Below, in pieces: positions 1-64,000 of a DNA stretch of 64,000 bases (within the stretch, counting starts at the first letter, position 1; each line of letters opens with the position of its first letter). The DNA is taken from positions 62,001-126,000 of the forward strand of contig ONBR01000002.1 in assembly GCA_900316105.1 (NCBI GenBank), written 5' to 3'. This stretch comes from an uncultured Olsenella sp. Lineage in GTDB: Bacteria; Actinomycetota; Coriobacteriia; Coriobacteriales; Atopobiaceae. A program made the translations under genes and the position numbers. Under the pieces are notes generated by a model that had not been told where the DNA came from, made no database searches, and was given only the letters and a program-made list of their open reading frames with translations.

Positions 1-451
1 AGTCGTGTCCGTCAACCAGGTCACGCCCATGAGGGGATTTCTTGAGCGTGATGATGCCGACCTCGGAGAGCTGACGCACGAAGCTCACGGAGACACCCAG
101 AAGCTCTGGCATGCGGGCTATGGGATGGAGTCGAGACGTGATCTCGTCGTCCTCCTGGTCCGGCTCCTCCAGGCTGGCAGCCACCGTGGCAGCAACGGAG
201 TCTGGTCTCTTTCCGTCAAGCTGGTCCTTGATGACCTGCAGGGGCATGAAGCGGTTCTTCTGCAGGTAGAGGATGGTCTCCAGGCGACTGATGTCCGACT
301 GGGAGTAGAGACGGTAGCCCGATGGCGTGCGCGAGGGCGTCAAGAGCCCCTCGTCCTCGAGGTAGCGCACCTTCGAGATGGAAAGGTCCGGGTATTGGGC
401 CTGGAGCTTCTTTACGACCTTGCCGATTGTCAGATAACCTGCGTCTGGCAT
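1..451 (-). CDS. MerR-family regulator, FtsR-like (C-terminus cut by window edge)
   Basis: About 150 codons are visible, running off the left edge. The protein starts MPDAGYLTIGKVVKKL and has a MerR winged-helix: helix-turn-helix at residues 7-25, KVRYLEDEGLL at 27-37 and the wing PSGYRLYSQSDI at 43-54. A second helical segment at about 114-134 (MPELLGVSVSFVRQLSEVGI) resembles the C-terminal part of actinobacterial FtsR. The start lies 3 nt after the stop of the FHA gene, so the two are probably co-transcribed and coupled. In Corynebacterium and Mycobacterium a MerR gene next to the FHA gene garA/odhI is FtsR, which activates ftsZ expression. That role is an inference from family and context here. 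Confidence 0.85.
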   Translation of the reverse strand, partial: MPDAGYLTIGKVVKKLQAQYPDLSISKVRYLEDEGLLTPSRTPSGYRLYSQSDISRLETILYLQKNRFMPLQVIKDQLDGKRPDSVAATVAASLEEPDQEDDEITSRLHPIARMPELLGVSVSFVRQLSEVGIITLKKSPHGRDLVDGHD

Positions 452-454
452 GAG

Positions 455-916
455 CTAAGCCTCAGCCTGGATCCTGGCAGCGCGACGGTTGGTATGGAAG
501 ATCATGCGGAAGGTGCCGATCTGCACGGTAGAGCCATCGCGGAGCACTGCCTTGTTGATGATGGCGCCGTCGACCCAGGTGCCGTTGAGCGAGCCCAGGT
601 CCTCGATGGTTGCGTAGCCTGAGCCAATGCCCGTGAGGTCTATGCAGGCGTGATGGCGAGAGACGGTCATATCATTCAAAAAGACGGAGTTTGAGGGGTC
701 GCGGCCGATGCTGACCAGGTCAGTGGTGAGCTCGAAGACCGAACCGGTCTGGGGCCCCTTGACGATGGATAGGGTCGGGCGAGAGGGCGTATGTCCGCCC
801 AAGAGGTCGGGCGACGTGGAATCTGTGGGAGGCATACGAAAGATCTCAGTGGCTCCCATATTGTTCTTTTTGCTTGGATCCATCAACTCGCTCCTGTCAA
901 AGTCAGCCATTTCCAT
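455..916 (-). CDS. FHA-domain protein, GarA/OdhI-like
   Basis: The 153-residue protein has one forkhead-associated domain at about residues 48-141, with phosphothreonine-binding signatures IGRDPSN (70-76), SRHHA (86-90) and GSLNGT (108-113). The N-terminus contains GATEIFR (21-27), which lines up with the ETTSVFR segment of GarA/OdhI. In that family a Thr there is phosphorylated by Ser/Thr kinases and then bound by the protein's own FHA domain. Only one Thr (T23) is present here, so the switch may be simpler. Known GarA proteins regulate 2-oxoglutarate dehydrogenase and glutamate metabolism; no target can be read from this window. An internal ATG two codons downstream (910) is an equally possible start. 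It sits between the ridA-like gene and the MerR gene. Confidence 0.85.
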   Translation of the reverse strand: MEMADFDRSELMDPSKKNNMGATEIFRMPPTDSTSPDLLGGHTPSRPTLSIVKGPQTGSVFELTTDLVSIGRDPSNSVFLNDMTVSRHHACIDLTGIGSGYATIEDLGSLNGTWVDGAIINKAVLRDGSTVQIGTFRMIFHTNRRAARIQAEA

Positions 917-932
917 TCATATGATAACGCTA

Positions 933-1313
933 CTAGCGGCAGGCGATGCACTCCATCTCGACAAGCGCATCCTTTGGGAGTCGAGAGACCTCTACGATGG
1001 ACAGTGCTGGTGCTGGCAGCGAGAAATGCGAGCAAAAGACCTCTTGGGCAAGCCGTGCGTCACCGAGGTCCTTGAGGTAGAGGGTCGCCTTTGCCACGTC
1101 AGTGAGGGAGCAATCGCATTCCTCCAGGAGGAGGGAGATGATCTGTATGACGCGTTCCATCTGGGGAATGATGCCACCCTCCACCAGCCTGCTGGGGTCC
1201 TGGGGGTCCAGGGCCACCTGTCCTGCGGTAAAGATGAGCCTGCCTGCGGTCGTTCCCATGGAATAGGGACCGGGTGCCTCGGGTACTCCTTGCGCGTTGA
1301 TCGAGTACTTCAA
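933..1313 (-). CDS. RidA/YjgF-family protein lacking the catalytic arginine
   Basis: The 126-residue protein has the full chorismate-mutase-like RidA fold, with GPYSMG (15-20), FTAGQVALDP (28-37) and IVEVSRLPKDALVEME near the end. True RidA proteins are enamine/imine deaminases that use an arginine (E. coli Arg105, in PARS) to bind the substrate carboxylate. Here the motif reads PALS, with Leu104 encoded by CTG, so this belongs with Rid subfamilies that lack that residue, and 2-iminobutanoate deaminase activity should not be assumed. The first in-frame codon is TTG at 1311-1313, preceded by a purine-rich GGGGAGAG. It overlaps the TGA of a possible 9-codon leader ORF. FHA and MerR genes follow in the same direction. 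Confidence 0.85.
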   Translation of the reverse strand: MKYSINAQGVPEAPGPYSMGTTAGRLIFTAGQVALDPQDPSRLVEGGIIPQMERVIQIISLLLEECDCSLTDVAKATLYLKDLGDARLAQEVFCSHFSLPAPALSIVEVSRLPKDALVEMECIACR

Positions 1314-1437
1314 GCCTCTCTCCCCTCTTTGCCTGACATTTCAATCTCCTCGTATAAGAGGATAGGCCCTTGTGACCTTTTCGTGGCCTGGGATGGCAGC
1401 CTGTCCGCATACGGCAAGGGATTCGCAAAACTCCAGA

Positions 1438-1486
1438 TGCCGAAAGGCGCCCGCCCCGGATGTTCGAGGCCAGGCGCCTTCCGGCA
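1438..1486 (-). terminator. possible terminator hairpin after the patB-like gene
   Basis: A 14-bp inverted repeat (1438-1451 with 1473-1486, one mismatch) lies just downstream of the C-S lyase stop codon. On the minus strand it is followed by a weak T-rich stretch (GGAGTTTTG) a few bases on. The 21-base loop is long and the T-tract short, so this is only a plausible terminator. Confidence 0.4.
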
Positions 1487-1512
1487 GCGTTCAAAAGAGC
1501 TATCGATAGGGC

Positions 1513-2727
1513 CTAGAGACCCTTCCTGACCTTCTGAGAGGCGATGGCCAGGCGATCCAGGGCGGCGTTGAGGACCGAGCGGGGGCAGGCAAGGTTGAAG
1601 CGCTCGAAGCCGGAGCCGCCCTTGCCGAACATGTGGCCCTCGTCCAGGTAGAGGTAGGCGTCATCCTTCATGAAGGACTCGAGCTCCTCGTCGGACAGGC
1701 CCCAGGCTCGGAAGTCGACCCAAGCCAGATAGGTGCCTTCCAGGGGATAGACCTCCACCTCGGGCATGCAGCTGGAGAGGAAGCCCTTGAGGAGCTCGTA
1801 GTTGCCCTGGATGTAGGGAATGAGCTCTTCCAGCCACTCGTCGCACTGTGTGTAGGCGGCGGTGGTGGCCACGTAACCAAAGGAGTTGAGCATGCCAAAG
1901 TCACCAAGGAGGGTACGGCCGTCCACGAAGCGCTTGCGCAGGTCGGGGCTGGGGATGTAGATGGCAGACGTCTGGCAGCCGGCAAGGTTAAAGGTCTTGG
2001 AGGGGGCAGTGCAGACAACCATCTTGGCGTACTCGGACGGGTCGGCGACCTTCATGATGGCCGTGTGGCTCTGTCCGGGCATGATCAGGTCGTCGTGGAT
2101 CTCGTCGGCGACGATGATTACGTCGTTGGCAAAGCAGGCGTCCAGGAGGCGGCGGAGCTCCACTGCCGACCAGACGCGGCCTACGGGGTTGTGGGGGCTG
2201 CAGAGGATGAGCATCTTGTTGGCAGGATCTGCGCACTTCTGTGCCAAGTCATCGAAGTCCATCTCGTAGCGGTGACCGCCATCCTCGGTCTCTACGACCT
2301 TGAGGGGGTTATCTACCAGCGTGCGACCGCTCTGCTCGACTGCAAGGCTGAAGGGATAGTAGACGGGCGACTGAATGATTACGCCGTCGCCAGGCTCGGT
2401 GAGGGTGCGGACGGCATTGAAGATGGCGGGGACCACGCCATTGGAGGTAACCAGCATCTGCTTGGTGGGATTCCAGTTGTGGTGGTTCTTCTGCCAGTTC
2501 AGACATGCGTCATAGAACTCCTGAGTGGGCTGGGTGTAGCCCAGGAAGGGGTGCTTGAGGAAGTCCTGGAGGGCATCGATGACTGCGGGAGGGGTATTGA
2601 ACTCCATGTCTGCAACAGAGAGGGGCGCAATCTCGTTGCCCAGCTGGGGATTATGCTCGAGCATGGAACCCCATTTGAAAGACGAGGAACGATCGCCCTC
2701 AATCTTTGCGTCAAAGTCGAACTGCAT
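1513..2727 (-). CDS. patB: MalY/PatB-family PLP-dependent C-S lyase
   Basis: This 404-residue fold-type I aminotransferase-like enzyme has the MalY/PatB pattern. It starts FDAKIEGDRSSSFKWG, and the PLP-binding residues are Asn180 (SPHNPVGR), Asp208 (IIVADEIHDDL) and Lys244 in APSKTFNLAG. The family cleaves the C-S bond of cystathionine or cysteine conjugates to give homocysteine or thiols plus pyruvate and ammonia; some members also act as regulators, as MalY does. It is about the usual length (390-400). The start has a strong AAAGGAG 8 nt upstream. It appears to be a single-gene unit with a structured leader. The exact substrate cannot be told from sequence. Confidence 0.9.
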   Translation of the reverse strand: MQFDFDAKIEGDRSSSFKWGSMLEHNPQLGNEIAPLSVADMEFNTPPAVIDALQDFLKHPFLGYTQPTQEFYDACLNWQKNHHNWNPTKQMLVTSNGVVPAIFNAVRTLTEPGDGVIIQSPVYYPFSLAVEQSGRTLVDNPLKVVETEDGGHRYEMDFDDLAQKCADPANKMLILCSPHNPVGRVWSAVELRRLLDACFANDVIIVADEIHDDLIMPGQSHTAIMKVADPSEYAKMVVCTAPSKTFNLAGCQTSAIYIPSPDLRKRFVDGRTLLGDFGMLNSFGYVATTAAYTQCDEWLEELIPYIQGNYELLKGFLSSCMPEVEVYPLEGTYLAWVDFRAWGLSDEELESFMKDDAYLYLDEGHMFGKGGSGFERFNLACPRSVLNAALDRLAIASQKVRKGL

Positions 2728-2780
2728 ATGAATGTCTCCTTTGAGGTGTGCGGGACAGTGGGATGGACTTCATATAACGA

Positions 2781-2872
2781 AGGGTAGCTTAGCAAAAGCT
2801 GCTACCCATACGAGAGATTTAACGTTAGTTGAAACCTGTTCAACACATGTCGTCCACAGGTAATATCTACCT
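2781..2872 (-). promoter_or_regulatory. leader of the patB-like gene with palindromes and a hairpin
   Basis: Three symmetric elements lie in the 180-bp gap upstream of the C-S lyase. GTTGAAACCTGTTCAAC (2828-2844) is a 17-bp palindrome that overlaps a possible minus-strand -35 (TTGAAC) with TAAATC about 16 nt downstream. AGGTAATATCTACCT (2858-2872) is a second palindrome. A GGGTAGC/GCTACCC hairpin (2782-2788 with 2801-2807) would lie in the 5' UTR. The first two look like repressor sites and the third could act as an attenuator; both roles are inferred. Confidence 0.4.
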
Positions 2873-2910
2873 GCTGAGCGAAAATCATTTGACTTCTGCC
2901 TGACGTTAAA

Positions 2911-3744
2911 CTAGCCAAAGAGTCCGCGGGCTCCGATGAAGTCGTGCTCCAGGCGTATCAGGCCGTCGTGACTGAGCTCCGCTGGGAACATGGACAGCCT
3001 ATCGAGCTCATCAAGCCTGGACAGGCTGGGAAGGACGCTCCCCCGCCATGAGAGGTGGGCTTGGTAGCCCACGGGAGTCACCGTGTTGAAGGAGAGGAGG
3101 CTCCTCCAGAGGACGCGTGCGTATGCTGGAGGCACCAGCAGGAGGTAGTTGGGGTCTCCGGGGAGGTCTGGTCGCATGACGATGGAGGTGATGTGGCCAT
3201 CCAGGTCGAGGTTCTCCACCTGACCGCTCTTGGGCAGGCTCTGACCCTTTGGCACGTAGTCCGAAAGGACCGCCTGAGCAGCGGGACCGGCGAGGGCCAG
3301 GGGTACCAGGCGGTCGGTCATCTCTTTCAGGGCCAGGCCAACGTAGGGCCTGATGCCCCCTTGTTCTACCTTTGCGATGAAGTCGAGCCAGCCGCCTAGG
3401 ACGCTGGCTCGAGGGGAGGCGTCCATAATCAGGAACTCCCCCTCGCCCGTGCGTGCGGCCAGGGGTATAGAGGCTATGGCGCCGTCGCCCAGGAGCGAGA
3501 CCTCGAATGAGCACTCCCCCACCTGAAGCTTTCGTCCACCGAGCGTTGCCCCCATGAAGCTTGGGGTAGGACTGCCGCCTCCCACCAGGAGGAGCATGCC
3601 CGATAGGTCCGTGAGGGCAGCCCCCTCCTTAAAGGGCTTTGACTCGTCCGTAGCCAGATAGCTGGCGGGACCCGTGAGGGCATCTCCCTCGTTGAAGCTA
3701 GCCCCCAGGGCAAGCTCCTCGGTATACAGAACGCTTTGTGACAT
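2911..3744 (-). CDS. GcvT-like folate-binding-fold protein
   Basis: The 277-residue protein has weak but recognisable similarity to aminomethyltransferase (GcvT). GAALTDLSGMLLLVGG near the N-terminus corresponds to the GcvT 'vxDxSxxxxxxvxG' region, and the end carries HDFIGARGL, like the GcvT 'DFIGxxxL' motif. It is shorter than GcvT (about 360) and I cannot identify the residues that bind aminomethyl-lipoyl protein, so a glycine-cleavage role is doubtful. No gcvH or gcvP is nearby. The start at 3744 is chosen because GGAG lies 7 nt upstream; an in-frame ATG at 3792 falls inside the terminator of the preceding gene and is rejected. Product assignment is tentative. Confidence 0.6.
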   Translation of the reverse strand: MSQSVLYTEELALGASFNEGDALTGPASYLATDESKPFKEGAALTDLSGMLLLVGGGSPTPSFMGATLGGRKLQVGECSFEVSLLGDGAIASIPLAARTGEGEFLIMDASPRASVLGGWLDFIAKVEQGGIRPYVGLALKEMTDRLVPLALAGPAAQAVLSDYVPKGQSLPKSGQVENLDLDGHITSIVMRPDLPGDPNYLLLVPPAYARVLWRSLLSFNTVTPVGYQAHLSWRGSVLPSLSRLDELDRLSMFPAELSHDGLIRLEHDFIGARGLFG

Positions 3745-3773
3745 GGTTTTGCTCCAAGCTAATGATGCAAAGA

Positions 3774-3808
3774 GAAAAACGACCTGCCTCAAGGATGGGC
3801 GGGTCGTT
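3774..3808 (-). terminator. rho-independent terminator after the D,D-carboxypeptidase gene
   Basis: On the minus strand AACGACCCGCC pairs with GGCAGGTCGTT around a short loop and runs directly into TTTTTC, which is a classic terminator. It separates the carboxypeptidase gene from the GcvT-like gene, so the latter needs its own promoter or read-through. Confidence 0.8.
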
Positions 3809-3822
3809 GCTGGACGAATCTG

Positions 3823-4989
3823 CTAGGCGAAAAGGGGTAGGGCAAAGATCGAGACGTTAGGCACGTAGGCCAGCTGCTTGCTTGCCCCGTAGGTCTGATA
3901 ACAGACCTTGTGCTTGCCCTGGGACCAGACGGCTGTGCCATAACCTCCACCGAGGTCCACCAGGAGATCCGTGCTGGGGATGCTGACGGAGTACTGGATG
4001 TTCTCGCCAGGATAGACAAGTCCCGTGGAGTCGATGTTGCTATAGATGACGACCTTCGGGCCAAAGCCAAGGGCCCAATTGGCAACGCGAATGGGCAGCT
4101 GCTTCTTGGTAAAGGAGGAGCGCGTGTAGGCGTTGGCGTAGGACCAGTCCATGAGCTTGGCGGTGTCACCGAAACGGCCGGCGTTGGTCTTGCAGCCCAG
4201 GACGGCGGAGTAGAGCCTGACGCCGCTGCGCATGGAGGCACCCAGGAAGGCGCAGCCAGACTCGACCGCTCCGGTCTTTATGCCCACCAGGCCGTCATAG
4301 GTGGCCATGAGCTTGTCGGTGGAGTAGTAGGTCCTTTCCACGCCGCCAATCGTGACGGTGTAGGAGGAGGTACGTACGGCCTGGGCGATGAAGGGATAGT
4401 GCTCCAGGGCATACTTTGCCATCTTGGTCAGATCGGCTGCCGTGGAATAGTGACCCTCTGCCATGAGGCCGTGGGTGTTCATGAAGTGGGTGTTGGTCAT
4501 ACCGATTTCTTGGGCCTTCTCGTTCATCTTCTTGACGAACTCGTCAGTGGAGCCCACGGTGGCGATGGCCGCGTTGTCTGCTGCGTCGTTGGCGGAATAG
4601 ACCAGCATGACCATCATGATCTGGCGCAGGGTGAGGGTATCTCCCTCCTTGATGCCGGCAATCTGGGCATCTGCCTGGTAGGGCAGCTGCTTGAGGGTAT
4701 AGGTCTGGTCCAGATCCTTGCCTTGGTCCAGGGCTACCATGGCGGTCATGACCTTGGTGATGGATGCGGGGTCCATGCGCTGGTCGGGGTTCTTCTCGGC
4801 TAGGACATGACCATCCTGGTCGATGATCTGGTAGGTCTGCGCCTCGTCCACCTGAGGACCTTCGGCCATTGCGGTCTGCGGTAGCAGAAAGAGGGACAGT
4901 GCCAGCGTAAGGCCGAGCGAAAGTATGGAGAGAAAGAACGGCTTGTGCCTGCTGCCCTGTCCAATGGTGAAAGACATGCCTTTTTTCAT
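3823..4989 (-). CDS. D-alanyl-D-alanine carboxypeptidase (DacA/DacF-type PBP)
   Basis: This 388-residue class C low-molecular-weight PBP removes the terminal D-Ala from peptidoglycan stem pentapeptides outside the membrane. A signal peptide is clear: basic start, hydrophobic stretch about 17-38, likely cleavage after AMA (about 42). The serine-enzyme motifs are SITK (76-79, nucleophile Ser76, Lys79), SAN (132-134) and KTG (238-240). The C-terminal part resembles the beta-rich domain of PBP5. The ATG overlaps the stop of the pgsA-like gene in an ATGA, giving translational coupling. The longer in-frame reading upstream is the shadow of that gene. A terminator follows. Confidence 0.93.
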   Translation of the reverse strand: MKKGMSFTIGQGSRHKPFFLSILSLGLTLALSLFLLPQTAMAEGPQVDEAQTYQIIDQDGHVLAEKNPDQRMDPASITKVMTAMVALDQGKDLDQTYTLKQLPYQADAQIAGIKEGDTLTLRQIMMVMLVYSANDAADNAAIATVGSTDEFVKKMNEKAQEIGMTNTHFMNTHGLMAEGHYSTAADLTKMAKYALEHYPFIAQAVRTSSYTVTIGGVERTYYSTDKLMATYDGLVGIKTGAVESGCAFLGASMRSGVRLYSAVLGCKTNAGRFGDTAKLMDWSYANAYTRSSFTKKQLPIRVANWALGFGPKVVIYSNIDSTGLVYPGENIQYSVSIPSTDLLVDLGGGYGTAVWSQGKHKVCYQTYGASKQLAYVPNVSIFALPLFA

Positions 4990-5735
4990 CGTGCGACTGC
5001 CTCTCCCGCCTCGGCTTCCTGGGAGTCCAGGACCTGGCGACGGATGGCAAAGCCCTCCTTGCTGTAGATGATGGCGGCTATGGTCGAGAGGACCAGGCCG
5101 ATGTAGATGATGAAGATGCCCAGGGCGGCGGATTCGTTGTTGAGTCCCGGCAGCCAAGAGGCAGACGTGATGCCCAAGGCATGGATCTGCGGCTGGCCTA
5201 GGAGCATATCGGCAAAGCCGGCCATCAGGCAGGCCGTGGCACCCTTGCCAACGTAGATGACGTCTATGGGACGCCTACGGTAGCGCTGGACGATCATGGC
5301 TCCGACCAGAAGGTAGGCGTCACGCAGTATAACGAAGAAGGCAATCCACAGGGGGAGCTCCCCCACCCAGACTAGGCCGAGGACTCCCGTGAAGAGGAGG
5401 ACGCGGTCCATGATGGGGTCGCAGATCTTTCCCAGCCACGAGACCGTCTGGGTGCGTCGTGCCACTTGGCCATCCAGAAAGTCGGTGACGGCAGCAACGA
5501 CGTAGCAAGTCACGGCCACCGCGCGATTTCCGTGGTTGACAAAGAGGTAGAGGAAGGTGAGGGTCAGGATGAATCGGCAGAGGGTGATGAGGTTGGCAAG
5601 GGTGAAGATCTGATTCGAGGGGTTGGAGGAGGTACCCAGAGGAGCCTCCGTCGTGCCCTCGGTCTGCGCCTTGAGGGCATCGGGGTCGATTCGGTTCTTT
5701 ACCTTCCTCGACACTCTGCTTCTTGCGTTTGACAA
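4986..5735 (-). CDS. pgsA: CDP-alcohol phosphatidyltransferase, PgsA-like
   Basis: The protein is an integral membrane enzyme of the CDP-OH-P transferase family. The full signature DGxxARx8Gx3Dx3D is present from DGQVAR to DPIMD at about residues 88-110, with several hydrophobic helices around and after it. Family members join CDP-diacylglycerol to a small alcohol; glycerol-3-phosphate (PgsA, first step to phosphatidylglycerol) is most likely, but cardiolipin-synthase or phosphatidylinositol-phosphate-type substrates cannot be excluded. The start is placed at TTG 5735 because AGGAG lies 8 nt upstream; a GTG three codons earlier (5744) overlaps that same AGGAG. The N-terminal 45 residues are polar and probably cytosolic. 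It is coupled to the carboxypeptidase gene by a 4-nt overlap. Confidence 0.85.
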   Translation of the reverse strand: MSNARSRVSRKVKNRIDPDALKAQTEGTTEAPLGTSSNPSNQIFTLANLITLCRFILTLTFLYLFVNHGNRAVAVTCYVVAAVTDFLDGQVARRTQTVSWLGKICDPIMDRVLLFTGVLGLVWVGELPLWIAFFVILRDAYLLVGAMIVQRYRRRPIDVIYVGKGATACLMAGFADMLLGQPQIHALGITSASWLPGLNNESAALGIFIIYIGLVLSTIAAIIYSKEGFAIRRQVLDSQEAEAGEAVAR

Positions 5736-5882
5736 CAGCGACACTCCTAGAACTCGGTTTTCTGGGCACTATCCTACCCGAAAACTATGATGCCTTGGAC
5801 GAATAGAAGGTAGGCGACACAAAGGTAAGGTCCGTGCAAGCCCAGCCATGTCGAGCCAGAACTTCCTGCCTGGTCGATTCGC

Positions 5883-6368
5883 CTAAGCGCGCGCTGCGTC
5901 GCTGAGGGTCACCTGACGATAGGCCACGCCACAGGTGTCCAGCGCCGTGCGGGAGATTTTTGCACCCAGGGTGTCGTGGTACTTGTCGTCCAGGTAGACG
6001 ACCTCGCCGATACCTGCCTGAATGAGCATCTTTGCGCACTCCTGGCAGGGAAAGAGGGTCACATAGACCGTGCCCTTCTGGAGGTCCTGGAGACTGCCTC
6101 GGTAGTTGAGCAGGGCGTTTGCCTCTGCGTGAATGACGTAGTTGTGCTTGTCGTGGAGGGGGTCGCCGTCCTCGTCCGCCCAGGGGAAGGCGTCGTCGTC
6201 GATGCCCGAGGGGGTGCCATTGTAACCCACGGATAGGATGCGGTGGTCTGGGCTGGCTATGCAGGCACCCACCTGGGTGTTGGGGTCCTTGCTGCGCAGG
6301 CTCGCCGCGATGGCAACGCGCATGAAGAACTCGTCCCAGCTGATGACGTTCGAACGCTTTCCAGGCAT
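5883..6368 (-). CDS. deoxycytidylate (dCMP) deaminase family protein
   Basis: This 161-residue zinc-dependent deaminase has ligands and catalytic Glu in HAEAN (His80, Glu82) and PCQEC (Cys108, Cys111). The start SWDEFFMRVAIAASLRSKDPNTQVGA is characteristic of dCMP deaminase/ComEB proteins. It would convert dCMP to dUMP, supplying thymidylate synthesis. AAAGG lies 8 nt upstream of the ATG, within an AT-rich TATATATAG stretch that may hold the promoter. It stands alone between the thioesterase and pgsA genes, same strand. Confidence 0.92.
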   Translation of the reverse strand: MPGKRSNVISWDEFFMRVAIAASLRSKDPNTQVGACIASPDHRILSVGYNGTPSGIDDDAFPWADEDGDPLHDKHNYVIHAEANALLNYRGSLQDLQKGTVYVTLFPCQECAKMLIQAGIGEVVYLDDKYHDTLGAKISRTALDTCGVAYRQVTLSDAARA

Positions 6369-6440
6369 GATGGCGGCCTTTCTATATATAAGGAATCCGG
6401 TCTGATATAGATGATTTGATGCTTGCGGGACGGTCGAAGG

Positions 6441-6932
6441 TTAGATGCCAGACTCGCGACGGGCAGCGCGGAGCTCCTTGCGGTTCTGGGCGGCATGCCA
6501 TTCGCGGTCCAGCTCGGGGTCGGAGTGGTCGATGTCGTAGGGAATGCGCTTGATGTGGCCATCCTCTCCTATGAGGACTTCGGTGAGGTAGGCAGTGTTG
6601 ATCAGGTGACGTTCGCCCGTCTTTACGTTCTCCACGTGGCTTTCCACGCGAACCTCACAGGAGGTGTTGCCCACGTAGGTGACCCTGCCCTGCATGACGA
6701 CGACGTCACCCACATAGGCGGGAGCCAGGAAGTTGAGCTTGTCCACGCAGGCGGTGGTGACGGGCCCGCCGCAGTGACGGATGGCTGCGATGCCTCCCAC
6801 CATGTCAATCCACTCCATGAGGCGTCCGCCAAAGATGCGACCTTGGGCGTTGGCGTCAGCGTGCATAACGACGCGCATGGTCTCGGACTTGGATTCTTCG
6901 ACCTTCTTGAGCGGACGTTGATCTGTGGACAT
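6441..6932 (-). CDS. hotdog-fold acyl-CoA thioesterase, YciA/BFIT-like
   Basis: This 163-residue single-hotdog-domain protein has the acyl-CoA hydrolase signature at about residues 22-50 (MHADANAQGRIFGGRLMEWI), followed by the central helix and strands CVDKLNFLAPAYVGDVVV. Such enzymes hydrolyse acyl-CoA to fatty acid and CoA in the cytosol; chain-length preference cannot be read from sequence. The last 40 residues are charged and rich in Arg/Glu. AAGGGAG precedes the ATG by 10 nt. The dCMP deaminase gene follows 72 bp downstream. Confidence 0.88.
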   Translation of the reverse strand: MSTDQRPLKKVEESKSETMRVVMHADANAQGRIFGGRLMEWIDMVGGIAAIRHCGGPVTTACVDKLNFLAPAYVGDVVVMQGRVTYVGNTSCEVRVESHVENVKTGERHLINTAYLTEVLIGEDGHIKRIPYDIDHSDPELDREWHAAQNRKELRAARRESGI

Positions 6933-7146
6933 GACTGCGTGACTCCCTTCTGCTGAGAACTTTTTCTAGTTTAGTCACTTCTCCTTAAAAGTGCGAGCTC
7001 ACGTGTGGAGGCCTTGGCATGGTGGAGGGTGACTGTCCACACCTGTCCCCGACGGTGTCTCATCCGAACATACGAGGATATCTTCTAGCTTGCACATAGA
7101 TTCTTCAAAAACATAGTTTCTAGGTGGGAATTAGAGTTAACCGTAG

Positions 7147-7310
7147 TATACTCATGTCAGCAAACGGAGCGGCAAAGGTTATGGAAGGCTGTTCCGGATG
7201 CGAAAGAAGTTTTTACGTTGCCCGGAATAGTGTTGGAACCTCTCCCCGACCATTCGATGGGCTTTGCCGCTGGCCAACCCCCCTTGGGCCAGCGGCAATT
7301 TTTCTTTATT
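7147..7310 (+). ncRNA. putative small RNA ending in a strong terminator (unknown family)
   Basis: The gap 6933-7353 has no convincing gene. It holds a plus-strand TATACT (7147-7152) that could be a -10 box (no good -35 found) and, about 155 nt on, a near-perfect intrinsic terminator. AGCGGCAAAG (7168-7177) is the exact complement of CTTTGCCGCT (7262-7271), which overlaps the 5' arm of the terminator, so the RNA could close 5' to 3' or form an antiterminator. An inner pair TTCCGG/CCGGAA (about 7192-7225) adds structure. No plus-strand gene follows before the 55-aa ORF at 7814. I could not match it to 6S, SRP, tmRNA or RNase P RNA. Confidence 0.45.
7264..7309 (+). terminator. strong rho-independent terminator without an upstream gene
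   Basis: TTGCCGCTGGCC (7264-7275) pairs perfectly with GGCCAGCGGCAA (7287-7298) around an 11-nt loop, followed by TTTTTCTTTATT. The T-tract is only on the plus strand, so it does not serve the minus-strand MGMT gene, which ends just beyond at 7354. Confidence 0.85.
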
Positions 7311-7353
7311 GATGACAAAGGCGGTCTGCCTCGTAGCGTATGGTGCCACGAAT

Positions 7354-7677
7354 CTATAGACCCGCCTCCCACTGACATTGCCTCATGTTCACTCGACCGT
7401 CGGCCAGGAAGCTCACGCCCTCCCCCTCAAGCAAGGCCCGCTGGGCATCAGGTCCGCCAAAGGCGAAGCCTGGAGCCAGCGATCCGTCCTTAAAGACGAC
7501 GCGATGGCAGGGAACGCCGCTCCGCATGCCAGGGCTGGAATGCATGGCAAAACCAACGAACCTGGCCTTGCGGGGCTCGCCCAAGAGGCGGGCGACTTGG
7601 CCGTAGGTGGCGACTCGACCTTCTGGAATCTGCCTCACCACGTCATAGGCACGCTCAAAGAATCCCTGCTCTGCCAT
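7354..7677 (-). CDS. MGMT/Ogt-type DNA-binding domain protein with intact PCHR motif
   Basis: This 107-residue protein corresponds to the C-terminal domain of O6-methylguanine-DNA methyltransferase. Conserved parts are TYGQVARLLGEPRKARFVG (24-42), the alkyl-acceptor motif PCHR (56-59, Cys57) and a LLEGEGV stretch near the end. Alkyltransferase-like proteins of this size often have Trp in place of the Cys. Here the Cys is kept, so transfer of alkyl groups to Cys57 is possible, although the N-terminal domain of full MGMT is missing. The ATG at 7677 has GGAGG 8 nt upstream; a longer in-frame start at 7716 lacks a site. It is divergent from the 55-aa ORF. Confidence 0.85.
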   Translation of the reverse strand: MAEQGFFERAYDVVRQIPEGRVATYGQVARLLGEPRKARFVGFAMHSSPGMRSGVPCHRVVFKDGSLAPGFAFGGPDAQRALLEGEGVSFLADGRVNMRQCQWEAGL

Positions 7678-7736
7678 GCTGGTTACCTCCAGGTTCGCCT
7701 TGTCTGTGTCGCACACAAATGAGTGCTTTACGCCAG

Positions 7737-7754
7737 ACGTTGTATATACAACGT
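7737..7754. promoter_or_regulatory. 18-bp perfect palindrome between divergent genes (operator candidate)
   Basis: ACGTTGTATATACAACGT is a perfect 18-bp palindrome, flanked by CTTTACG (7726-7732) and CGTAAAG (7752-7758), which form an outer inverted repeat. It lies midway between the MGMT start (7677, minus) and the 55-aa ORF (7814, plus). Its shape fits a dimeric repressor site acting on one or both genes; the regulator is unknown. A plus-strand TATAGT (7775-7780) may be the -10 of the small ORF. Confidence 0.5.
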
Positions 7755-7813
7755 AAAGGGCAGTGTTCAGTTGATATAGTCACTCCATCATAAACACCGA
7801 AAGGAGCTCGATT

Positions 7814-7981
7814 ATGTTTAACGTCGCAAGGGTCATGCCTGACAGTCTCTCTGATTACCTGAACGGAAAGCTCGGCGAGTCCGATCCTGGTTTCGTCGGT
7901 GATCCCTTTGCCGGTGAGTTCGTGTCCTTCGTGATCAATCCTCATTCCGGCGAGTACACCGTCATCTCCAAGCAGGCCTAG
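7814..7981 (+). CDS. small hypothetical protein, 55 aa
   Basis: The ORF starts at ATG 7814 with AAAGGAGC just upstream and ends at TAG 7981. The product starts MFNVARVMPDSLSDYLNGKL and ends SGEYTVISKQA. It is acidic, has no Cys, no membrane segment and no signal peptide, and I do not recognise a family. The good ribosome-binding site, codon use like its neighbours and a dedicated upstream region with an 18-bp palindrome argue that it is real. Downstream, a CCGTGCC/GGCACGG hairpin (about 7990-8013) may weakly terminate it, and AGCTAAAT/ATTTAGCT (8037-8057) forms another hairpin just ahead of the tRNA promoter. Confidence 0.65.
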   Translation: MFNVARVMPDSLSDYLNGKLGESDPGFVGDPFAGEFVSFVINPHSGEYTVISKQA

Positions 7982-8056
7982 TGGTGAAATCCGTGCCAGT
8001 TTGAAGGGGCACGGGTTATCGAGATGCTTCGGCTTCAGCTAAATGATGAATTTAGC

Positions 8057-8085
8057 TTGTTGTGTCCGAAACGTTGTGGTAGAGT
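8057..8085 (+). promoter_or_regulatory. promoter of tRNA-Pro
   Basis: TTGTTG (8057-8062) and TAGAGT (8080-8085) are separated by 17 bp and lie about 30 nt upstream of the tRNA. The -35 overlaps the right arm of an 8-bp AGCTAAAT/ATTTAGCT hairpin. Confidence 0.55.
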
Positions 8086-8115
8086 TGCTTCTCGCGTTGA
8101 GAAACGCACACATCT

Positions 8116-8192
<77 letters not shown>

Positions 8193-8202
8193 TGAATTAG
8201 CA

Positions 8203-8232
8203 GGTCACGCACATTGCGTGGCCTTTTTCTTT
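8203..8232 (+). terminator. terminator after tRNA-Pro
   Basis: GGTCACGCA pairs with TGCGTGGCC (one G-T pair) around a 3-nt loop, followed by TTTTTCTTT. The larE gene begins 18 bp later, so larE probably depends on read-through or a promoter inside this short gap. Confidence 0.8.
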
Positions 8233-8250
8233 AGCAAGTGAGGTGCCACT

Positions 8251-9093
8251 ATGACGCAGACAGAGGCAGCGACAGACAAGCGCAGCGTGGACCAGAAGCT
8301 GTCCGACCTGAGGGAGATTCTGCTTGGTCTAGGCTCCGTAGCGGTTGCTCTTTCGGGCGGTGTGGACTCTACCCTACTGGCAAAGGTTGCCCATGACAGC
8401 CTGGGTGACAAGATGGTCGCCATGACCGCACAGACCCACACGACCCCTCACCAGGATGTCCTTGCCACCCAGGAGTTCTGCCGCGCAGAGGGCATAGAGC
8501 AGGTCCTCCTCCATTACGACGAGCTGGAGATTCCGGGCTTTGCCGACAACCCCACCAACCGATGCTACCTGTGCAAGAAGGAGCTCTTTTCCCGTATGGG
8601 AGATGCCTGCAGGGAGCGTGGAATAGAGCACCTTGCCGAGGGGTCGAACCTGGACGACGAGGGCGACTACAGGCCTGGCCTCCAGGCAGTGGCCGAGGTC
8701 CATGCGGCCAGCCCCTTGCGTCAGGCGGGCCTTCACAAGCAGGACATCCGCGATATCAGTCACATGCTGGGACTCAAGACCTGGGACAAGCCGGCGGCGG
8801 CCTGCCTGTCCTCGCGCTTTCCCTACTGGCACAAGATCACGGTGGAGAAACTCGAGGCCATCGACCATGCCGAGGACTTCCTGCGCGACCTGGGCTTTGG
8901 CCAGTGCAGGGTCCGCGTTCACGAGAACGTGGCCAGAATCGAGGTCGAAGCTGGCGAGGTCGCCCGTCTGGCCTCACCGGAGATTCGTGGTCGGGTGAGC
9001 GAGCGCCTGCACGAGCTGGGATTCACCTACGTGACGGTGGACCTGGACGGGTTCAAGTCGGGATCGATGAATGCCGTGCTCAAGGACAAGTAA
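8251..9093 (+). CDS. larE: LarE, ATP-dependent sacrificial sulfur transferase for the NPN cofactor
   Basis: This 280-residue PP-loop ATP pyrophosphatase has the P-loop SGGVDS at 35-40. Cys185, in AACLSSRFPY, lines up with Cys176 of Lactobacillus plantarum LarE, which gives up its own sulfur to the cofactor precursor and becomes dehydroalanine, one turnover per protein. Further Cys residues (NRCYLCKK, 105 and 108) could allow a [4Fe-4S]-type variant, but the Cys176-type residue is clear. LarE converts pyridinium-3,5-biscarboxylate mononucleotide to the bisthiocarboxylate, the middle step of nickel-pincer cofactor synthesis. larC and larB lie next door in alternating orientation. A terminator follows directly. 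Confidence 0.93.
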   Translation: MTQTEAATDKRSVDQKLSDLREILLGLGSVAVALSGGVDSTLLAKVAHDSLGDKMVAMTAQTHTTPHQDVLATQEFCRAEGIEQVLLHYDELEIPGFADNPTNRCYLCKKELFSRMGDACRERGIEHLAEGSNLDDEGDYRPGLQAVAEVHAASPLRQAGLHKQDIRDISHMLGLKTWDKPAAACLSSRFPYWHKITVEKLEAIDHAEDFLRDLGFGQCRVRVHENVARIEVEAGEVARLASPEIRGRVSERLHELGFTYVTVDLDGFKSGSMNAVLKDK

Positions 9094-9098
9094 GGAAG

Positions 9099-9130
9099 AA
9101 GGCCCGCGGGGACGCGGGCCTTTCGGTTTT
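9099..9130 (+). terminator. terminator after larE
   Basis: AAGGCCCGCG pairs perfectly with CGCGGGCCTT around GGGA, followed by TCGGTTTTT on the plus strand. Opposite-strand read-out (CTTCTTCC) is weaker, but it may also stop larC transcription arriving from the right. Confidence 0.8.
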
Positions 9131-9172
9131 TGATTGCATTCGGCCTTCGCGAGCTTCGCTTGTGCTCGTGAG

Positions 9173-10507
9173 CTATTCGGTAGCAGCTTCCATGGTGGCA
9201 CGAAAGGCATCCTGGTAGGAGACGCCGGCCTGCCTGGCCAGGGACGAGACCGCCTCATACTCCGGGTAGGCGCGCTTTTGACCTGTGGGAAGGGTGGCGA
9301 CCTTTACGCGGGAGGGTCCGATCTGGGTCTGGACGTCCTGCTCGCGTCTGGGCAGGGCCGTCCTGTCCACCTGGACGCGGCGGATGCCTATGGTCGTGGT
9401 ATCCATGAATAGAACGCGCTCTATGGCATCGATTCGGCCAGCATCGCAAAGGACCTGGACCTGGTAGCCGGGACGGCCCTTCTTCATGAATACGGGCAGG
9501 TAGTGGGCCTCGCGAGCTCCTTCCTGAAAGAGAAGGTCCATAACGTGGCCGAGGGCCTCACCGGTGACGTCGTCCATCTCGGTCTCGAGTTTGTAGAGGC
9601 CAGACTCGGCTTTTGAGCTGGCGTGGTCCTTCGTGGCTTGGGGGTGTGACTCTGCGGGCTCTATGACCATGGCGCGGACGGTGCTGACGGGCTGGTAGTC
9701 CCTCTTGCCCGAGCCAGTGCCCACTGCCTTGATGCGGTAGCTGGCCGGCAGTTCGTCGGTCGTTCGAATGGCGGCGGCGATGGCGGCGCCCGTGGGGGTG
9801 ACGAACTCGCCCTGTCTGTGCAGGTGGCTCAGGACAAGGTCGTGAGCTGAGACAATGTTTGCGACCGCGGGAACGGGTACTGGCAGGACTCCGTGTGCGC
9901 AACGGACGCGGCCCTCTCCCTCTGCCAATGGCGAGACCACACAGTCGTTGACGTCCAGGTCATCAAGGCAGTAGGCTGCCGAAACCACGTCCACAATGGA
10001 GTCGACGGCACCGACTTCGTGGAAGTGGACGTCCTCTACGGGGACGCCATGGGCCTTGCTCTCGGCTTCGGCAACGATGGCAAAGATGCGCTTGGCTAGC
10101 TTGCGGGCACGGGGCGCAAGGTCGGCGGCGTCTAGGATCTGGAGGATGTCGGCGTAGGTACGGTGCTCGTGATGGTGATGATGGCCCACCTGATCGTGAT
10201 GATCATGCCCGTGGTCGTGATGATGGTGGTCGTGGTCGTGGGACTCCGCGGCATCGTCCAAGTGGTCGTAGAGATAGGCCATGTCGTGGTCATGGGAGTG
10301 ATGGGCCTCGTCCAGGAGGACGTCGAAGTCGCAGCAGTCCAGGCCGCTCACGAGTTTGCGGGAGACTTTGACCTGGTAGCCACCCAGATGCAGACTGTCG
10401 AGGGCGCGGCGGAGGCCATCCTCGTTTGCACCCAGGTCGATGAGGGCACCTACGACCATATCGCCGCTGATGCCACTGTCACACTGAAGGTAGAGGGTCT
10501 TTCCCAT
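9173..10507 (-). CDS. larC: LarC, nickel-insertion protein for the NPN cofactor
   Basis: This 444-residue CTP-dependent cyclometallase inserts nickel into the bisthiocarboxylate mononucleotide to finish the nickel-pincer cofactor. The N-terminus (MGKTLYLQCDSGISGDMVVGAL) is typical. A histidine/aspartate-rich segment at about 69-116, with runs of 4-5 His, fits nickel binding or storage. The C-terminal catalytic part contains ETEMDDVTGE. In L. plantarum larC is read as larC1/larC2 by ribosomal frameshifting; here it is one continuous frame. The ATG at 10507 has AAGGAG 6 nt upstream; upstream in-frame codons are rejected. It is divergent from larB and convergent with larE. Confidence 0.93.
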   Translation of the reverse strand: MGKTLYLQCDSGISGDMVVGALIDLGANEDGLRRALDSLHLGGYQVKVSRKLVSGLDCCDFDVLLDEAHHSHDHDMAYLYDHLDDAAESHDHDHHHHDHGHDHHDQVGHHHHHEHRTYADILQILDAADLAPRARKLAKRIFAIVAEAESKAHGVPVEDVHFHEVGAVDSIVDVVSAAYCLDDLDVNDCVVSPLAEGEGRVRCAHGVLPVPVPAVANIVSAHDLVLSHLHRQGEFVTPTGAAIAAAIRTTDELPASYRIKAVGTGSGKRDYQPVSTVRAMVIEPAESHPQATKDHASSKAESGLYKLETEMDDVTGEALGHVMDLLFQEGAREAHYLPVFMKKGRPGYQVQVLCDAGRIDAIERVLFMDTTTIGIRRVQVDRTALPRREQDVQTQIGPSRVKVATLPTGQKRAYPEYEAVSSLARQAGVSYQDAFRATMEAATE

Positions 10508-10661
10508 GCCGACTCCTTTGCCGCGAAATGATGTCTGCAAAGATGATAGCGCTTGGGTTGCCTGTGGGGCTCCGGTGCCCAATGAGTCAGCTAGGATGTA
10601 ACTTGCTTTGCGATTGATCCGCTTGAGGGTAGCCCCCAAGTGGTGCTGGCGGGAGATGGCT

Positions 10662-11444
10662 ATGGAGAGGTCGGAGCTTCAGGAACTGTTCGAAGGAGTC
10701 GCAAGGGGCGAGGTCGCGCCTGCCGAGGCCACGGCGCGTGTTGCGTCGGGCGAGCTCGAGGGCTTCGTCGACCTTGGCTTTGCAAAGCCAGACCTCCAAC
10801 GTGGGGTCCGACAGGGGGTAAGCGAGGTCATCTATGGTGCCGGCAAGAGCGCCGAGCAGATTTGCGCCATAGTGGACGCCCTCCTGGACGGTGGGGAGGA
10901 ACGCATCCTCGTCACACGCGTCGACGAGGCCAAGGCCTATGCTCTGGAGGCCCACCTTGCCGAGGGCGACCACGCGGGTCTGCCCTTCGAGTACCATCCT
11001 GACGCTCGCCTTGCCCTGCTGGGCGGCCTTCCTCCCGTAACGGGTAATGGCTACGTGGCCATCTGCTGCGCGGGCACGAGCGACCTCTACTGCGCAGAGG
11101 AGGCCGCCCTGACGGCTCGGATGATGGGAAGCAGGGTCGTTAGACTCTACGACGTGGGCGTAGCGGGGATTCATAGGCTCCTGGCCCATGTGGAGGAGAT
11201 TCAAAACGCCACAGCCATCGTTGCCATTGCCGGCATGGAGGGTGCCCTGGCTAGCGTTGTGGGTGGTCTTGCCGCCTGTCCCGTGATAGCTTGCCCCACC
11301 AGCGTGGGCTACGGGGCCTCCTTTGGTGGGGTGGCGGCCCTTCTTGCCATGCTGAACTCCTGCGCTAGCGGGGTCAGCGTGGTCAACATCGACAACGGCT
11401 TTGGCGCTGGCTACCAGGCGGCCCTCATTGACCATCCCCGCTGA
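10662..11444 (+). CDS. larB: LarB, pyridinium-3,5-biscarboxylic acid mononucleotide synthase
   Basis: This 260-residue protein has a PurE-like C-terminal domain (GNGYVAICCAGTSDLYCAEE, then PTSVGYGASFGG). LarB carboxylates nicotinic acid adenine dinucleotide and hydrolyses the phosphoanhydride, starting nickel-pincer cofactor synthesis. ATG 10662 is chosen because GGGAG sits 6 nt upstream; an ATG two codons earlier touches that site. Upstream, CTTGAGGG-TAGC-CCCCAAG (10622-10641) forms a hairpin like the core of the REP-type palindromes in this window. larA, the lactate racemase that uses the cofactor, is not in the window. Confidence 0.92.
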   Translation: MERSELQELFEGVARGEVAPAEATARVASGELEGFVDLGFAKPDLQRGVRQGVSEVIYGAGKSAEQICAIVDALLDGGEERILVTRVDEAKAYALEAHLAEGDHAGLPFEYHPDARLALLGGLPPVTGNGYVAICCAGTSDLYCAEEAALTARMMGSRVVRLYDVGVAGIHRLLAHVEEIQNATAIVAIAGMEGALASVVGGLAACPVIACPTSVGYGASFGGVAALLAMLNSCASGVSVVNIDNGFGAGYQAALIDHPR

Positions 11445-11469
11445 GGGTATTTAGCGGTTGTATAGCAGG

Positions 11470-11500
11470 TGTGTCGCAGGGGGCTACCCCCTTCGTCACA
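11470..11500. repeat. REP-like palindrome over the end of the ABC exporter gene
   Basis: TGTGTCGCAGGGGG-CTA-CCCCCTTCGTCACA is an imperfect palindrome between the convergent larB and ABC genes. The TGA stop of the ABC gene (11496-11498) is inside its right arm. The same core, GTCGCAGGGG..TAGC..CCCCTGCGAC, recurs at 17.2 kb. It may double as a bidirectional terminator. Confidence 0.65.
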
Positions 11501-13376
11501 CGTCTCTGGCGAACTGGGACTTGTAGAGGTCGGCGTAAAAGCCACCCTTGGCAAGGAGCCCCTCGTGGCTGCCGGTCTCGATGACCTTGCCGTCCTTCAT
11601 GACAACGATGCAGTCCGCTCCCTTGATGGTGGAGAGCCTGTGGGCCACGACCAGGGAGGTCCTGCCCTCCATCATGCGGTCAAAGGCGTCCTGGACTTGG
11701 AGCTCGGTTCGGGTGTCGATGGAGCTTGTGGCCTCGTCGAGCAAGAGGACCGCCGGGTCCTGGAGCATGACGCGGGCTATGCAGAGGAGCTGGCGCTGTC
11801 CAGCGGAGAGAAGGTCACTGGGCCCGCCAACCACGGTATCGTAGCCCTTGGGCAGCTGGATGATGAACTTGTGGGCGTGGGCTCTCTTTGCCGCCTCCTC
11901 CACCTGAGCGTCAGTGGCGTCAGGTACGCCGTAGCGGATGTTGTCACGAATCGTCCCCTCAAAGAGCCAGGTGTCCTGGAGGACCATGCCAAAGGCCGAG
12001 CGCAGACTTTGTCGCGTCAGCCGCCTTGTGTCGACCCCGTCGAGCTCGATGGTACCCCCGTCCACCTCGTAGAAGCGTAGGAGGAGGTTGATCAGGGTCG
12101 TCTTTCCGCAGCCGGTGGGTCCCACCAGGGCATAGCGCTGGCCTGGCTTGATGTGGAGGTTGATGTCCTGCAGCAGGGGCTTGTCCTTTGTATAGGAGAA
12201 GCACACGTGGCTCAGATCCAACTGGCCCTGTGGTGCAGGAAGTTCCTGGGCATCCGCTGGGTCAGCTTCCTCCGTCGGGGCATCCAGCAGGGCGAAGAGC
12301 CTACGAGCCGATGCGAAGGCGGCCTGGACTTGGGTGACCACGGAGGAGATCTCGTTGAAGGGCTTCATGTATTGGTTGGTGTAGGAGAGGAAGGACTGGA
12401 CCTGGCCGATGGTCAGGACTGATGGCCAGCCGCCGATCACACAGGCGCAGCCCACGACGGCAACCGTCGCATAGGTGATGTTGTTGACCAGGCGGGTTGA
12501 GGGGTTAGTGAGCGAGGAGACGAACTGAGCCCTCTCCCCCGCCACATAGAGTCGCTGGTTGATCTGGCGAAAGCCTTCCTTGACCAGATCCTCCTGGGCA
12601 AAGACAGAGACGAGCTCCTGGCTGGCCATCATCTCGTCCGCATAGCCGCCAAGCTCTCCCTGTATGGCCTGCTGGTCCGAAAAGCTCTGCGCCGAATGAC
12701 GGGCAATCTGCGTGGAAACGAGGATGGAGGCAGGGGTGAGGACCAGGACCACCAGGGCGACGGGGACGGAGATGGACAGCATGAAGACGATCGTGACCAC
12801 TATGGTCATCACACCGTTGAGGAGCTGGGTGAATCCCTGGAGGAGGCCCTGCCCGACGGCATCCACGTCGTTGATCACACGGGACATCAGATCGCCATGG
12901 GAATGAGAGTCCACAAAGGAGAGGGACAGGACGTTGAAGCGTCCGTAGGCCTCGTTGCGGAGGTCGCGGGAGGCCAGGTAGGCAAGCCGATTCGTCCAGT
13001 AGAGGGAAATCCACTGGCTGGCGGCGGCGCCTATGACCACGATGGCAAGCTCCTGGAGCAGTGGAAGAAGCCCCTGAAAGTCCACCTTTCCGGCGCCAAT
13101 CATGCAGTCGATGGCACGACCGATGAGGATGGGTGCGTAGAGCTGGAGGAAGACCGAGAGGGCCGCCGTAATGAAGGCGACGACAAGCATTGCCAGATGA
13201 GGCCTTACATAGCCCATGGCCCTGGAGAGGACCTGACTGGTGCTGAGCTTGCTGGGCTCCAGAATCTGGTCGAAGGAGCCGTCGGGTCGGCCGACTGAGT
13301 CAGCTTCCGTAGCTGCTCCGCGAATGTTTGAGGTAACCGCTGATGCGGATGCCGATGCTGCGTAGGGATTGGTCAT
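11496..13376 (-). CDS. ABC exporter subunit with the catalytically complete ATP site (heterodimer partner)
   Basis: This 626-residue type IV ABC exporter half has a six-helix membrane domain at about residues 65-350 and an ATPase domain after it, with Walker A GPTGCGKTT, Walker B LLLDEATSS (catalytic Glu present) and H-loop VVAHRLST. Its signature motif is LSAGQ instead of LSGGQ. The preceding gene has the complementary defects, so together they form a BmrCD/TM287-288-like heterodimer in which only one site hydrolyses ATP well. The substrate is unknown (drug, lipid or peptide). Its ATG overlaps the upstream TAA as TAATG; a longer in-frame start inside that gene is rejected. The poorly conserved first 50 residues are probably cytosolic. 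Confidence 0.92.
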   Translation of the reverse strand: MTNPYAASASASAVTSNIRGAATEADSVGRPDGSFDQILEPSKLSTSQVLSRAMGYVRPHLAMLVVAFITAALSVFLQLYAPILIGRAIDCMIGAGKVDFQGLLPLLQELAIVVIGAAASQWISLYWTNRLAYLASRDLRNEAYGRFNVLSLSFVDSHSHGDLMSRVINDVDAVGQGLLQGFTQLLNGVMTIVVTIVFMLSISVPVALVVLVLTPASILVSTQIARHSAQSFSDQQAIQGELGGYADEMMASQELVSVFAQEDLVKEGFRQINQRLYVAGERAQFVSSLTNPSTRLVNNITYATVAVVGCACVIGGWPSVLTIGQVQSFLSYTNQYMKPFNEISSVVTQVQAAFASARRLFALLDAPTEEADPADAQELPAPQGQLDLSHVCFSYTKDKPLLQDINLHIKPGQRYALVGPTGCGKTTLINLLLRFYEVDGGTIELDGVDTRRLTRQSLRSAFGMVLQDTWLFEGTIRDNIRYGVPDATDAQVEEAAKRAHAHKFIIQLPKGYDTVVGGPSDLLSAGQRQLLCIARVMLQDPAVLLLDEATSSIDTRTELQVQDAFDRMMEGRTSLVVAHRLSTIKGADCIVVMKDGKVIETGSHEGLLAKGGFYADLYKSQFARDV

Positions 13377-15112
13377 TATGCCGACAGCTCCTCGGGCGAA
13401 AGCTGTGAAAGACAAATTTCTTGGTAGAGCGGACAGGTCTTCAGAAGGTCCTGGTGACTTCCCAGGCCAACCATGGAGCCATGGTCAAGGACCAGGATAA
13501 GGTCTGCCTGCATCACGGCTGAGACGCGCTGCGAGATGATGACCGAAGTCATGCTGCCCCTCAAGCCGTGCAGGGCTCGGCGGAGGCGGGCGTCGGTCTT
13601 GAAGTCCAGGGCCGAGGCGGAGTCGTCCAGCACTATCAGAGCGGGGGTCTTTACCAGGGCTCGGGCAATGGTCAGGCGTTGGCGCTGACCACCAGAGAAG
13701 TTCTTTCCCCCAGCCTCGACTGGCTCGTCCAGAAGACCGGTCTTCTTCGAGACGAACTCAGATGCCTGGGCCAGGTCGAGGGCCTTCCAGAGGTCCTCGT
13801 CCGCGGCGGTTGGGTCGCGCCAGGTCAGATTGGAACGGATGGTACCCGTGACCAGGGAGGCCTTCTGGGGAACCAGGGAGACGAGGCTGCGGAGCTGCTC
13901 GAAGGGATAGTCGCGCACGTCGTGGCCAAGGACCTTGACCTCTCCCCTGCTGGCGTCATAGAGGCGGGGCAGCAGCTTTGCCAGGGTGGACTTGCCAGAA
14001 CCGGTGCCGCCTATGATTCCCAGGGTCTGCCCTTGGAGCAGGGTCAGACTGACCCCCTCCAGCGAGGGCAGGGATGCCCCCTCGTAGCTGAAGGAGACAT
14101 TGTTGAGCTCTAGGGCAGGCGCGTCTTTTGCGAGGAGAAGGGGCATGTTCTCTTCGTCCGTGACCGTGGGCGTCGTCTCCAGGACCTCCAGGATGCGCTG
14201 GCCTGATGCGGTGCCGCGATTGAAGAGGATGGCCAGGTTGGCCACGTACACGATGGCGATGAGGGTCTGGCTCATGTAGTTCACGAAGGCCATGACCTGT
14301 CCCTGAGAGAGACCTCCGACATCGATGCGAAGGGCCCCGGACCAGAGAATGGCCACGATGCCCAGGTTCATCACAAGGAAGGTCATGGGCGAAAGTAGGG
14401 CCGAGTACCTTCCCACGTCGATGGCGATGCTGGTCAGCTCGTCCGAGGCCTTGTCGAATCGTGCCTCCTCGCACTGTTCGCGACGGAAGGCACGGATAAC
14501 GCGGACGCCCGAAAGCGCCTCGCGCGTGATGTTGCTCACCTGGTCGAGCTTTTCCTGCATGGAGCGGAAGAAGGGAATGGACCTCGAGGTCACAAACGAA
14601 AATACGGCCGTGATGGCCGGGACGCAGACCAGAAAGACGACCCCGAGCTTGAGGTCGATGAGGCAGGCGGCTATGACCGAGCCGAGCGCGATGAAGGGGA
14701 AGCGTATGAGCTGGCGTATGCCCATGGCAATGGCCACTTGGACCTGGTTCACGTCATTGGTGGTACGTGTGACCAGGGAGGGCGCACCGAAACGGTCCAT
14801 CTCTGCAGCGGAAAAGAACATGACTTTGTCCATGAGGGCGTTTCGCATGTCGGTGCCCGCGCCCTGGGCCACGAGGGCTGCCATCTTTTGGCATATCAGG
14901 GTGAAACTGTAGCCGACGGCGGCGAAGAGGACCAGGGTCAGGCCGGAGCGAATGACGTAGCTGGTGTCCCTGCCACCCACGCCGACATCGATCATGGAGG
15001 CGACGATCAGCGGCGTGACGAGGTCGAATATGACCTCGACGATCTTGCAGGAAATGCCAAAGATTATCTTTGCCCTATAGGGAGCGAGGAAGCGGCGAAG
15101 AAGCTTGCGCAT
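13376..15112 (-). CDS. ABC exporter subunit with degenerate ATP site (heterodimer partner)
   Basis: This 578-residue ABC exporter half starts MRKLLRRFLAPYRAKIIFG and has six membrane helices up to about residue 300. The ATPase domain has Walker A GGTGSGKST (369-377) and signature FSGGQ (472-476). Walker B reads IVLDDSAS, with Asp497 where the catalytic Glu should be, and the switch reads IISQR, with Gln528 instead of His. These two changes mark the non-hydrolysing site of heterodimeric exporters. It is the first gene of a two-gene unit, overlapping its partner by one base. Upstream, the 167-bp gap holds a long hairpin at 15206-15256. Confidence 0.93.
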   Translation of the reverse strand: MRKLLRRFLAPYRAKIIFGISCKIVEVIFDLVTPLIVASMIDVGVGGRDTSYVIRSGLTLVLFAAVGYSFTLICQKMAALVAQGAGTDMRNALMDKVMFFSAAEMDRFGAPSLVTRTTNDVNQVQVAIAMGIRQLIRFPFIALGSVIAACLIDLKLGVVFLVCVPAITAVFSFVTSRSIPFFRSMQEKLDQVSNITREALSGVRVIRAFRREQCEEARFDKASDELTSIAIDVGRYSALLSPMTFLVMNLGIVAILWSGALRIDVGGLSQGQVMAFVNYMSQTLIAIVYVANLAILFNRGTASGQRILEVLETTPTVTDEENMPLLLAKDAPALELNNVSFSYEGASLPSLEGVSLTLLQGQTLGIIGGTGSGKSTLAKLLPRLYDASRGEVKVLGHDVRDYPFEQLRSLVSLVPQKASLVTGTIRSNLTWRDPTAADEDLWKALDLAQASEFVSKKTGLLDEPVEAGGKNFSGGQRQRLTIARALVKTPALIVLDDSASALDFKTDARLRRALHGLRGSMTSVIISQRVSAVMQADLILVLDHGSMVGLGSHQDLLKTCPLYQEICLSQLSPEELSA

Positions 15113-15205
15113 GTAGAGGGGCCAATCGACGAACGATGTGATTTTGTTCGCGTACGATTATTCCACCGAGGCGAGGCGGACACCAATACATTTACGGAGG
15201 CTTTC

Positions 15206-15256
15206 CCATACGCTGAGGCTATGGGCGGCCGGGGTGGCCTTAGGCTCAGCGTATGG
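15206..15256 (-). repeat. 12-bp perfect inverted repeat between ABC genes
   Basis: CCATACGCTGAG (15206-15217) pairs perfectly with CTCAGCGTATGG (15245-15256), and the 27-nt centre is itself GC-rich and partly self-complementary. It lies downstream of the Uup-like gene. No T-tract follows on either strand, so it is either an imperfect terminator or a site bound by protein. Confidence 0.5.
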
Positions 15257-15279
15257 CTTGTCCGGTCGATTGGGCTGCG

Positions 15280-17115
15280 CTAGGAGAGGCGCTCGCCCAG
15301 CTCCAGCCACTCGTCCTCTAGCTGGGAGATCTGGTCCTCGACCTCCTGGATGTGGGCCTGGGCATCAGTGAGGGCCTGGAAGTCCGTGGGGTCGATGGAG
15401 GCCATCTCGGTGCGCAGACGGTCGGGCTCTCCCTCGAGCTTGCCCAGCTTGCGCTCCAGGGCGTCGTAGCGCTTCTTGAGCTCGCGACGTTCCTTGTTGG
15501 AGAGCTGGGAGCTGGCTGCGACTGGCTCTTTCTCAGCTGCTGAGGCCTGGACCAGAGGGCTGCCCTGGGATGCGGAAATGTTGCTGGTCTCCCCTGCGCT
15601 TGCCTGGCGCCTCTGCTGGTCCAGGAGCTGCAGGTACTCGTCGACCCCGCCAGGCACATGGCGCAGGCGGGTGCCCAGGATGGCGTACTGGTCATCGGTG
15701 ACGCGCTCCATGAGGTAGCGGTCGTGGGTCACCAGGATGAGGTTGCCAGGCCAGGTGTCCAGGAGGTCCTCCAGGATGGCCAGCATGTCGGTGTCCAGGT
15801 CGTTGCCGGGTTCGTCCAGGACCAGGACGTTGGGCTCATCCAAAAGGACGCACATGATGGCCAGGCGGCGGAGCTGACCGCCCGAGAGGTCCTTGATGAA
15901 GGTGGGCCACTCGCGGCGCTCGAAGCCCAGGCGCTCCAGGAGCTGCTCGGCCGAGGTGAGCTTGCCGTCCAGCATCACGTAGTTCTTGAAGGAGGCGACG
16001 AGCTCGCTCATCCGCCAGTCGTCGTGCTGGTGGACGAAGTCCAGGTTCTGGGAGAGGATCCCGAACTTCACGGACTTGCCGATCTTTACGAAGCCGGTCT
16101 TTGGCAGGAACTTTCCGGTCATGAGCTGCAGAAGGGTGGACTTGCCGGCGCCGTTCTCGCCCAGGATGCCGATGCGCTCGCCTGGGCCGATCAGCCAGTC
16201 GATGCCCTCCAGTATCGTCGTGTCGCCGTAGGCGGCAGTGACGTTCTTCATCTCTATGACGCGCTTGCCCAGACGGCCGACGGCCAGGCGCTTGAGCTCG
16301 ATCTCGTTGCGGAGGGGCGGGTCGTTTGCAATGAGGGCGCGGGCCGCCTCGATGCGGAACTTTGGCTTCGAGGAGCGTGCCTTCGCACCGTGGGCCAGCC
16401 AGTTGAGCTCCTTGCGCAGGACGTTCTGCCTGCGCTCCTCCATCACGGCAGCCTGGCGCTGGCGCTCGACGCGCTGCTGGATGTAGGCGGAGTAGCCGCC
16501 CTCGAAGGGGTCGATCACGCCGTCGTGGACCTCCCACATGTGCTCGCAGACCTCGTCCAGGAACCAGCGGTCGTGCGTAACGACCAGAAGAGCTCCCTGG
16601 CCGGGCTGCCAGCGGCGCTTGAGGTGCTCGGCCAGCCAGGTGATGGCTTGGACGTCCAGGTGATTGGTGGGCTCGTCCATGATGAGGACGTCCCAGGAGC
16701 CCATGAGGACACGAGCCAGGTCGCAGCGACGGCGCTGACCACCCGAGAGCTCCTTGATGTGGGCCTGGCGGTCCACGTCTCCCAGGAGCTCGTCCAGGAT
16801 CTGGCGGACGTGGGCGTCGGAGGCCCACTCGTACTCGGGAATGTCGCCCACTACGGCATGGATGACCGTGTCCTCGTCGTCCAGGTGGTCGGACTGGCCC
16901 AGAAATCCCACGGTGATGCCGTTGCGGTAGGTGATGGTGCCGGAGTCGGGCTCGATGCTGTGGGCGATAAGGTCCAGGAGGGTGGACTTGCCGTCACCGT
17001 TGCGACCCACGATTCCGATGCGGTCACCTTCGTTGACGCCGATGGTCTGCTCGGTCAGGACCTGCTTGCCAGGCCATTCGTGTGATACCTTCTCCAGGCC
17101 AATGAGGATTCCCAA
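15280..17115 (-). CDS. uup: ABC-F ATPase, Uup-like
   Basis: This 611-residue duplicated ABC ATPase has no membrane domain. The first site has GRNGDGKST, LSGGQRRR and IMDEPTNHLD; the second has GENGAGKST, LSGGQLRR and VLDEPGNDLD. A charged coiled-coil tail of about 90 residues (NKERRELKKRYDALERK onward) matches the C-terminal domain of Uup, which binds nucleic acid. ABC-F proteins of this type act on ribosomes or branched DNA intermediates. The start is taken as TTG 17115, with AAAGGAAG about 10 nt upstream; an ATG at 17190 lies inside a REP-like palindrome and gives an unconserved N-terminus. Gly in place of Thr in the second Walker B region is typical of some members. Confidence 0.85.
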   Translation of the reverse strand: MGILIGLEKVSHEWPGKQVLTEQTIGVNEGDRIGIVGRNGDGKSTLLDLIAHSIEPDSGTITYRNGITVGFLGQSDHLDDEDTVIHAVVGDIPEYEWASDAHVRQILDELLGDVDRQAHIKELSGGQRRRCDLARVLMGSWDVLIMDEPTNHLDVQAITWLAEHLKRRWQPGQGALLVVTHDRWFLDEVCEHMWEVHDGVIDPFEGGYSAYIQQRVERQRQAAVMEERRQNVLRKELNWLAHGAKARSSKPKFRIEAARALIANDPPLRNEIELKRLAVGRLGKRVIEMKNVTAAYGDTTILEGIDWLIGPGERIGILGENGAGKSTLLQLMTGKFLPKTGFVKIGKSVKFGILSQNLDFVHQHDDWRMSELVASFKNYVMLDGKLTSAEQLLERLGFERREWPTFIKDLSGGQLRRLAIMCVLLDEPNVLVLDEPGNDLDTDMLAILEDLLDTWPGNLILVTHDRYLMERVTDDQYAILGTRLRHVPGGVDEYLQLLDQQRRQASAGETSNISASQGSPLVQASAAEKEPVAASSQLSNKERRELKKRYDALERKLGKLEGEPDRLRTEMASIDPTDFQALTDAQAHIQEVEDQISQLEDEWLELGERLS

Positions 17116-17165
17116 GGGCTTGTGCTTCCTTTCTTTTGCGTTGGTGGTTGCGTGTCGCGGGTGCT

Positions 17166-17223
17166 TGTCGCAGGGGTAGCCCTGCGACACATTTTATGTC
17201 GAAAGGGGCTACCCCCTGCGACG
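17166..17223. repeat. REP-like pair of palindromes between coaBC and the Uup-like gene
   Basis: Two palindromes sit side by side: TGTCGCAGGGG-TAG-CCCTGCGACA (17166-17189) and TGTCGAAAGGGG-CTA-CCCCCTGCGACGCA (17197-17223). The second supplies the last codons (MRRRG) and the TAG stop of coaBC, read on the minus strand. The core is shared with the element at 11470. Confidence 0.75.
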
Positions 17224-18528
17224 CATACGGGGGAGGTGGTCCAGGATCGTCGCGGCCACCTGGGGCAGAGGCATGGTCTCGAACTGCTCCACGCCCTCGG
17301 ACGTGACCAGGGCGATTCTGCTTGTGTCCGCGCCAAAGGTGGAGTCCTTGCGGGAGACGTCGTTGGCAACGATCATGTCGGCATGCTTGAGGACCAGCTT
17401 GGACTGGGCGTTGGCGATAAGGTCGTTGGTCTCGGCGGCAAAGCCTACGACGGTACGGGCACCCTTGGTGGAACCCAGCTCGGCCAGGATGTCGGTGGTC
17501 TCCACGAGCTCTATCGTGTCCAGGTGCTCGCGGTTCTTCTTGAGCTTGTGGTCGGCAGGATGGGCGGGGGTGTAGTCGGCCACGGCGGCCGAGCAGATGG
17601 CGCAGTCTGCATCCGCGAATGCGGCGACGGTGGCGTCGTGCATCTGGGCGGCGGAAACCACGTCCACGCGGAGGACGCCAGCGGGCGTGCGTAAGGCTGT
17701 GGGGCCAGAGACCAGGGTGACCTTGGCGCCGCGACGGGCAGCCTCGGCGGCGATGGTGTAGCCCATCTTTCCCGTGGAGGCGTTTGCGATGTAGCGGACG
17801 GGGTCGATGGCCTCATGGGTGGGGCCGGCGGTGATCACGATGCGACGGCCGGCGAGGTCATGGACCGGGGCAGTCTGCGTGGGGATACCGGCGCATGAGG
17901 GCGTCACGGTCGCAGTCGGGTCGGCAGGGGGCTCTGTCCCTATTGTCTCTGAGACAAAGTGCTCCGTCCCCTTTGTCTCATTGAGGAGGTGGAGGGCGGA
18001 GCTGACGATGTCATCCACGGTTGCGAGCTTGCCCTCCCCCACATCACCACAGGCTAGAAGGCCGCTTGTGGGGTCCACGATGTAAACGCCGCGGCTCCTC
18101 AAGGTGGCTAGGTTTGCCTGTGTTGCGGGGTTCTGCCACATGTGGACGTTCATGGCGGGAGCCAGAACGACGGGGCTGTGCATGGCCAAGAGGGTCGTGG
18201 ACAGGGCGTCGTCTGCTATGCCGTGTGCCATCTTTGCCATGACGTTTGCGGTGGCGGGAACGACCAGGCAGAGGTCTGCCCTATCGGCCAGGTCGATGTG
18301 GGGAATGGGATCTCCCGGCATGTCATAGAGGCTGGTCACCACGGGATGGCCGGACAGGGCCTCGAAGGTGGGCGTACCCACAAAGCGGGTGGCGTCCTCG
18401 CTCATGACTACCCAGACGTCGCAGTTGGCCTTCTGGAGCCCGCGCAGGACCTCGCAGGCCTTGTAGACCGCGATTCCGCCCGTGACGGCAAGGACGACGG
18501 TGTAGCTAGGATTCTGGGGAGCGCTCAT
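17209..18528 (-). CDS. coaBC: bifunctional phosphopantothenoylcysteine synthetase/decarboxylase CoaBC
   Basis: The 439-residue fusion makes phosphopantetheine from phosphopantothenate and cysteine for coenzyme A. CoaC (about 8-180) is an FMN decarboxylase with VTGGIAVYKA, active-site His77 (PHIDLA), PATANV, PAMN (124-127) and the lid Cys160. CoaB (about 228-435) starts RRIVITAGPTHEAIDPVRYI and contains NASTGKMG and DHKLKK. The linker (about 183-226) is unusually long, and its first 18 residues (ETKGTEHFVSETIGTEPP) are encoded by a REP-like palindrome. GGAGG lies 8 nt before ATG 18528, inside the end of the zinc-ribbon gene. The C-terminal MRRRG and stop come from a second REP-like element. 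Confidence 0.95.
   Translation of the reverse strand: MSAPQNPSYTVVLAVTGGIAVYKACEVLRGLQKANCDVWVVMSEDATRFVGTPTFEALSGHPVVTSLYDMPGDPIPHIDLADRADLCLVVPATANVMAKMAHGIADDALSTTLLAMHSPVVLAPAMNVHMWQNPATQANLATLRSRGVYIVDPTSGLLACGDVGEGKLATVDDIVSSALHLLNETKGTEHFVSETIGTEPPADPTATVTPSCAGIPTQTAPVHDLAGRRIVITAGPTHEAIDPVRYIANASTGKMGYTIAAEAARRGAKVTLVSGPTALRTPAGVLRVDVVSAAQMHDATVAAFADADCAICSAAVADYTPAHPADHKLKKNREHLDTIELVETTDILAELGSTKGARTVVGFAAETNDLIANAQSKLVLKHADMIVANDVSRKDSTFGADTSRIALVTSEGVEQFETMPLPQVAATILDHLPRMRRRG
17927..17979. repeat. REP-like palindrome inside coaBC
   Basis: GAGACAAAG (17951-17959) pairs perfectly with CTTTGTCTC (17971-17979) around TGCTCCGTCCC, with a related half-copy (GGGGGCTCTGTCCCTATTGTCTCT, about 17927-17950) alongside. 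The layout is the same as the intergenic element at 35775 (TGAGCCAAA...TTTGGCTCA with GGGACAGG in the loop). It is in frame and open in coaBC, encoding linker residues. Confidence 0.7.
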
Positions 18529-18530
18529 CC

Positions 18531-19265
18531 CTAGTCCTCCTTGGTGACGAGCATGCGGTGGCAATAGGGGCAGCTGGTGATGCTTCCCTTGCGGACCAGG
18601 TCGGCCCTCTGGCTGGACTGGAGGGAGACGCGGCAGACGCTGGGCACCCACTCGTCGATCTTGCCCTTGGTCCTCACCTGCAGTCGCTCGACGGCGAGTC
18701 CGTGGAAGCGCTTGAAGGCCTTGTCGTAGTCTGCCTGGGTCTTTTCGTCCAGGAAGCTCAGCATGCGCTTTCGGTCGCGAGCCAGCTCGGCGACGTGCTT
18801 CATCAGGTCGGCTGAGTCCTCCTGGAGGGACTGCTTGATGGCTGCCTCTTCCTGATCGATGCGGTCCATCAGGGCATGGGCGTTGGCCTCGGCCTTCTGG
18901 ATAGTGGCCAGGTTCTCTTCCAACTGACCGCGGAGGTGCTCGCACTTCTCGATCTTCTTTGCCAGGGTGGAAAGGGAATTCTCGTAGTCTGCCATGTGAC
19001 GATGATCGTTCTCGGCCTGGGCCTGGGCGCGAATGTCTCTCTGGACGTCCAAGAGGTGAAGACGTTCGGCCTCGTTCTGGTCCAGGTCCATCTGGGCATC
19101 CTTGCGCTGGCCCAGGACCTTGGTCATGTCTCTCTGGAGCTTCTTCTTGGACATCTCGACGGCGGCGAGCTTCTTTTGCTGGGGCATGGCCTTGAGCTTG
19201 GAGTTGATGCGCATGAGTTCCAGGTCGATGTCCTGGAGCTTGAGGAGGGCCTCGTAGTCTTGCAT
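18531..19265 (-). CDS. COG1579-type coiled-coil protein with incomplete zinc ribbon
   Basis: The 244-residue protein is mostly a long charged coiled coil (about 1-200) followed by a short C-terminal ribbon, as in COG1579 (CdsZ-like) proteins. The usual ribbon has two CxxC knuckles. Here the second is intact (CPYC, 232-235), but the first keeps only Cys211 (SVCRVSL), so zinc binding would need another ligand such as His236 or may be lost. The family is linked to ribosome or RNA quality control and to envelope transport in different reports; the function here is open. It is coupled to coaBC, whose ribosome-binding site is in its last codons. Confidence 0.85.
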   Translation of the reverse strand: MQDYEALLKLQDIDLELMRINSKLKAMPQQKKLAAVEMSKKKLQRDMTKVLGQRKDAQMDLDQNEAERLHLLDVQRDIRAQAQAENDHRHMADYENSLSTLAKKIEKCEHLRGQLEENLATIQKAEANAHALMDRIDQEEAAIKQSLQEDSADLMKHVAELARDRKRMLSFLDEKTQADYDKAFKRFHGLAVERLQVRTKGKIDEWVPSVCRVSLQSSQRADLVRKGSITSCPYCHRMLVTKED

Positions 19266-19319
19266 GGTGTTTCTCCCTTTGAATGGTGGTGGAAGGATGT
19301 TCCAGAGGCTTTGGGCCCC

Positions 19320-20489
19320 TTAGTGCTTGCTTTCTGAAACGATCTGAAGGAGGGCCTGGCCAAAGGCATCGAGGTCCTCCTGGGCTACGCGCTCGTCGAA
19401 AGAGACGCGCAGAGAGCCCAGGGCGATGTCGCGCGAGATGCCCATGGCCAGCAGGACGTGGCTGGCGTCAAGCGAGGCCGAGGAGCAGGCAGAGCCCGCC
19501 GAGACCTCAAAGCCAGCCTGATCGAGCTTAAGGACCAGGCTCTCGGAGTCAAGGCGTCGCGTCATGACCGACACGATTCCGGGCAGGCGGTCGTTCCCCA
19601 TCTGGGCGCTGGTCGTGGGTTCGATGCCCGTGCCATTTGCGCAGAGGAGCTCGTAGAGTCCCTGGGCTCGTGCTGCCACGGTGGAACGGGTCTCTTCCAG
19701 GGAAGAGGCGCAGAACTTTGCCGCGGCAGCAAAGGCGAGGGCGCTGCGAACGTCCTGAGTGCCGGGCCTGCGACCGTTCTCCTGTCCACCGCCGAAGGTC
19801 ATGGGGCGCAAGGGGGTCCTGCCGCGGACGATCAGGGCGCCAATGCCCACGGGGCCGCCAATCTTGTGTGCGGCCAGGGAGACGGCGTCTACCTGGGTCA
19901 AGGCATCTGCCAGGGGGATGCGCCAGGCGGCCTGGGCTGCGTCCGTGTGGAAGAGCGCCCCCGCCTGGTGGGCAACCTTTGCCAAGTCGGCAATGGGTTG
20001 GACCATGCCCGTCTCGTTGTTGGCGGACATGACGGAGACCAGGGCGACGTCGGAACCAATAAGGGCCTCCAGGGCATCAGGGGTGATGATGCCCGCTCGG
20101 TTTGGGCGGACCAGGTCGACGGCAAAGCCCTCCGCGCGTAGGGAGGGGGCCACGTCCAGCTCCGAGTCGTGCTCGATGGCCGAGATCACGATGCGGTTGC
20201 GCTTTCGATCGCGCTCCTGGGCGCCAGCAGCCAGGCCATGGAGGGCCAGGTTGTTGGACTCGGTGCCGCCCGAGGTGAAGGCCAGGTCCTGGGGGCGAAA
20301 GCCGCCGCCAAGGGAACGGACTATGTCCCTGCGGGCCCCGTCCAGGGCACGGGCGGCCTGGCGGCCCAGGGTGTGCAGGGAGTTTGGGTTGGCTCCCGCG
20401 ATCTCGCTCTGCTCGTAGGCCTCCTCGGCCTCGCGGGCAAGCTCGCGCAGTGGCGCAGAGGCAGCGTAGTCCAGATAGATGTGACGCAC
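19320..20489 (-). CDS. cysteine desulfurase, NifS/IscS family
   Basis: This 389-residue PLP enzyme takes sulfur from cysteine as an enzyme persulfide, for Fe-S clusters or tRNA thiolation. Key parts are YLDYAASAPL near the start, TSGGTESNNLA (72-82), HTDAAQA, the PLP lysine Lys209 in AAHKIGG, and the mobile-loop Cys335 in SAGSACSS. The start is GTG 20489, with GGAG 8 nt upstream; longer in-frame versions run into the rpe-downstream repeat and are rejected. No iscU or thiI is adjacent, so the acceptor is not indicated. The zinc-ribbon gene follows after 54 bp. Confidence 0.92.
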   Translation of the reverse strand: MRHIYLDYAASAPLRELAREAEEAYEQSEIAGANPNSLHTLGRQAARALDGARRDIVRSLGGGFRPQDLAFTSGGTESNNLALHGLAAGAQERDRKRNRIVISAIEHDSELDVAPSLRAEGFAVDLVRPNRAGIITPDALEALIGSDVALVSVMSANNETGMVQPIADLAKVAHQAGALFHTDAAQAAWRIPLADALTQVDAVSLAAHKIGGPVGIGALIVRGRTPLRPMTFGGGQENGRRPGTQDVRSALAFAAAAKFCASSLEETRSTVAARAQGLYELLCANGTGIEPTTSAQMGNDRLPGIVSVMTRRLDSESLVLKLDQAGFEVSAGSACSSASLDASHVLLAMGISRDIALGSLRVSFDERVAQEDLDAFGQALLQIVSESKH

Positions 20490-20515
20490 GGATTTGGCTC
20501 CAAACCTTGTTCTTG

Positions 20516-20546
20516 AAAACCGCCCCGCGGCAGGCGAGGCGGCGGT
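20516..20546 (-). terminator. possible terminator between rpe and the cysteine desulfurase gene
   Basis: On the minus strand CCGCC...GGCGG forms a GC-rich stem (loop about 15 nt, partly self-pairing) followed by TTTTC. It lies after the REP-like element downstream of rpe and would end the rpe transcript. Confidence 0.4.
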
Positions 20547-20566
20547 GGAAAGACTATACGGGTGTG

Positions 20567-20628
20567 TGCCACTTGGGGGCAGCCCCTGTCGTGGCAAAGT
20601 GCTACGTGGGGACTGTCCCCCAAGTGGC
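20567..20628. repeat. REP-like palindrome downstream of rpe
   Basis: GCCACTTGGGGG (20568-20579) is a perfect 12-bp inverted repeat of CCCCCAAGTGGC (20617-20628); inside, TGCCAC/GTGGCA (20567-20595) forms a second stem. It contains GGGGACTGTCCCC-type motifs and starts 10 bp after the rpe stop. Confidence 0.75.
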
Positions 20629-20638
20629 GAAATGGCGT

Positions 20639-21316
20639 CTAGGCGGACTTGCCGAGGCCGCGCTCCCCTGCCTGGCGAAGCTCGGTCACATTGGCCGCGC
20701 GGTCGCCCTTGAAGACGGCAGACCCTGCCACCAGGGCGCGGATGCCGGAGGCGACGACCTCCTGGACGTTATCCTTGTTGATGCCGCCGTCGATCTCCAG
20801 GATGGGGTTCACGCCGTGCTCGCGACACATACGGGCTAGGTCGCGGGACTTCTGCAGGATGCCGGGAATGAACTTCTGGCCACCATAGCCGGGGTTCACG
20901 GACATGAGCAGGACCAGGTCGACCTCATCCAGGACGTAGTCCAGGGTGTTCAGGGGTGTGGCAGGGTTGAGCGCGATGCCTGCCTTTGCGCCAGCGGAGT
21001 GGATGAGGTTGATGATGCGGTCCGCGTGGGTCTGGGCCTCCCAGTGGAAGGTGACGATGTCGGAGCCGGCATCCAGGAACCAGGGCACTGCCTCCTCGGG
21101 GTTAGAGACCATGAGGTGGACGTCCAGGGGAAGGTTGGTGGCCTTGCGAATCTGCTTGAGAGTGTCGGTGCCAAAGGAGAGATTGGGCGTGAAGTGCCCG
21201 TCCATCACGTCGTAGTGGAGGAGATCTGCATCCTTGATGGCGTCAAGCTCCTCGCCGAGCCTCATGCGGTCGGCAGAGAGAATCGAAGGCGCGATGAGTA
21301 CCTTTTCGAGAGACAT
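20639..21316 (-). CDS. rpe: ribulose-phosphate 3-epimerase
   Basis: This 225-residue TIM-barrel enzyme interconverts ribulose-5-phosphate and xylulose-5-phosphate in the pentose phosphate pathway. Signatures are IAPSILSAD at the start, the metal and catalytic motif HYDVMDGHFTPNLSFG, DVHLMV, VNPGYGGQKF and EIDGGI. ATG 21316 has GGAAG 8 nt upstream; an in-frame GTG two codons earlier is too close to that site. It follows gpsA by 24 bp on the same strand, so it is probably the last gene of the der-plsY-gpsA unit before the REP-like element and terminator. Confidence 0.95.
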   Translation of the reverse strand: MSLEKVLIAPSILSADRMRLGEELDAIKDADLLHYDVMDGHFTPNLSFGTDTLKQIRKATNLPLDVHLMVSNPEEAVPWFLDAGSDIVTFHWEAQTHADRIINLIHSAGAKAGIALNPATPLNTLDYVLDEVDLVLLMSVNPGYGGQKFIPGILQKSRDLARMCREHGVNPILEIDGGINKDNVQEVVASGIRALVAGSAVFKGDRAANVTELRQAGERGLGKSA

Positions 21317-21340
21317 AAGCACTACTTCCTATTCCGTTGG

Positions 21341-22354
21341 CTACGAGTCCAGGCCGTAGAACTCCTCGTGTGGCGTGCGCGAGAGGAGCGTGCGCGCGGC
21401 CTCCTCGACATTGGTTCCTTCATATAGGATAGCGTGAACTGCGTTGGTGAGGGGCGTCTCTATGTGACGCTCCTCGGCGAGTTCGTGAATGGAGACGCAG
21501 GCGCGGGCACCCTCGACCACCATGTGGGTCGAGGCCTCATAGGATTCCAGGCTTGCACCATGCGAGAGGGCCACGCCAAAGGTGCGGTTGCGCGAGTGCT
21601 CCGAGGTGCAGGTGACCACGAGGTCGCCCATGCCGGCAAGGCCCATACAGGTCATGGGATTGCCGCCCATGGTGACGACGACGCGAGACATCTCGGCCAG
21701 GCCGCGGGTCATGAGGACGGCCATGGTGTTGTCACCGTAGCCCTTACCCGCGCAGATTCCGCAGGCGATGGCTATGACGTTCTTTACGGCGGCACAGGCC
21801 TCGATGCCGCGAAGGTCGTCCGTCTTGTAAACGCGGAAGCTCGTGTTGATGAAGAGTTGCTGGAAGAGCTTGGCGATTGCCTCGTCCTCAGCTCCGACGA
21901 CGGCGGCCGAGACCATGTGGAGGCAGATCTCCTCTGCGTGGTTGGGTCCCGTGAGGGCAGCAACACGCTGGGGATTGCCCAGAACGTCAGAGACGACTTC
22001 GGTCATGAGGAGGTGGGTCCTGGGCTCGATGCCCTTGGTGAGGACCAGGATGGGGGCGTTGGGCTTCACGAAGTCCACGAAGCCAGCCAGGACCTTGCGC
22101 AGGTGGTTGGAGGGGACGGCGACGACGATGGCGTCTACTTCCGTGACCGCCTGGGCCTGGTCGTGGGTAGAGGTCACGTTTGACGGCAGGTCGTAGCCGG
22201 TCAGGTGGCGGGGGTTCCTGTGCGTGGCATTAATGGCCTGGGCGACCTCGGGCGAGCGAGCCCAGAGGACGACCTCCCGGGCGTTTTGGGCTGCAAGGCC
22301 CGCCGCAGCGGTGCCCCAGGATCCCGTGCCGATAACTGCGACCTTGTTGAACAT
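21341..22354 (-). CDS. gpsA: NAD(P)-dependent glycerol-3-phosphate dehydrogenase
   Basis: This 337-residue cytosolic enzyme reduces dihydroxyacetone phosphate to sn-glycerol-3-phosphate for phospholipid synthesis. The Rossmann motif is VIGTGSWGTAAAG (7-19); further on are LTKGIE, TGPNHAEEI and the catalytic-domain motif AAVKNVIAIACGICAGKGYGDN. AAGGAG precedes the ATG by 6 nt. Its product feeds the PlsY acyltransferase encoded just upstream, so the pair forms a head-to-tail lipid-precursor unit; a REP-like palindrome lies in the 58-bp gap between them. Confidence 0.96.
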   Translation of the reverse strand: MFNKVAVIGTGSWGTAAAGLAAQNAREVVLWARSPEVAQAINATHRNPRHLTGYDLPSNVTSTHDQAQAVTEVDAIVVAVPSNHLRKVLAGFVDFVKPNAPILVLTKGIEPRTHLLMTEVVSDVLGNPQRVAALTGPNHAEEICLHMVSAAVVGAEDEAIAKLFQQLFINTSFRVYKTDDLRGIEACAAVKNVIAIACGICAGKGYGDNTMAVLMTRGLAEMSRVVVTMGGNPMTCMGLAGMGDLVVTCTSEHSRNRTFGVALSHGASLESYEASTHMVVEGARACVSIHELAEERHIETPLTNAVHAILYEGTNVEEAARTLLSRTPHEEFYGLDS

Positions 22355-22378
22355 GGGGCTCCTTACTGTGGATGGCGG

Positions 22379-22413
22379 AGTGTGACAGGTACCCCTGGGG
22401 TACTTGTCACACT
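22379..22413. repeat. REP-like palindrome between plsY and gpsA
   Basis: GTGTGACAGGTACCCC-TG-GGGTACTTGTCACAC is a near-perfect palindrome immediately after the plsY TAA. On the minus strand the junction reads TAAGTGTGACA, and the DUF512 gene ends in the same TAAGTGTGA, which suggests the element family attaches at stop codons. Confidence 0.75.
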
Positions 22414-23066
22414 TACTTGTGGACGGTGAACTTTCGCTCGGTGCCGGCGCGGAGGCGCTTGATGTTCTCCCAGTGGCGCCAGACCACGACGGTGCAGGGC
22501 AGAAAAACGAATACCGATGCCACGGCCGTCGTGCCAAAGAGCAGGGCCAGGAATGGCGTGGCGATGGCCGCGGCCACCGATCCTGCGGAAATGTACTTGG
22601 TCGGAAGAACGAAGAGAAGGAAGATGGCCAACATGGAGAGGCCGAGGGGCCAGCACATGACCAGGGCGGAGCCGAAGCCCACCGAGATCCCCTTGCCTCC
22701 TTTGAAGTGAAGGTAGGGAGTGAAGACGTGGCCAAAGATATTGGCACAGAAGACCAGCGTGAGCACGGGCGCCACGACAGAGGAGACGTTGGCGCCGACA
22801 AATCCCAGACCAGTGACGGTACCCATGACGGCACGGGCGATGGCCATGGAGACGGCGCCCTTGCCCACGTCCAGGACGAAGGTGAGGGCTGCTGCCTTTG
22901 CGCCGGCGGCGCGAGCGACGTTGGTCATGCCGATGTTGCCAGAGCCGACCTTGCGGACGTCCACATGCTCGGCCGACCGCTTCCCCATAAGAAGTCCGAA
23001 GGGGATACCGCAGAGGAAGTAGCCGATGGCAACGAGGATGATGGTGCTGGGAACAAGTGCAGTCAT
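22413..23066 (-). CDS. plsY: acyl-phosphate:glycerol-3-phosphate acyltransferase PlsY
   Basis: This 217-residue multi-pass membrane protein moves an acyl group from acyl-phosphate to glycerol-3-phosphate, making lysophosphatidic acid. The three PlsY motifs are present: GSGNIGMTNVAR (about 41-52), HLHFKGGKG (about 119-126) and the C-terminal HWENIKRLRAGTE. Its ATG overlaps the der stop as TAATG. The organism also carries plsC in the same cluster, giving both acylation steps to phosphatidic acid. Confidence 0.95.
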   Translation of the reverse strand: MTALVPSTIILVAIGYFLCGIPFGLLMGKRSAEHVDVRKVGSGNIGMTNVARAAGAKAAALTFVLDVGKGAVSMAIARAVMGTVTGLGFVGANVSSVVAPVLTLVFCANIFGHVFTPYLHFKGGKGISVGFGSALVMCWPLGLSMLAIFLLFVLPTKYISAGSVAAAIATPFLALLFGTTAVASVFVFLPCTVVVWRHWENIKRLRAGTERKFTVHK

Positions 23067-24394
23067 TACTTGGTCTCTTCCCTTCGCTTGAATCTGAGCC
23101 TGATGGGCGTGCCCTCGAGATCAAAGGTCTCGCGAATGCGGTTCTCGAGGAAGTGGGTGTAGTTGTCGTCGATGAGGTCGGGTGCGTTGCACCAGAAGGT
23201 GAAGACTGGGGGCTCGGTGCCCGTCTGAGTGCCGTACTGGATCTTGAGCCTGCGGTTCTTGTAGGAGATGGTGTGGCCGGACTCGCGGATGCGGGTGATC
23301 AGGGCATTGAGGGCGCTGGTCTTGATCTGGGCCTTGTGATTCTCCTCGGCACGCATGACGGCCTTGAGCAGGCGGTCGACTGCGCGGCCGGAAAGAGCCG
23401 AGATGTTGATGGCGGGAGCCCAGAGGGCGTGGTCCATGCGCATGTCCAGGGTCTCCTGCACGTGCTTGCGCTTTTCCTCGGAGTCGATGAGGTCCCACTT
23501 GTTGAGGGCAAGGACGACGGCGCAACCGCGGTCCACCGCCATGCCCAAGAGCTTCTGGTCCTGCTCGGTGACGCCCATCGTGGCATCGATGACCAGGACG
23601 CAGACGTCGGCGCGGTCCATGGCTGCCAGGCCGCGGACCAGACTGTAGTACTCCACGTCCTCGTGGACGAGGTTCTTCTTTCGTATGCCAGCGGTGTCTA
23701 CCAGGCGGATGGGGGTCCCATTCCAGTTGATCAGGGTGTCCGTGGCATCACGGGTGGTGCCGGGCAGGTCCTCGACGATGAAGCGCTTGGTACGTGCCAG
23801 ACGGTTGGCCAGGGAGGACTTGCCGACGTTGGGCCTGCCGATGATGGCCAGGTTCAGGATGTCGTCGGCCTCGTCCACGGTCTCCTCGTCCTCGGCGGGC
23901 AGGGCTGCCACGACATCATCCAGGAGGTCGCCGGTGCCATGGCCATGACCTGCGGAGAGGGGCCTTGGCTCGCCGACTCCCAGGGAGTAGTAGTTCCAGG
24001 ACTCCAGTTCATCGGTGGGATTGTCGATCTTGTTCACCACCAGGAAGGTGGGCTTCTTTGCGGCGCGGACGACGCGGGCGACCTCCTCGTCCTCGTCCGT
24101 GACGCCCACGGTGCCGTCCACGACAAAGACGATCACGTCTGCCTCGTCGCAGGCCGCCAGGGCCTGCTCGCGGATGCGCGGGGCAAAGATGTCCTTGGAC
24201 TTGATGGATTCGATACCGCCGGTGTCGATGAGGGTGAAGTGACGGCCGTTCCAGTCGCAGTCATGGTAGGAACGGTCGCGGGTGACGCCGCGGGACTCGT
24301 GAACGATGGCATCGCGGCTCTCGGCCAGGCGATTGACCAGGGTGGACTTGCCTACGTTGGGCCGTCCGACGACGGCTACCTTTGCTTTTGACAT
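23066..24394 (-). CDS. der: ribosome-associated GTPase Der (EngA)
   Basis: The 442-residue protein has two tandem GTPase domains and a C-terminal KH-like domain, needed for 50S subunit assembly. Both P-loops read GRPNVGKS; the domains also show DTGG or DTAG and NKID or NKWD. The C-terminal part (YKNRRLKIQYGTQTGTEPPVFTFWCN) is typical. The ATG at 24394 has GGAGGAG about 8 nt upstream. It sits between the DUF512 and plsY genes, a common arrangement in Gram-positive bacteria. Confidence 0.96.
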   Translation of the reverse strand: MSKAKVAVVGRPNVGKSTLVNRLAESRDAIVHESRGVTRDRSYHDCDWNGRHFTLIDTGGIESIKSKDIFAPRIREQALAACDEADVIVFVVDGTVGVTDEDEEVARVVRAAKKPTFLVVNKIDNPTDELESWNYYSLGVGEPRPLSAGHGHGTGDLLDDVVAALPAEDEETVDEADDILNLAIIGRPNVGKSSLANRLARTKRFIVEDLPGTTRDATDTLINWNGTPIRLVDTAGIRKKNLVHEDVEYYSLVRGLAAMDRADVCVLVIDATMGVTEQDQKLLGMAVDRGCAVVLALNKWDLIDSEEKRKHVQETLDMRMDHALWAPAINISALSGRAVDRLLKAVMRAEENHKAQIKTSALNALITRIRESGHTISYKNRRLKIQYGTQTGTEPPVFTFWCNAPDLIDDNYTHFLENRIRETFDLEGTPIRLRFKRREETK

Positions 24395-24423
24395 GAGGTG
24401 CTCCTCCTCTAGGTGCGGGGGGT

Positions 24424-24492
24424 GGGACGTGCGAGACGTGTCAGATTGCCCAGGGGAATCTGACACGTCCCCGCGTGAAATCTGTCGCACTC
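24424..24492. repeat. REP-like palindrome between the DUF512 gene and der
   Basis: GACGTGTCAGATT (24435-24447) is a perfect 13-bp inverted repeat of AATCTGACACGTC (24457-24469), and an outer GTGCGAGA/TCTGTCGCAC partly pairs around it. It lies directly after the TAA of the DUF512 gene. Confidence 0.75.
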
Positions 24493-24496
24493 ACAC

Positions 24497-25957
24497 TTAC
24501 CCAATATTGCATTGTAAGGCTTCCAAAAGTGCCGTAGGACTGGTGTCCGTCACAAGAACCCTACCAGCTCGGGCCTCGAGCTCCTCGATGATGTGGTCCT
24601 GATTGTCCCCGTCCAGGGTCATGTGATCGAAGTTGAACATAACGCTGGGCAGGACGACGAGGGTCTGCGAGAGGTCCTGCGGCAGCTGGGCCAGGAGGTC
24701 CTCGCTGACGATGAGGCCCGTGACATTGACGTCACCCCCGTAGTAGTCGTTGCGAATTGCCTGGACGTCCACACGGGGGTCCCCGCCAAGAGCCTCCTCC
24801 CAAAGCTTGACTAGACGAAGGTTGACGTCCTGGGCGGCCTCGCCGCAGACAAGAAGGGCCCTGCGATCCTCCTGCGCCAGACGGTCGGTGATGGCGCCCA
24901 GATCTGCCGCGCGCTCGGCCACCAGCTGGACAGATTCGTCCAGGAAGGACCTGAGCATGCCGATGCCGTCATAGAACTGGGGATAACCGTCGTAGCTTTG
25001 GGCGGGCGGAACGGGCAGGTGAGCGTCCAGGTAGAACTCGTCAGAGAGCTGGAAGCGAGTGATGCCCAGCTCATTGCGGGCACGGGCCTGGTAGGGTTCG
25101 ACCAACTTGACGACGGCTCGGGACGCCTCCACGTCCTCGGAGAATGACGAGGAGAAGCGTTTGGAGTACTTCGTGTAGCCCATGGGTACCAGGGCCAGGG
25201 ACCTGATGTTGGGGTGGGCTTCCACCCAATCCAGCGTTGCCCTCAGCTCGTCCCCATCGTTGATTCCCGCGCAGACCACGATCTGGCCGTGGACCTCCAG
25301 CCCAGCCTCGCAGAGGGCTTGGAGGACCTCGATGCCTCGGTCCGCGTTTCTTCCAATGAGCTCACGGCGGACCTGGGGCGTGATGGCGTGGATGGAGACG
25401 TTCATGGGCTCCAGGCGCCAGTCGATGATGCGCCGGAGGTCATCGTCACCCACATTGGTGAGGGTGACGAAGTTTCCCTGAAGGAAGGAGAGGCGGTAGT
25501 CGTCGTCGCGAACCGAGAGCGAGGCCCTGGCGTCCTCGGGAAGCATCCTCATGAAGCAGAACTGGCAGGCGTTTACGCAGGTACGAATCCCGTCAAAGAG
25601 GACATCGGTGAAGTCCACACCCCAGTCCTGGCCTGACTCTCGCTCCAGGGTACAAGCGAATGACCCCTCCTCGCCGGGAACGGTCACCGTGAGATCGGCC
25701 ACGTCACCGTCTGCGTACCAGCGCCAATCGATGACGTCGCCCAGGGGGTGACCCTCCACGCTGTCGATGCGCATGCCAGGCTCGAGCCCTGCCTCCCAGG
25801 CGGGGCTGTCGGGAAGGACGGACTCGATCCAGGCGCCGTTTGCCTGGGGCCTGGTGGAGGCGTAGTCTGCGCGGGATGATTTGTCCCTGGTATCGCGACC
25901 GCCCAGATTCGGACGGACTGCGGAGCCCGTGTCAGCAATTTTGGTTGGGTCTTGCAT
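24497..25957 (-). CDS. DUF512 radical-SAM-like Fe-S protein with PDZ domain
   Basis: The 486-residue protein is of the COG1625 type: an N-terminal PDZ-like segment (about 40-115, AWIESVLPDSPAWEAGLEPGMRI), a radical-SAM core with the cluster motif CVNACQFC (Cys127, Cys131, Cys134) in CxxxCxxC spacing, and a C-terminal DUF512 domain. These proteins are conserved beside der in clostridia and actinobacteria and in cyanobacteria; their reaction is not established. The first 35 residues are low-complexity. AGAGG precedes the ATG. It follows ispH, another Fe-S enzyme gene, after 14 bp. Confidence 0.9.
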   Translation of the reverse strand: MQDPTKIADTGSAVRPNLGGRDTRDKSSRADYASTRPQANGAWIESVLPDSPAWEAGLEPGMRIDSVEGHPLGDVIDWRWYADGDVADLTVTVPGEEGSFACTLERESGQDWGVDFTDVLFDGIRTCVNACQFCFMRMLPEDARASLSVRDDDYRLSFLQGNFVTLTNVGDDDLRRIIDWRLEPMNVSIHAITPQVRRELIGRNADRGIEVLQALCEAGLEVHGQIVVCAGINDGDELRATLDWVEAHPNIRSLALVPMGYTKYSKRFSSSFSEDVEASRAVVKLVEPYQARARNELGITRFQLSDEFYLDAHLPVPPAQSYDGYPQFYDGIGMLRSFLDESVQLVAERAADLGAITDRLAQEDRRALLVCGEAAQDVNLRLVKLWEEALGGDPRVDVQAIRNDYYGGDVNVTGLIVSEDLLAQLPQDLSQTLVVLPSVMFNFDHMTLDGDNQDHIIEELEARAGRVLVTDTSPTALLEALQCNIG

Positions 25958-25971
25958 GCTGGGCCTCTTTG

Positions 25972-26850
25972 CTAGGCTTTAGAGCTGCCCGCGAGCTCTT
26001 GGATTCTGGCTACCACGGCGTTGATTTGGCTTTGGGGCGTAGATGCGCCTGCCGTGATGCCGATGCGAAGGGCGTCCTGGAACCAGGTGGCCTCAAGCTC
26101 CGTGGGAAGCTCGATGTGGTGGGTGTCCTTGCAGGACTCAGAGCAGATCTGGGCCAGGCGGGTCGTATTGGCCGAGTTTCGGCCACCGATGACCACCATG
26201 GCATCAGACTCCTTGGCCAGGCGTGCCGCAGCTGCCTGGCGCAGGGTCGTGGCCTCGCAGATGGTGTCTATCACGCGAAGCTCCTCACAGCGGCCAATCA
26301 GGGCCTCTACCAAAAGGCGGAGGTTCTTTCGCGACTGGGTGGTCTGGACGACGACGCCTACCTTGCGGTGGATGGTCGCGGATGCCAGGTCCTCGGGGAT
26401 GGAGACGACCAGGGCGTCAGGGGCATGGCCCACGGTGCCCTCTACCTCGGGGTGTCCAGCCTCGCCCAAGACGATGACCTGGTAGCCCTCACGAGTGAGC
26501 TTCTCTGCCGCGTTGTGGGCACGGATCACGAAGGGGCAGGTGGCATCCAGGACCTGGTCGTGGGCCTTACTGGCTGCCGCTTCCTCTGCGGGAGTGACGC
26601 CGTGGGTGCGCAGGAGGAGGGTACCGCCGGGCTTGTCAGTGGCGTGGTCGGCCACGCCGATGCCCTGGGCCTCCAGCTGGGAGACGACAGTGGGGTTGTG
26701 GATGAGGGGTCCCAGGGTGTTGATGGGGCCGGTACCCTTGTCCCTGGCCTCTGCCGCCGCCTCCTGGACCATCTGGAGTGCGCGGTTGACGCCGTAGCAG
26801 GCGCCCGCCTCGTCAGCAACGGTGATGGTGGGTGTCTTGTCTGTGGGCAT
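25972..26850 (-). CDS. ispH: 4-hydroxy-3-methylbut-2-enyl diphosphate reductase
   Basis: This 292-residue [4Fe-4S] enzyme carries out the last step of the MEP isoprenoid pathway, giving IPP and DMAPP. The three cluster cysteines are Cys18 (GACYGV), Cys105 (DATCPFV) and Cys198 (DTICEAT); His51 (IHNP), His133 (GHPEVEGT) and GGRNSANT are the substrate-site motifs. GAGGAG lies 7 nt before the ATG. It lies between plsC and the DUF512 gene in the housekeeping cluster. No S1 (RpsA) domain is fused, unlike some Firmicutes. Confidence 0.96.
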   Translation of the reverse strand: MPTDKTPTITVADEAGACYGVNRALQMVQEAAAEARDKGTGPINTLGPLIHNPTVVSQLEAQGIGVADHATDKPGGTLLLRTHGVTPAEEAAASKAHDQVLDATCPFVIRAHNAAEKLTREGYQVIVLGEAGHPEVEGTVGHAPDALVVSIPEDLASATIHRKVGVVVQTTQSRKNLRLLVEALIGRCEELRVIDTICEATTLRQAAAARLAKESDAMVVIGGRNSANTTRLAQICSESCKDTHHIELPTELEATWFQDALRIGITAGASTPQSQINAVVARIQELAGSSKA

Positions 26851-26912
26851 GGATGTGCTCCTCGTTTTGGGTCTACCAGTCCTTCCGCGCTAACGGACGA
26901 CTTCGGTGAAGG

Positions 26913-27725
26913 TTACTTGCTGCCGGGATGCTCGGCCCGCAGCTGGTCGCGAAGCTCGTAGACGGCCTCCATGGATGCCTTCTCCATGGCATCGGCCATC
27001 TCTTTGCGGCTCTTTACCTGGAGGTCATTGAACTCGATGGGCTTGCCGGCCTTCATGTAGACCTTGGGAAAGTGTAGGAGGTGGCTGCCCTTGGGGTGGA
27101 CGTCGCGGGCACCCACGATGGCCATGGGCTGGACTGGGACCTTTGCCAGGCGAGCTACCAAGGCAAAGCCCTTGTGGATCTCTATCGGCTGGTCGTCGGC
27201 CTTTATGCGGGTGCCCTCCGGGAAGATGAAGACGCACTCCCCTCTTTGCAGAGCCGCCTTTGCGCAACGGACGAACTGCATGTCGGCCTCGCCTCGGGCT
27301 ACGGGAATGCCGCCACATCGAGACACGACCCATGAGACGAACTTGGACTTGTCCAGTTCGTTCTTGTAGACGAAGCGGGCGCGGATGCCGTGAAAGTAGA
27401 GGCTGATGAAGGCGATGACGGGGTCCAGCATGGACTGGTGGTTCATCACGATCACGCGGGGCGACTTGTCCTCCCAGAGGAGCTTGCCGTCCTCGACCGT
27501 CCAGCGCCAACAGAGCTTTGTCAGGAAGCCGGCACCGCCCACGTAGAAGCCAAGGATCATCTTTCCGGGACGGGGGAAGTCGTGCATGTCGTGGTTGTAG
27601 TAGGCCTCGAAGGGGTTGCCCCGGAAGGCGCGGAGCTTCTCCCCCTTCTTTGCTGGCTTAATCTCCTGCTTCCTTGATTTTTCGGGCCTTGCGTTGGCGA
27701 CTTTTGCTGGTGTCTGACTAGGCAT
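26913..27725 (-). CDS. plsC: 1-acyl-sn-glycerol-3-phosphate acyltransferase, PlsC family
   Basis: The 270-residue protein has the acyltransferase block motifs NHQSMLDP (95-102, catalytic His96 and Asp101) and FPEGTR (168-173). A hydrophobic segment at about 56-70 probably anchors it to the membrane. The family adds the second acyl chain to make phosphatidic acid. The N-terminal 35 residues are rich in Lys/Arg. Its start lies 8 nt inside the end of cmk, with GAGG close upstream, so it is translationally coupled. Confidence 0.92.
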   Translation of the reverse strand: MPSQTPAKVANARPEKSRKQEIKPAKKGEKLRAFRGNPFEAYYNHDMHDFPRPGKMILGFYVGGAGFLTKLCWRWTVEDGKLLWEDKSPRVIVMNHQSMLDPVIAFISLYFHGIRARFVYKNELDKSKFVSWVVSRCGGIPVARGEADMQFVRCAKAALQRGECVFIFPEGTRIKADDQPIEIHKGFALVARLAKVPVQPMAIVGARDVHPKGSHLLHFPKVYMKAGKPIEFNDLQVKSRKEMADAMEKASMEAVYELRDQLRAEHPGSK

Positions 27726-28413
27726 TGGTCACCTCGTCCATTAGGGCCTCGATCTGGGATACTACCTGGTCAAAGGTCAGGTCGGATGAGTCGATGTGAT
27801 GTGCGTCCTCGGCCTGGCGAAGGGGCGACTCGGCGCGCGAGGAGTCCAGCTGGTCGCGACGAATCAGGTCCTGGAGGATCTTCTCCTGCTCCCTGGCATT
27901 GACCTGGGCGTCTGCCTGGATGGCAGCGTCCATGCCCTCGCGCTGGGCGGTGCGGCGGAAGGCCCGTGCCTCCGGGCTTGCCGTGAGGAAGATCTTTACG
28001 TCGGCATTGGGAAAGACGGTCGTGCCGATGTCGCGGCCCTCGGCGATCACGTCGCCCTGGGCGCCCATCTGACGCTGAAGCTCCACCATGGCCTTGCGGA
28101 CTTCATGGATGGCCGATACCGCCGAGACGTTCTGGTCCACCTGGGGCGTGCGGATCTGCTGGGTGACGTCTGTGCCATTGAGGGCCACGGTCTGGCTGCC
28201 GTCAGCGGCGGTGCCAAAGTCGATGTGGGCCTGGTCGGCAAGGCGACCGACTGCGGACTCGTCGGTGGGGTCAATGCCTTCCTGGAGGCATTCCCAGGTA
28301 ATGGCCCGGTACATGGCTCCCGTATCTAGAAGGGTGAGTTGTCGCTCCTTGGCAATCCTGCGTGCGACACTGGACTTGCCAGAGCCAGCTGGCCCGTCGA
28401 TGGCAACGATCAT
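27718..28413 (-). CDS. cmk: cytidylate kinase
   Basis: This 231-residue P-loop kinase phosphorylates CMP and dCMP. The nucleotide site GPAGSGKSS is at 7-15; LDTGAMYRAIT and EGRDIGTTVFP are family signatures, and the insert between about 60 and 100 is the CMP-binding region. AAAGGAG lies upstream of the ATG, and a good promoter is found in the 117-bp gap before it. It leads the plsC-ispH-DUF512-der-plsY-gpsA-rpe run. Confidence 0.96.
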   Translation of the reverse strand: MIVAIDGPAGSGKSSVARRIAKERQLTLLDTGAMYRAITWECLQEGIDPTDESAVGRLADQAHIDFGTAADGSQTVALNGTDVTQQIRTPQVDQNVSAVSAIHEVRKAMVELQRQMGAQGDVIAEGRDIGTTVFPNADVKIFLTASPEARAFRRTAQREGMDAAIQADAQVNAREQEKILQDLIRRDQLDSSRAESPLRQAEDAHHIDSSDLTFDQVVSQIEALMDEVTNA

Positions 28414-28473
28414 GTGGCTACTCCTTTGTACGTTCTACGCTGTGAGTATACGCTCTGGCCTTGTCGGGCGGCG

Positions 28474-28502
28474 ATTTTACGCAGCAAAAGGCTGATTTTC
28501 AA
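28474..28502 (-). promoter_or_regulatory. sigma70-type promoter of the cmk unit
   Basis: On the minus strand TTGAAA and TAAAAT are separated by exactly 17 bp, about 60 nt upstream of the cmk start. This is the clearest promoter inside the cluster and suggests that cmk onward is transcribed independently of the scpA-rluB unit. Confidence 0.7.
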
Positions 28503-28530
28503 TCTGAATCATCAATGCTGGTCGTGCCAC

Positions 28531-29199
28531 CTACTTCTGGAAGTTGTCAGCCACGTCGGTGCCCGCAAGTTCTGGATGAGCCATGCGGCCCATGACCTCC
28601 TCGGGGGCCAGCGCCAGGGCGCAGAGGGTGAAGGTCTGCCCATCGCAGGTGAGGACCTGGGAGCTCACGTTGGGCAGACGGAGGTTCCAGAATGAGTTGA
28701 CGGGCACATGGAGGGCGGAACCGATGAGGGCACGGGATAGGCCACCATGGGTGACGCAGGCGGTCCGTCCCTCCAGGGGACGGAGCTCGTCCAGGACTGC
28801 GGCCCCGCGAGCCATCAGTGACTCGAAGCTCTCGGCACCGGGAGCCGGCAGAGAGCGGCCCTCCTCGTCGAACTTCCAGGGGAAGTCGTAACCACGTTCC
28901 AGCAGGTCGGACAGGGTGAGGTTCTGCGCCGAGCCAAACTCGATCTCCTGCAGGTTCTGAACCACCCGGCACTCGATGCCCAGGTAGTGGGCGGCCTCCT
29001 CGGCTATGGCCCGGCAGCGCGAGAGAGGCGAGGTCCAGATGCGGTCGGGCTTCCAGGCCACCAGGGCATCGATGGCCCGGTACATCTGCCGAACGCCCTT
29101 GTCTGTGAGGTCGACGTTCGAGCGACCCGAGAGGTAGTGTTCGATGTTTGCCACGGTCTCGGGGTGGCGCATGATGAGGATGCGGTGCTTAGCGGGCAC
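28531..29199 (-). CDS. histidine phosphatase (phosphoglycerate-mutase-like) superfamily protein
   Basis: The 222-residue protein has the RHG-type active site written as RHPETVAN (Arg11, His12; Pro replaces the usual Gly) and the second histidine in CVTHGG. LSGRSNVDLTDKG and WTSPLSR are also typical. The superfamily includes cofactor-dependent phosphoglycerate mutase, CobC and broad phosphatases; the substrate here cannot be told. The start is taken as GTG 29199, behind GGAGGGG, overlapping the end of rluB by 11 nt; longer in-frame starts read the rluB tail in another frame. Confidence 0.85.
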   Translation of the reverse strand: MPAKHRILIMRHPETVANIEHYLSGRSNVDLTDKGVRQMYRAIDALVAWKPDRIWTSPLSRCRAIAEEAAHYLGIECRVVQNLQEIEFGSAQNLTLSDLLERGYDFPWKFDEEGRSLPAPGAESFESLMARGAAVLDELRPLEGRTACVTHGGLSRALIGSALHVPVNSFWNLRLPNVSSQVLTCDGQTFTLCALALAPEEVMGRMAHPELAGTDVADNFQK

Positions 29200-30229
29200 G
29201 ACGGGTCCCCTCCCCCTTCTTGTATGGATTCTGTCTCTTGCTCCTGTGACTGTGCTGGCCCTGGAGCTTGCGCGGCCCTCGGGAGTCGCGCGTGGGATTC
29301 TCCGGTCCATGAGCTCGTTGGGGTCCCTTTGGGGGATCGGTGGGTCTCACAGGAGGGAGATTCTCCGGGCGATTCGTCAAAAGGGCCTCCACGGCTGCTC
29401 GCTCCCTTGGGTCCAGCATGCGGGTCTGGCCTGGTAGGAGGCTCCCGAGCTTGAGGGGGCCGAACTCGTCCCTGTGCAGACGCATGACGGGATGGCCCAC
29501 GGCCTTGAGCATGCGCTTTACCTGGTGGCGCTTGCCCTCGTGGATGGTAAGCCCCACGACGGTGGTCCCGTAGGGAATGCCTTCCCAGGCCACGGGCAGG
29601 ATGCGGTCGTCGCCCTCATCCATGACCTGGACCTTTGCCGGCTGGGCAAAGTCATCGCCGATTCGAAGGCCCTCGCTGAGGCGTTTAATGTCTTGCTCGG
29701 AGAGCCTACCCCTGACCAGGGCCACGTAGTGCTTCCAGACATGGCTGGCGGGGCGGAGCATGACATTGCCCAGCTCGCCATTGGTGGTAAAGAAGAGCAG
29801 GCCCGTCGTGTCCTCGTCCAGTCGGCCGACCGGAAAGAGACCCGGGTACTTCCTTGTGGGAACCAGCTCTGCCACGCAGGGGCGACCCTGGGGATCCATC
29901 ATGGTGGTCACGTAGCCTGCTGGCTTGTTGAGGACCAGGTAGCAGTAGTCGTCCTTGAGGCTGACAGGGCGGCCGTCCACCGTGACGGCGTCCTTGTCGG
30001 GATCGACCTTGGATCCGAGCTCCGTCACGACCTGCCCGTTCACACGGACGCGACCTGCAGTCATGAGGTTCTCGGAGCCCCTGCGGCTGGCGACTCCGGC
30101 CCGGGCGAGAAATCTCTGGACCCGCATGGTCCTGGGATACTCGTCTGGGCTGAATCGGCCCTGGTCAGGGCTATCCTGACGGCCCGGCTGACGGGAGTCA
30201 TCCCCTTCCCTAGTCCTCATCGAAGTCAT
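29189..30229 (-). CDS. rluB: 23S rRNA pseudouridine synthase, RluB family
   Basis: The 346-residue protein has an S4 RNA-binding domain (about 36-82) and a pseudouridine synthase domain with GRLDEDTTGLL (catalytic Asp138). The closing 70 residues form a Pro/Arg/Lys-rich disordered tail. It probably isomerises a uridine in helix 80-93 of 23S rRNA, as E. coli RluB does. It overlaps scpB by 20 nt at the first ATG (30229), or 11 nt at a second ATG (30220). The scpA-scpB-rluB order is conserved in Gram-positive bacteria. Confidence 0.93.
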   Translation of the reverse strand: MTSMRTREGDDSRQPGRQDSPDQGRFSPDEYPRTMRVQRFLARAGVASRRGSENLMTAGRVRVNGQVVTELGSKVDPDKDAVTVDGRPVSLKDDYCYLVLNKPAGYVTTMMDPQGRPCVAELVPTRKYPGLFPVGRLDEDTTGLLFFTTNGELGNVMLRPASHVWKHYVALVRGRLSEQDIKRLSEGLRIGDDFAQPAKVQVMDEGDDRILPVAWEGIPYGTTVVGLTIHEGKRHQVKRMLKAVGHPVMRLHRDEFGPLKLGSLLPGQTRMLDPRERAAVEALLTNRPENLPPVRPTDPPKGPQRAHGPENPTRDSRGPRKLQGQHSHRSKRQNPYKKGEGTRRAR

Positions 30230-30872
30230 CGCCCAGAAGCTCCCTCTCGTCGTCGATATCCTGGGAGGTCTCCTCCAGGGTAGAGGAGATTGCCCTGCCG
30301 CTCAGACGCTCGCGGATGAACTGGCGGGACTCCTCGTCGGGGGCGAAGTCCTCCAGGTTGGGCAAGTCCTTGAGGGACCTGAGGCCAAACTCCTCCAGGA
30401 AGCGAGGCGTCGTGGCAAAGAGGACCGCGCCGTTCTTTGACTTCTCGTGGCCTGCCTCGCGGACCAGGCCCTTCTCCTTGAGGGAGGCAATGACACCGTC
30501 GGAGTTGACCCCGCGGACGACCTTGACCCCCTCGCGCGAGACGGGCTGGTGGTAGGCAATGACAGCCAGGGTCTCAAGGGCCGCCTGAGAGAGACGGCGG
30601 GTGTCCCAGGACTTGACGTAGGCCTCTACCTGGTCATGATAGGCAGGATGGGTAAAGAGGCGCCAGCCACCCGCGACCTCGCGGAGTTGGAAGCCCCTAT
30701 TGGCATCGGAGTATTCGGCTGATAGGTCCGCCAGAGACTCCGAGGCTTCGCCCGGGGTGATGCCGAGGGCGCGTGCCAGGTCGGTTGCGGGCACGGCATC
30801 GGTGGAAACTAGCAGCAGAGCCTCAAGGGCCGCCTTTGTTGAGCCGGAGGAAAGGTGCTCGAGTTCTTGCAT
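30210..30872 (-). CDS. scpB: segregation and condensation protein B
   Basis: The 220-residue protein has two winged-helix domains, the kleisin-binding partner in the Smc-ScpAB condensin. AALEALLLVSTDAVPATDLAR at the start and LSQAALETLAVIAYHQPVSREGVKVVRGVN in the centre are diagnostic. The tail is acidic. Its ATG overlaps the scpA stop as TAATG, so the two proteins are probably made in step. Confidence 0.95.
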   Translation of the reverse strand: MQELEHLSSGSTKAALEALLLVSTDAVPATDLARALGITPGEASESLADLSAEYSDANRGFQLREVAGGWRLFTHPAYHDQVEAYVKSWDTRRLSQAALETLAVIAYHQPVSREGVKVVRGVNSDGVIASLKEKGLVREAGHEKSKNGAVLFATTPRFLEEFGLRSLKDLPNLEDFAPDEESRQFIRERLSGRAISSTLEETSQDIDDERELLGDDFDED

Positions 30873-31687
30873 TAGACGTTCTCCTCTTTGGAGCTGAGCT
30901 CGGAGTCATCGAGCTCGAAGGGTTGGGCGCCCTCGACGCGGGCGATGTCTATCTCGCCGAAGGTCTCGGACTGGGACAGGACGACCGATCCTCGCTTGGA
31001 GAGCTCGAGGATGGCAAGGAAGGTGGCGACAACCGTCTCGACGGAGGTATCCTCGCCCAGGAGCTCCGAGAAGGAGACCAGGGACTTTGCCATGGTCATG
31101 CGGTCCACGGAGGCCACGGTGAGGGCTATGGGCAGGCGCTTGGGGGCGATGTGCTCTGCCTCCAGGAGGAAGGTCTGCCTGCGGGAATCGAGGTCCGCGC
31201 AGATGACGGCCAGGGACCTGAGGGTGATGCCCTCCAGGAAGTCGGGCATGATGCCCAAATACTCCGGGTCGGGACCTGCGGTGCGAGGCAGCATGAGGCT
31301 CTCCGCCTCCAGGCGAGAGGCAAGGGCTGCCGCGGCATTGCGGAACTGCTTGTAGGCAATCAGGCGGGCGATGAGGACCTCGCGGGCCCGCTCGGGACTC
31401 ATGCTGGCCAGGTCATCCTCGGCATCGTCGTCCTCGTCCTGCTTGGGCCTGGTGGGATGCTGGGGCACGAGGGCCGCGGCCTTCATGTCCAGGAGGGTCG
31501 AGGCCACCAGGAGGAAGTCCGAGGCAACGTCCAGGTCCATTGAGCCCATGGCCTCCACTTCGGCCATGAACTGGTCTGCCACCTCGGCAATGGAGATGGA
31601 GCCAATGGAGACCTTCTGCCTGCTGACCAGCTGAAGGAGGAGGTCAAAGGGTCCCGTATATGCCTGGGTCCTTACCTTGAAGGCCAT
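30872..31687 (-). CDS. scpA: segregation and condensation protein A (kleisin)
   Basis: The 271-residue kleisin bridges the Smc heads. The N-terminus VRTQAYTGPFDLLLQLVSRQKVSIGSI is the typical ScpA start, and the C-terminal winged helix ends near EIDIARVEGAQPFELDD. A moderately acidic linker (about 80-100) separates the domains. It lies 3 bp after the M50 protease gene and is coupled to scpB. Confidence 0.95.
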   Translation of the reverse strand: MAFKVRTQAYTGPFDLLLQLVSRQKVSIGSISIAEVADQFMAEVEAMGSMDLDVASDFLLVASTLLDMKAAALVPQHPTRPKQDEDDDAEDDLASMSPERAREVLIARLIAYKQFRNAAAALASRLEAESLMLPRTAGPDPEYLGIMPDFLEGITLRSLAVICADLDSRRQTFLLEAEHIAPKRLPIALTVASVDRMTMAKSLVSFSELLGEDTSVETVVATFLAILELSKRGSVVLSQSETFGEIDIARVEGAQPFELDDSELSSKEENV

Positions 31688-31690
31688 CTG

Positions 31691-32359
31691 CTATGCCCCG
31701 AATCCCAGTAAGACGTTGGTCATGTTTCCGGCCGTGGCATCCAGATAGACCCCCAGGAAGTCCACGCCCAAGACCATGGGACCCACGTAGAGGAGGGCCA
31801 GCAGAATAAGCATGGAGTAGCGTTGGAGCTCGTAGTAGCGGTCCAGGGCATGGCCCTTCACGAAGAGGGAAACGACCTTGGAGCCGTCCAGGGGTGGCAA
31901 GGGAATCAGGTTGAAGAAGGCCAGGATGCAATTGATGTAGACGTAGGTGTAGAGGACCTGCAGGACCCAGTAGATCGTGTCGTAGGTACCCGACCAGGTG
32001 TTGAAGAGCAGGTTGAAGACGATGGCGCCGATCACGGCTTGGACGATATTGGAGGCGGGACCGGCCATGGCAACCAAGAACTCGTCGCGGCTGCGATTTC
32101 GAAGATTGTAGGGGTTGTAGGGCACGGGCTTCGCGTAGGCAAAGACCGGTCCTCCCATGTAGGCCATGAGGAAGGGCAGAATGATAGAGCCAAAGAGGTC
32201 AAGGTGGGCGGCGGGATTCAGGGTGAGCCTGCCCGCGTTCTTTGCCGTGGGGTCCCCGCACTTCAGGGCAGCCAGGCCATGGGACACCTCATGGACCACC
32301 GAGGAGAAGATGACCACGGCGATGGAGACCACGATGTAGAAGAGGCGCGATGAGATCAT
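31691..32359 (-). CDS. site-2-protease-like M50 membrane peptidase
   Basis: This 222-residue intramembrane zinc metalloprotease is of the short (SpoIVFB/Rip-like, no PDZ) type. The zinc motif HEVSH (His23, Glu24, His27) is in the first helix, and the third ligand is Asp158 in NLIPLPPLDG. About five hydrophobic helices can be seen. The family usually cleaves membrane-bound anti-sigma factors or regulators, but conserved versions beside scpAB have no known substrate. ATG 32359 has AAAGG 8 nt upstream; longer in-frame readings are rejected because they start inside the preceding gene. Confidence 0.92.
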   Translation of the reverse strand: MISSRLFYIVVSIAVVIFSSVVHEVSHGLAALKCGDPTAKNAGRLTLNPAAHLDLFGSIILPFLMAYMGGPVFAYAKPVPYNPYNLRNRSRDEFLVAMAGPASNIVQAVIGAIVFNLLFNTWSGTYDTIYWVLQVLYTYVYINCILAFFNLIPLPPLDGSKVVSLFVKGHALDRYYELQRYSMLILLALLYVGPMVLGVDFLGVYLDATAGNMTNVLLGFGA

Positions 32360-32417
32360 GTATTGGGCCTTTCTGGTGTGCCCGGGGACTTGGTCAAGAC
32401 AGGGGGTGCGGAAGGGT

Positions 32418-33122
32418 TTACCTGCGGAGGGAGTGGGCGATGCGGGTGAGGATGAAGTCGATGACAAAGAGGGCCACGGCACAGATCACCAGGTCGCCTC
32501 GGAAGACGCCACCCAGGGGAGTCTGGAAAACGTAGATGCCAGCAAGCTTGTCGGGCAGGAAGCCCGCGGCCACAGTGACGAACTTTGCGATGATCTGACG
32601 GTAGGCGCCTGAGGAGACGACTGCAGATGCCACGACCAGGGCCGCCATCAGGATGGCGACAAGCCTGAGGATGACGGCGACGAAGGAGAGGAGGCCGGAA
32701 ACGAGGCTGGCACCCACCCCGCGCTTCTTTGCCTTCTTGTAGGGCTTCTCGTCCCTTCGTGCGGAGGACTCGTAGTAGTCATATCCCTCGCGCGAGGGGC
32801 TGGGTACCGCCTGGACGGGCGGAAGCTGCTGGTAGGGGTCCTGGTACCGGGGAGCTGGCATGGGCTGGTAGGCCTGGGTGGAGCCAGGCGCATACTGCTG
32901 GGCCGCAGGCTGTGCCTGCTGCTGGGGATTGATCAGGCGGGTAGCCTGCTCGGCTGCGGGGTCACCCTGGTCTCCCAGGGGATCTGCCTGGTCGCCTACC
33001 AGGGGATAGAGCTCGACGTCCATGGGGTCGACGTCCAAACCGTCAGGCTCCTCAGCCTCGATGGGCTCCTTCCTGTCATCGTCGACAGGATTTACCTTGA
33101 AATGTCTTCCTTCGTTAGACAC
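32418..33122 (-). CDS. membrane protein with disordered Pro/Gln-rich N-terminal half (unknown)
   Basis: The 234-residue protein has about 135 acidic, then Pro/Gln/Tyr-rich, residues with no predicted fold (QQQAQPAAQQYAPG, YQQLPP), a basic patch (KKAKKRG), and two hydrophobic segments (about 140-170 and 200-225). I do not recognise the family. The start is GTG 33122, with GGAGG 6 nt upstream, inside the end of the ABC-F gene; the two overlap by 8 nt. It sits between the ABC-F gene and the M50 protease gene, so it is a candidate for an envelope-associated partner or substrate of that protease. Confidence 0.8.
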   Translation of the reverse strand: MSNEGRHFKVNPVDDDRKEPIEAEEPDGLDVDPMDVELYPLVGDQADPLGDQGDPAAEQATRLINPQQQAQPAAQQYAPGSTQAYQPMPAPRYQDPYQQLPPVQAVPSPSREGYDYYESSARRDEKPYKKAKKRGVGASLVSGLLSFVAVILRLVAILMAALVVASAVVSSGAYRQIIAKFVTVAAGFLPDKLAGIYVFQTPLGGVFRGDLVICAVALFVIDFILTRIAHSLRR

Positions 33123-35130
33123 GGGTAGCCTCCTCAATCATAGTGGTGAGCTCCAGCCACTCGTCCTCGAGGGCGGGGATCTTCTTCGAGAGGGCGTTGT
33201 ACTCCTTCATGCATCGGTCGAACTCGTCCGCATTGTTGTAGAGTTCCTCGGACGCCATGAGGTCCATGAGCTCCTTGTAGCGCTTCTGTGCGGGCTTGAG
33301 AGCGGCCTCCACCTGCTTCAAGCGCTTCTTCTCTTCGCGGACGGCCTTGTTTGCGGCGTTTCGGGCCTCGGCCTCGGCACGGCGCTGCTCGCGGGTCTTT
33401 ACGTTGCGGCCGGTGCTCGCGGGGACTGGCTGCTCGTCCTTGGCTGCCTGTTCCTGTGCCTTTGTGGGGGCAGGCTGCTGGGAGAGGGGTCCCTGGCTTG
33501 GGGTCTCCCCCGCCGCTCTGGCCTCGAGCTCGGCACGCTTGTACTGGTAGTAATCGTAGTCTCCATCGTACTCCGTGACCTTGTGGTCGCGGACGTCCAC
33601 GACTTTGTTGGAGATGGCACGGACCAGGTGCTCGTCGTGGGAGATCAGGATGATGGTGCCGGGGAAGTTCTTGAGGGCCTCTTCCAGGACGTCCACCGAG
33701 TCGATGTCCAGGTGGTTGGTGGGCTCGTCCAGCAGGAGAAGCGGATCGGGGGCGACCAGCATCTTTGCCAGGGCCAGACGGGCACGCTCGCCACCCGAAA
33801 GGACGGAGACGTGCTTGAGTACGTCGTCCCCGTGGAAGAGGAAGGCGCCCAGGAGCTTACGCTCCTCCGAAGAGGTCCAGCCCGGGGCCGCCGTGTCCAT
33901 CTCGGCCATGACGGTATTGGCTGGGTTCAGGGTCTCTAGCTGGTGCTGTGCGTAGTAGGCCTCGGTAACGTTTTGGCCGAGCTCGATCTTTCCCGTGTCG
34001 GGCTTGAGCTGGCCGGTGATCATCTTCATCAGGGTGGACTTGCCCGCGCCGTTGGGGCCAACCAGAGAAACGTGGTCGCCACGGTAGAGCTTGAGGTTGA
34101 CATCAGAGTAGACGTGGTTTTCCCCAAAGGACTTGGAAATCCCCTCCAGGGATACGACCATGTCGCCCGTGCGGGGCGGGTCGGGGAACCGGAAGTGGAC
34201 CTTCTTCGAACCCTCGGGCAGAAGGACGAGCTCCTTCTTTATCTGCTCGATCTTCTTCATGCGCTCCTGGGCCTGGGCGGCCTTGGTGGGCTTGTAGCGG
34301 AACTTGTCCACGAAGACCTGCATGTGTGCGATCTCGCGCTCCTGGGCGGCGCGCTTGGCTCGCATTTGCTCGAGATTGTCCTCGCGCTGCTTGAGGTAGC
34401 TACTGTAGTTGCCCGTATAGGTGGTCAGACGTCGGTTCTCGATGGCGGCAACGTGGCTCACGCAGGCGTCCATGAACGTGCGGTCGTGCGAGACGATGAG
34501 GACCGCACCGTCGTAGGAGGCGATGAAGCGCTCGAACCACTGGACCGACTCAAGGTCCAGGTGGTTGGTGGGCTCGTCCAACAGGAGAAGGTCCGGGTGA
34601 CGTAGGAGGAGCTTGGAGAGGGCGATGCGCATCTGCCAGCCGCCCGAGAAGTCCTCAGCGGGCTTGTCGAAGTCCTCGACCGGGAATCCGAGGCCAGCCA
34701 GGATGGCGCGAGCGCGAGATTCTAGCTCGTAGCCACCCAGGCGTTCGAAACGGTCCTGGGCTGCGCCGTAGCGCTCCAGGAGCTTCTGGTCCTTGCCCTG
34801 GGTATCCGCAATCTCCTGCTCCATCTGGGAGATTTGGGCCTCGAGACGCTTGATCTCCGTCGCGGAGTCGATGACTTCCTGGAGGGCTGACTTGTGACCT
34901 GCGAGCTTTGCCTCCTGCTCCAGATAACCGATGGACGTGTCCTTGGCAAAGGAGATGGTTCCCTCGTCCGGGGACTCCTGGCCCATGATAATCTTGAGCA
35001 GGGTGGTCTTGCCGGCGCCGTTGGGGCCGACAAGGGCCCACCGCTCCCCCGCATTGAGCTGGAGCGTCACGGCCGAATAGAGGGTGCGGCCTCCAAAGGA
35101 CTTGGAAATCTTGTCTGCAAGGGCAATCAA
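33115..35130 (-). CDS. ABC-F ATPase, YheS/YfmM-like
   Basis: This 671-residue duplicated ABC ATPase has no membrane domain. Both sites are complete: GPNGAGKTT, FSGGWQMR and LLLDEPTNHLD; then GPNGAGKST, LSGGERAR and LLLDEPTNHLD. The P-site tRNA-interacting linker follows the first ATPase domain (about 240-300), and a Gln/Ala/Lys-rich tail with coiled coil ends the protein. ABC-F factors free stalled ribosomes, and some give antibiotic resistance; a housekeeping role is more likely here from the conserved context. The start is TTG 35130 with GGAGG 8 nt upstream. TATACT (minus strand, near 35172) may be its -10. Confidence 0.92.
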   Translation of the reverse strand: MIALADKISKSFGGRTLYSAVTLQLNAGERWALVGPNGAGKTTLLKIIMGQESPDEGTISFAKDTSIGYLEQEAKLAGHKSALQEVIDSATEIKRLEAQISQMEQEIADTQGKDQKLLERYGAAQDRFERLGGYELESRARAILAGLGFPVEDFDKPAEDFSGGWQMRIALSKLLLRHPDLLLLDEPTNHLDLESVQWFERFIASYDGAVLIVSHDRTFMDACVSHVAAIENRRLTTYTGNYSSYLKQREDNLEQMRAKRAAQEREIAHMQVFVDKFRYKPTKAAQAQERMKKIEQIKKELVLLPEGSKKVHFRFPDPPRTGDMVVSLEGISKSFGENHVYSDVNLKLYRGDHVSLVGPNGAGKSTLMKMITGQLKPDTGKIELGQNVTEAYYAQHQLETLNPANTVMAEMDTAAPGWTSSEERKLLGAFLFHGDDVLKHVSVLSGGERARLALAKMLVAPDPLLLLDEPTNHLDIDSVDVLEEALKNFPGTIILISHDEHLVRAISNKVVDVRDHKVTEYDGDYDYYQYKRAELEARAAGETPSQGPLSQQPAPTKAQEQAAKDEQPVPASTGRNVKTREQRRAEAEARNAANKAVREEKKRLKQVEAALKPAQKRYKELMDLMASEELYNNADEFDRCMKEYNALSKKIPALEDEWLELTTMIEEATRV

Positions 35131-35201
35131 GGGCTTGGCCTCCGATGGTGTCAGATACTTTTAGCCTTCCTAGTATAGGAGAAGGCAATCATTGGGTTGT
35201 G

Positions 35202-35227
35202 AGGGTTTCATCCGCATGTGAAACCCT
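35202..35227. repeat. short perfect hairpin upstream of the ABC-F gene
   Basis: AGGGTTTCA pairs perfectly with TGAAACCCT around TCCGCATG. It lies between a REP-like element and the ABC-F promoter region; no T-tract follows. Confidence 0.55.
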
Positions 35228-35258
35228 GGTGAAGGCAGGCCCCGAAATGTCGCTTTTT

Positions 35259-35321
35259 GTGACAGATGCCCATGGGGTGAATGTCCCAGAGCGGGACGAA
35301 TACCCCAGGGCTATCTGTCAC
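35259..35321. repeat. REP-like nested palindrome downstream of the VOC gene
   Basis: GTGACAGAT (35259-35267) is matched by ATCTGTCAC (35313-35321), with inner GGGGT/ACCCC and GTCCC/GGGAC pairs, giving one long cruciform. It begins 2 bp after the VOC stop and contains the GGGAC motif shared by the other elements. Confidence 0.7.
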
Positions 35322-35322
35322 C

Positions 35323-35706
35323 CTATTTGTCGCAGGTCAGGTGGATGGCAAAGCCAGCGATCTGCTGCTTGAAGTAGATTAGGTGGATGGATCCGTCGGG
35401 GTTGAGGGCCTTGGCCTCGGGGTTGACCTCGAAGCCGCGCTTCTCGAACCACTTGATGGCAGCAGGGATGTCGTTGACGTAGAAGCCGATATGGCCCTTC
35501 TCGCCACGGACGCTGCCGGGACGCATGACCTCGACGAAGGAGCCAGCAAAGACGGATATGGGAGCCGTGACCTTGCGCGGGAGGCCCATCAGGGTCTGAA
35601 AGAGACCAACGATCTGCTCCGCCTCCTCGTCGGTGGCGGCATTGATGCCCACATGGGCTACGTGCATGTCGAAGAGGTCGACGGGGTTGTCGTTGATGTC
35701 AGCCAT
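35323..35706 (-). CDS. VOC (glyoxalase-fold) protein
   Basis: This 127-residue single vicinal-oxygen-chelate domain starts VAHVGINAATDEEAEQIVGLFQ and contains FVEVMRP and GHIGFYVNDIPAAIKWFEKRGFEV. His and Glu residues in the usual metal positions are present (HVG, EVM, HIG). From memory the sequence resembles the VOC domain attached to some KDPG/KHG-type aldolases, but here it stands alone, so a metabolic role is only a guess. ATG 35706 has AAAGGAG 5 nt upstream. It follows the YgjP-like gene. Confidence 0.85.
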   Translation of the reverse strand: MADINDNPVDLFDMHVAHVGINAATDEEAEQIVGLFQTLMGLPRKVTAPISVFAGSFVEVMRPGSVRGEKGHIGFYVNDIPAAIKWFEKRGFEVNPEAKALNPDGSIHLIYFKQQIAGFAIHLTCDK

Positions 35707-35774
35707 GGGTTCTCCTTTGGTTTTAGGCTGGTCGGGAGGGTAATCTTTCTTTAGACAATTATAGGCGTCAGGGC

Positions 35775-35807
35775 TGAGCCAAAAATGGCCTGTCCCTCTT
35801 TGGCTCA
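35775..35807. repeat. REP-like palindrome over the stop codon of the YgjP-like gene
   Basis: TGAGCCAAA (35775-35783) pairs with TTTGGCTCA (35799-35807) around a loop containing GGGACAGG. The TGA stop of the YgjP-like gene (35805-35807) is the first triplet of the element on the minus strand. Loop and arms match the element inside coaBC. Confidence 0.75.
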
Positions 35808-36611
35808 CTGGCGGCGGAAGGGAGAGTCCTTATCGACGAGGAGCCGCCGGGCATCCTCCCAGTCGGGGCAGCCCCGGTGGATGGTAGCGTCGATGGCGAT
35901 CTGCCGATCCTCCCCCTCCAGGTCGGGCGCGACCAGGTAGGGTGCCATCTCGCGGATGCAGGCGTAGGCCAGACAGTGGGGTGGGAAGGGAATCAGGTCC
36001 CGCGAGAACCAGACGGTATGGATCTTCTGGTCGTAGCGGACCAGCCCATGGCGGGTCTCGGTGGCTCGGAAGGTGACCTTGCTGAGGTCCACCTGGGCCT
36101 GGGCCCTCTGCATGGCCTGCATGAAGAGGGAGGACCCGTTGCGGACCAGTACCCCGTCGGCCCAGGCCATGAAGCAGTTCCTCCGCTGGCCGTACTCTCC
36201 CACCTGCATGACGTAGAGCTCGATCAGGCTGACCTCGGTAATAACACGGACGTTGGTGGTGGCCCGGCCCCGGGCGGCGTGCTTCATCTGGCCCTTGGCC
36301 AGGGGATAGACCCTCAGCATGAAGGGACGGCCAAAGACGTAGGCGAGGTCCCCGGTCTGGTAGCGGCAGGCCAGGGAGGAGGTTTTGCGGTAGCGCTTCT
36401 GGACATAGCCCATGACCTGGCGGGCCTGGGGAAGCCAGGTGTTGACGAAGCCAATGATCGCCTCGTTGGGAAGACGGGGGTCCACGTAGAGAGAGGGCGC
36501 CCCCGTGGGCGGGGCAAAGGCAAAGAAGGTCTCGGGTACAGGCGAGGGCAGGACGGGACAGGTGATGCCCTCGAAGCTGATGGATGCGATGCGGCGGTTC
36601 TCTTCGGGCAT
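35805..36611 (-). CDS. YgjP/DUF45-like protein with lost zinc motif
   Basis: The 268-residue protein resembles YgjP-like metallohydrolases: beta-rich N-terminus, VRYDQKIHTVWFSRDLIPFPPHCL before the motif region, and DWEDARRLL at the end (as in 'PdWkxxrxxL'). Where the family has HExxH, this protein reads YACIREMAPYL, so both zinc histidines are missing and the downstream His is not evident. It is therefore likely to be a non-catalytic relative, or I have the wrong family. AGGAG lies 5 nt before the ATG. It is not clearly tied to its neighbours. Confidence 0.7.
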   Translation of the reverse strand: MPEENRRIASISFEGITCPVLPSPVPETFFAFAPPTGAPSLYVDPRLPNEAIIGFVNTWLPQARQVMGYVQKRYRKTSSLACRYQTGDLAYVFGRPFMLRVYPLAKGQMKHAARGRATTNVRVITEVSLIELYVMQVGEYGQRRNCFMAWADGVLVRNGSSLFMQAMQRAQAQVDLSKVTFRATETRHGLVRYDQKIHTVWFSRDLIPFPPHCLAYACIREMAPYLVAPDLEGEDRQIAIDATIHRGCPDWEDARRLLVDKDSPFRRQ

Positions 36612-36694
36612 GGCTGCTCCTGGAGGGGTTTGCTGGGAACAAAATCATGTAGATGATACCGCTTGCCCAGACTGCAAAGGCTGATAGGCGTTCC

Positions 36695-39214
36695 CTAGGC
36701 CGAAAGCTTGAGGTCGGACAGGTCCTCGACCTGGAGGGGTCTGGCGAAGTAGTAGCCCTGGATCTGGTCGCAGCCCAGGCTCAGGCAGAGTTCGTACTGG
36801 TCCTTGGTCTCCACGCCCTCTACGATGACCGACTTTCCCAGCGCATGCACGATGTGGGTGATATCGTCGACAAAACTCTCCCTGCCCGGCTTCAGGAATT
36901 CGTCCACCAGGGACTTGTCCAGCTTCACGTAGTCCACGGGAAGGGCGGCCATCCGAGCCAGGGAGGAATAGCCCGTCCCGAAGTCATCAAGGGCCAGCTT
37001 GATTCCCATCTGGTGGATTCGCTCGCAGAGGGCTGCTCCGGCCTCTGCGTTCTCCATCATCAGGCTCTCGGTGATCTCGATCTTCACGAGGGAGGGATTA
37101 ATGTCGTGCTCGTGAAGGAGAGAGGCCAGATAGTCAAGGTATCCCTCGTCCTTGAGCTGAGCGGGCGAGAAGTTGATGGCCACGGGAACCGCCTCCCTGC
37201 CCTCGGCAATCCACGCCGCCAGGTCCTCGATGACTTTCCGGGTAACGATCCGGCCGATTTCCACCACCAGGCCGGCGCTTTCTGCCACGGGGATGAACTT
37301 GCCGGGCCCGAACTCCCCGGACTTCAGGCGCACGAGGGCCTCGACCCCCACCAACCGTCCGGTCAGGGCCTCCACCTGGGGCTGGTAGGCCACGGTAAAG
37401 CCATCGCCGTCTATGGCTTGACGAAGGCGGGTGGTCAGGTAGATCCGCTCCTCCAGGGCATCCCGCATGGACTCGTCAAAGAAGGAGAGGGAGTTGCGGC
37501 CCCGGGTGGACTTGGCCTCGCTCATGGCAAGGTCCCCGTACTTGATCATCTCCTCGAGTGTCATGTCCCCCGTACGGTTGACCACTCCCAAGGAGGCCGT
37601 GAGGGTCAGGCTGAATCCCGCGGCCTCGATGGGGTCGCTGATCAGGCTGTAGATGGTGGCAAGCTCCGGCGAGGACTCATCCAGCTCGTGGTCCAGGACG
37701 ACTACAAACTCATCACCGCTGGAGCGGGCTACGAAGGCATCCCCCATACGCTGCGCCAGGCGGTCGGCCATGGCCCTGATAACCAGGTCGCCTACCTCGT
37801 GGCCGTAGGAGTCGTTGAGGTCCGTGAAGTCGTCCAGGTCGAAGGTGACCAGAGACCTGACCTTTTGGGCCGAGGGGTCCTTGACCTTCTCGGCCAGGGC
37901 GTAGCGGTTGGCGAGGTCAGTCAGGGAGTCGTGGCGAAGCTGGTAGGATAGGGCGTCGCGTGACTGGGCGATTTCCTGGGCGTCCTCGTTCATCCTCCGG
38001 CTCCCCAGGTAGACGAAGTAGGCGATGAGGGCAATGCCGGCTGCCAGAAGAAGGGCGGGCATGATGAGGGACTTCGCACCCTGCCAGGGGTTGGTCTCGT
38101 TTACCAGGTAGGCATCCGAGGGCACCAGACCCCGGTCCAGGCCGTGGGACTCCAGGGCCTTGACGTCGAATATCGTATGGGTGACCTCGTCCGACTGGAC
38201 GGGGAGGCCGGAAACGGAGGCGCCCCCAAGAATCCGGGAGGCCATCCGAGCCGCCTGGCGCCCCTGCCCCTCGTAGTCCACGTAGGAGGCACCCGTGATT
38301 CCATCGCCCACGCCAGCCCCGGACTCGCGGAAGACTGGGACGGGACAGGAGCCTGTGACGAAGGCCGTAGTGTTGTCCAGGGTGTAGCCCCTGCCCTCGA
38401 TGTCGCTGTAGGCGGCAAGCTGGAAGACGATGTCGTTGGAGCCCAGGCCCTGGAGGGCCTCGGCCAGCTGGAAGCGGGTCATGGAGGAGGCAACGATGAC
38501 CTGCTCCGTATAGCCGGGAAGGCCAGAGCGGGCCTCCTCGAACTGGGACAGGGAGGCCTGGCCCAGAGCTGAGTCGTCCACGATGGCCACCAGGTTCCTT
38601 GCCTGGGGCTCCAGCCTGGTCGCCGCCTCCATGATCTGGCGTACATGACCGTGCTCGACGATGCCCGTCGCATAGCCCTTGCTGGCAACCTCGTTGCCAT
38701 AGGTCACGTCGTTGACCGAGAAGAAGACCACGGGCACCTGGGGAAAGAGTTCGTCGTGGATGGCGTCAACAGCATGGAGGGCGTCGTCATCCGCACAGAG
38801 GACCACGTCGTAGGGACCATGGGCCATGAGGCGGGAGCGGATCATCTCCTTCCAGGCGTCAGAGGCCGCATAGCCCGTGGGATAGTTCCGGGTGTCCATG
38901 TACTCGATGTCCACGGAGACCCCCTCCTGGCGAAGGACGTCTAGGACCCCCTTGCGCTCCAGGGGAACCGAAGGGTTGTTCTCGCCGTAGGACTCGATCA
39001 GGAGGGCGGACTTTCCCGTGGCGGGTGGTACGAGCTGGAAGGTCTTCTCCTGGACATCGGACCGGTCGGTCAGTGCCTGGTTGAGGGTGGCCACCCCCGC
39101 CATGATGCAGACCAAAGCCAGGGCAAAGACAAGCATGCGCAGGGCGTGGTAGCCGATGGCCTCAAGGAGGCCGCGCCTCCCTTTTGTGTCACGATGGGTC
39201 AAGAGATTGAGCAT
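36695..39214 (-). CDS. membrane GGDEF/EAL protein with ABC-substrate-binding-like sensor
   Basis: The 839-residue cyclic-di-GMP enzyme has a first membrane helix at 26-46, then an extracellular domain at about 65-375 like ABC substrate-binding proteins (PF04392 type), a second helix at about 383-405, GGDEF at about 425-580 and EAL at about 590-835. The GGDEF motif is SGDEF (499-503), possibly reduced. The EAL site looks complete: Glu625 (EALVR), Asn681 (NFSP), Glu713 (EITES), Asp743-Asp744 (DDFGTG), Lys765 (KLDK), Glu799 (EGVET) and Gln819 (QGYYF). So c-di-GMP hydrolysis, possibly tuned by an external ligand, is likely. Its GAGG is in the last codons of the giant surface-protein gene, 7 bp upstream. 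Confidence 0.93.
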   Translation of the reverse strand: MLNLLTHRDTKGRRGLLEAIGYHALRMLVFALALVCIMAGVATLNQALTDRSDVQEKTFQLVPPATGKSALLIESYGENNPSVPLERKGVLDVLRQEGVSVDIEYMDTRNYPTGYAASDAWKEMIRSRLMAHGPYDVVLCADDDALHAVDAIHDELFPQVPVVFFSVNDVTYGNEVASKGYATGIVEHGHVRQIMEAATRLEPQARNLVAIVDDSALGQASLSQFEEARSGLPGYTEQVIVASSMTRFQLAEALQGLGSNDIVFQLAAYSDIEGRGYTLDNTTAFVTGSCPVPVFRESGAGVGDGITGASYVDYEGQGRQAARMASRILGGASVSGLPVQSDEVTHTIFDVKALESHGLDRGLVPSDAYLVNETNPWQGAKSLIMPALLLAAGIALIAYFVYLGSRRMNEDAQEIAQSRDALSYQLRHDSLTDLANRYALAEKVKDPSAQKVRSLVTFDLDDFTDLNDSYGHEVGDLVIRAMADRLAQRMGDAFVARSSGDEFVVVLDHELDESSPELATIYSLISDPIEAAGFSLTLTASLGVVNRTGDMTLEEMIKYGDLAMSEAKSTRGRNSLSFFDESMRDALEERIYLTTRLRQAIDGDGFTVAYQPQVEALTGRLVGVEALVRLKSGEFGPGKFIPVAESAGLVVEIGRIVTRKVIEDLAAWIAEGREAVPVAINFSPAQLKDEGYLDYLASLLHEHDINPSLVKIEITESLMMENAEAGAALCERIHQMGIKLALDDFGTGYSSLARMAALPVDYVKLDKSLVDEFLKPGRESFVDDITHIVHALGKSVIVEGVETKDQYELCLSLGCDQIQGYYFARPLQVEDLSDLKLSA

Positions 39215-39221
39215 GGGTGAT

Positions 39222-42200
39222 CTACCTCGATGAGTTGGGGGGGAGTCCCGGGCTTGCGGGAGGAGCCAACCTGTCGCACTGGGTCGAGAAGACAAGGAGG
39301 GCCAGGAGAAGGACTAGGACGCCCAGGCCAGCCAGGGACAGGGAGAGGGCCCCGAGGTCCATCAGATAGTCTGCAGTCTGGGGGATACGGTCGGCTGCCT
39401 GGTCGGCGCCATAGGTGCGGTCCAGGCCCAGGCGGTGTCTGCGCTCGGCCTCCTCCTGGGCACGGTTGCCCCAGATGGGCTCGAAGGAGGTGTCGGCGTC
39501 CATGGTCAGGCTGTATATGGCCTCGGGGTCCATGACCTCATAGGTGACGCCGTCCCGGGTGATCCGCCAGCCCTTGAGGTACCAGCCGGGGATGGCTTCC
39601 ACGGTCACGGCCTCCCGCGGGAGGGTGAAGCCGGGCTCGATGGCATCGGCGTCGATCCTGACCCTGCCGCCCGTCCAGGTGCCCTCGGATGTGGTGTGAC
39701 CCCAGGGGTCGGTCTGTCTGGTACCGCCCGTCAGGGTGGCCGTGTGGCGCTCCACGTCCCAGACGGCATAGAGGGTGAGGTCGGTCTTCTTGCCCGCCAT
39801 GGCGGCCAGGAGGAACATGGCCGTTGCAGGATCGTCAATCGTGGCGTCAGCGACAACCAGGCCCTTGCGCTTGGCCTCGGTCAGGGCCTCCATGACCTGG
39901 GCATCGGTGAAGTCGGGCTTTGTGGCGTCCTTGGAGAAGGACCAGCCCAGGAATCGGGCGTTCCTGCGGGTGAAGCCCGAGGCAGGCAGGAGAGCCTCCT
40001 GGGTCCCGTAGACGTAGGTGTAGGGCTTGGTGGTGCCCTTGGCCACCGGATCGTTCTTGTCGAAGACGATGGTGTAGGTCACGGGCTCCCAGACGGCCGT
40101 CAGGGTGACGCCGCCCGTGGGCAGGGTGTAGGTGTAGCCGGGGACCCAGACGTGGGTCCCGTCCGACCAGCCGGCCAGGACGTAGCCGTTGCGGGTCACG
40201 TCGGCTGCGGTGGGCAGGACGATCTGGGCGTCCGAGCCCTTGTCCTGGCTTCTGGTATGGCGCCGGCCGTCGGTCGTGGCAAGCCTGCCGCCCGCCTGGG
40301 TAAGGGCCTGGTCGCGGGCTCGGTCGTTCTTGGCCTGGACCTCGGCGGGGGTCAGGCGGTGGTCGTCGTCCTTGGGGGTGGGATCCTCCTCCGGCTGACT
40401 TGCCCCCTCGGTCCAGAGGCCCTTGGAGGGGTCCAGGACCAGGGTGGCCTTGTTGAAGACGTAGTAGAGGACAAGCACGGTGGTCCCGTCGCCCTCGATG
40501 TTGAGACGGGCTCGGGTAACGTAGACGGTCTGGGTGCCGTCTGCGGTGGTGACGGTATAGGAGGCGCCGTTAGGCAGGTAGGTGTAGCCCTGGACCTCCA
40601 GGTTGTCGGCATTCCGGTAGGAGACGCCCTCCACGTCCTCGTCGGCCCAGGCCTCCTCGTCCGTGGTGCCCTGGTGCCAGATCCGCTGGCCCTGGGCCCA
40701 GTCGGCGTCGTGGACCTGGAGGTTGCCGTCATCGTCGCGGGGCACCGTGCCGTCGGCGTTCAGGGGCACCAGGGTGCCATCGGCCGTGATGGCCCAGCGC
40801 TCGACCGCGTAGGCGGTGTCGCGGTTGGCGGTGTAGAAGAAGCGCAGGTGGGTAGTGCCGTCGCCGTCGAGGTTGGCGGTCGTGAGCGGAGTCTTGGCCG
40901 CGCGGAGGTCGCCGCCGTCCGCGGGAGCCCAGAATATGAAGTCGCCCAGCTTCTGACCGTCCTTGTCGAAGACGTGCATGACGTACTGGACGTAGGGGTT
41001 GCCGTCAGCGTCGACCAGGGCCTTGCCCTCAGCGTCCACGACGGGCTTGCCATCCTCGTCTAGGACGGGCTTGCCCTCGGCGTCGACGGAGGCAATGGGG
41101 TTGCCCTCCTCGTCCAGGACCTGGTCGGTCGTAGCCGTTGCCCCGGGCACGTAGGTGTAGCCAGGATAGTAGCCCGGCTCCTTGGCCTCGGAACTTACGT
41201 CCTCGTCCGTGATGTGGTGGGTGCGGGTGTCGTCCGAGCCCTGCTGGGGGTGCTCTCGGTCGGCCGTGACCTCGTGGACCACGCCCTCCTCGTCCACCAG
41301 GTAGTGGGAGACCTCGTAGTCGACGTCGTCCCGGGCCCGCCAGACGGCAAAGAGGCGGGTGGAGCTGGTGGGCATGAGGAAGGTGCCGCCCGGCAGGATG
41401 AAGAAGACCGCGGGGTTGGCATAGGTGTGACCAGCCACCTGGTCGTTGACCTGGGAGGCACCGGGGGCTGCGGGGGCCCTGCGGATCCAGGCCCAGAAGG
41501 CGGCCTTGGCATTGCCGGTCTGGTCTGTGGTCTGGTCTGCCTCCTGGTCCTTCGCGGCCTCTGCCCGCGTCTTGAGGCCCGCACCCGGGAAGTTGTCGTC
41601 GTAGTCGTCCAGTCTGTCGGCAGTCTTTATGGACTGGGCACCCCGGGCCGTCAGGCCCTCAGCACCATCGGGAACGTTGGCCCAGCCTATGAAGTCGTAG
41701 CCGTCACGGTGCATCTTGTCAGCCGTGGGCAGGGCGAAGGTGGACTCCGCTGCGTGGGCGTCGGTGGTGGTCTTTGCGCCCGTGGCGAAGGCGCCGTCGC
41801 CCGCGTCCAGGGTGAGGGTGATGGACCCATCGTTGATGGCCTCGTAGTAGAGATCGATGACCAGCTGGACCTCGCCCGTCACGGAGCCCGTGGTGGAGGA
41901 GGTGCGGGTACCGTCCACCGTCACGACGGAACGGACGAACCGGTAACCCTGGAAGTCATCGGACTGGCGGCGCGTGCCGTCCGTGGGCTTGTAGTCGTAG
42001 GGCAGGATGTGGAGGGCGGTGGAGGTCAGGTCTGTGGCGTCGCCCACGACGACCACCTGGGCGTCGGTCTTTGCCGTGGGGGTCTCGTAGATGCGGTCCT
42101 TGAAGGTCTGGTCGCCCGTGACCCGCCAGTGGTTTACGACATAGAAGGTATTGTCCTTGAAGGTGTAGTAGAGGCGGATCAGGGTTGTGCCGTCCTGGCT

Positions 42201-45200
42201 GATGTCCTTGCGGGCCACCTGGGTGTAGGTATTGGCGCCGACCTCGAAGCTCTTGCCGTTGTCGATTAGGGTGTAGCCGCCGATATCTGAGCCGTCGGCC
42301 TTGAGGTGGTCGGCGTTGTGGTAGGAGATGCCCGCCGTGGCCTCGTTGGCCCAGGCCTCCTCGTCGGAGATGCCAAAGTGCTCGATGTGCTGGCCCTGGG
42401 CCCAGGTCTCGTCGTGAATCTCGACGTGGTGCTGGCTGTCATAGGGCACGGAACCGTCCTTGTTGAGCGGGAAGAGCTGGCCATCGCCGTTGATGGCCCA
42501 GCGCTCCACGTAGTAGGGCGTGTTGTCGTTGGCGCGCCAGACGGCGTAGAGGGCGACGTCGCCCGTCGGCATCGTGTAGAGGCCGTCCTTGGCGGTATAG
42601 GTGAAGGCAGACGCGCCGGTCGTGCCGTTGTAGGTACGGACGCCCGTGTAGGTCCTGCCGGCGGAGGCGGAGCGCTTGCTCTCCCCTGCCTGGGCGGCCG
42701 TGGTCGCCTTCTGGGAGGCGATGCCCGTGGCGTTCTGGGCCTGGACCTGCTTGCCGTCGACCGTGACCTGGCCGTCCTTAACGTTGGTCCAGCCCATGAG
42801 GGTGTAGCCGGAGCGGGTCGTATCAGCCGGAAGCGTATAGTCGCTGGTCGCCAGGGCCTTGGTCAGGCTCTGGTCAGAGTAGAGCTGGACCGTGGCGGAC
42901 TTCTTGTCGATGCTCGTGTCGTCGCCCGCGACGAAGGTCAGGGTGTTGAGGTTGGGCTCGAAGTAGAGGACCAGAGTCGTGATGTGGGCGACGTCCACGT
43001 TGCCGGAGATGGCGGCGTGGTCGACCGTCTTCCACCCGCGGGTCTGGGCGTCTGCCGCGGTGAAGGCACCAAAGGCCACCCAGGTGTCCTTGTCGCCGTC
43101 CTGGTCCAGGTAGGTGTAGCCGGGCAGGGTGACGGACTTGTGGTCCTCGTTGTAGTAGCTGACCACGGTGCCGTTCTTGTTGGCCAAGTCGGCGTAGGCG
43201 ACCTCGTCGGTCACACCGTAGTGGGTCTCCACGCGGTGTGCGGGATTGGCGGTGGGGCTGGAGGCAAGGATGCCCTGGGAGTCGCGGTCGACCGTGCCGT
43301 CGGACTTGACGGCGTAACGGACGCCGTCGCCAGAGACGATCCAGCGCTCCACGTAATAGGGTGTGTCGTCATGGGCCCGCCAAACGGCGTAGAGGGTCAT
43401 GGCCAGAGGGTTCGTGGAGTTATCGGTACGGATGGTGGGCATCACGAAGGAGCGGGCGCCCGTGCCCGTGACCTTCGTGTAGACGCCGTGCTTGGAGCCG
43501 TCGGCCGTGAAGGTGGCCACGGACGTGTAGTCTGCGCCGCCGTGGTAGGTGCGGGCCGTGCTAGGCGAGATTGAGGACCAGGCGTACTGGCTGGCAAGCC
43601 CCTTCAGGTCGGAGATGATCGTTGTGGTGGACCCGGCTGTCACGGTCTTCTCGGTCGTCCAGCCCATGAGGGTGTAGCCGTCGCGCTCGATCTGGTTGGC
43701 GCCGGCGGTCGCGCCCGACGTGGGTTCGTCGGCAAGGGTAACGGTCTGGTCGGTGTAGGCCTGGATCGCGTGCTGGTAGGTCGTGGAGGTGGCGCCGCCA
43801 GTCACGGTCACGGAGCCGCCGAGATTATTCGTCACGTTGGTGTCGCCCGTATTGCCGTAATAGACGATCGTGTTGAGCAGGGGCTGGTAGTAGAGGACCA
43901 GGTGGGTGGAGCCGTCGCCCGCGATGAGCTTCTTCGCGACGGTCTTGTAGCCCTCGGCCGTGTAGGTCTTGCCGCCGAAGGAGACCGTGGTGCCGTCCTT
44001 CACATACTCGTAGCCGGCGTAGGCCGCGTTGGTGTGGTCTGCGTTGCGGTAGGCGATGGCCCCGTCCGTGCCGTCCGCCCAGGCAATCTCGTCTGCGGTG
44101 CCCACGGCGTAGGTGTAGCGGACCTCCGTCGGCGCAGAGACGAGCAGGCCGGTCCTGGCGTCACGCTGGACGAAGCCGTGGCTGTCGTCCGCATGATCCA
44201 GGCCCATGGCGTAGCGGGTGCCGTCGCCAGAGACGATGCAGCGCTCCACTGTGTAGGTGACGTCGTCGCGGGCCTTCCAGACGGCGTGGAGGACGACGTC
44301 GCCGGTCGGGGTGACGTAGCGCGTGGCGTTGGCGCCGGCGGCCTTGGCAAGCGCCGTATAGGTCTTGCCGGAGGCGGAGGTCCGAGTCGTCACGTCCTTG
44401 ATCTGGCCCCAGGCACCCTGGGAGTCGGTGCCCTTGAGGTTGGCAATGTCGTCGCTCGCGGTAGCAGAGGTGGTCTTGCTGCGGTTGCCGTCCACGTAGT
44501 TCCTGCCGTCGACCGTCACGTGGGCCTGGTTGGTCCAGCCCTCCAGGGTGTAGCCCGACCGCTTGACCGCGTCGGTCAGGGTCTCGGTGCGGTCGGTCAG
44601 GCTGTGAATGGTCACGGCCTTGGTCATGGCGTCGATCAGGGGGTCGTTGCCGTTGACGAAGGTGATCTCGCGCTGGTCGGGCACGTAGTAGAGGACCAGG
44701 GTCGTGCGCTTGTCGGTGTCGGCGGCACCAGCGCCCACGATGGCCAGGTGGTCGATCGTCTTCCAGCTCGGGGACGTGAAGACGTAGGAGCCATCGCTGG
44801 TCTGGAAGGTGACGTACGTATCGGCGTCACCCTTCTGGTCGAAGTAGCTATAGCCCTTGAGGTCGCCCGCGGTGATGGTCGAGCGGTCGTCGTTGAAGTA
44901 GGAGGCAGTCTTGCCACCGACCGAGGCGGTGTCCGCGTAGGTGACCTCGTCGGTAATGCCGTAGTGGGTCTCGACGCGGTGGTCGGAGTCGGCGTTCGGG
45001 CTGTCCTCGAGCAGGCCGGTTGTGGTGTCGCGGACGAGCTTGCCGTCCTTGGTGATGGCGTAGCGGGTGCCGTCGCCGGAGACGACCCAGCGCTCGACGT
45101 AGTAGGGCGTGTCGTCGTTGGCGCGCCAGACGGCATAGAGGGTCACGTCGCCGGTGGGGACGATGTAGTAGCCGGGCAGGGTGTTGTACGTGAACTTGTC

Positions 45201-46604
45201 CGCACCCGTCGTCCCGTTGTAGGTGCGCAGGGCCGTGTAGGTCGCGCCGCCCTTGGAGGTGCGGGACCCGTCCGCCGCGGCGACCGCCCAGGCGTCCTGG
45301 GAGGCGATGCCCTTGGACGTGTGGGTCGCGACCTTCTTGCCGTCGACCGTGACCTCGCCCTGTGCGGAGTTGGTCCAGCCCATGAGGGTGTAGCCCGCGC
45401 GGGTCATGTTGGCGGGAAGGGCAATCTTGTCCGTCTTGCCGTCGAGCTTGGTCTGGTCGGTGTAGAAGGTCAGCTGGGTGGGCTTGCCCTGGATGGTCGG
45501 GTCATCGCCCGCAATGAAGGTGATGGTGCGCCTATCGGCCTGGTAGTAGAGACGCAGGATGGTGAGCACGGCCGTGTTGCCCTCGATGGTGCCGTGGGAG
45601 TAGGTAATGTAGCCCGTCTTGCCGTCCTTGGCCAGGACCTCGGTACCGTGCGTTGCGAAGGTGTAGCCCGGGGTGTCCACGTTGGTGGAGTCGGCGTGGC
45701 TGTAGCGGAGCGGGGTGCCGTCCGTACCGTTCACGACGCCATCGGCGTAGGCAGTCTCGTCGGTCACACCGAAGTAGACGATCTGGATCGGCTTGTCGGC
45801 CGTCGTGGTCTTGAGTGTACCGGTCGTGGCGTCGCGCTGGACCTTGCCCTTGTTGGGATTCTCGTTCGTGATGGCGGACAGGTCGCCATCGCCAGAGACG
45901 ATCCAGCGCTCAACACGATACTCGGTGTTGTCGTTGGCACGCCAGACGGCGTAGAGGGTGACGTCGCCCGTAGGCATCGTGTAGGTCGGGGTGCCGAAGC
46001 TGTAACCTTTGTTGCCGCCCTGCTGGTACTGGACCGCCGCAGCGTTGAAGGTGGCATAGCGGGTGTAGGTCTTGCCGGCGGAGGCAGTGCGGACGCTCTC
46101 CCCCGCCTCGGCGGCGGTGGTCGCGGCCTGAGACTTCAGGCCCTGGGCAGTGTGGACGGCGACCTGGCCGTCCGCCGTGGTCACGAGGCCGTTCGTGGCG
46201 TTGGTCCAGCCCATGAGGGTGTAGCCGTAGCGAGAGACGTTGGTGGGCAGGACATAGCCCGTGCCACTCGCGTCGGGCTTGACCGACTGGTCGGTGAAGA
46301 GCTTGACGCTGGTGGGCGCGCCCGTCACGTCGAGGGCGGTCGAGCCATTCACGGTCTTGTTGACACCACCGGAGACGAAGGTCAGGGTGTTCAGGTTGGG
46401 CTCCCAGTAGAGGACCAGGGTGGTGGTTGAGGCGGCCGCGCCGTCGAAGCCGGCGGTGTTACCGGAGATGAGACCGTGGTCGACCGTCTTCCAGGCCTTG
46501 TTCTCGAACTTGTAGGAGGCGTCATCGTTCTGGAAGGAGACCCAGGTGTCCTTGTCGCCGTCCTGGTCCAGGTAGGTGTAGCCGTCGAGGGTGCCTGCCT
46601 TCAC
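39222..46604 (-). CDS. giant repeat surface protein, 3' part (C-terminal about 2,460 residues)
   Basis: This is the C-terminal section of one giant gene, cut off from its 5' part by a frameshift near 46,690. The GTG at 46604 is internal, and the same frame stays open and module-like to 46,690 (THYGITDEVAYAD). It holds at least six long modules of 0.78-1.2 kb, each an InlB-type (Listeria-Bacteroides) repeat ending YTMPTGDVTLYAVW, followed by a MucBP-like part (DTPYYVERWIVSGDG). The end has three InlB-like repeats, then RIPQTADYLMDLG, one hydrophobic helix and a 21-residue tail. IPQTAD resembles a sortase signal (LPxTG type). The stop overlaps the ribosome-binding site of the GGDEF/EAL gene. 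Role: probably adhesion or surface layer. Confidence 0.85.
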   Translation of the reverse strand: MKAGTLDGYTYLDQDGDKDTWVSFQNDDASYKFENKAWKTVDHGLISGNTAGFDGAAASTTTLVLYWEPNLNTLTFVSGGVNKTVNGSTALDVTGAPTSVKLFTDQSVKPDASGTGYVLPTNVSRYGYTLMGWTNATNGLVTTADGQVAVHTAQGLKSQAATTAAEAGESVRTASAGKTYTRYATFNAAAVQYQQGGNKGYSFGTPTYTMPTGDVTLYAVWRANDNTEYRVERWIVSGDGDLSAITNENPNKGKVQRDATTGTLKTTTADKPIQIVYFGVTDETAYADGVVNGTDGTPLRYSHADSTNVDTPGYTFATHGTEVLAKDGKTGYITYSHGTIEGNTAVLTILRLYYQADRRTITFIAGDDPTIQGKPTQLTFYTDQTKLDGKTDKIALPANMTRAGYTLMGWTNSAQGEVTVDGKKVATHTSKGIASQDAWAVAAADGSRTSKGGATYTALRTYNGTTGADKFTYNTLPGYYIVPTGDVTLYAVWRANDDTPYYVERWVVSGDGTRYAITKDGKLVRDTTTGLLEDSPNADSDHRVETHYGITDEVTYADTASVGGKTASYFNDDRSTITAGDLKGYSYFDQKGDADTYVTFQTSDGSYVFTSPSWKTIDHLAIVGAGAADTDKRTTLVLYYVPDQREITFVNGNDPLIDAMTKAVTIHSLTDRTETLTDAVKRSGYTLEGWTNQAHVTVDGRNYVDGNRSKTTSATASDDIANLKGTDSQGAWGQIKDVTTRTSASGKTYTALAKAAGANATRYVTPTGDVVLHAVWKARDDVTYTVERCIVSGDGTRYAMGLDHADDSHGFVQRDARTGLLVSAPTEVRYTYAVGTADEIAWADGTDGAIAYRNADHTNAAYAGYEYVKDGTTVSFGGKTYTAEGYKTVAKKLIAGDGSTHLVLYYQPLLNTIVYYGNTGDTNVTNNLGGSVTVTGGATSTTYQHAIQAYTDQTVTLADEPTSGATAGANQIERDGYTLMGWTTEKTVTAGSTTTIISDLKGLASQYAWSSISPSTARTYHGGADYTSVATFTADGSKHGVYTKVTGTGARSFVMPTIRTDNSTNPLAMTLYAVWRAHDDTPYYVERWIVSGDGVRYAVKSDGTVDRDSQGILASSPTANPAHRVETHYGVTDEVAYADLANKNGTVVSYYNEDHKSVTLPGYTYLDQDGDKDTWVAFGAFTAADAQTRGWKTVDHAAISGNVDVAHITTLVLYFEPNLNTLTFVAGDDTSIDKKSATVQLYSDQSLTKALATSDYTLPADTTRSGYTLMGWTNVKDGQVTVDGKQVQAQNATGIASQKATTAAQAGESKRSASAGRTYTGVRTYNGTTGASAFTYTAKDGLYTMPTGDVALYAVWRANDNTPYYVERWAINGDGQLFPLNKDGSVPYDSQHHVEIHDETWAQGQHIEHFGISDEEAWANEATAGISYHNADHLKADGSDIGGYTLIDNGKSFEVGANTYTQVARKDISQDGTTLIRLYYTFKDNTFYVVNHWRVTGDQTFKDRIYETPTAKTDAQVVVVGDATDLTSTALHILPYDYKPTDGTRRQSDDFQGYRFVRSVVTVDGTRTSSTTGSVTGEVQLVIDLYYEAINDGSITLTLDAGDGAFATGAKTTTDAHAAESTFALPTADKMHRDGYDFIGWANVPDGAEGLTARGAQSIKTADRLDDYDDNFPGAGLKTRAEAAKDQEADQTTDQTGNAKAAFWAWIRRAPAAPGASQVNDQVAGHTYANPAVFFILPGGTFLMPTSSTRLFAVWRARDDVDYEVSHYLVDEEGVVHEVTADREHPQQGSDDTRTHHITDEDVSSEAKEPGYYPGYTYVPGATATTDQVLDEEGNPIASVDAEGKPVLDEDGKPVVDAEGKALVDADGNPYVQYVMHVFDKDGQKLGDFIFWAPADGGDLRAAKTPLTTANLDGDGTTHLRFFYTANRDTAYAVERWAITADGTLVPLNADGTVPRDDDGNLQVHDADWAQGQRIWHQGTTDEEAWADEDVEGVSYRNADNLEVQGYTYLPNGASYTVTTADGTQTVYVTRARLNIEGDGTTVLVLYYVFNKATLVLDPSKGLWTEGASQPEEDPTPKDDDHRLTPAEVQAKNDRARDQALTQAGGRLATTDGRRHTRSQDKGSDAQIVLPTAADVTRNGYVLAGWSDGTHVWVPGYTYTLPTGGVTLTAVWEPVTYTIVFDKNDPVAKGTTKPYTYVYGTQEALLPASGFTRRNARFLGWSFSKDATKPDFTDAQVMEALTEAKRKGLVVADATIDDPATAMFLLAAMAGKKTDLTLYAVWDVERHTATLTGGTRQTDPWGHTTSEGTWTGGRVRIDADAIEPGFTLPREAVTVEAIPGWYLKGWRITRDGVTYEVMDPEAIYSLTMDADTSFEPIWGNRAQEEAERRHRLGLDRTYGADQAADRIPQTADYLMDLGALSLSLAGLGVLVLLLALLVFSTQCDRLAPPASPGLPPNSSR

Positions 46605-47620
46605 GGCGTCCTTGTCGTTGACGTAGTACCAGACTCCCGCCTGGGTCTTGTCCGCGTAGGCGACCTCGTCGGTGATGCCGTAGTGGGTCGACGTAGTAGG
46701 GCGTGTGGTTGTGGGCGTGCCAGACGGCGTAGAGGGTCATCGTGCGCGCGTCGGTCGTGTTGTCCGTGCGGATGGAGGGCATCACGAACTTGAGGGCGTC
46801 CAAGCCGGTGACTGTCGTGTAGGCGTCGTCCGCGTGGTCGGCGGCGGTGCCTGCCCTGAAGTCCTGGACCTTGGTGTACCAGGCGCCCTGGTTGTAGGTG
46901 CGCTTCTCCTTGTCGGCACCGTTGGCGATCTGGTTCCAGGCGCCCTGGGCATCCGTACCCATGAGGTTGGAGACGGTGTCGCTCGCAGCCTCGGCCGCCG
47001 TGTCGCGGTTGGTGTCCACGTACTTGGTGCCGTCGACGGACACGTGCTCCTGGTTGGTCCAGCCCATAAGCTCGTAGCCGGCGCGGGTGTAGTCGGCGGG
47101 CAGGGTGTAGGTCTCGTCCGTGTAGAGCTTGACCGTTGTGACGGCGCCAGCCTTGGTATTGGTACGGGTGCCCTGGTAGAATTTGAGGGTGTTGAGCAGG
47201 GGCTGGTAGAAGAGGACAAGCTTGGTCGTGCCGTCACCCTTGATCAGCGCACGGGCGATAGTCTGGTAGTCCACATTGCCCGTGAAGTCGTGGCCGTGGG
47301 TGCCGTCGAGGAACTTCACGTACTGCTGATCTGCCACGAAGACGTAGCCCGGAACAAGGACGTTCTCATGGTCCTTGTTGCGGTAGGCGATGGCACCGTC
47401 GCTATCGTCCGCCCAGGCAACCTCGTCCGCGGTGCCGACCAGGTAGGTATAGGTGTGGGCGGTCGTGTCGGCCGTGAGAAGGCCCTTGCCGTCACGCTGG
47501 ATGGTGCCCTGCTTGGTCGCGCCGTTCATGGCCATGGCGTACTTGTTGCCGTCGCCGGAGACGATCCAGCGCTCGATCGTGTAGGTGACCTTGTTGTTGG
47601 CGTACCAGACCGCGTAGAGG
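41330..47620 (-). repeat. array of near-identical 0.8-0.9 kb modules in the giant gene
   Basis: The antisense of LYAVW (CAGACGGCGTAGAGG and variants) recurs at about 41340, 42537, 43382, 44278, 45126, 45947, 46723 and 47606. Spacings are mostly 0.82-0.90 kb; the 46723-45947 step is 0.78 kb because of the 125-nt loss. Module DNA is strongly alike, with long shared words such as the stretch encoding TPYYVERWIVSGDG. Farther right the modules are more diverged and spacing is irregular (about 0.35-0.9 kb). Confidence 0.8.
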
Positions 47621-50600
47621 GTCTCATCGGCGGAGGACATGGTGTAGGTGAAGGTCGTTGCGGTTGTATAGGCCTTGCCGTCCGTCGTGGTGCGGAGGCC
47701 GGTGTAGACGGCGCCGCCGTCCGCGGTCTTGTCGATGCGGGTATGGACCTGGCCCCAGGCACCCTGGGCGTCGGTGCCCTTAAGCTTGGAGATGGTCTCG
47801 CTCTCGGATGCGACGGTCGTCTTGGACCGGTCGGCCTTGACGTAGTTGCTCCCGTCGATGGTGACGTGGTCCTCGCTGGTCCAGCCCATGAAGGTGTAGC
47901 CGTCGCGCGCCAGGTCCGCGGGCAGAGCAAAGACATCGTCGGTGTAGTAGGTGTCGCTCGCTCGGCCGCCGGTCACGGAGGAATCGCCTGCCTTGCCGTC
48001 CACGTAGGTCACCTTGTAGGAATTGGCCTGCCACACTGCGTAGAGGGTGTAGGCCTCCCCTGTCTGACCCACCTTGTAGGGGTCGCCCGGTTTGGTGAAG
48101 GCCTGGCCCCTGACCTTGGCCGTCGCCTCGTCGTAGGCATAGTCCTTGGCAATGCCCGCCGCCTTGACCGAGTCGGCGCCCTTGGAGGTGTGGACCGCAA
48201 TGGCCTTGCCGTCCGCAGTCATCTTGGGCTCGGCAGACCAGCCTATGAAGGTATAGCCCTTGCGGGTCAGGTCGCCGGCATCAGGCAGGAGGAAGTCCTC
48301 ATCGGTCCCATAGGTGCCGGTCTTGTCCTTGCCCGCCGCGAAGGAGCCCGAGCCGGCATCGAAGGTGATCTGCTTGGTCAGGGGGACGAAGTAGAGGTTG
48401 AGGGCCGTGAGGGAACTACCGTCGGCGGCCAGCTTGATCTTGCCGGCAGAGGTGGTGGTGACCTGGGTGGTCTTCGCAGCCACCTGGGAGGCGTCCGTAT
48501 GGGCGACGGTCCAAGTGGTGCCGTTGGTCACGTACTGGTAGCCAGTCGGGATGACGTTGTCATGGGTCCACCAGGGAGTGTCGGTCCTGAGGTCGCCCAC
48601 GGGCTTGTCGGCGATGGCCGTCTCGCCCGTCACGCCCGTATAGGTGTGGGTGGTCACGTCCTGGACCTGGCCGTTGCCGTCCACCCGGGTGGTGGTGACG
48701 GTGTATGCCGTGTCGGAATTGGCACGCCAGACGGCGTAGAGGGTCAGATCTGCCGCTGTGGGCATGAGATAGGTGATGTCCGCGGCCGCCTGGTAGACGT
48801 AGGGATACTGGGTTCCCGTGAAGACGTAGTCAGTCCCGTTCCAGGAGGCCACCAGGGTCCAGGTGGCGCCAGTCCAGCCCTTGCCGCCGTTCTCGAAGGA
48901 GGCGTGGCCGGCTCCGGCAGCAAGGGTCTTTGCCGCCCTCTGGGAGGCCAGGCCCTCGTTGGCGTTGGCATCAGAGCCGAGGGCCCAGCCCACCAGGGTG
49001 TAGCCGGGACGGCTGACGGCATCGTGGGCGGGCAGGGCGATGGTCTCCTGGGACTTGACGGTCTTGTGGTAGGTGGTGTCGTCTGTGGTGGGCGTGGTGG
49101 ACCAGGCAGCGCCATCCGTGTTGCTGGTGTTCCAGGAGGCGGGGGCGTCCGTGGACCCGCCCAGGACAAGGTGGAGGGTGTTCTGGTGGGCCTTATAGAT
49201 GAGGACCAGGCGGAGTGGCGCCGCTGAATTGCCCGAGATGGTGCCCGCGGCCGTGGTCAGGCGGCGGATGCCGTCCTTGTCAAGGACGCCCGTGGTGTCC
49301 GCGTCGAGGATGTAGTCGTAGCCCGCGATGGTCACGTTGTCGGAGGTAACGAAGACCTCCTGGTCAGCCAGGTCGCGCACGCCCTCGGCGTTGGCATGCT
49401 CGTCGGAGATGCCCTGGTGGGTGTAGCGGTTGGCAGCGGCATCGGTGACAACGTGGTTGTTGGCGTCGAGGCTCGCGCCCGTGACCTCGTTGCCGTCCTT
49501 GTCGATGGCCACAAGCTGACCGTCGCCCGTCACCTTGTAGAGGTAGACGTAGTAGTCGGTGTCGGAGTTGGCGCGCCAGACGGCGTAGAGGGTGATGTCC
49601 TTGTCCGTGGGCATCGTGAAGGTTTCGGGGGTCCCGTCGACCAGGGTGAAGAAGGCACCAGACGCAGGCGAGTCGGGCGTGGCGTCCACCTTGATGGCGT
49701 CGGCCATGGTCTGGGAGGCCTTGCCTTTGGACTCGTTGACAGAGTAGGTGTTGCCGTCCTTCGAGTAGGTGGGCGTCGTGGTCCAGCCCACCAGGGTGTA
49801 GCCGCCCCGCTGGAAGGAGGTCCCGTCAGGCAGGTAATAGACCTGGTCCGTGGGATGGGTCTGGGTGACGTCGCCGCCGGCCACGAACTGGCCCGGCTTG
49901 TAAGTGACGGAGTTGTTGTTGGCGCGCCAGACTGCGTAGAGCGTGGTTGCCGTGGTAGGCATGGTGTAGAGACGGTCGTAGGAGGTCACGTAAGTGCGAC
50001 CGTCCTGAGTCGTGGCAACCCGGGTGTAGAGGGCACCACCCTCCGCAGCGGCACGGGGGCTGGTCGTCCAGGCCTGGGCGGCGGAGTCGGCGGCGGCCTG
50101 AGAGGCGGCGGCGATGGAGTCGTAAACCTTGACGGCAGCACCGTCGACCTGGGCAGTGGGATCGAAGGACCAGCCGACCAGGGTGTAGCCGGTGCGGGTG
50201 ATGTCGCCATTGGAGGGCAGGGCAAAGAGGGACTCGGTCTGGTGTTTCTCGGAGGAGTGGTCGTGGACCCAGGTGCCCGCGCCCTTCTCCAGGGTCAGGG
50301 TGATGTCGTCGGCCTTGTAGAAGAGGAGGTAGGTCGTGGTACCGGAGGCGGAGACCGGCTGGGCGGGCGTCAGGGTGGACACGTGGTGGTGGGCCGCGTC
50401 GTCAGCCGTGGACTTCCAAGCGGCGTCCTTGAAGTCGCCATTGAAGGTGTAGCCCACGAAGGCATGGTAGTTGGCGGGATCCACACCGGCCTCGGGCGCG
50501 TAGGCCTTGAGGGTGTAGGACTCGTCGGTAATACCCGTCAGGGTATCCGTGATGGTGTCCTTGGCATTGCCCTGGCCGTCGTAGCGGATGTGCTGGACGG

Positions 50601-53600
50601 TGTAGGCGGTGGTGGAGTCAGCGCGCCAGACGGCGTGGAGGGTGACATCGGCGGAAGGCACCAGGTAGGTGATGGCGGAGCTGGCCAGGTAGGTATAGGC
50701 GTCGGCGGCCGTCTGGGCGTAGAGGTAGTACTCGTAAGCGTCGGCCCCCTGGTAGCCATAGGTGTAGTTGGTGCCGCCGTTCCAGGTGGTCACCGTGGTC
50801 CAGAGCTTGCCGCCCTCGTAGAAGGGCTTGCCCGTCAGGGCGGCCAGGCGAGTCGCCGTGGTCTGGGAGGTCTTGCCCGTGGCCTTGGAGCCGTCGGCGC
50901 TTCGGGCCCAGCCGACCAGGGTGTAGCCGGTTCGCTGGGCGGACTGGGCGGATGCCTGGGCACCAAAGGCGGCCAGGGTGATGGTCTGCTCGGTCCGGAA
51001 GGTCTGGGTCTGTTTCATGGACCAGGCGTGGCCGCCCGCGACGGCGACATCGGTGTTGGCCGTGTTCCAGGCGCCCGCGCCGGCGTCCAGGGTGACCTTA
51101 ATCTCGTCGGCCAGGTAATAGAGGGTGTAGGTGGTGCTGGAGGCACCCTCGATAGACCCGACGGCGTGGCGGGAGTCCGTAGTCACGGACCAGGCCTTGG
51201 CCCCGTACTCGTTCTCATGCGCCGTGGCGGAGGGCTCGGCGTAGGTGTAGCCTGCCAGGTAGTTGGCGATGCCCTGGCTCTTGTCAGCCAGGTAATGGGC
51301 CTTATCCGCACCCTGGAGGTAGGTGATGCCCGTCTCCTGGACGTAGCCGTACTGGTTGGCGGTCATGCCCTCGGGCACGGCCTCGTCGGCATGGACGGCC
51401 ACGTCGGCCCAGGTCTGGTAGGTATCGGTGGAGAGGGTCACGACGTCTCCGTCGCCAGTCACCTTCTTGACCTCCACCGTGTAGGTGACCAGGATGGGCT
51501 TCCAGACAGCGTAGAGGGTGGCGTCGAGGACGGGCATCTGGTAGAGGGTCGAGCCGTTAGCCAGGTAGTAGACCTTGTGGAATTCGCCGCTGCGGCTGGC
51601 GTCCACGTTCATCTTCTCGAGGGCGGCGATCACGTCGAAGGCCACCTTGCCCGAGGCGGTGTTGACATCCACGTATTTGCCGCCCGTAAAGACGGTCTTC
51701 TGGGTGGACCAGCCCGCGAGCTCGTAGCCATCACGGCGGAGAGTCTTCGTGCCCACAGTCTGGTCGTCCACGGGCAGAGTGAAGGTTGCGTCGGCCAGGT
51801 GGCTCTCGGTGAAGGTGCCGGCGGGTGACTTGTCCCCCGCCTCGAAGGTCAGGGTGCCGCTGGACTTGCCGTCGCGGTCGACGATGGTGTCCGCATAGAA
51901 GAAGAGGCGGAGGACCTGGGACCGGGCCGTGCCCAGGGTCCCGTCACCGTTCAGGTTCTCGTGGGCGTCGGTGGTGACCGAGGTGCCCTTAATGGCCCAG
52001 GAAAGCCCGTGGCCCAGGTAGGTGTAGCCGTCGATAGCCAGGCGGTCGTCGACAAGGTTGTAATGGCCCTTGCTCGCGTCCGCGGGCACGGTGCCGTCGG
52101 CATAGACCATGGCATCGGTCCAACCGTGGTGAACGATGCGATAGGCGTCCGGATTGGCTGCGACCTCGGCGTAGGTCTTTACAATGGGTCGGCCGTCGGC
52201 GTCGCGCAGGACCTTGCCGTCCTTGTCCAGGGGCGAGAGCTTACCGTCGCCCGTAAGGAGCCAACGCTCCACGTAGTAGGCCACGTCGGTCTTGGGCTGG
52301 TAGTAGAGGTAGAGGTCGAGCTTGCCGTCCGGCGTGACCTGGCGGTTGGTCTTGGTGGTCACGGTCTGGCTGGCGCCTGAGAAGTCCAGGTACGTGTAGG
52401 AGGCCTTGTCGGCCACGAAGTCGTAGCCTGACCAGTCGAACTCGGCACCAGAGTTGGCGGTGCCCCTCTCGTTGTTGCGGATGGTTATGCCCTGACGGAT
52501 GGCCTGGGTGGGAGCCGCGTTCGGCTGGGCCGTGGAGTCCACCATGCCCTCGGTCTGGTAGAACCAGACGACCTCCTGGGTGCCGTCGCCGTGGACCTTA
52601 ACGTAGGTAACGGTGTAGGTCACGTTGAGGGAGGCCCACTTGGCATAGAGGGTGACGGCGCCCACGTTGGTCGTGAAGGTGGTACCGGGGATGACCTCGC
52701 CGCCGATCTGGGTCGTGAAGCCCTCCAAGACGTAGCCCACGCGGGTGATCTGGCCGTCCTTGGCCTTGTGACCCTGGGCGTCGCGGGAGCCGTAGGTGGG
52801 CAGGGTTACCGTGGTGCCCGACTGAAGGAGGGCCGACCAGACCTCACCTTCCTTGGACCAGACGATCTGGGAGGAGCCGGGGGTGCCGGTGGTGAAGGTC
52901 CCGTCGAAGCTACCGCCGTTGGCGTCGATCCGCACCTTGAAGGTGGCAGGCGTGTAGAAGAGGGAGAGGACCGTGTTACCCGTGCCAGATACGGTGCCGG
53001 AGCTGAGCTCCTGACCGAAGTTGACGGTGTCGTAGGTGGCGTTGTAGGAGGCATTGGGCTCGCCGGCAGGGCTCGCGGCGCTTGTGCGGACGTCCACGTT
53101 CTCGGCGTTGTCGTGGCTCTGGTAGGTGTAGGGGGCGGAATCCTTCTTGAAGGTCCAGCCGGAGGTGTAGGTCCAGGTGGCCTTGTCCAGGGAGCCCAGG
53201 CCCTCCACGGCGGCATCGGCCGCGGCGTCGGCGTAGCCGGTATAGGAGACCAGGTAGCCCTTGTAGGCGTCCAGGTGGTCCCTGACGTCGGCGTAGGTGA
53301 CGGCCTTGCCGCCCACCTTGACATCCTTGCCGTCGGGGCCCACCAGGTAGGTGTTGCCGTCGCCGTCCACGCGCCAGCGGGCCACATAGTAGGTGACCTT
53401 CTGGGCCTGGAAGATGAAGGCCAGGTGGGTGGAGCCGTCCGCCGCGATGACGGTGGTCGCCTGGGTCTGGGTGGGCATGTCGGCAAAGGCAAGCGTGGTC
53501 ACATCGTCCAGGACAGCGAACTTGTCGCCCGGAGCCGCCCAGGCGTAGCCATCCAGGGCGAACTTGCTGGTTCCGTCCTCGGCCTTGGCCTGGTGGAGGC

Positions 53601-56600
53601 TGCCGTCGTAGGAGTAGGTACCGTCCTCGGCCTTGGTCTGGGCCGGGTGGACGGGTTCGTCGGCCGTGCCATCCGCATAGGTCTGGGTGCCCACAAGGAC
53701 CATGGTCCCGTCGCCCCGGACCTTGTAGACGTCCACGGTGTAGGCAGTGTCGTTGGTGGGGACCCAGACGGCATGGAGGGTGCCGGAGGCCGTGGACATG
53801 GTGTAACGGTGGCTAGCCTCGTTGGTGTAGAAGGATGTCGAACCCTTGAGGGCCGCGTAGAGGGCATCTGCCATAAAGCCCTTGGCGTCGGCGATCGTGA
53901 CGGTCTGGCCCGCATAGGCCGGAGCATCTGCCGCGAAGGTGTAGGTGAAATCCGTAGTCCAGCCTACCAGCTTGTAGCCAGGGCGGTCGACGTCGGTGGC
54001 CACGGGCAGGGTCACGAGAGTCTCGGAGGCCACGGAGGAGGGCATGGGATAGGTGGAGCTCGTGGCCTTGGCGGCGCCCGTGGTGCCCAGGTCGAAGGCC
54101 AGGGTCAAGGTGTCGGCCGTGTAGACCAGGACGAAGGTGGTAGATCCGTCGGGATTGATGATTCCCTGGTAGGAGGTCGCCTTGTGGATGCCTCGCTTGT
54201 CCGTCCTGTCGAAGCCGGCAGAGAAGGAGTAGCCGCGGAACTCGAAGAGGTCGGTCGAGGCAAAGGTGTAGAGGGAGCCCGTGGGCCGGGCGGTCTCGCC
54301 GTAGCGGTAGGTCAGGTGGCGGTAGTAGGCACCCGTGCCCGAGCCGGCAGGGGTGTCGTTGACCATGTTGATGGTGGCACTGTAGCTGGAGAGGACGTCA
54401 GCGGCGTTGGGAGCGGCTTCGTCGGACTCGACGGTAATCACATTGGAGGCCTTGCCGCCCACGATGAAGGCGTCGATGGGCTTGAGCTCGCCCTCGCCCG
54501 TGTAGCGCCAGTACTCAACCTTGAAGGTGGTCTTGCCGGGCTTGTAGAAGAGCTTGAGGACGGTGTCGCCTGCGCCGCGGATGTCGTCGGCGGGGAAGGC
54601 TACCGCAGGATAGGCGTCGCTGGCCGGGGCGTGGACGGAGTTGTCCATGTCGTAGCCGGTGATGTGGCCGGAGGTCACCGGGGTACCGTCCTTGGTCAGG
54701 GTATAGGAGGCGAAGGCGGTCTCGGTGGAGAGGTCCACGTGGGTATCGGTGGTACCCGTGCCCGTCAGGCGGTCATAGAGGGTCATGCTCTTGCCGTCGG
54801 CCGCCAGAATCCACCGCTCCACCTGGTAGGAGGTGGTGTCGGAGGCGACGTAGTAGAGGTTGAGGACCAGAGGGTTGGCCTTGCTGATCCGGCCCGTCCG
54901 GTGAGTGGTGTAGGTGGCGGCAGCGGGAGCCACGTCCTCGACCCCGTCGACGGTGAGGGTCTTGGCGCCGCCCGCCTGGTAGTCGGCCCAATTAATGCCG
55001 GACCCGTAGATGATCGAGCCATCGGCCACCAGCTGATAGCCCTTCCAGGCGACCTCGGTAGCCGTGTTGTGGGCCGTGGCCTGAGGCGCCGCCGTGTCCG
55101 TCGTACCCACAAGCGTAACCGTGTCCACCTTGGTAATGGTGATGTTGCCCTGGGCGTCCTTGACCACCTTGTAGTGGTTGACCGTGTAGGGGGTGTTCGT
55201 GTCGGGCTCCCAGACGGCGTAGAGGGTCAGGGCGTCATCGCCGTTGGCGGGCAGCTGGAAGGAGGCGCCGGGCGCCAGGATCGAGGCCTCCCCTATGGAC
55301 GCGATCAGCTTCTTGGCCGCCGTGCCGTCCGTGGGCTCCACGGCGGCGCGGGTATCGGTGGTCCAGCCCTTCAGGGTGTAGCCCGGACGGGTCACGTCGC
55401 CCGTGCCCGGCAGGGGCAGGGTATGGCCGGTCGCGTAGGAGGACCAGACCTTATTGCCGTCCGCGACGTCGTGGGTTGCCTTCCAGGTAGCGGGCAGGGT
55501 GGCCCAGCCGGCACCGCCGTCCAGGGTCAGGGTGTAGGGGTTGGGCTGGTAGTAGAGGGTGATGGTCAGCTTGGGCGTGCCAAAGAGGAGCTTGCCCGTG
55601 ATGCCCGCCTGGGCGTCACGGTTGGCCAGGTTGGTCCAGGAACTGGCGAAGGTGACGTCCACGGTACCGTCGCCATCCACGTCCACCGCCGCCGCGTTAG
55701 CCGTGGCATCGTAGTGCCAGCCCTGGAAGCGGCTGTCGACCTTGCCCGTGCCCGTGGCGACGTAAGGCACGGCCGTCATGTCGTCGTCCGTAATGCCGGT
55801 CAGGTTCTCCACCAGGACGTCCGCGACCTCCTTGCCGTCGCCGTCGACCCGGACGTGGCGAACCAGGTAGGGGGTAGTGTCCAGGGCATACCAGACGGCA
55901 TAGAGGGTCACGTCCTGGTCGCCCAGGTCGAAGGAGGTGGTGTAGAAGTCCGTTGCGTCCTTGATGGCCTCGTAGACCTTGCGCGAGAGGGTTCCCTCGC
56001 AGACGTTGATGGCGTCGGTCTGTGCGCCTTCGACGTCGCAGGTGTTGGAGGCGTACCAACCCTTGAACTCGTAGCCGGACCTGAGGGGAGCCTTGCGGGC
56101 CTCGGAGCCCGGGAGCTGGAAGTCGGGGAAGTCGGCCTTGAGCTCTATGGTGTCGTACTCGGTGCCGTCCCAGGAGGCCTTGTCTCCCTTGCGGAGGTGA
56201 ATGGTTACCTGCTGGGCCGCGAAGAAGAGGCGGAGCTCGGCGAAGTAGTCCAGGGGCTGGGCGTAGCCCGTCTGAGACGACTGGGTCTTGCCGTCGGAGA
56301 TCCCCAGGGCGGTGGGTGAGACGGACGTCGTATAGGTGGGTGTGTAGTTGGTGCCGTCGCTGTCCACGGTATGGTGGTCGGGGTCGTTCTGGTAGGAGGC
56401 GGGCATGCCGTGGACGCCGTTGGCCTTGTCCGCCTCGGTCACGGACACCTGGGAGTCCACCTTGGCATGGCGGACCTCCTCAAAGAAGAGGACACGCTGC
56501 TCGGCGCCCGTCCACTTGTACCAGCGGACCACGTAGTCCACGGTCTGGGCCTCGTAGAAGACGGAGAGCTCCAGGGTCTTGGTGGCAGAGATGTCGCCCG

Positions 56601-59600
56601 TCAGGGTCTGGACGTAGGCGATGGTCTTGGCGCCGTCTGCATAGACAATGGTGCCGTCGTCGTTCAAGAGCCGACCCTGGTCGTCCAGACTGGCCAGGGC
56701 GTAGCCCGCGAACTTATTGGCAGTCGGGACGTAGGTAGGCGCTGGGGTGTCGGCGTAGCCCCAGAGGGTCTCGGTATCGGCCAGGACCACCTTACCGTCT
56801 CCCTGGTGCTTGTAGTGGTTCACGATGTAGGAGACCTTCTGCGGCAGGTAGAAGCCGTAGAGGGTAGTCGCATAGGTGGACATCTGGAAGGCGGCGCCCG
56901 CCGCATAGAAGTCCAGGACCGCCTCGCTGCCGTTATGGGTAACCTTGACGTGCTGGCCCGCGGCGTCCGTGTAGACCAGGTCCTTGAAGGCCAGGGCCTC
57001 CAGGCCCGATAGGGTGTTGATGTCGGAGACCTTCTTGGTGACCTTGGTCCCGTCCGAGAGGGTCAGGGTGTAGGTGTAGGCGGTCGCGTCCTCGGCCGTG
57101 GCGATGGCCACCCAGCCCTCAAGCAGGTAGCCCGTCCGACGGGCCTGGGCCTTGCCGGAGCTGTCGCCGTGCTTGGTGGGTAGGGTCACCGCGGCACCCG
57201 CCATGTAGGAGGCGGAGGGATCCTCCTTGGGGCTCCAGGAGTAGGCGTCGCCGGTGCCCGGGGCAAAGGTCAGGGGAAGCTCGGTGGCGTAGTAGTAGAG
57301 CTTGAGGGTCAGCCGGCCCGCCTCATCGGCGCTGTAGACAATCTGGCCCGTGGCATTGGTCTGGTACTTGGTGTCCGCAGCGTCGCCCAAGGAGACGTAC
57401 TGCTTGTCGCCCGAGAACTTGAAGCCCTCGATATCGATGGCGTCGACCGTCAGGTAGGTGTTGGTGGCCTCGTCCTTGCCCGTGGTGGCAGCGGCCGCGT
57501 TGGCGTTGGCACCCATGGCGCCCTTGTGCTCCAGACGGTAGGCGGAGACGGGCGTGGTCGCGGGGTCGTAGTCGTAAATGACCTTTCCGTCCTTGCCCAC
57601 AGGCAGGAGCTTGCCGCCCACGACCACCCAACGCTCGACATAATAGACGGTGTCCTCGGTGGCCTGGTAGTAGAGGGCCACGTGGAGGACGCCCGTCGTC
57701 GCATCGGGGGCGTGCGGGGTGATAACGCCGGCGTCGGACCCGTCCACGTAGGAGGTGTAGGTGGTCTCCCCCACCTTGACGCTGGCGGCGTAGGCATAGC
57801 CAGGGACCTTGCCGTCGTCGCGGGCGCCCTCGGGCAGAACGGCCTTGGCACCGGTGGTGCCTGTGGCCGTGAGGTCCAGGTCGGCCCTATGTGTCAGGGT
57901 GCCGTCGCCGGACAAGGTCCAGTACTCGATCACGTAAGTAGAGGTCGCAGGCGCCCAGACGGCGTGGAGGGTGGTCGCGGAAGCCGTGGGCATGGCGAAG
58001 GAGGGGCCTGTGGTCTCCCCTTCCGTGGCGGCCAGGTCCGTATCGGCAGCCGTGGCGCCCGGAGTGCGGGACCAGCCCAGGAAGGTATAGCCGTAGCGGC
58101 GGACGTCGCCGTAGGCGGCCAGGTTGAAGGTGGACTCTGCGGCAGGAGCCACAGCGGGGGTCTTGTCGCCCTGGGTCCAGTCGCCGCCGGCCAGGTCGTA
58201 GACCAGGGTACGAGGCATGGCCACGTAGTAGATGTCCAGGACCAGGTTGCCTGCGGCGTCAACAATGTCCTGGTATTTGGCCTTGTAGCCGCCCTTGTTG
58301 TAGGTCTTCTCGAACTGGTAGCCCAGGGTTCCGTAGGCCGCCGAATCGTTGGGAACGACCACGTAGTCGTAGTAAATGGAGGAGGTGGCGTCCGTGGCCT
58401 CACCCATCCTGGGCGTGCCGTCCTCTGCCACGTTGATGGTGGTATCGGCAAAGCCCTTGCCTATGTGAAGGTTGGTCTTGCCGCCCTTGCCGTCGTCGAA
58501 GATGTTCAGGGCCTCCCGCTTGCCGTCGCCCGTGATCTTCCAGGCATAGACCTTGTAGGTGGTGTCCTTGTTCATGGTGAAGTGGAGCCTGATGGCGGCC
58601 GTACCCGTGCCCTGGGCGTTGACCTGGATGGTCTCCACGTTGAGGGTGAAGGCCTTGTCGCCGGTGGTATTGGCGTAGTAGTGGTAGCCAGAGTAGGTCT
58701 TGTCCTCGGCAGTGGCCGTCTGCCAGGTGTCCACGTAGGCCCTCCGGGTGTAGGTGGAGAGGGGCTCGGTTCCGGGCTGGAGGAAGGTGTCCAGAGCGTA
58801 GCGGTAGATGGTGTAGTCGACCTCGTCGGGCTCCCAGACGGCGTAGAGGGTCGCATCGTGATTGGGCATGGTAAAGGTGGCGTCAAGTGCGTAGAAGCCG
58901 TAGGCGGTCGGGTCTGCGCGGAAGAGGTCCAGGAGGGCCAGGGCCTCCTCGCCCTTGGCCTCGTTGACCGTCACCGTGCCCGTGTAGGAGGCCTTGGCGC
59001 CCGTCTGCCAGGAATCGAAGGTGACCTCCTGGGCCTGAGTGGTGGTCCAACCCACCAGGTGGTAGCCGGACCGGGTGGCCGCATTGGCGCCCGCGGCAAG
59101 GGGGCTCACCTGGTAGCCATAGCGGTAGGAGGGCTGGCGCTTGTCGGTGGTGGTCCAGGAACCCGTACCGGGCTCGTAGGAGAGCTGATGGGAGATGGCA
59201 CTCAGGTAGATGTTCAGGACCTGGGACCCGTCGCCCAAGACGTCGCCCGAGGCATTGGTGGTGTGGGAGACGGTCCCGGCCTGGTTGGTCACGGCCACGC
59301 CGTCGCCCAGGTACTCGTAGCCCTCGGGCAGGTTGGCTGCAAGGGTCTTGGTGTAGTAGACATAGCCTGCGGGTGCTTCCGTAGTCGCGGCATCGGCCAC
59401 GATGTGGAGGCCGGCAGGGCCGACCGTCTCGGTGGTCAGGGCGTCCACCTTGGTAGCGGCACCGGTGTTGGGATCCACCGTCCAGACGTAGATCTTGTAG
59501 GACACGGACTTGGCGGTGAAGACATGGACGAAGGTGGTGTCGCCCGTGCCCGCAATCGGGAGGGTCTGGATGGTCTGATAGGCGTAGCCCGTGGCCTCGT

Positions 59601-62600
59601 CCCAGTCCGCGGGCTTCTGGGAGTAATAGGAGGTCCCGTCGTAGTAGACGACCGCCGTGGTGGAGAGCTCATAGCCCTCGGGCGCCTGGGCGGCGGGGGT
59701 CAGGCTCTGATCGGTCGTGTAGGTACCCTTGGTGGATGCAAGGGCCGTCACGGTCCCGTCCCCGTTGACGACGAAGCGGAGGACCTGGTAGGGCGTGTTG
59801 GTATTGGCATGCCAGACGGCGTAAAGGATGGTCTCGTCCGCCGCGCCCACGGTGATGGGATCGCCGGACCGGTAGTCCACGGTCGTGGCCTCGGACGACT
59901 TGGACCAGCCGTCGAAGGTGTAGCCCGCATAGTCCAGCTTGTCCCCGGTGGGCACGTAGGTCACCGAGTCTGTCCGGTAGGAGGAGCTGGCCAGGCCCTC
60001 GGACCCCTTCTGCCACTTGGCGCCCGCGGCGTTTGCCGGGTTGGGCACGAAGGTCAGCTTGTGGCCCAGGTCCGCCCGGTAGAGGAGGTTGAAGACGGCC
60101 TGACCGTCGCCCGTGACATAGCCCCGGTCCTTGGTGGGGTACTTGGTGGAGGACTCGTAGGGCATGAAGGTGTAGCCGGGGATATCGATGGGGTCAATCA
60201 CCAGGTAGGTGCCCGAGAGGGCCGTCTGGTCCGTCACCGTCCGGTAGGTCTTGTAGTAGCTGGGGCTGGGGGCGGTGTCGTTCCTCTGGTAGTCGGCGCC
60301 CGTGATGTAGTAGTAGTTGACCACGTAGCCCACCTTGAGGGGCGAGAGGACCTGGGTCAGGTTGAGAATGGAGCCGGCAACCAGAGTGGTCCCGTCAGTA
60401 GCAAGGACATATCCCGTGACCCTGTCCTCCAGGTGGGCCGAGTAGGTAACCTCGTCCGTCTGGCCCGCGACCTTGCCCGTGATGGATCCGCCGTCTGCGA
60501 CCTCCTCATAGCCGGCGGGGATGTCGCCCTCGCTGTGGGGGGCGCGGACGGGCTCGTCCACGTAGCCCTCAAGGGTCAGGGTATCCAGCTGGGTTATGGT
60601 GCCGTCGCCGTTCTTCTGGTAGCGGGTCACCGTATAAGAGAGCTTCTGGGCCACATAGTAGAGCTTCAGGGCTGCCTTGCCGTCGCCCAGGATGGTGGTC
60701 TCGAAGACCTCGCCCTTGTGGCCCTTGTGGAACTGGTAGCCATACCAGCCCTCGGTCGCAGAGGTGTCAATCCGGTAGTCATGGTCCTTCTCGGGGATGT
60801 CAAGTCCATCGTCGTCGAGGGCCGTGACCGAGGACCCGGTCGTGCCGGTGTAGGTGTCGGTCCTGGCCAGGACGGCATTGCCCTTGGAGTCCACCTTGTA
60901 GTGCTCCACCCTGAAGTTCACGTTGGTAAGGGCGGTGAAGACGGCCCGGTAGGTGATGTCCTTGTAGACCTTGTCCGTCGCATCCTTCTGGGGGACCAGG
61001 TGTGAGGGGGCCTGGGAGCCGTCGGCATAGGTGACAGGGGCACCGGTGGCGTCAACGACCCAGCCGAGGAACTGGTAGCCGGGATCGGCCGTGGCCAGGG
61101 ATCCCTGGGGCTTGCCGGAGGCGGGCGCGACGTCCTCGGAGTCGACGCTTACCGTTCCGCCCTCGCCCGCGATGTAGCGGATGGTGACCTTGTTGTTCTC
61201 CACGAAGGAGGCGACGAAGCGGAAGAGCTTGGTGCCCGATGCCACCTTGTCCTTGATGGCGTCGTGGATGGCCTTTGCCGAGATCTGGGAAGCCGTGGCC
61301 ACCGTCTGGCCCTCCAGCTGCCAGGCGTTGGAGAACCGATAGCCCGGAAGCGCGGCGGCTAGAGACCCCTTGGCATCCAGGACGTCATCAAGGGTAGCGA
61401 ACTTCTCGGACCCAGGCTGGACGGAGCCGCCCTCCGTGGCCTGGTAGACGATGGTGATGGCATTGGTGTCGCTCACGTAGTAGAGGACGAGCTCGGCAGA
61501 CCCATCTGCCGCCAGGGCGACCGTCAGCTTGGACAGGGAGGGCGCGAAGGTGTAGCCGTCCACGACGTAGGCCACCGAGTCGGCACCCTCGGGCTTCCAG
61601 GAGTAGGTGGAGCCCTCCGCCGTGCCGCGAACCAGGTAGTCCTCCCCCACCTTGGCCACCTGGACCTCGTCTAGGGTAGTGCCGGGGATGCCCTTCATGG
61701 CCGGGTGGTCAGCGGACTCGGCGAAGGTCCCGTCCTCGTTCTGGAAGAGGTGGCGGATGGTGTAGGTGGTGGCACCCGGCTGAACCCTAAGGGTATAGGT
61801 GTGGGTCGTCCAGAGACCGCTCGTCCGCTGGGGCATCAGGGAAAGGTCCGTGGACACGGGGGTCTCGCCCTCGTACCAGCCCAGGATCTTGTAGCCCGTG
61901 GCGATGGTGGCGGTGGAGCCCGTGGGCTTGCCCGTGAGGGGTCCCAGGACCTCGGTGTACTTGGTGAGCCAGCCGGTCTGCTTATCCTCCACCTGGTAGG
62001 TGATGGTGACGGGGTCAAGCTCGCCGAAGACGGCCGTGTAGGTCACGGAATGGAAGAGTCGGTCGGTGGGGTTGGGCTGGGCCTGGAGGGTGCCGCCGTT
62101 GCCGTAGTAGCGATGACCGTCGGAGTCCTCCCAGTAGAGGAACTGGTAGCCAGGAAGGGCCACGGCGGTGATGGCATAGGGCTGGGCCTGGGAGGTCTGG
62201 GTGTAGGTGCCCGTTACCTCGTCAAAGACCAGGACCACGCCGTAGCGGGAGGTCACATACTGGGTGGCACCCGTGTGGACGATAGACGAGCTGGCAAAGG
62301 CGGAATCGTAGGTGCCGCGGGGGTCTGCCGCCGCGCCGTCAGTCCAGGCAAGGCCCGTTCCCTCCGGGCCGGTCAGCTTGCCCACTACGGAGCCGCCCTC
62401 CAGACGCACCTGGTAGGAGACCTTGACGCTGTCCTGGGCCCAGTGGGCGTAGAGATCGAGGTCAGCGGTGGGGATCTGGATGGTCTGGCCCTCGCCGTAG
62501 GCGACCTCACCCTCGGCGGAGAGGGCCCAGCCGTCGAGAACGTAGCCGTCGCGGGTCACCTCGTCCTTGCCGGGCAGAGCGTAGGCGGAACCGGTCCGGT

Positions 62601-64000
62601 GGCCCGTGACGGGGTTCTCCACGCTGTTTGCGATGGTGCCACCGTTGCCGTGGAGGGAGATGGTGTGAGACCAGGCTGTCCAGGTGGCGGTCAGGGTGAG
62701 GCCACTGGTGGGGATGATCAGATTGGCCAGGTCCTCGACCTGGTAGATGGTGCCGTCTGCGGACCGCCAACCGGCGAAAAGCCAGAGGCCCTGGCCCTCG
62801 CCACGCGGGAGGACCTTCTTTCCGTCGCCATCCAGGTCCACGGTGGCACCCGCGAAGGGGGCCACCTGACCCAGGATGGATCCGGCGCGCAGGCCGCCAT
62901 AGGTCTTGGAGCCCGGGGCGCCAGGGTAGTCGTCGCCAAAGTCGCCGTGATCACCCTCGACGTAGACCACGGAGACCAGGGCCTCCCAGATGGCTGTGAC
63001 GTAGGTGGTGCCCAGGACCTGGATGGAACCCAGGCCATAGGTGGGATCGAGGGTCAGGTCGCCGCACCAGTCCACGACGCCCGAGAAGCTGGTCCCGTCG
63101 TCCCGGGTGCCCTGGTAGGACCAGCCCTTGAGGGTGTAGCCCGAGCCAGGGTTGACGACGATGTGCTTGTCCGTGGCCTTGCCGTAGGCGACCTGGGTGC
63201 CAAAGACAGTCTGGGTCCTGCCGGCAGCGTTGGTCCGGGTCTCCTGGGTGAAGTCGCCGGCCGCCAGGTCGCTGCCGCCCAGCCTGCCGTCGGGGTCGGC
63301 GAAGAGTCCATAGGAGCGGACCTGCCACTGGGCAAAGAGATCGAGGTCGGCGGTGTCGGTGCGGTTGAGGGCGGCCATGTCGGCGTAGGAGGTGCCGGAG
63401 CCATCGGCCTTGGTGTTCCAGCCCGTGAAGGTGTAGCCGTTCACGGTGAAGGCGTTGGGCACCAGCTGCATGCCATTGGAGGAGGCTGCTGCGAAGGGCT
63501 GGGAGGCCATGGCCGAGGTCCCGTACTGGCTGGTCCCGGCGGGGACGTTGGGGTGGAAGTTGACGGAGAAGGCCTTGGGGGCCCAGGTGGCCGTGAAGGT
63601 CAGGGCGCCCGTCACGGCCAGGCCCGGCACCCGGGACAGGTCCACCTGCTTGTAAATGGTGCCGTCATCGGCCTTCCAGCCGTCGAAGGCCAGGGTGGGG
63701 TCGGAGTTGGTGAGATAGGTGCCCCCGAAGGCAGGAACCGCGCTTCCCTTGGCCACGTGGCCAAAGAAGGAGGTGCCCTCCACGCCCTCGGCGAAGGTTC
63801 CGCCCTGGCCCGTCTTGTAGGAGACGCTCACGCCGGGCTCCCAGTTTGCCATAAAGATGGTCTCGCCGATGATCACGTAGTCGGCGACCTCCTGGGGGGT
63901 CAGGTGATCCTGAGCCGTTACGGTCTGGCCGCCGCTCTTGTAGGTGACGGTCCAGTCCTTGAGGTAGTAGCCGGCCTTGGGCGAGACGGTCACGGCGCCG
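46522..64000 (-). CDS. giant repeat surface protein, 5' part (incomplete at right edge)
   Basis: One open frame runs from beyond 64,000 down to a stop at 46522, about 5,820 codons in view; the first Met seen (63993) is internal. From right to left there are about six pure InlB-type repeats (GYxLxGW, then ATW/AQW), one part with several MucBP-like domains in series, then about fifteen composite modules marked LYAVW or LHAVW. The last real residues are HAHNHTPYYV; after that a frameshift near 46,690 yields about 55 Arg/Gly-rich junk residues. Cysteines are rare (one close pair, NTCDVEG...NVCEG). Codon use is extremely G/C-biased in third positions. No signal peptide is visible because the 5' end is outside. 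Confidence 0.85.
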   Translation of the reverse strand, partial: GAVTVSPKAGYYLKDWTVTYKSGGQTVTAQDHLTPQEVADYVIIGETIFMANWEPGVSVSYKTGQGGTFAEGVEGTSFFGHVAKGSAVPAFGGTYLTNSDPTLAFDGWKADDGTIYKQVDLSRVPGLAVTGALTFTATWAPKAFSVNFHPNVPAGTSQYGTSAMASQPFAAASSNGMQLVPNAFTVNGYTFTGWNTKADGSGTSYADMAALNRTDTADLDLFAQWQVRSYGLFADPDGRLGGSDLAAGDFTQETRTNAAGRTQTVFGTQVAYGKATDKHIVVNPGSGYTLKGWSYQGTRDDGTSFSGVVDWCGDLTLDPTYGLGSIQVLGTTYVTAIWEALVSVVYVEGDHGDFGDDYPGAPGSKTYGGLRAGSILGQVAPFAGATVDLDGDGKKVLPRGEGQGLWLFAGWRSADGTIYQVEDLANLIIPTSGLTLTATWTAWSHTISLHGNGGTIANSVENPVTGHRTGSAYALPGKDEVTRDGYVLDGWALSAEGEVAYGEGQTIQIPTADLDLYAHWAQDSVKVSYQVRLEGGSVVGKLTGPEGTGLAWTDGAAADPRGTYDSAFASSSIVHTGATQYVTSRYGVVLVFDEVTGTYTQTSQAQPYAITAVALPGYQFLYWEDSDGHRYYGNGGTLQAQPNPTDRLFHSVTYTAVFGELDPVTITYQVEDKQTGWLTKYTEVLGPLTGKPTGSTATIATGYKILGWYEGETPVSTDLSLMPQRTSGLWTTHTYTLRVQPGATTYTIRHLFQNEDGTFAESADHPAMKGIPGTTLDEVQVAKVGEDYLVRGTAEGSTYSWKPEGADSVAYVVDGYTFAPSLSKLTVALAADGSAELVLYYVSDTNAITIVYQATEGGSVQPGSEKFATLDDVLDAKGSLAAALPGYRFSNAWQLEGQTVATASQISAKAIHDAIKDKVASGTKLFRFVASFVENNKVTIRYIAGEGGTVSVDSEDVAPASGKPQGSLATADPGYQFLGWVVDATGAPVTYADGSQAPSHLVPQKDATDKVYKDITYRAVFTALTNVNFRVEHYKVDSKGNAVLARTDTYTGTTGSSVTALDDDGLDIPEKDHDYRIDTSATEGWYGYQFHKGHKGEVFETTILGDGKAALKLYYVAQKLSYTVTRYQKNGDGTITQLDTLTLEGYVDEPVRAPHSEGDIPAGYEEVADGGSITGKVAGQTDEVTYSAHLEDRVTGYVLATDGTTLVAGSILNLTQVLSPLKVGYVVNYYYITGADYQRNDTAPSPSYYKTYRTVTDQTALSGTYLVIDPIDIPGYTFMPYESSTKYPTKDRGYVTGDGQAVFNLLYRADLGHKLTFVPNPANAAGAKWQKGSEGLASSSYRTDSVTYVPTGDKLDYAGYTFDGWSKSSEATTVDYRSGDPITVGAADETILYAVWHANTNTPYQVLRFVVNGDGTVTALASTKGTYTTDQSLTPAAQAPEGYELSTTAVVYYDGTSYYSQKPADWDEATGYAYQTIQTLPIAGTGDTTFVHVFTAKSVSYKIYVWTVDPNTGAATKVDALTTETVGPAGLHIVADAATTEAPAGYVYYTKTLAANLPEGYEYLGDGVAVTNQAGTVSHTTNASGDVLGDGSQVLNIYLSAISHQLSYEPGTGSWTTTDKRQPSYRYGYQVSPLAAGANAATRSGYHLVGWTTTQAQEVTFDSWQTGAKASYTGTVTVNEAKGEEALALLDLFRADPTAYGFYALDATFTMPNHDATLYAVWEPDEVDYTIYRYALDTFLQPGTEPLSTYTRRAYVDTWQTATAEDKTYSGYHYYANTTGDKAFTLNVETIQVNAQGTGTAAIRLHFTMNKDTTYKVYAWKITGDGKREALNIFDDGKGGKTNLHIGKGFADTTINVAEDGTPRMGEATDATSSIYYDYVVVPNDSAAYGTLGYQFEKTYNKGGYKAKYQDIVDAAGNLVLDIYYVAMPRTLVYDLAGGDWTQGDKTPAVAPAAESTFNLAAYGDVRRYGYTFLGWSRTPGATAADTDLAATEGETTGPSFAMPTASATTLHAVWAPATSTYVIEYWTLSGDGTLTHRADLDLTATGTTGAKAVLPEGARDDGKVPGYAYAASVKVGETTYTSYVDGSDAGVITPHAPDATTGVLHVALYYQATEDTVYYVERWVVVGGKLLPVGKDGKVIYDYDPATTPVSAYRLEHKGAMGANANAAAATTGKDEATNTYLTVDAIDIEGFKFSGDKQYVSLGDAADTKYQTNATGQIVYSADEAGRLTLKLYYYATELPLTFAPGTGDAYSWSPKEDPSASYMAGAAVTLPTKHGDSSGKAQARRTGYLLEGWVAIATAEDATAYTYTLTLSDGTKVTKKVSDINTLSGLEALAFKDLVYTDAAGQHVKVTHNGSEAVLDFYAAGAAFQMSTYATTLYGFYLPQKVSYIVNHYKHQGDGKVVLADTETLWGYADTPAPTYVPTANKFAGYALASLDDQGRLLNDDGTIVYADGAKTIAYVQTLTGDISATKTLELSVFYEAQTVDYVVRWYKWTGAEQRVLFFEEVRHAKVDSQVSVTEADKANGVHGMPASYQNDPDHHTVDSDGTNYTPTYTTSVSPTALGISDGKTQSSQTGYAQPLDYFAELRLFFAAQQVTIHLRKGDKASWDGTEYDTIELKADFPDFQLPGSEARKAPLRSGYEFKGWYASNTCDVEGAQTDAINVCEGTLSRKVYEAIKDATDFYTTSFDLGDQDVTLYAVWYALDTTPYLVRHVRVDGDGKEVADVLVENLTGITDDDMTAVPYVATGTGKVDSRFQGWHYDATANAAAVDVDGDGTVDVTFASSWTNLANRDAQAGITGKLLFGTPKLTITLYYQPNPYTLTLDGGAGWATLPATWKATHDVADGNKVWSSYATGHTLPLPGTGDVTRPGYTLKGWTTDTRAAVEPTDGTAAKKLIASIGEASILAPGASFQLPANGDDALTLYAVWEPDTNTPYTVNHYKVVKDAQGNITITKVDTVTLVGTTDTAAPQATAHNTATEVAWKGYQLVADGSIIYGSGINWADYQAGGAKTLTVDGVEDVAPAAATYTTHRTGRISKANPLVLNLYYVASDTTSYQVERWILAADGKSMTLYDRLTGTGTTDTHVDLSTETAFASYTLTKDGTPVTSGHITGYDMDNSVHAPASDAYPAVAFPADDIRGAGDTVLKLFYKPGKTTFKVEYWRYTGEGELKPIDAFIVGGKASNVITVESDEAAPNAADVLSSYSATINMVNDTPAGSGTGAYYRHLTYRYGETARPTGSLYTFASTDLFEFRGYSFSAGFDRTDKRGIHKATSYQGIINPDGSTTFVLVYTADTLTLAFDLGTTGAAKATSSTYPMPSSVASETLVTLPVATDVDRPGYKLVGWTTDFTYTFAADAPAYAGQTVTIADAKGFMADALYAALKGSTSFYTNEASHRYTMSTASGTLHAVWVPTNDTAYTVDVYKVRGDGTMVLVGTQTYADGTADEPVHPAQTKAEDGTYSYDGSLHQAKAEDGTSKFALDGYAWAAPGDKFAVLDDVTTLAFADMPTQTQATTVIAADGSTHLAFIFQAQKVTYYVARWRVDGDGNTYLVGPDGKDVKVGGKAVTYADVRDHLDAYKGYLVSYTGYADAAADAAVEGLGSLDKATWTYTSGWTFKKDSAPYTYQSHDNAENVDVRTSAASPAGEPNASYNATYDTVNFGQELSSGTVSGTGNTVLSLFYTPATFKVRIDANGGSFDGTFTTGTPGSSQIVWSKEGEVWSALLQSGTTVTLPTYGSRDAQGHKAKDGQITRVGYVLEGFTTQIGGEVIPGTTFTTNVGAVTLYAKWASLNVTYTVTYVKVHGDGTQEVVWFYQTEGMVDSTAQPNAAPTQAIRQGITIRNNERGTANSGAEFDWSGYDFVADKASYTYLDFSGASQTVTTKTNRQVTPDGKLDLYLYYQPKTDVAYYVERWLLTGDGKLSPLDKDGKVLRDADGRPIVKTYAEVAANPDAYRIVHHGWTDAMVYADGTVPADASKGHYNLVDDRLAIDGYTYLGHGLSWAIKGTSVTTDAHENLNGDGTLGTARSQVLRLFFYADTIVDRDGKSSGTLTFEAGDKSPAGTFTESHLADATFTLPVDDQTVGTKTLRRDGYELAGWSTQKTVFTGGKYVDVNTASGKVAFDVIAALEKMNVDASRSGEFHKVYYLANGSTLYQMPVLDATLYAVWKPILVTYTVEVKKVTGDGDVVTLSTDTYQTWADVAVHADEAVPEGMTANQYGYVQETGITYLQGADKAHYLADKSQGIANYLAGYTYAEPSATAHENEYGAKAWSVTTDSRHAVGSIEGASSTTYTLYYLADEIKVTLDAGAGAWNTANTDVAVAGGHAWSMKQTQTFRTEQTITLAAFGAQASAQSAQRTGYTLVGWARSADGSKATGKTSQTTATRLAALTGKPFYEGGKLWTTVTTWNGGTNYTYGYQGADAYEYYLYAQTAADAYTYLASSAITYLVPSADVTLHAVWRADSTTAYTVQHIRYDGQGNAKDTITDTLTGITDESYTLKAYAPEAGVDPANYHAFVGYTFNGDFKDAAWKSTADDAAHHHVSTLTPAQPVSASGTTTYLLFYKADDITLTLEKGAGTWVHDHSSEKHQTESLFALPSNGDITRTGYTLVGWSFDPTAQVDGAAVKVYDSIAAASQAAADSAAQAWTTSPRAAAEGGALYTRVATTQDGRTYVTSYDRLYTMPTTATTLYAVWRANNNSVTYKPGQFVAGGDVTQTHPTDQVYYLPDGTSFQRGGYTLVGWTTTPTYSKDGNTYSVNESKGKASQTMADAIKVDATPDSPASGAFFTLVDGTPETFTMPTDKDITLYAVWRANSDTDYYVYLYKVTGDGQLVAIDKDGNEVTGASLDANNHVVTDAAANRYTHQGISDEHANAEGVRDLADQEVFVTSDNVTIAGYDYILDADTTGVLDKDGIRRLTTAAGTISGNSAAPLRLVLIYKAHQNTLHLVLGGSTDAPASWNTSNTDGAAWSTTPTTDDTTYHKTVKSQETIALPAHDAVSRPGYTLVGWALGSDANANEGLASQRAAKTLAAGAGHASFENGGKGWTGATWTLVASWNGTDYVFTGTQYPYVYQAAADITYLMPTAADLTLYAVWRANSDTAYTVTTTRVDGNGQVQDVTTHTYTGVTGETAIADKPVGDLRTDTPWWTHDNVIPTGYQYVTNGTTWTVAHTDASQVAAKTTQVTTTSAGKIKLAADGSSLTALNLYFVPLTKQITFDAGSGSFAAGKDKTGTYGTDEDFLLPDAGDLTRKGYTFIGWSAEPKMTADGKAIAVHTSKGADSVKAAGIAKDYAYDEATAKVRGQAFTKPGDPYKVGQTGEAYTLYAVWQANSYKVTYVDGKAGDSSVTGGRASDTYYTDDVFALPADLARDGYTFMGWTSEDHVTIDGSNYVKADRSKTTVASESETISKLKGTDAQGAWGQVHTRIDKTADGGAVYTGLRTTTDGKAYTTATTFTYTMSSADETLYAVWYANNKVTYTIERWIVSGDGNKYAMAMNGATKQGTIQRDGKGLLTADTTAHTYTYLVGTADEVAWADDSDGAIAYRNKDHENVLVPGYVFVADQQYVKFLDGTHGHDFTGNVDYQTIARALIKGDGTTKLVLFYQPLLNTLKFYQGTRTNTKAGAVTTVKLYTDETYTLPADYTRAGYELMGWTNQEHVSVDGTKYVDTNRDTAAEAASDTVSNLMGTDAQGAWNQIANGADKEKRTYNQGAWYTKVQDFRAGTAADHADDAYTTVTGLDALKFVMPSIRTDNTTDARTMTLYAVWHAHNHTPYYVDPLRHHRRGRLRGQDPGGSLVLRQRQGRREGRHPRRLHLPGPGRRQGHLGLLPER
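46687..46692 (-). other. frameshift/deletion junction within the giant surface-protein gene
   Basis: The plus strand reads GTAGTGGGTCGACGTAGTAG. The sister module at 44961-45105 has GTAGTGGGTC, then 125 more bases, then GACGTAGTAGG. The window therefore lacks one segment of about 125 nt, which is not a multiple of three, so the frame changes from ...HTPYYV to ...STHYGITDE. A two-base TC homology sits at the join. It may be a real deletion or a repeat collapse in assembly. Confidence 0.8.

Follow-up and report, generated by a model that had tools for sequence, protein, structure and literature searches.

A high-copy REP-like hairpin reads in frame through the CoaBC linker of an uncultured Olsenella

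Introduction

How does a short palindromic repeat come to lie in frame between the two domains of a conserved enzyme, and what has it become there? The coaBC gene of an uncultured Olsenella species raises both questions. It lies in a 64,000-nucleotide stretch of contig C21 – the window – from a draft genome of 2.14 Mb (42 contigs, 91.6% complete).

Repeats within genes have well-described precedents. Intragenic GTAG/CGTC REPs sit mostly just downstream of genes, where they often supply the stop codon, and some lie wholly within conserved genes, coding for segments of 20-30 residues, and as many as 82, that are proposed there to occupy flexible loops or linkers (Di Nocera et al. 2013, PMC3733652). 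In the portions of PMC2229807 and PMC10969869 drawn on here, the palindromic elements of Rickettsia (RPEs; Ogata et al. 2000) are described as 105-150 bp long and as in-frame insertions in a large number of conserved protein genes unrelated to one another, the frame staying open through the element and the tested inserts being seemingly neutral or slightly harmful. Intragenic REPs in linkers are therefore already known (PMC3733652 and the Rickettsia RPEs). In REP-RAYT and REPIN systems, each repeat family is accompanied by one single-copy Y1_Tnp gene, with a REP on either side in inverted orientation (Nunvar et al. 2010, PMC2817692; PMC3116915). Neither the main text of PMC3733652 nor a keyword search of the open-access literature mentions such elements in Coriobacteria or Atopobiaceae.

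The repeat in the CoaBC linker

The coaBC product scores 416 bits against TIGR00521 coaBC_dfp, above the cut-off (NCBIfam search), and a Pfam search places its Flavoprotein domain at residues 10-180 and its DFP domain at residues 225-407. Positions 17927-17985 (plus strand GGGGGCTCTGTCCCTATTGTCTCTGAGACAAAGTGCTCCGTCCCCTTTGTCTCATTGAG) translate from the minus strand, in the coaBC frame, to LNETKGTEHFVSETIGTEP(P). An initial annotation of the window had taken this segment for a REP-like element encoding the domain linker, and the in-frame translation, together with 128 matches in the genome, confirms that it is a copy of a repeat family (here F1) coding for part of the CoaC-CoaB linker (Table 1). 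Its placement between two folded domains, with the frame kept, is equally borne out: it falls in the gap that separates the Pfam domains between residues 180 and 225, and residues 188-219 are predicted to be disordered in an AlphaFold model (pLDDT < 50), most of both domains having pLDDT > 90. In another CoaBC (PDB 6tgv), residues 179 to 185 are directly joined and the domains lie within about five residues of each other; here, the linker runs to nearly 40 residues.

As single-stranded DNA, the segment folds more stably than 200 of 200 shuffled versions (z -3.55). Only one of the three frames on its coding strand is open, namely the one reading ETKGTEHFVS. The annotation had also held that coaBC ends within another element, and its TAG stop and last codons do lie inside a palindrome of a different family, F3.

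Table 1. Positions of coaBC, its repeat-derived parts and the other elements and genes discussed (positions without a locus refer to the window; a dot marks features given without strand)
Feature	Position	Strand	Details
coaBC, phosphopantothenoylcysteine decarboxylase / phosphopantothenate-cysteine ligase	17209..18528	-	ORF, 439 aa (MSAPQNP...RMRRRG*); Pfam, TIGR00521
F1 REP-like element in coaBC	17927..17985	-	in frame, about 1.5 units; residues 182-201, including ETKGTEHFVSETIGTEPP (184-201)
Main hairpin of the coaBC F1 copy	17950..17980	.	TGAGACAAAG-TGCTCCGTCCC-CTTTGTCTCA; pattern search, DNA fold
Half-unit tail of the coaBC F1 element, conserved	17931..17949	.	GCTCTGTCCCTATTGTCTC; bases adjoining the unit read on as WGAGACAAWGGGGAC in most copies
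Remaining expanded linker, residues 202-223 (ADPTATVTPSCAGIPTQTAPVH)	17860..17925	-	CoaBC alignment
F3 palindrome at the coaBC end (GTCGCAGGGGTAGCCC...)	17167..17226	.	holds the coaBC TAG stop and last codons (about RMRRRG); fold z -5.8
F4 palindrome, TGAGCCA..TGGCTCA (TGAGCCAAAAATGGCCTGTCCCTCTTTGGCTCA)	35775..35810	.	intergenic; 14 matches in genome (partial survey)
ECF S-component and ATPase, one 880-aa open frame	L140 (C20:39800-46500), 2247-4889	-	F1 repeat peptide in join
cbiD with complete 67-bp F2 doublet in frame	L205 (C8:1-2200), 11-1270	-	strand folds as near-perfect single hairpin, -33.9 kcal/mol
birA with two separate single F2 units	L231 (C17:59900-62100), 961-1836	+	CDKSARRYCHI and CDKSARHFCHI at two biotin ligase loops

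Among 80 aligned CoaBC proteins, the compared linker region is 74 aa long here; most close relatives have 36-46 aa, three of the same genus (G002, G003 and G004) have 41 aa and most others 35-46 aa. The ETKGTEHFVSETIGTEPP segment occurs in none of the 80, and the same linker in a species lacking the repeat family – an observation that would have spoken against an insertion – was sought in these proteins and in 139 genomes and not found. The F1 repeat accounts for about 18 of the roughly 33 extra linker residues; residues 202-223 (the ADPTATVTPSCAGIPTQTAPVH region), with about 15 further extra residues, match none of the repeat families seen, and for these drift of the linker is a possible origin.

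Could the whole segment be the product of ordinary linker drift, that is, of low-complexity or codon-level expansion that resembles the repeat by chance or convergence? CoaBC linker lengths do vary widely, some more distant uncultured relatives having 79-86 aa of unrelated sequence in this region without any repeat, which indicates that the linker tolerates changes in length. Drift is nonetheless extremely improbable, given that the DNA matches other F1 copies at 94-96% identity across 48-54 bases (E as low as 3e-18), that the hairpin is kept and that the same peptide recurs in several other genes of the genome; for the repeat-coded part of the linker, the DNA identity to F1 excludes it. What very probably happened instead is that a copy of a species-specific, RAYT-linked F1 hairpin entered the junction of the two domains and has survived there because the site is tolerant.

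The F1 family and other palindromes

The 128 blastn matches of the coaBC segment in its own genome, many of them 88-96% identical across 48-54 bases and the second best with E = 3e-18 over 54 bases, mean that the palindrome is not due to chance. A pattern search for the F1 core, GGGACGGAGCNNTTTGTCTC, finds 87 occurrences in this genome and none in 139 other Atopobiaceae genomes, four of the same genus included; the family assignment follows the named hits of the CoaBC search, Olsenella and Thermophilibacter among them. F1 is thus a family of high copy number that is confined, across the genomes searched, to this species.

Its form, derived from 93 strict 29-bp units in the fetched loci, comprises a hairpin of 29 bp (GAGACAnnnGGGACGGAGCnnTTTGTCTC) and, directly after it, half a unit more (WGAGACAAWGGGGAC(R)GAGC), about 49 bp together. 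A search for the perfect palindrome (TGAGACAAA..TTTGTCTCA) returns only two sites, as most units are imperfect. Units often face one another or form 30-bp tandem arrays, and since 30 is a multiple of three, growth of such an array within a gene would preserve the frame. Examples of these arrays lie at C18:57606-57714, C18:29485-29627 and C38:27297-27405.

With a 29-bp unit, a hairpin, 93 strict copies and 128 blastn matches, F1 has the character of a REP, an imperfect palindrome of 20-40 bp present in high copy number. The end tags GTAG, GTGG and CGTC, however, occur seldom or not at all in the adjoining 8 bases of the units of F1 and of a second family, F2, and we therefore describe both as REP-like, outside the GTAG or CGTC superfamily. 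F2 (GTGACA..TGTCAC) usually occurs as a 67-bp doublet of inverted units, and F3 (GTCGCAGGGGTAGCCC..) has 43 mostly weak matches in the genome. The survey took in the stretches around repeat matches, with F3 and F4 covered in part.

The F4 element at 35775 had been likened in the initial annotation to the coaBC palindrome. The two do share the same build; membership of one family is rejected, as their blastn match sets are separate, apart from one mixed-looking copy at C37:47702. The TGA of this F4 element is the stop codon of a minus-strand gene at 35805-36611. Further along the window, at about 39700-63500, lie one or more very long open frames (one spanning 5825 codons between stops), rich in degenerate direct repeats, that probably encode a giant repetitive surface protein.

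Where the copies sit

Set against genes whose ends were called with a home-made coding-score caller, 113 repeat clusters in the fetched loci divide into 88 intergenic, 18 at a gene edge and 7 within genes. A gene 3' end lies no more than 20 bp away in 50 of 103 copies, a gene 5' end in 6 of 94. The copies are thus mostly extragenic with a preference for gene 3' ends, as is characteristic of REPs. About 84% of the window is coding, and set beside this figure, the small number of intragenic copies suggests that damaging insertions have been lost, that genes are avoided at the insertion step, or both. None of the clusters in the fetched loci clearly breaks a gene.

In each of the four families, elements frequently border a stop codon or provide it (23 gene ends in the fetched loci), the stop being the TGA of TGAGCCA, TGAGACA or TGTGACA, or a TAG in F3.

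Transposase genes

The genome holds exactly two Y1_Tnp genes, each beside one of the two REP-like families. That on contig C28 lies between inverted F1 copies (C28:31037-31105 and C28:32198); that on C24 has an F2 copy directly at each end (C24:2747-2813 and 3672-3738). Each is accordingly flanked by two inverted copies of a REP-like element, as a RAYT gene would be. The products score 51 and 47 bits against PF01797, above the cut-off, and carry an HUH motif (HVH) with YIHLNP or YIHMNP; the C28 transposase has one HUH motif and YIHLNP. Against the NCBIfam RAYT model NF047646 they reach 51.1 and 54.9 bits, below its equivalog cut-off of 80, for which reason we call both RAYT-like and divergent.

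The F2 copies overlap the start and the stop codon of the C24 transposase gene (L143, C24:1-6000, 2747-3738), so that the ends of this gene are set by its own repeat.

The arrangement is that described for RAYTs (PMC2817692), and we infer from it that these RAYT-like transposases move, or once moved, the repeats.

Other genes with in-frame copies

The search for further in-frame elements that the initial annotation had recommended, made in the fetched loci around repeat matches, yielded four more conserved genes: those for an M16C/PreP-like peptidase, an ECF transporter, CbiD and BirA. In all five genes, coaBC included, the repeat is in frame and absent from orthologues. In the peptidase, F1 units lie in the linker that connects the two halves, the compared region being 105 aa versus 71-80 aa in nearly all relatives. 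The F2 doublet in cbiD codes for a loop of 48 aa versus 33-36 in the seven closest relatives, and the two F2 units of BirA fall at lower-confidence loop positions of the predicted model. Two apparent N-terminal cases, a GATase_4 gene in L117 and a gene in L111, were not counted, their starts more likely lying downstream of the element.

The ECF transporter case goes further. About 112 residues, dominated by the F1 peptide, join the S-component to the double ATPase, and a stop codon follows the S-component in 15 of the 17 relatives in which the pair is adjacent, among them G001, G002 and G004 of the same genus. A first impression from open-frame lengths, that the fusion was ancestral in the relatives, was rejected once the stop codons were read. 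Because most relatives, those of the same genus included, have this stop, the simpler reading of the sequences is that the subunits would have been fused in this lineage through the F1 array. It is doubtful, if still conceivable, that S-component and ATPase were fused beforehand and that F1 only lengthened an existing linker: two of the 17 relatives (L183 and L194) are naturally fused without repeats and in 9 of the 15 split pairs the two genes share a frame, but the same-genus pairs G001, G002 and G004 split right past the conserved end of the S-component, exactly where the F1 array begins.

Decay or mis-assembly of some of the affected genes, which would make the inserts damage rather than tolerated additions, is very unlikely. 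The data do come from a single draft assembly and the coding score is low across the inserts; all five frames, however, run uninterrupted from end to end and keep conserved domains to either side of the insert, those of coaBC and birA, which are normally essential, included, and no clearly gene-breaking insert was found.

Proposed origin and fate of the insertions

The proposed route starts with a RAYT-like transposase, which would mobilise F1 as single-stranded hairpins. Most copies would settle in the short spaces just past stop codons, and those that break genes would be lost. Survival within a gene would then amount to a filter, passed by copies that combine a stop-free frame, a frame-keeping length and a tolerant site such as an interdomain linker, a surface loop or the junction of two co-transcribed subunits.

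Have such copies been put to use? Every F1 insert found within a gene reads in the E-T frame, which might suggest constraint on a preferred peptide; this was rejected, since use of the E-T frame follows from stops in the other frames. A fuller version of the idea holds that the intragenic elements are under selection – the linkers or mRNA hairpins tuning folding, domain spacing, translation pausing or subunit fusion – and that the repeat has been domesticated. It can point to five conserved genes affected in one genome, to the several units in the M16C and ECF linkers and to the two ECF subunits that now form one open frame. We consider it unlikely, for the inserts sit where their cost is least, their residues vary among copies and the choice of frame is explained by which frames are stop-free; these comparisons showed no evidence for selection on the repeat peptide. 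Most likely, the F1 peptide in CoaBC is only a neutral, polar spacer, predicted to be disordered.

The F1 and F2 families resemble the intragenic GTAG/CGTC REPs (PMC3733652) in being short palindromes found at gene 3' sites, in supplying stop codons and in contributing linker or loop inserts; they differ in lacking a GTAG or CGTC end tag, and the ECF array codes for more than 100 residues and joins two genes. With REP-RAYT and REPIN systems they share a lone Y1_Tnp gene for each repeat family, inverted flanks, high copy number, units paired in inverted orientation (as in the F2 67-mer) and restriction to one species; unlike these, they have no GTAG or GTGG head, their transposases score below the NCBIfam RAYT cut-off and the host stands outside the Gammaproteobacteria of the original description. 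To RPEs, as portrayed in the portions of the sources drawn on here, they are alike in being palindromes in frame within conserved protein genes with the frame open through the element. The unit here is about 29-67 bp rather than 105-150 bp and adjoins Y1_Tnp genes, no linked transposase being mentioned in those portions.

Implications

The novelty relative to the known systems lies in the host group, in two families that lack an end tag and each adjoin a transposase gene, and in the probable fusion of two transporter genes. More tentatively, resident RAYT-linked hairpins may repeatedly give rise to new interdomain linkers and gene fusions in one gut-type actinobacterial lineage, with single units lengthening loops (BirA, CbiD), arrays lengthening linkers (CoaBC, the M16C peptidase) and one array having removed the stop between two ECF subunits to leave a linker of more than 100 residues. 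Several independent inserts, from two repeat families and in five conserved genes of one genome, have relatives that show the form without the repeat peptide. They offer a clean, countable case of short mobile DNA turning into protein sequence, beyond the groups in which intragenic palindromes were described, and whether such a peptide is a neutral passenger or a useful linker is a question directly testable on familiar enzymes such as CoaBC and BirA.
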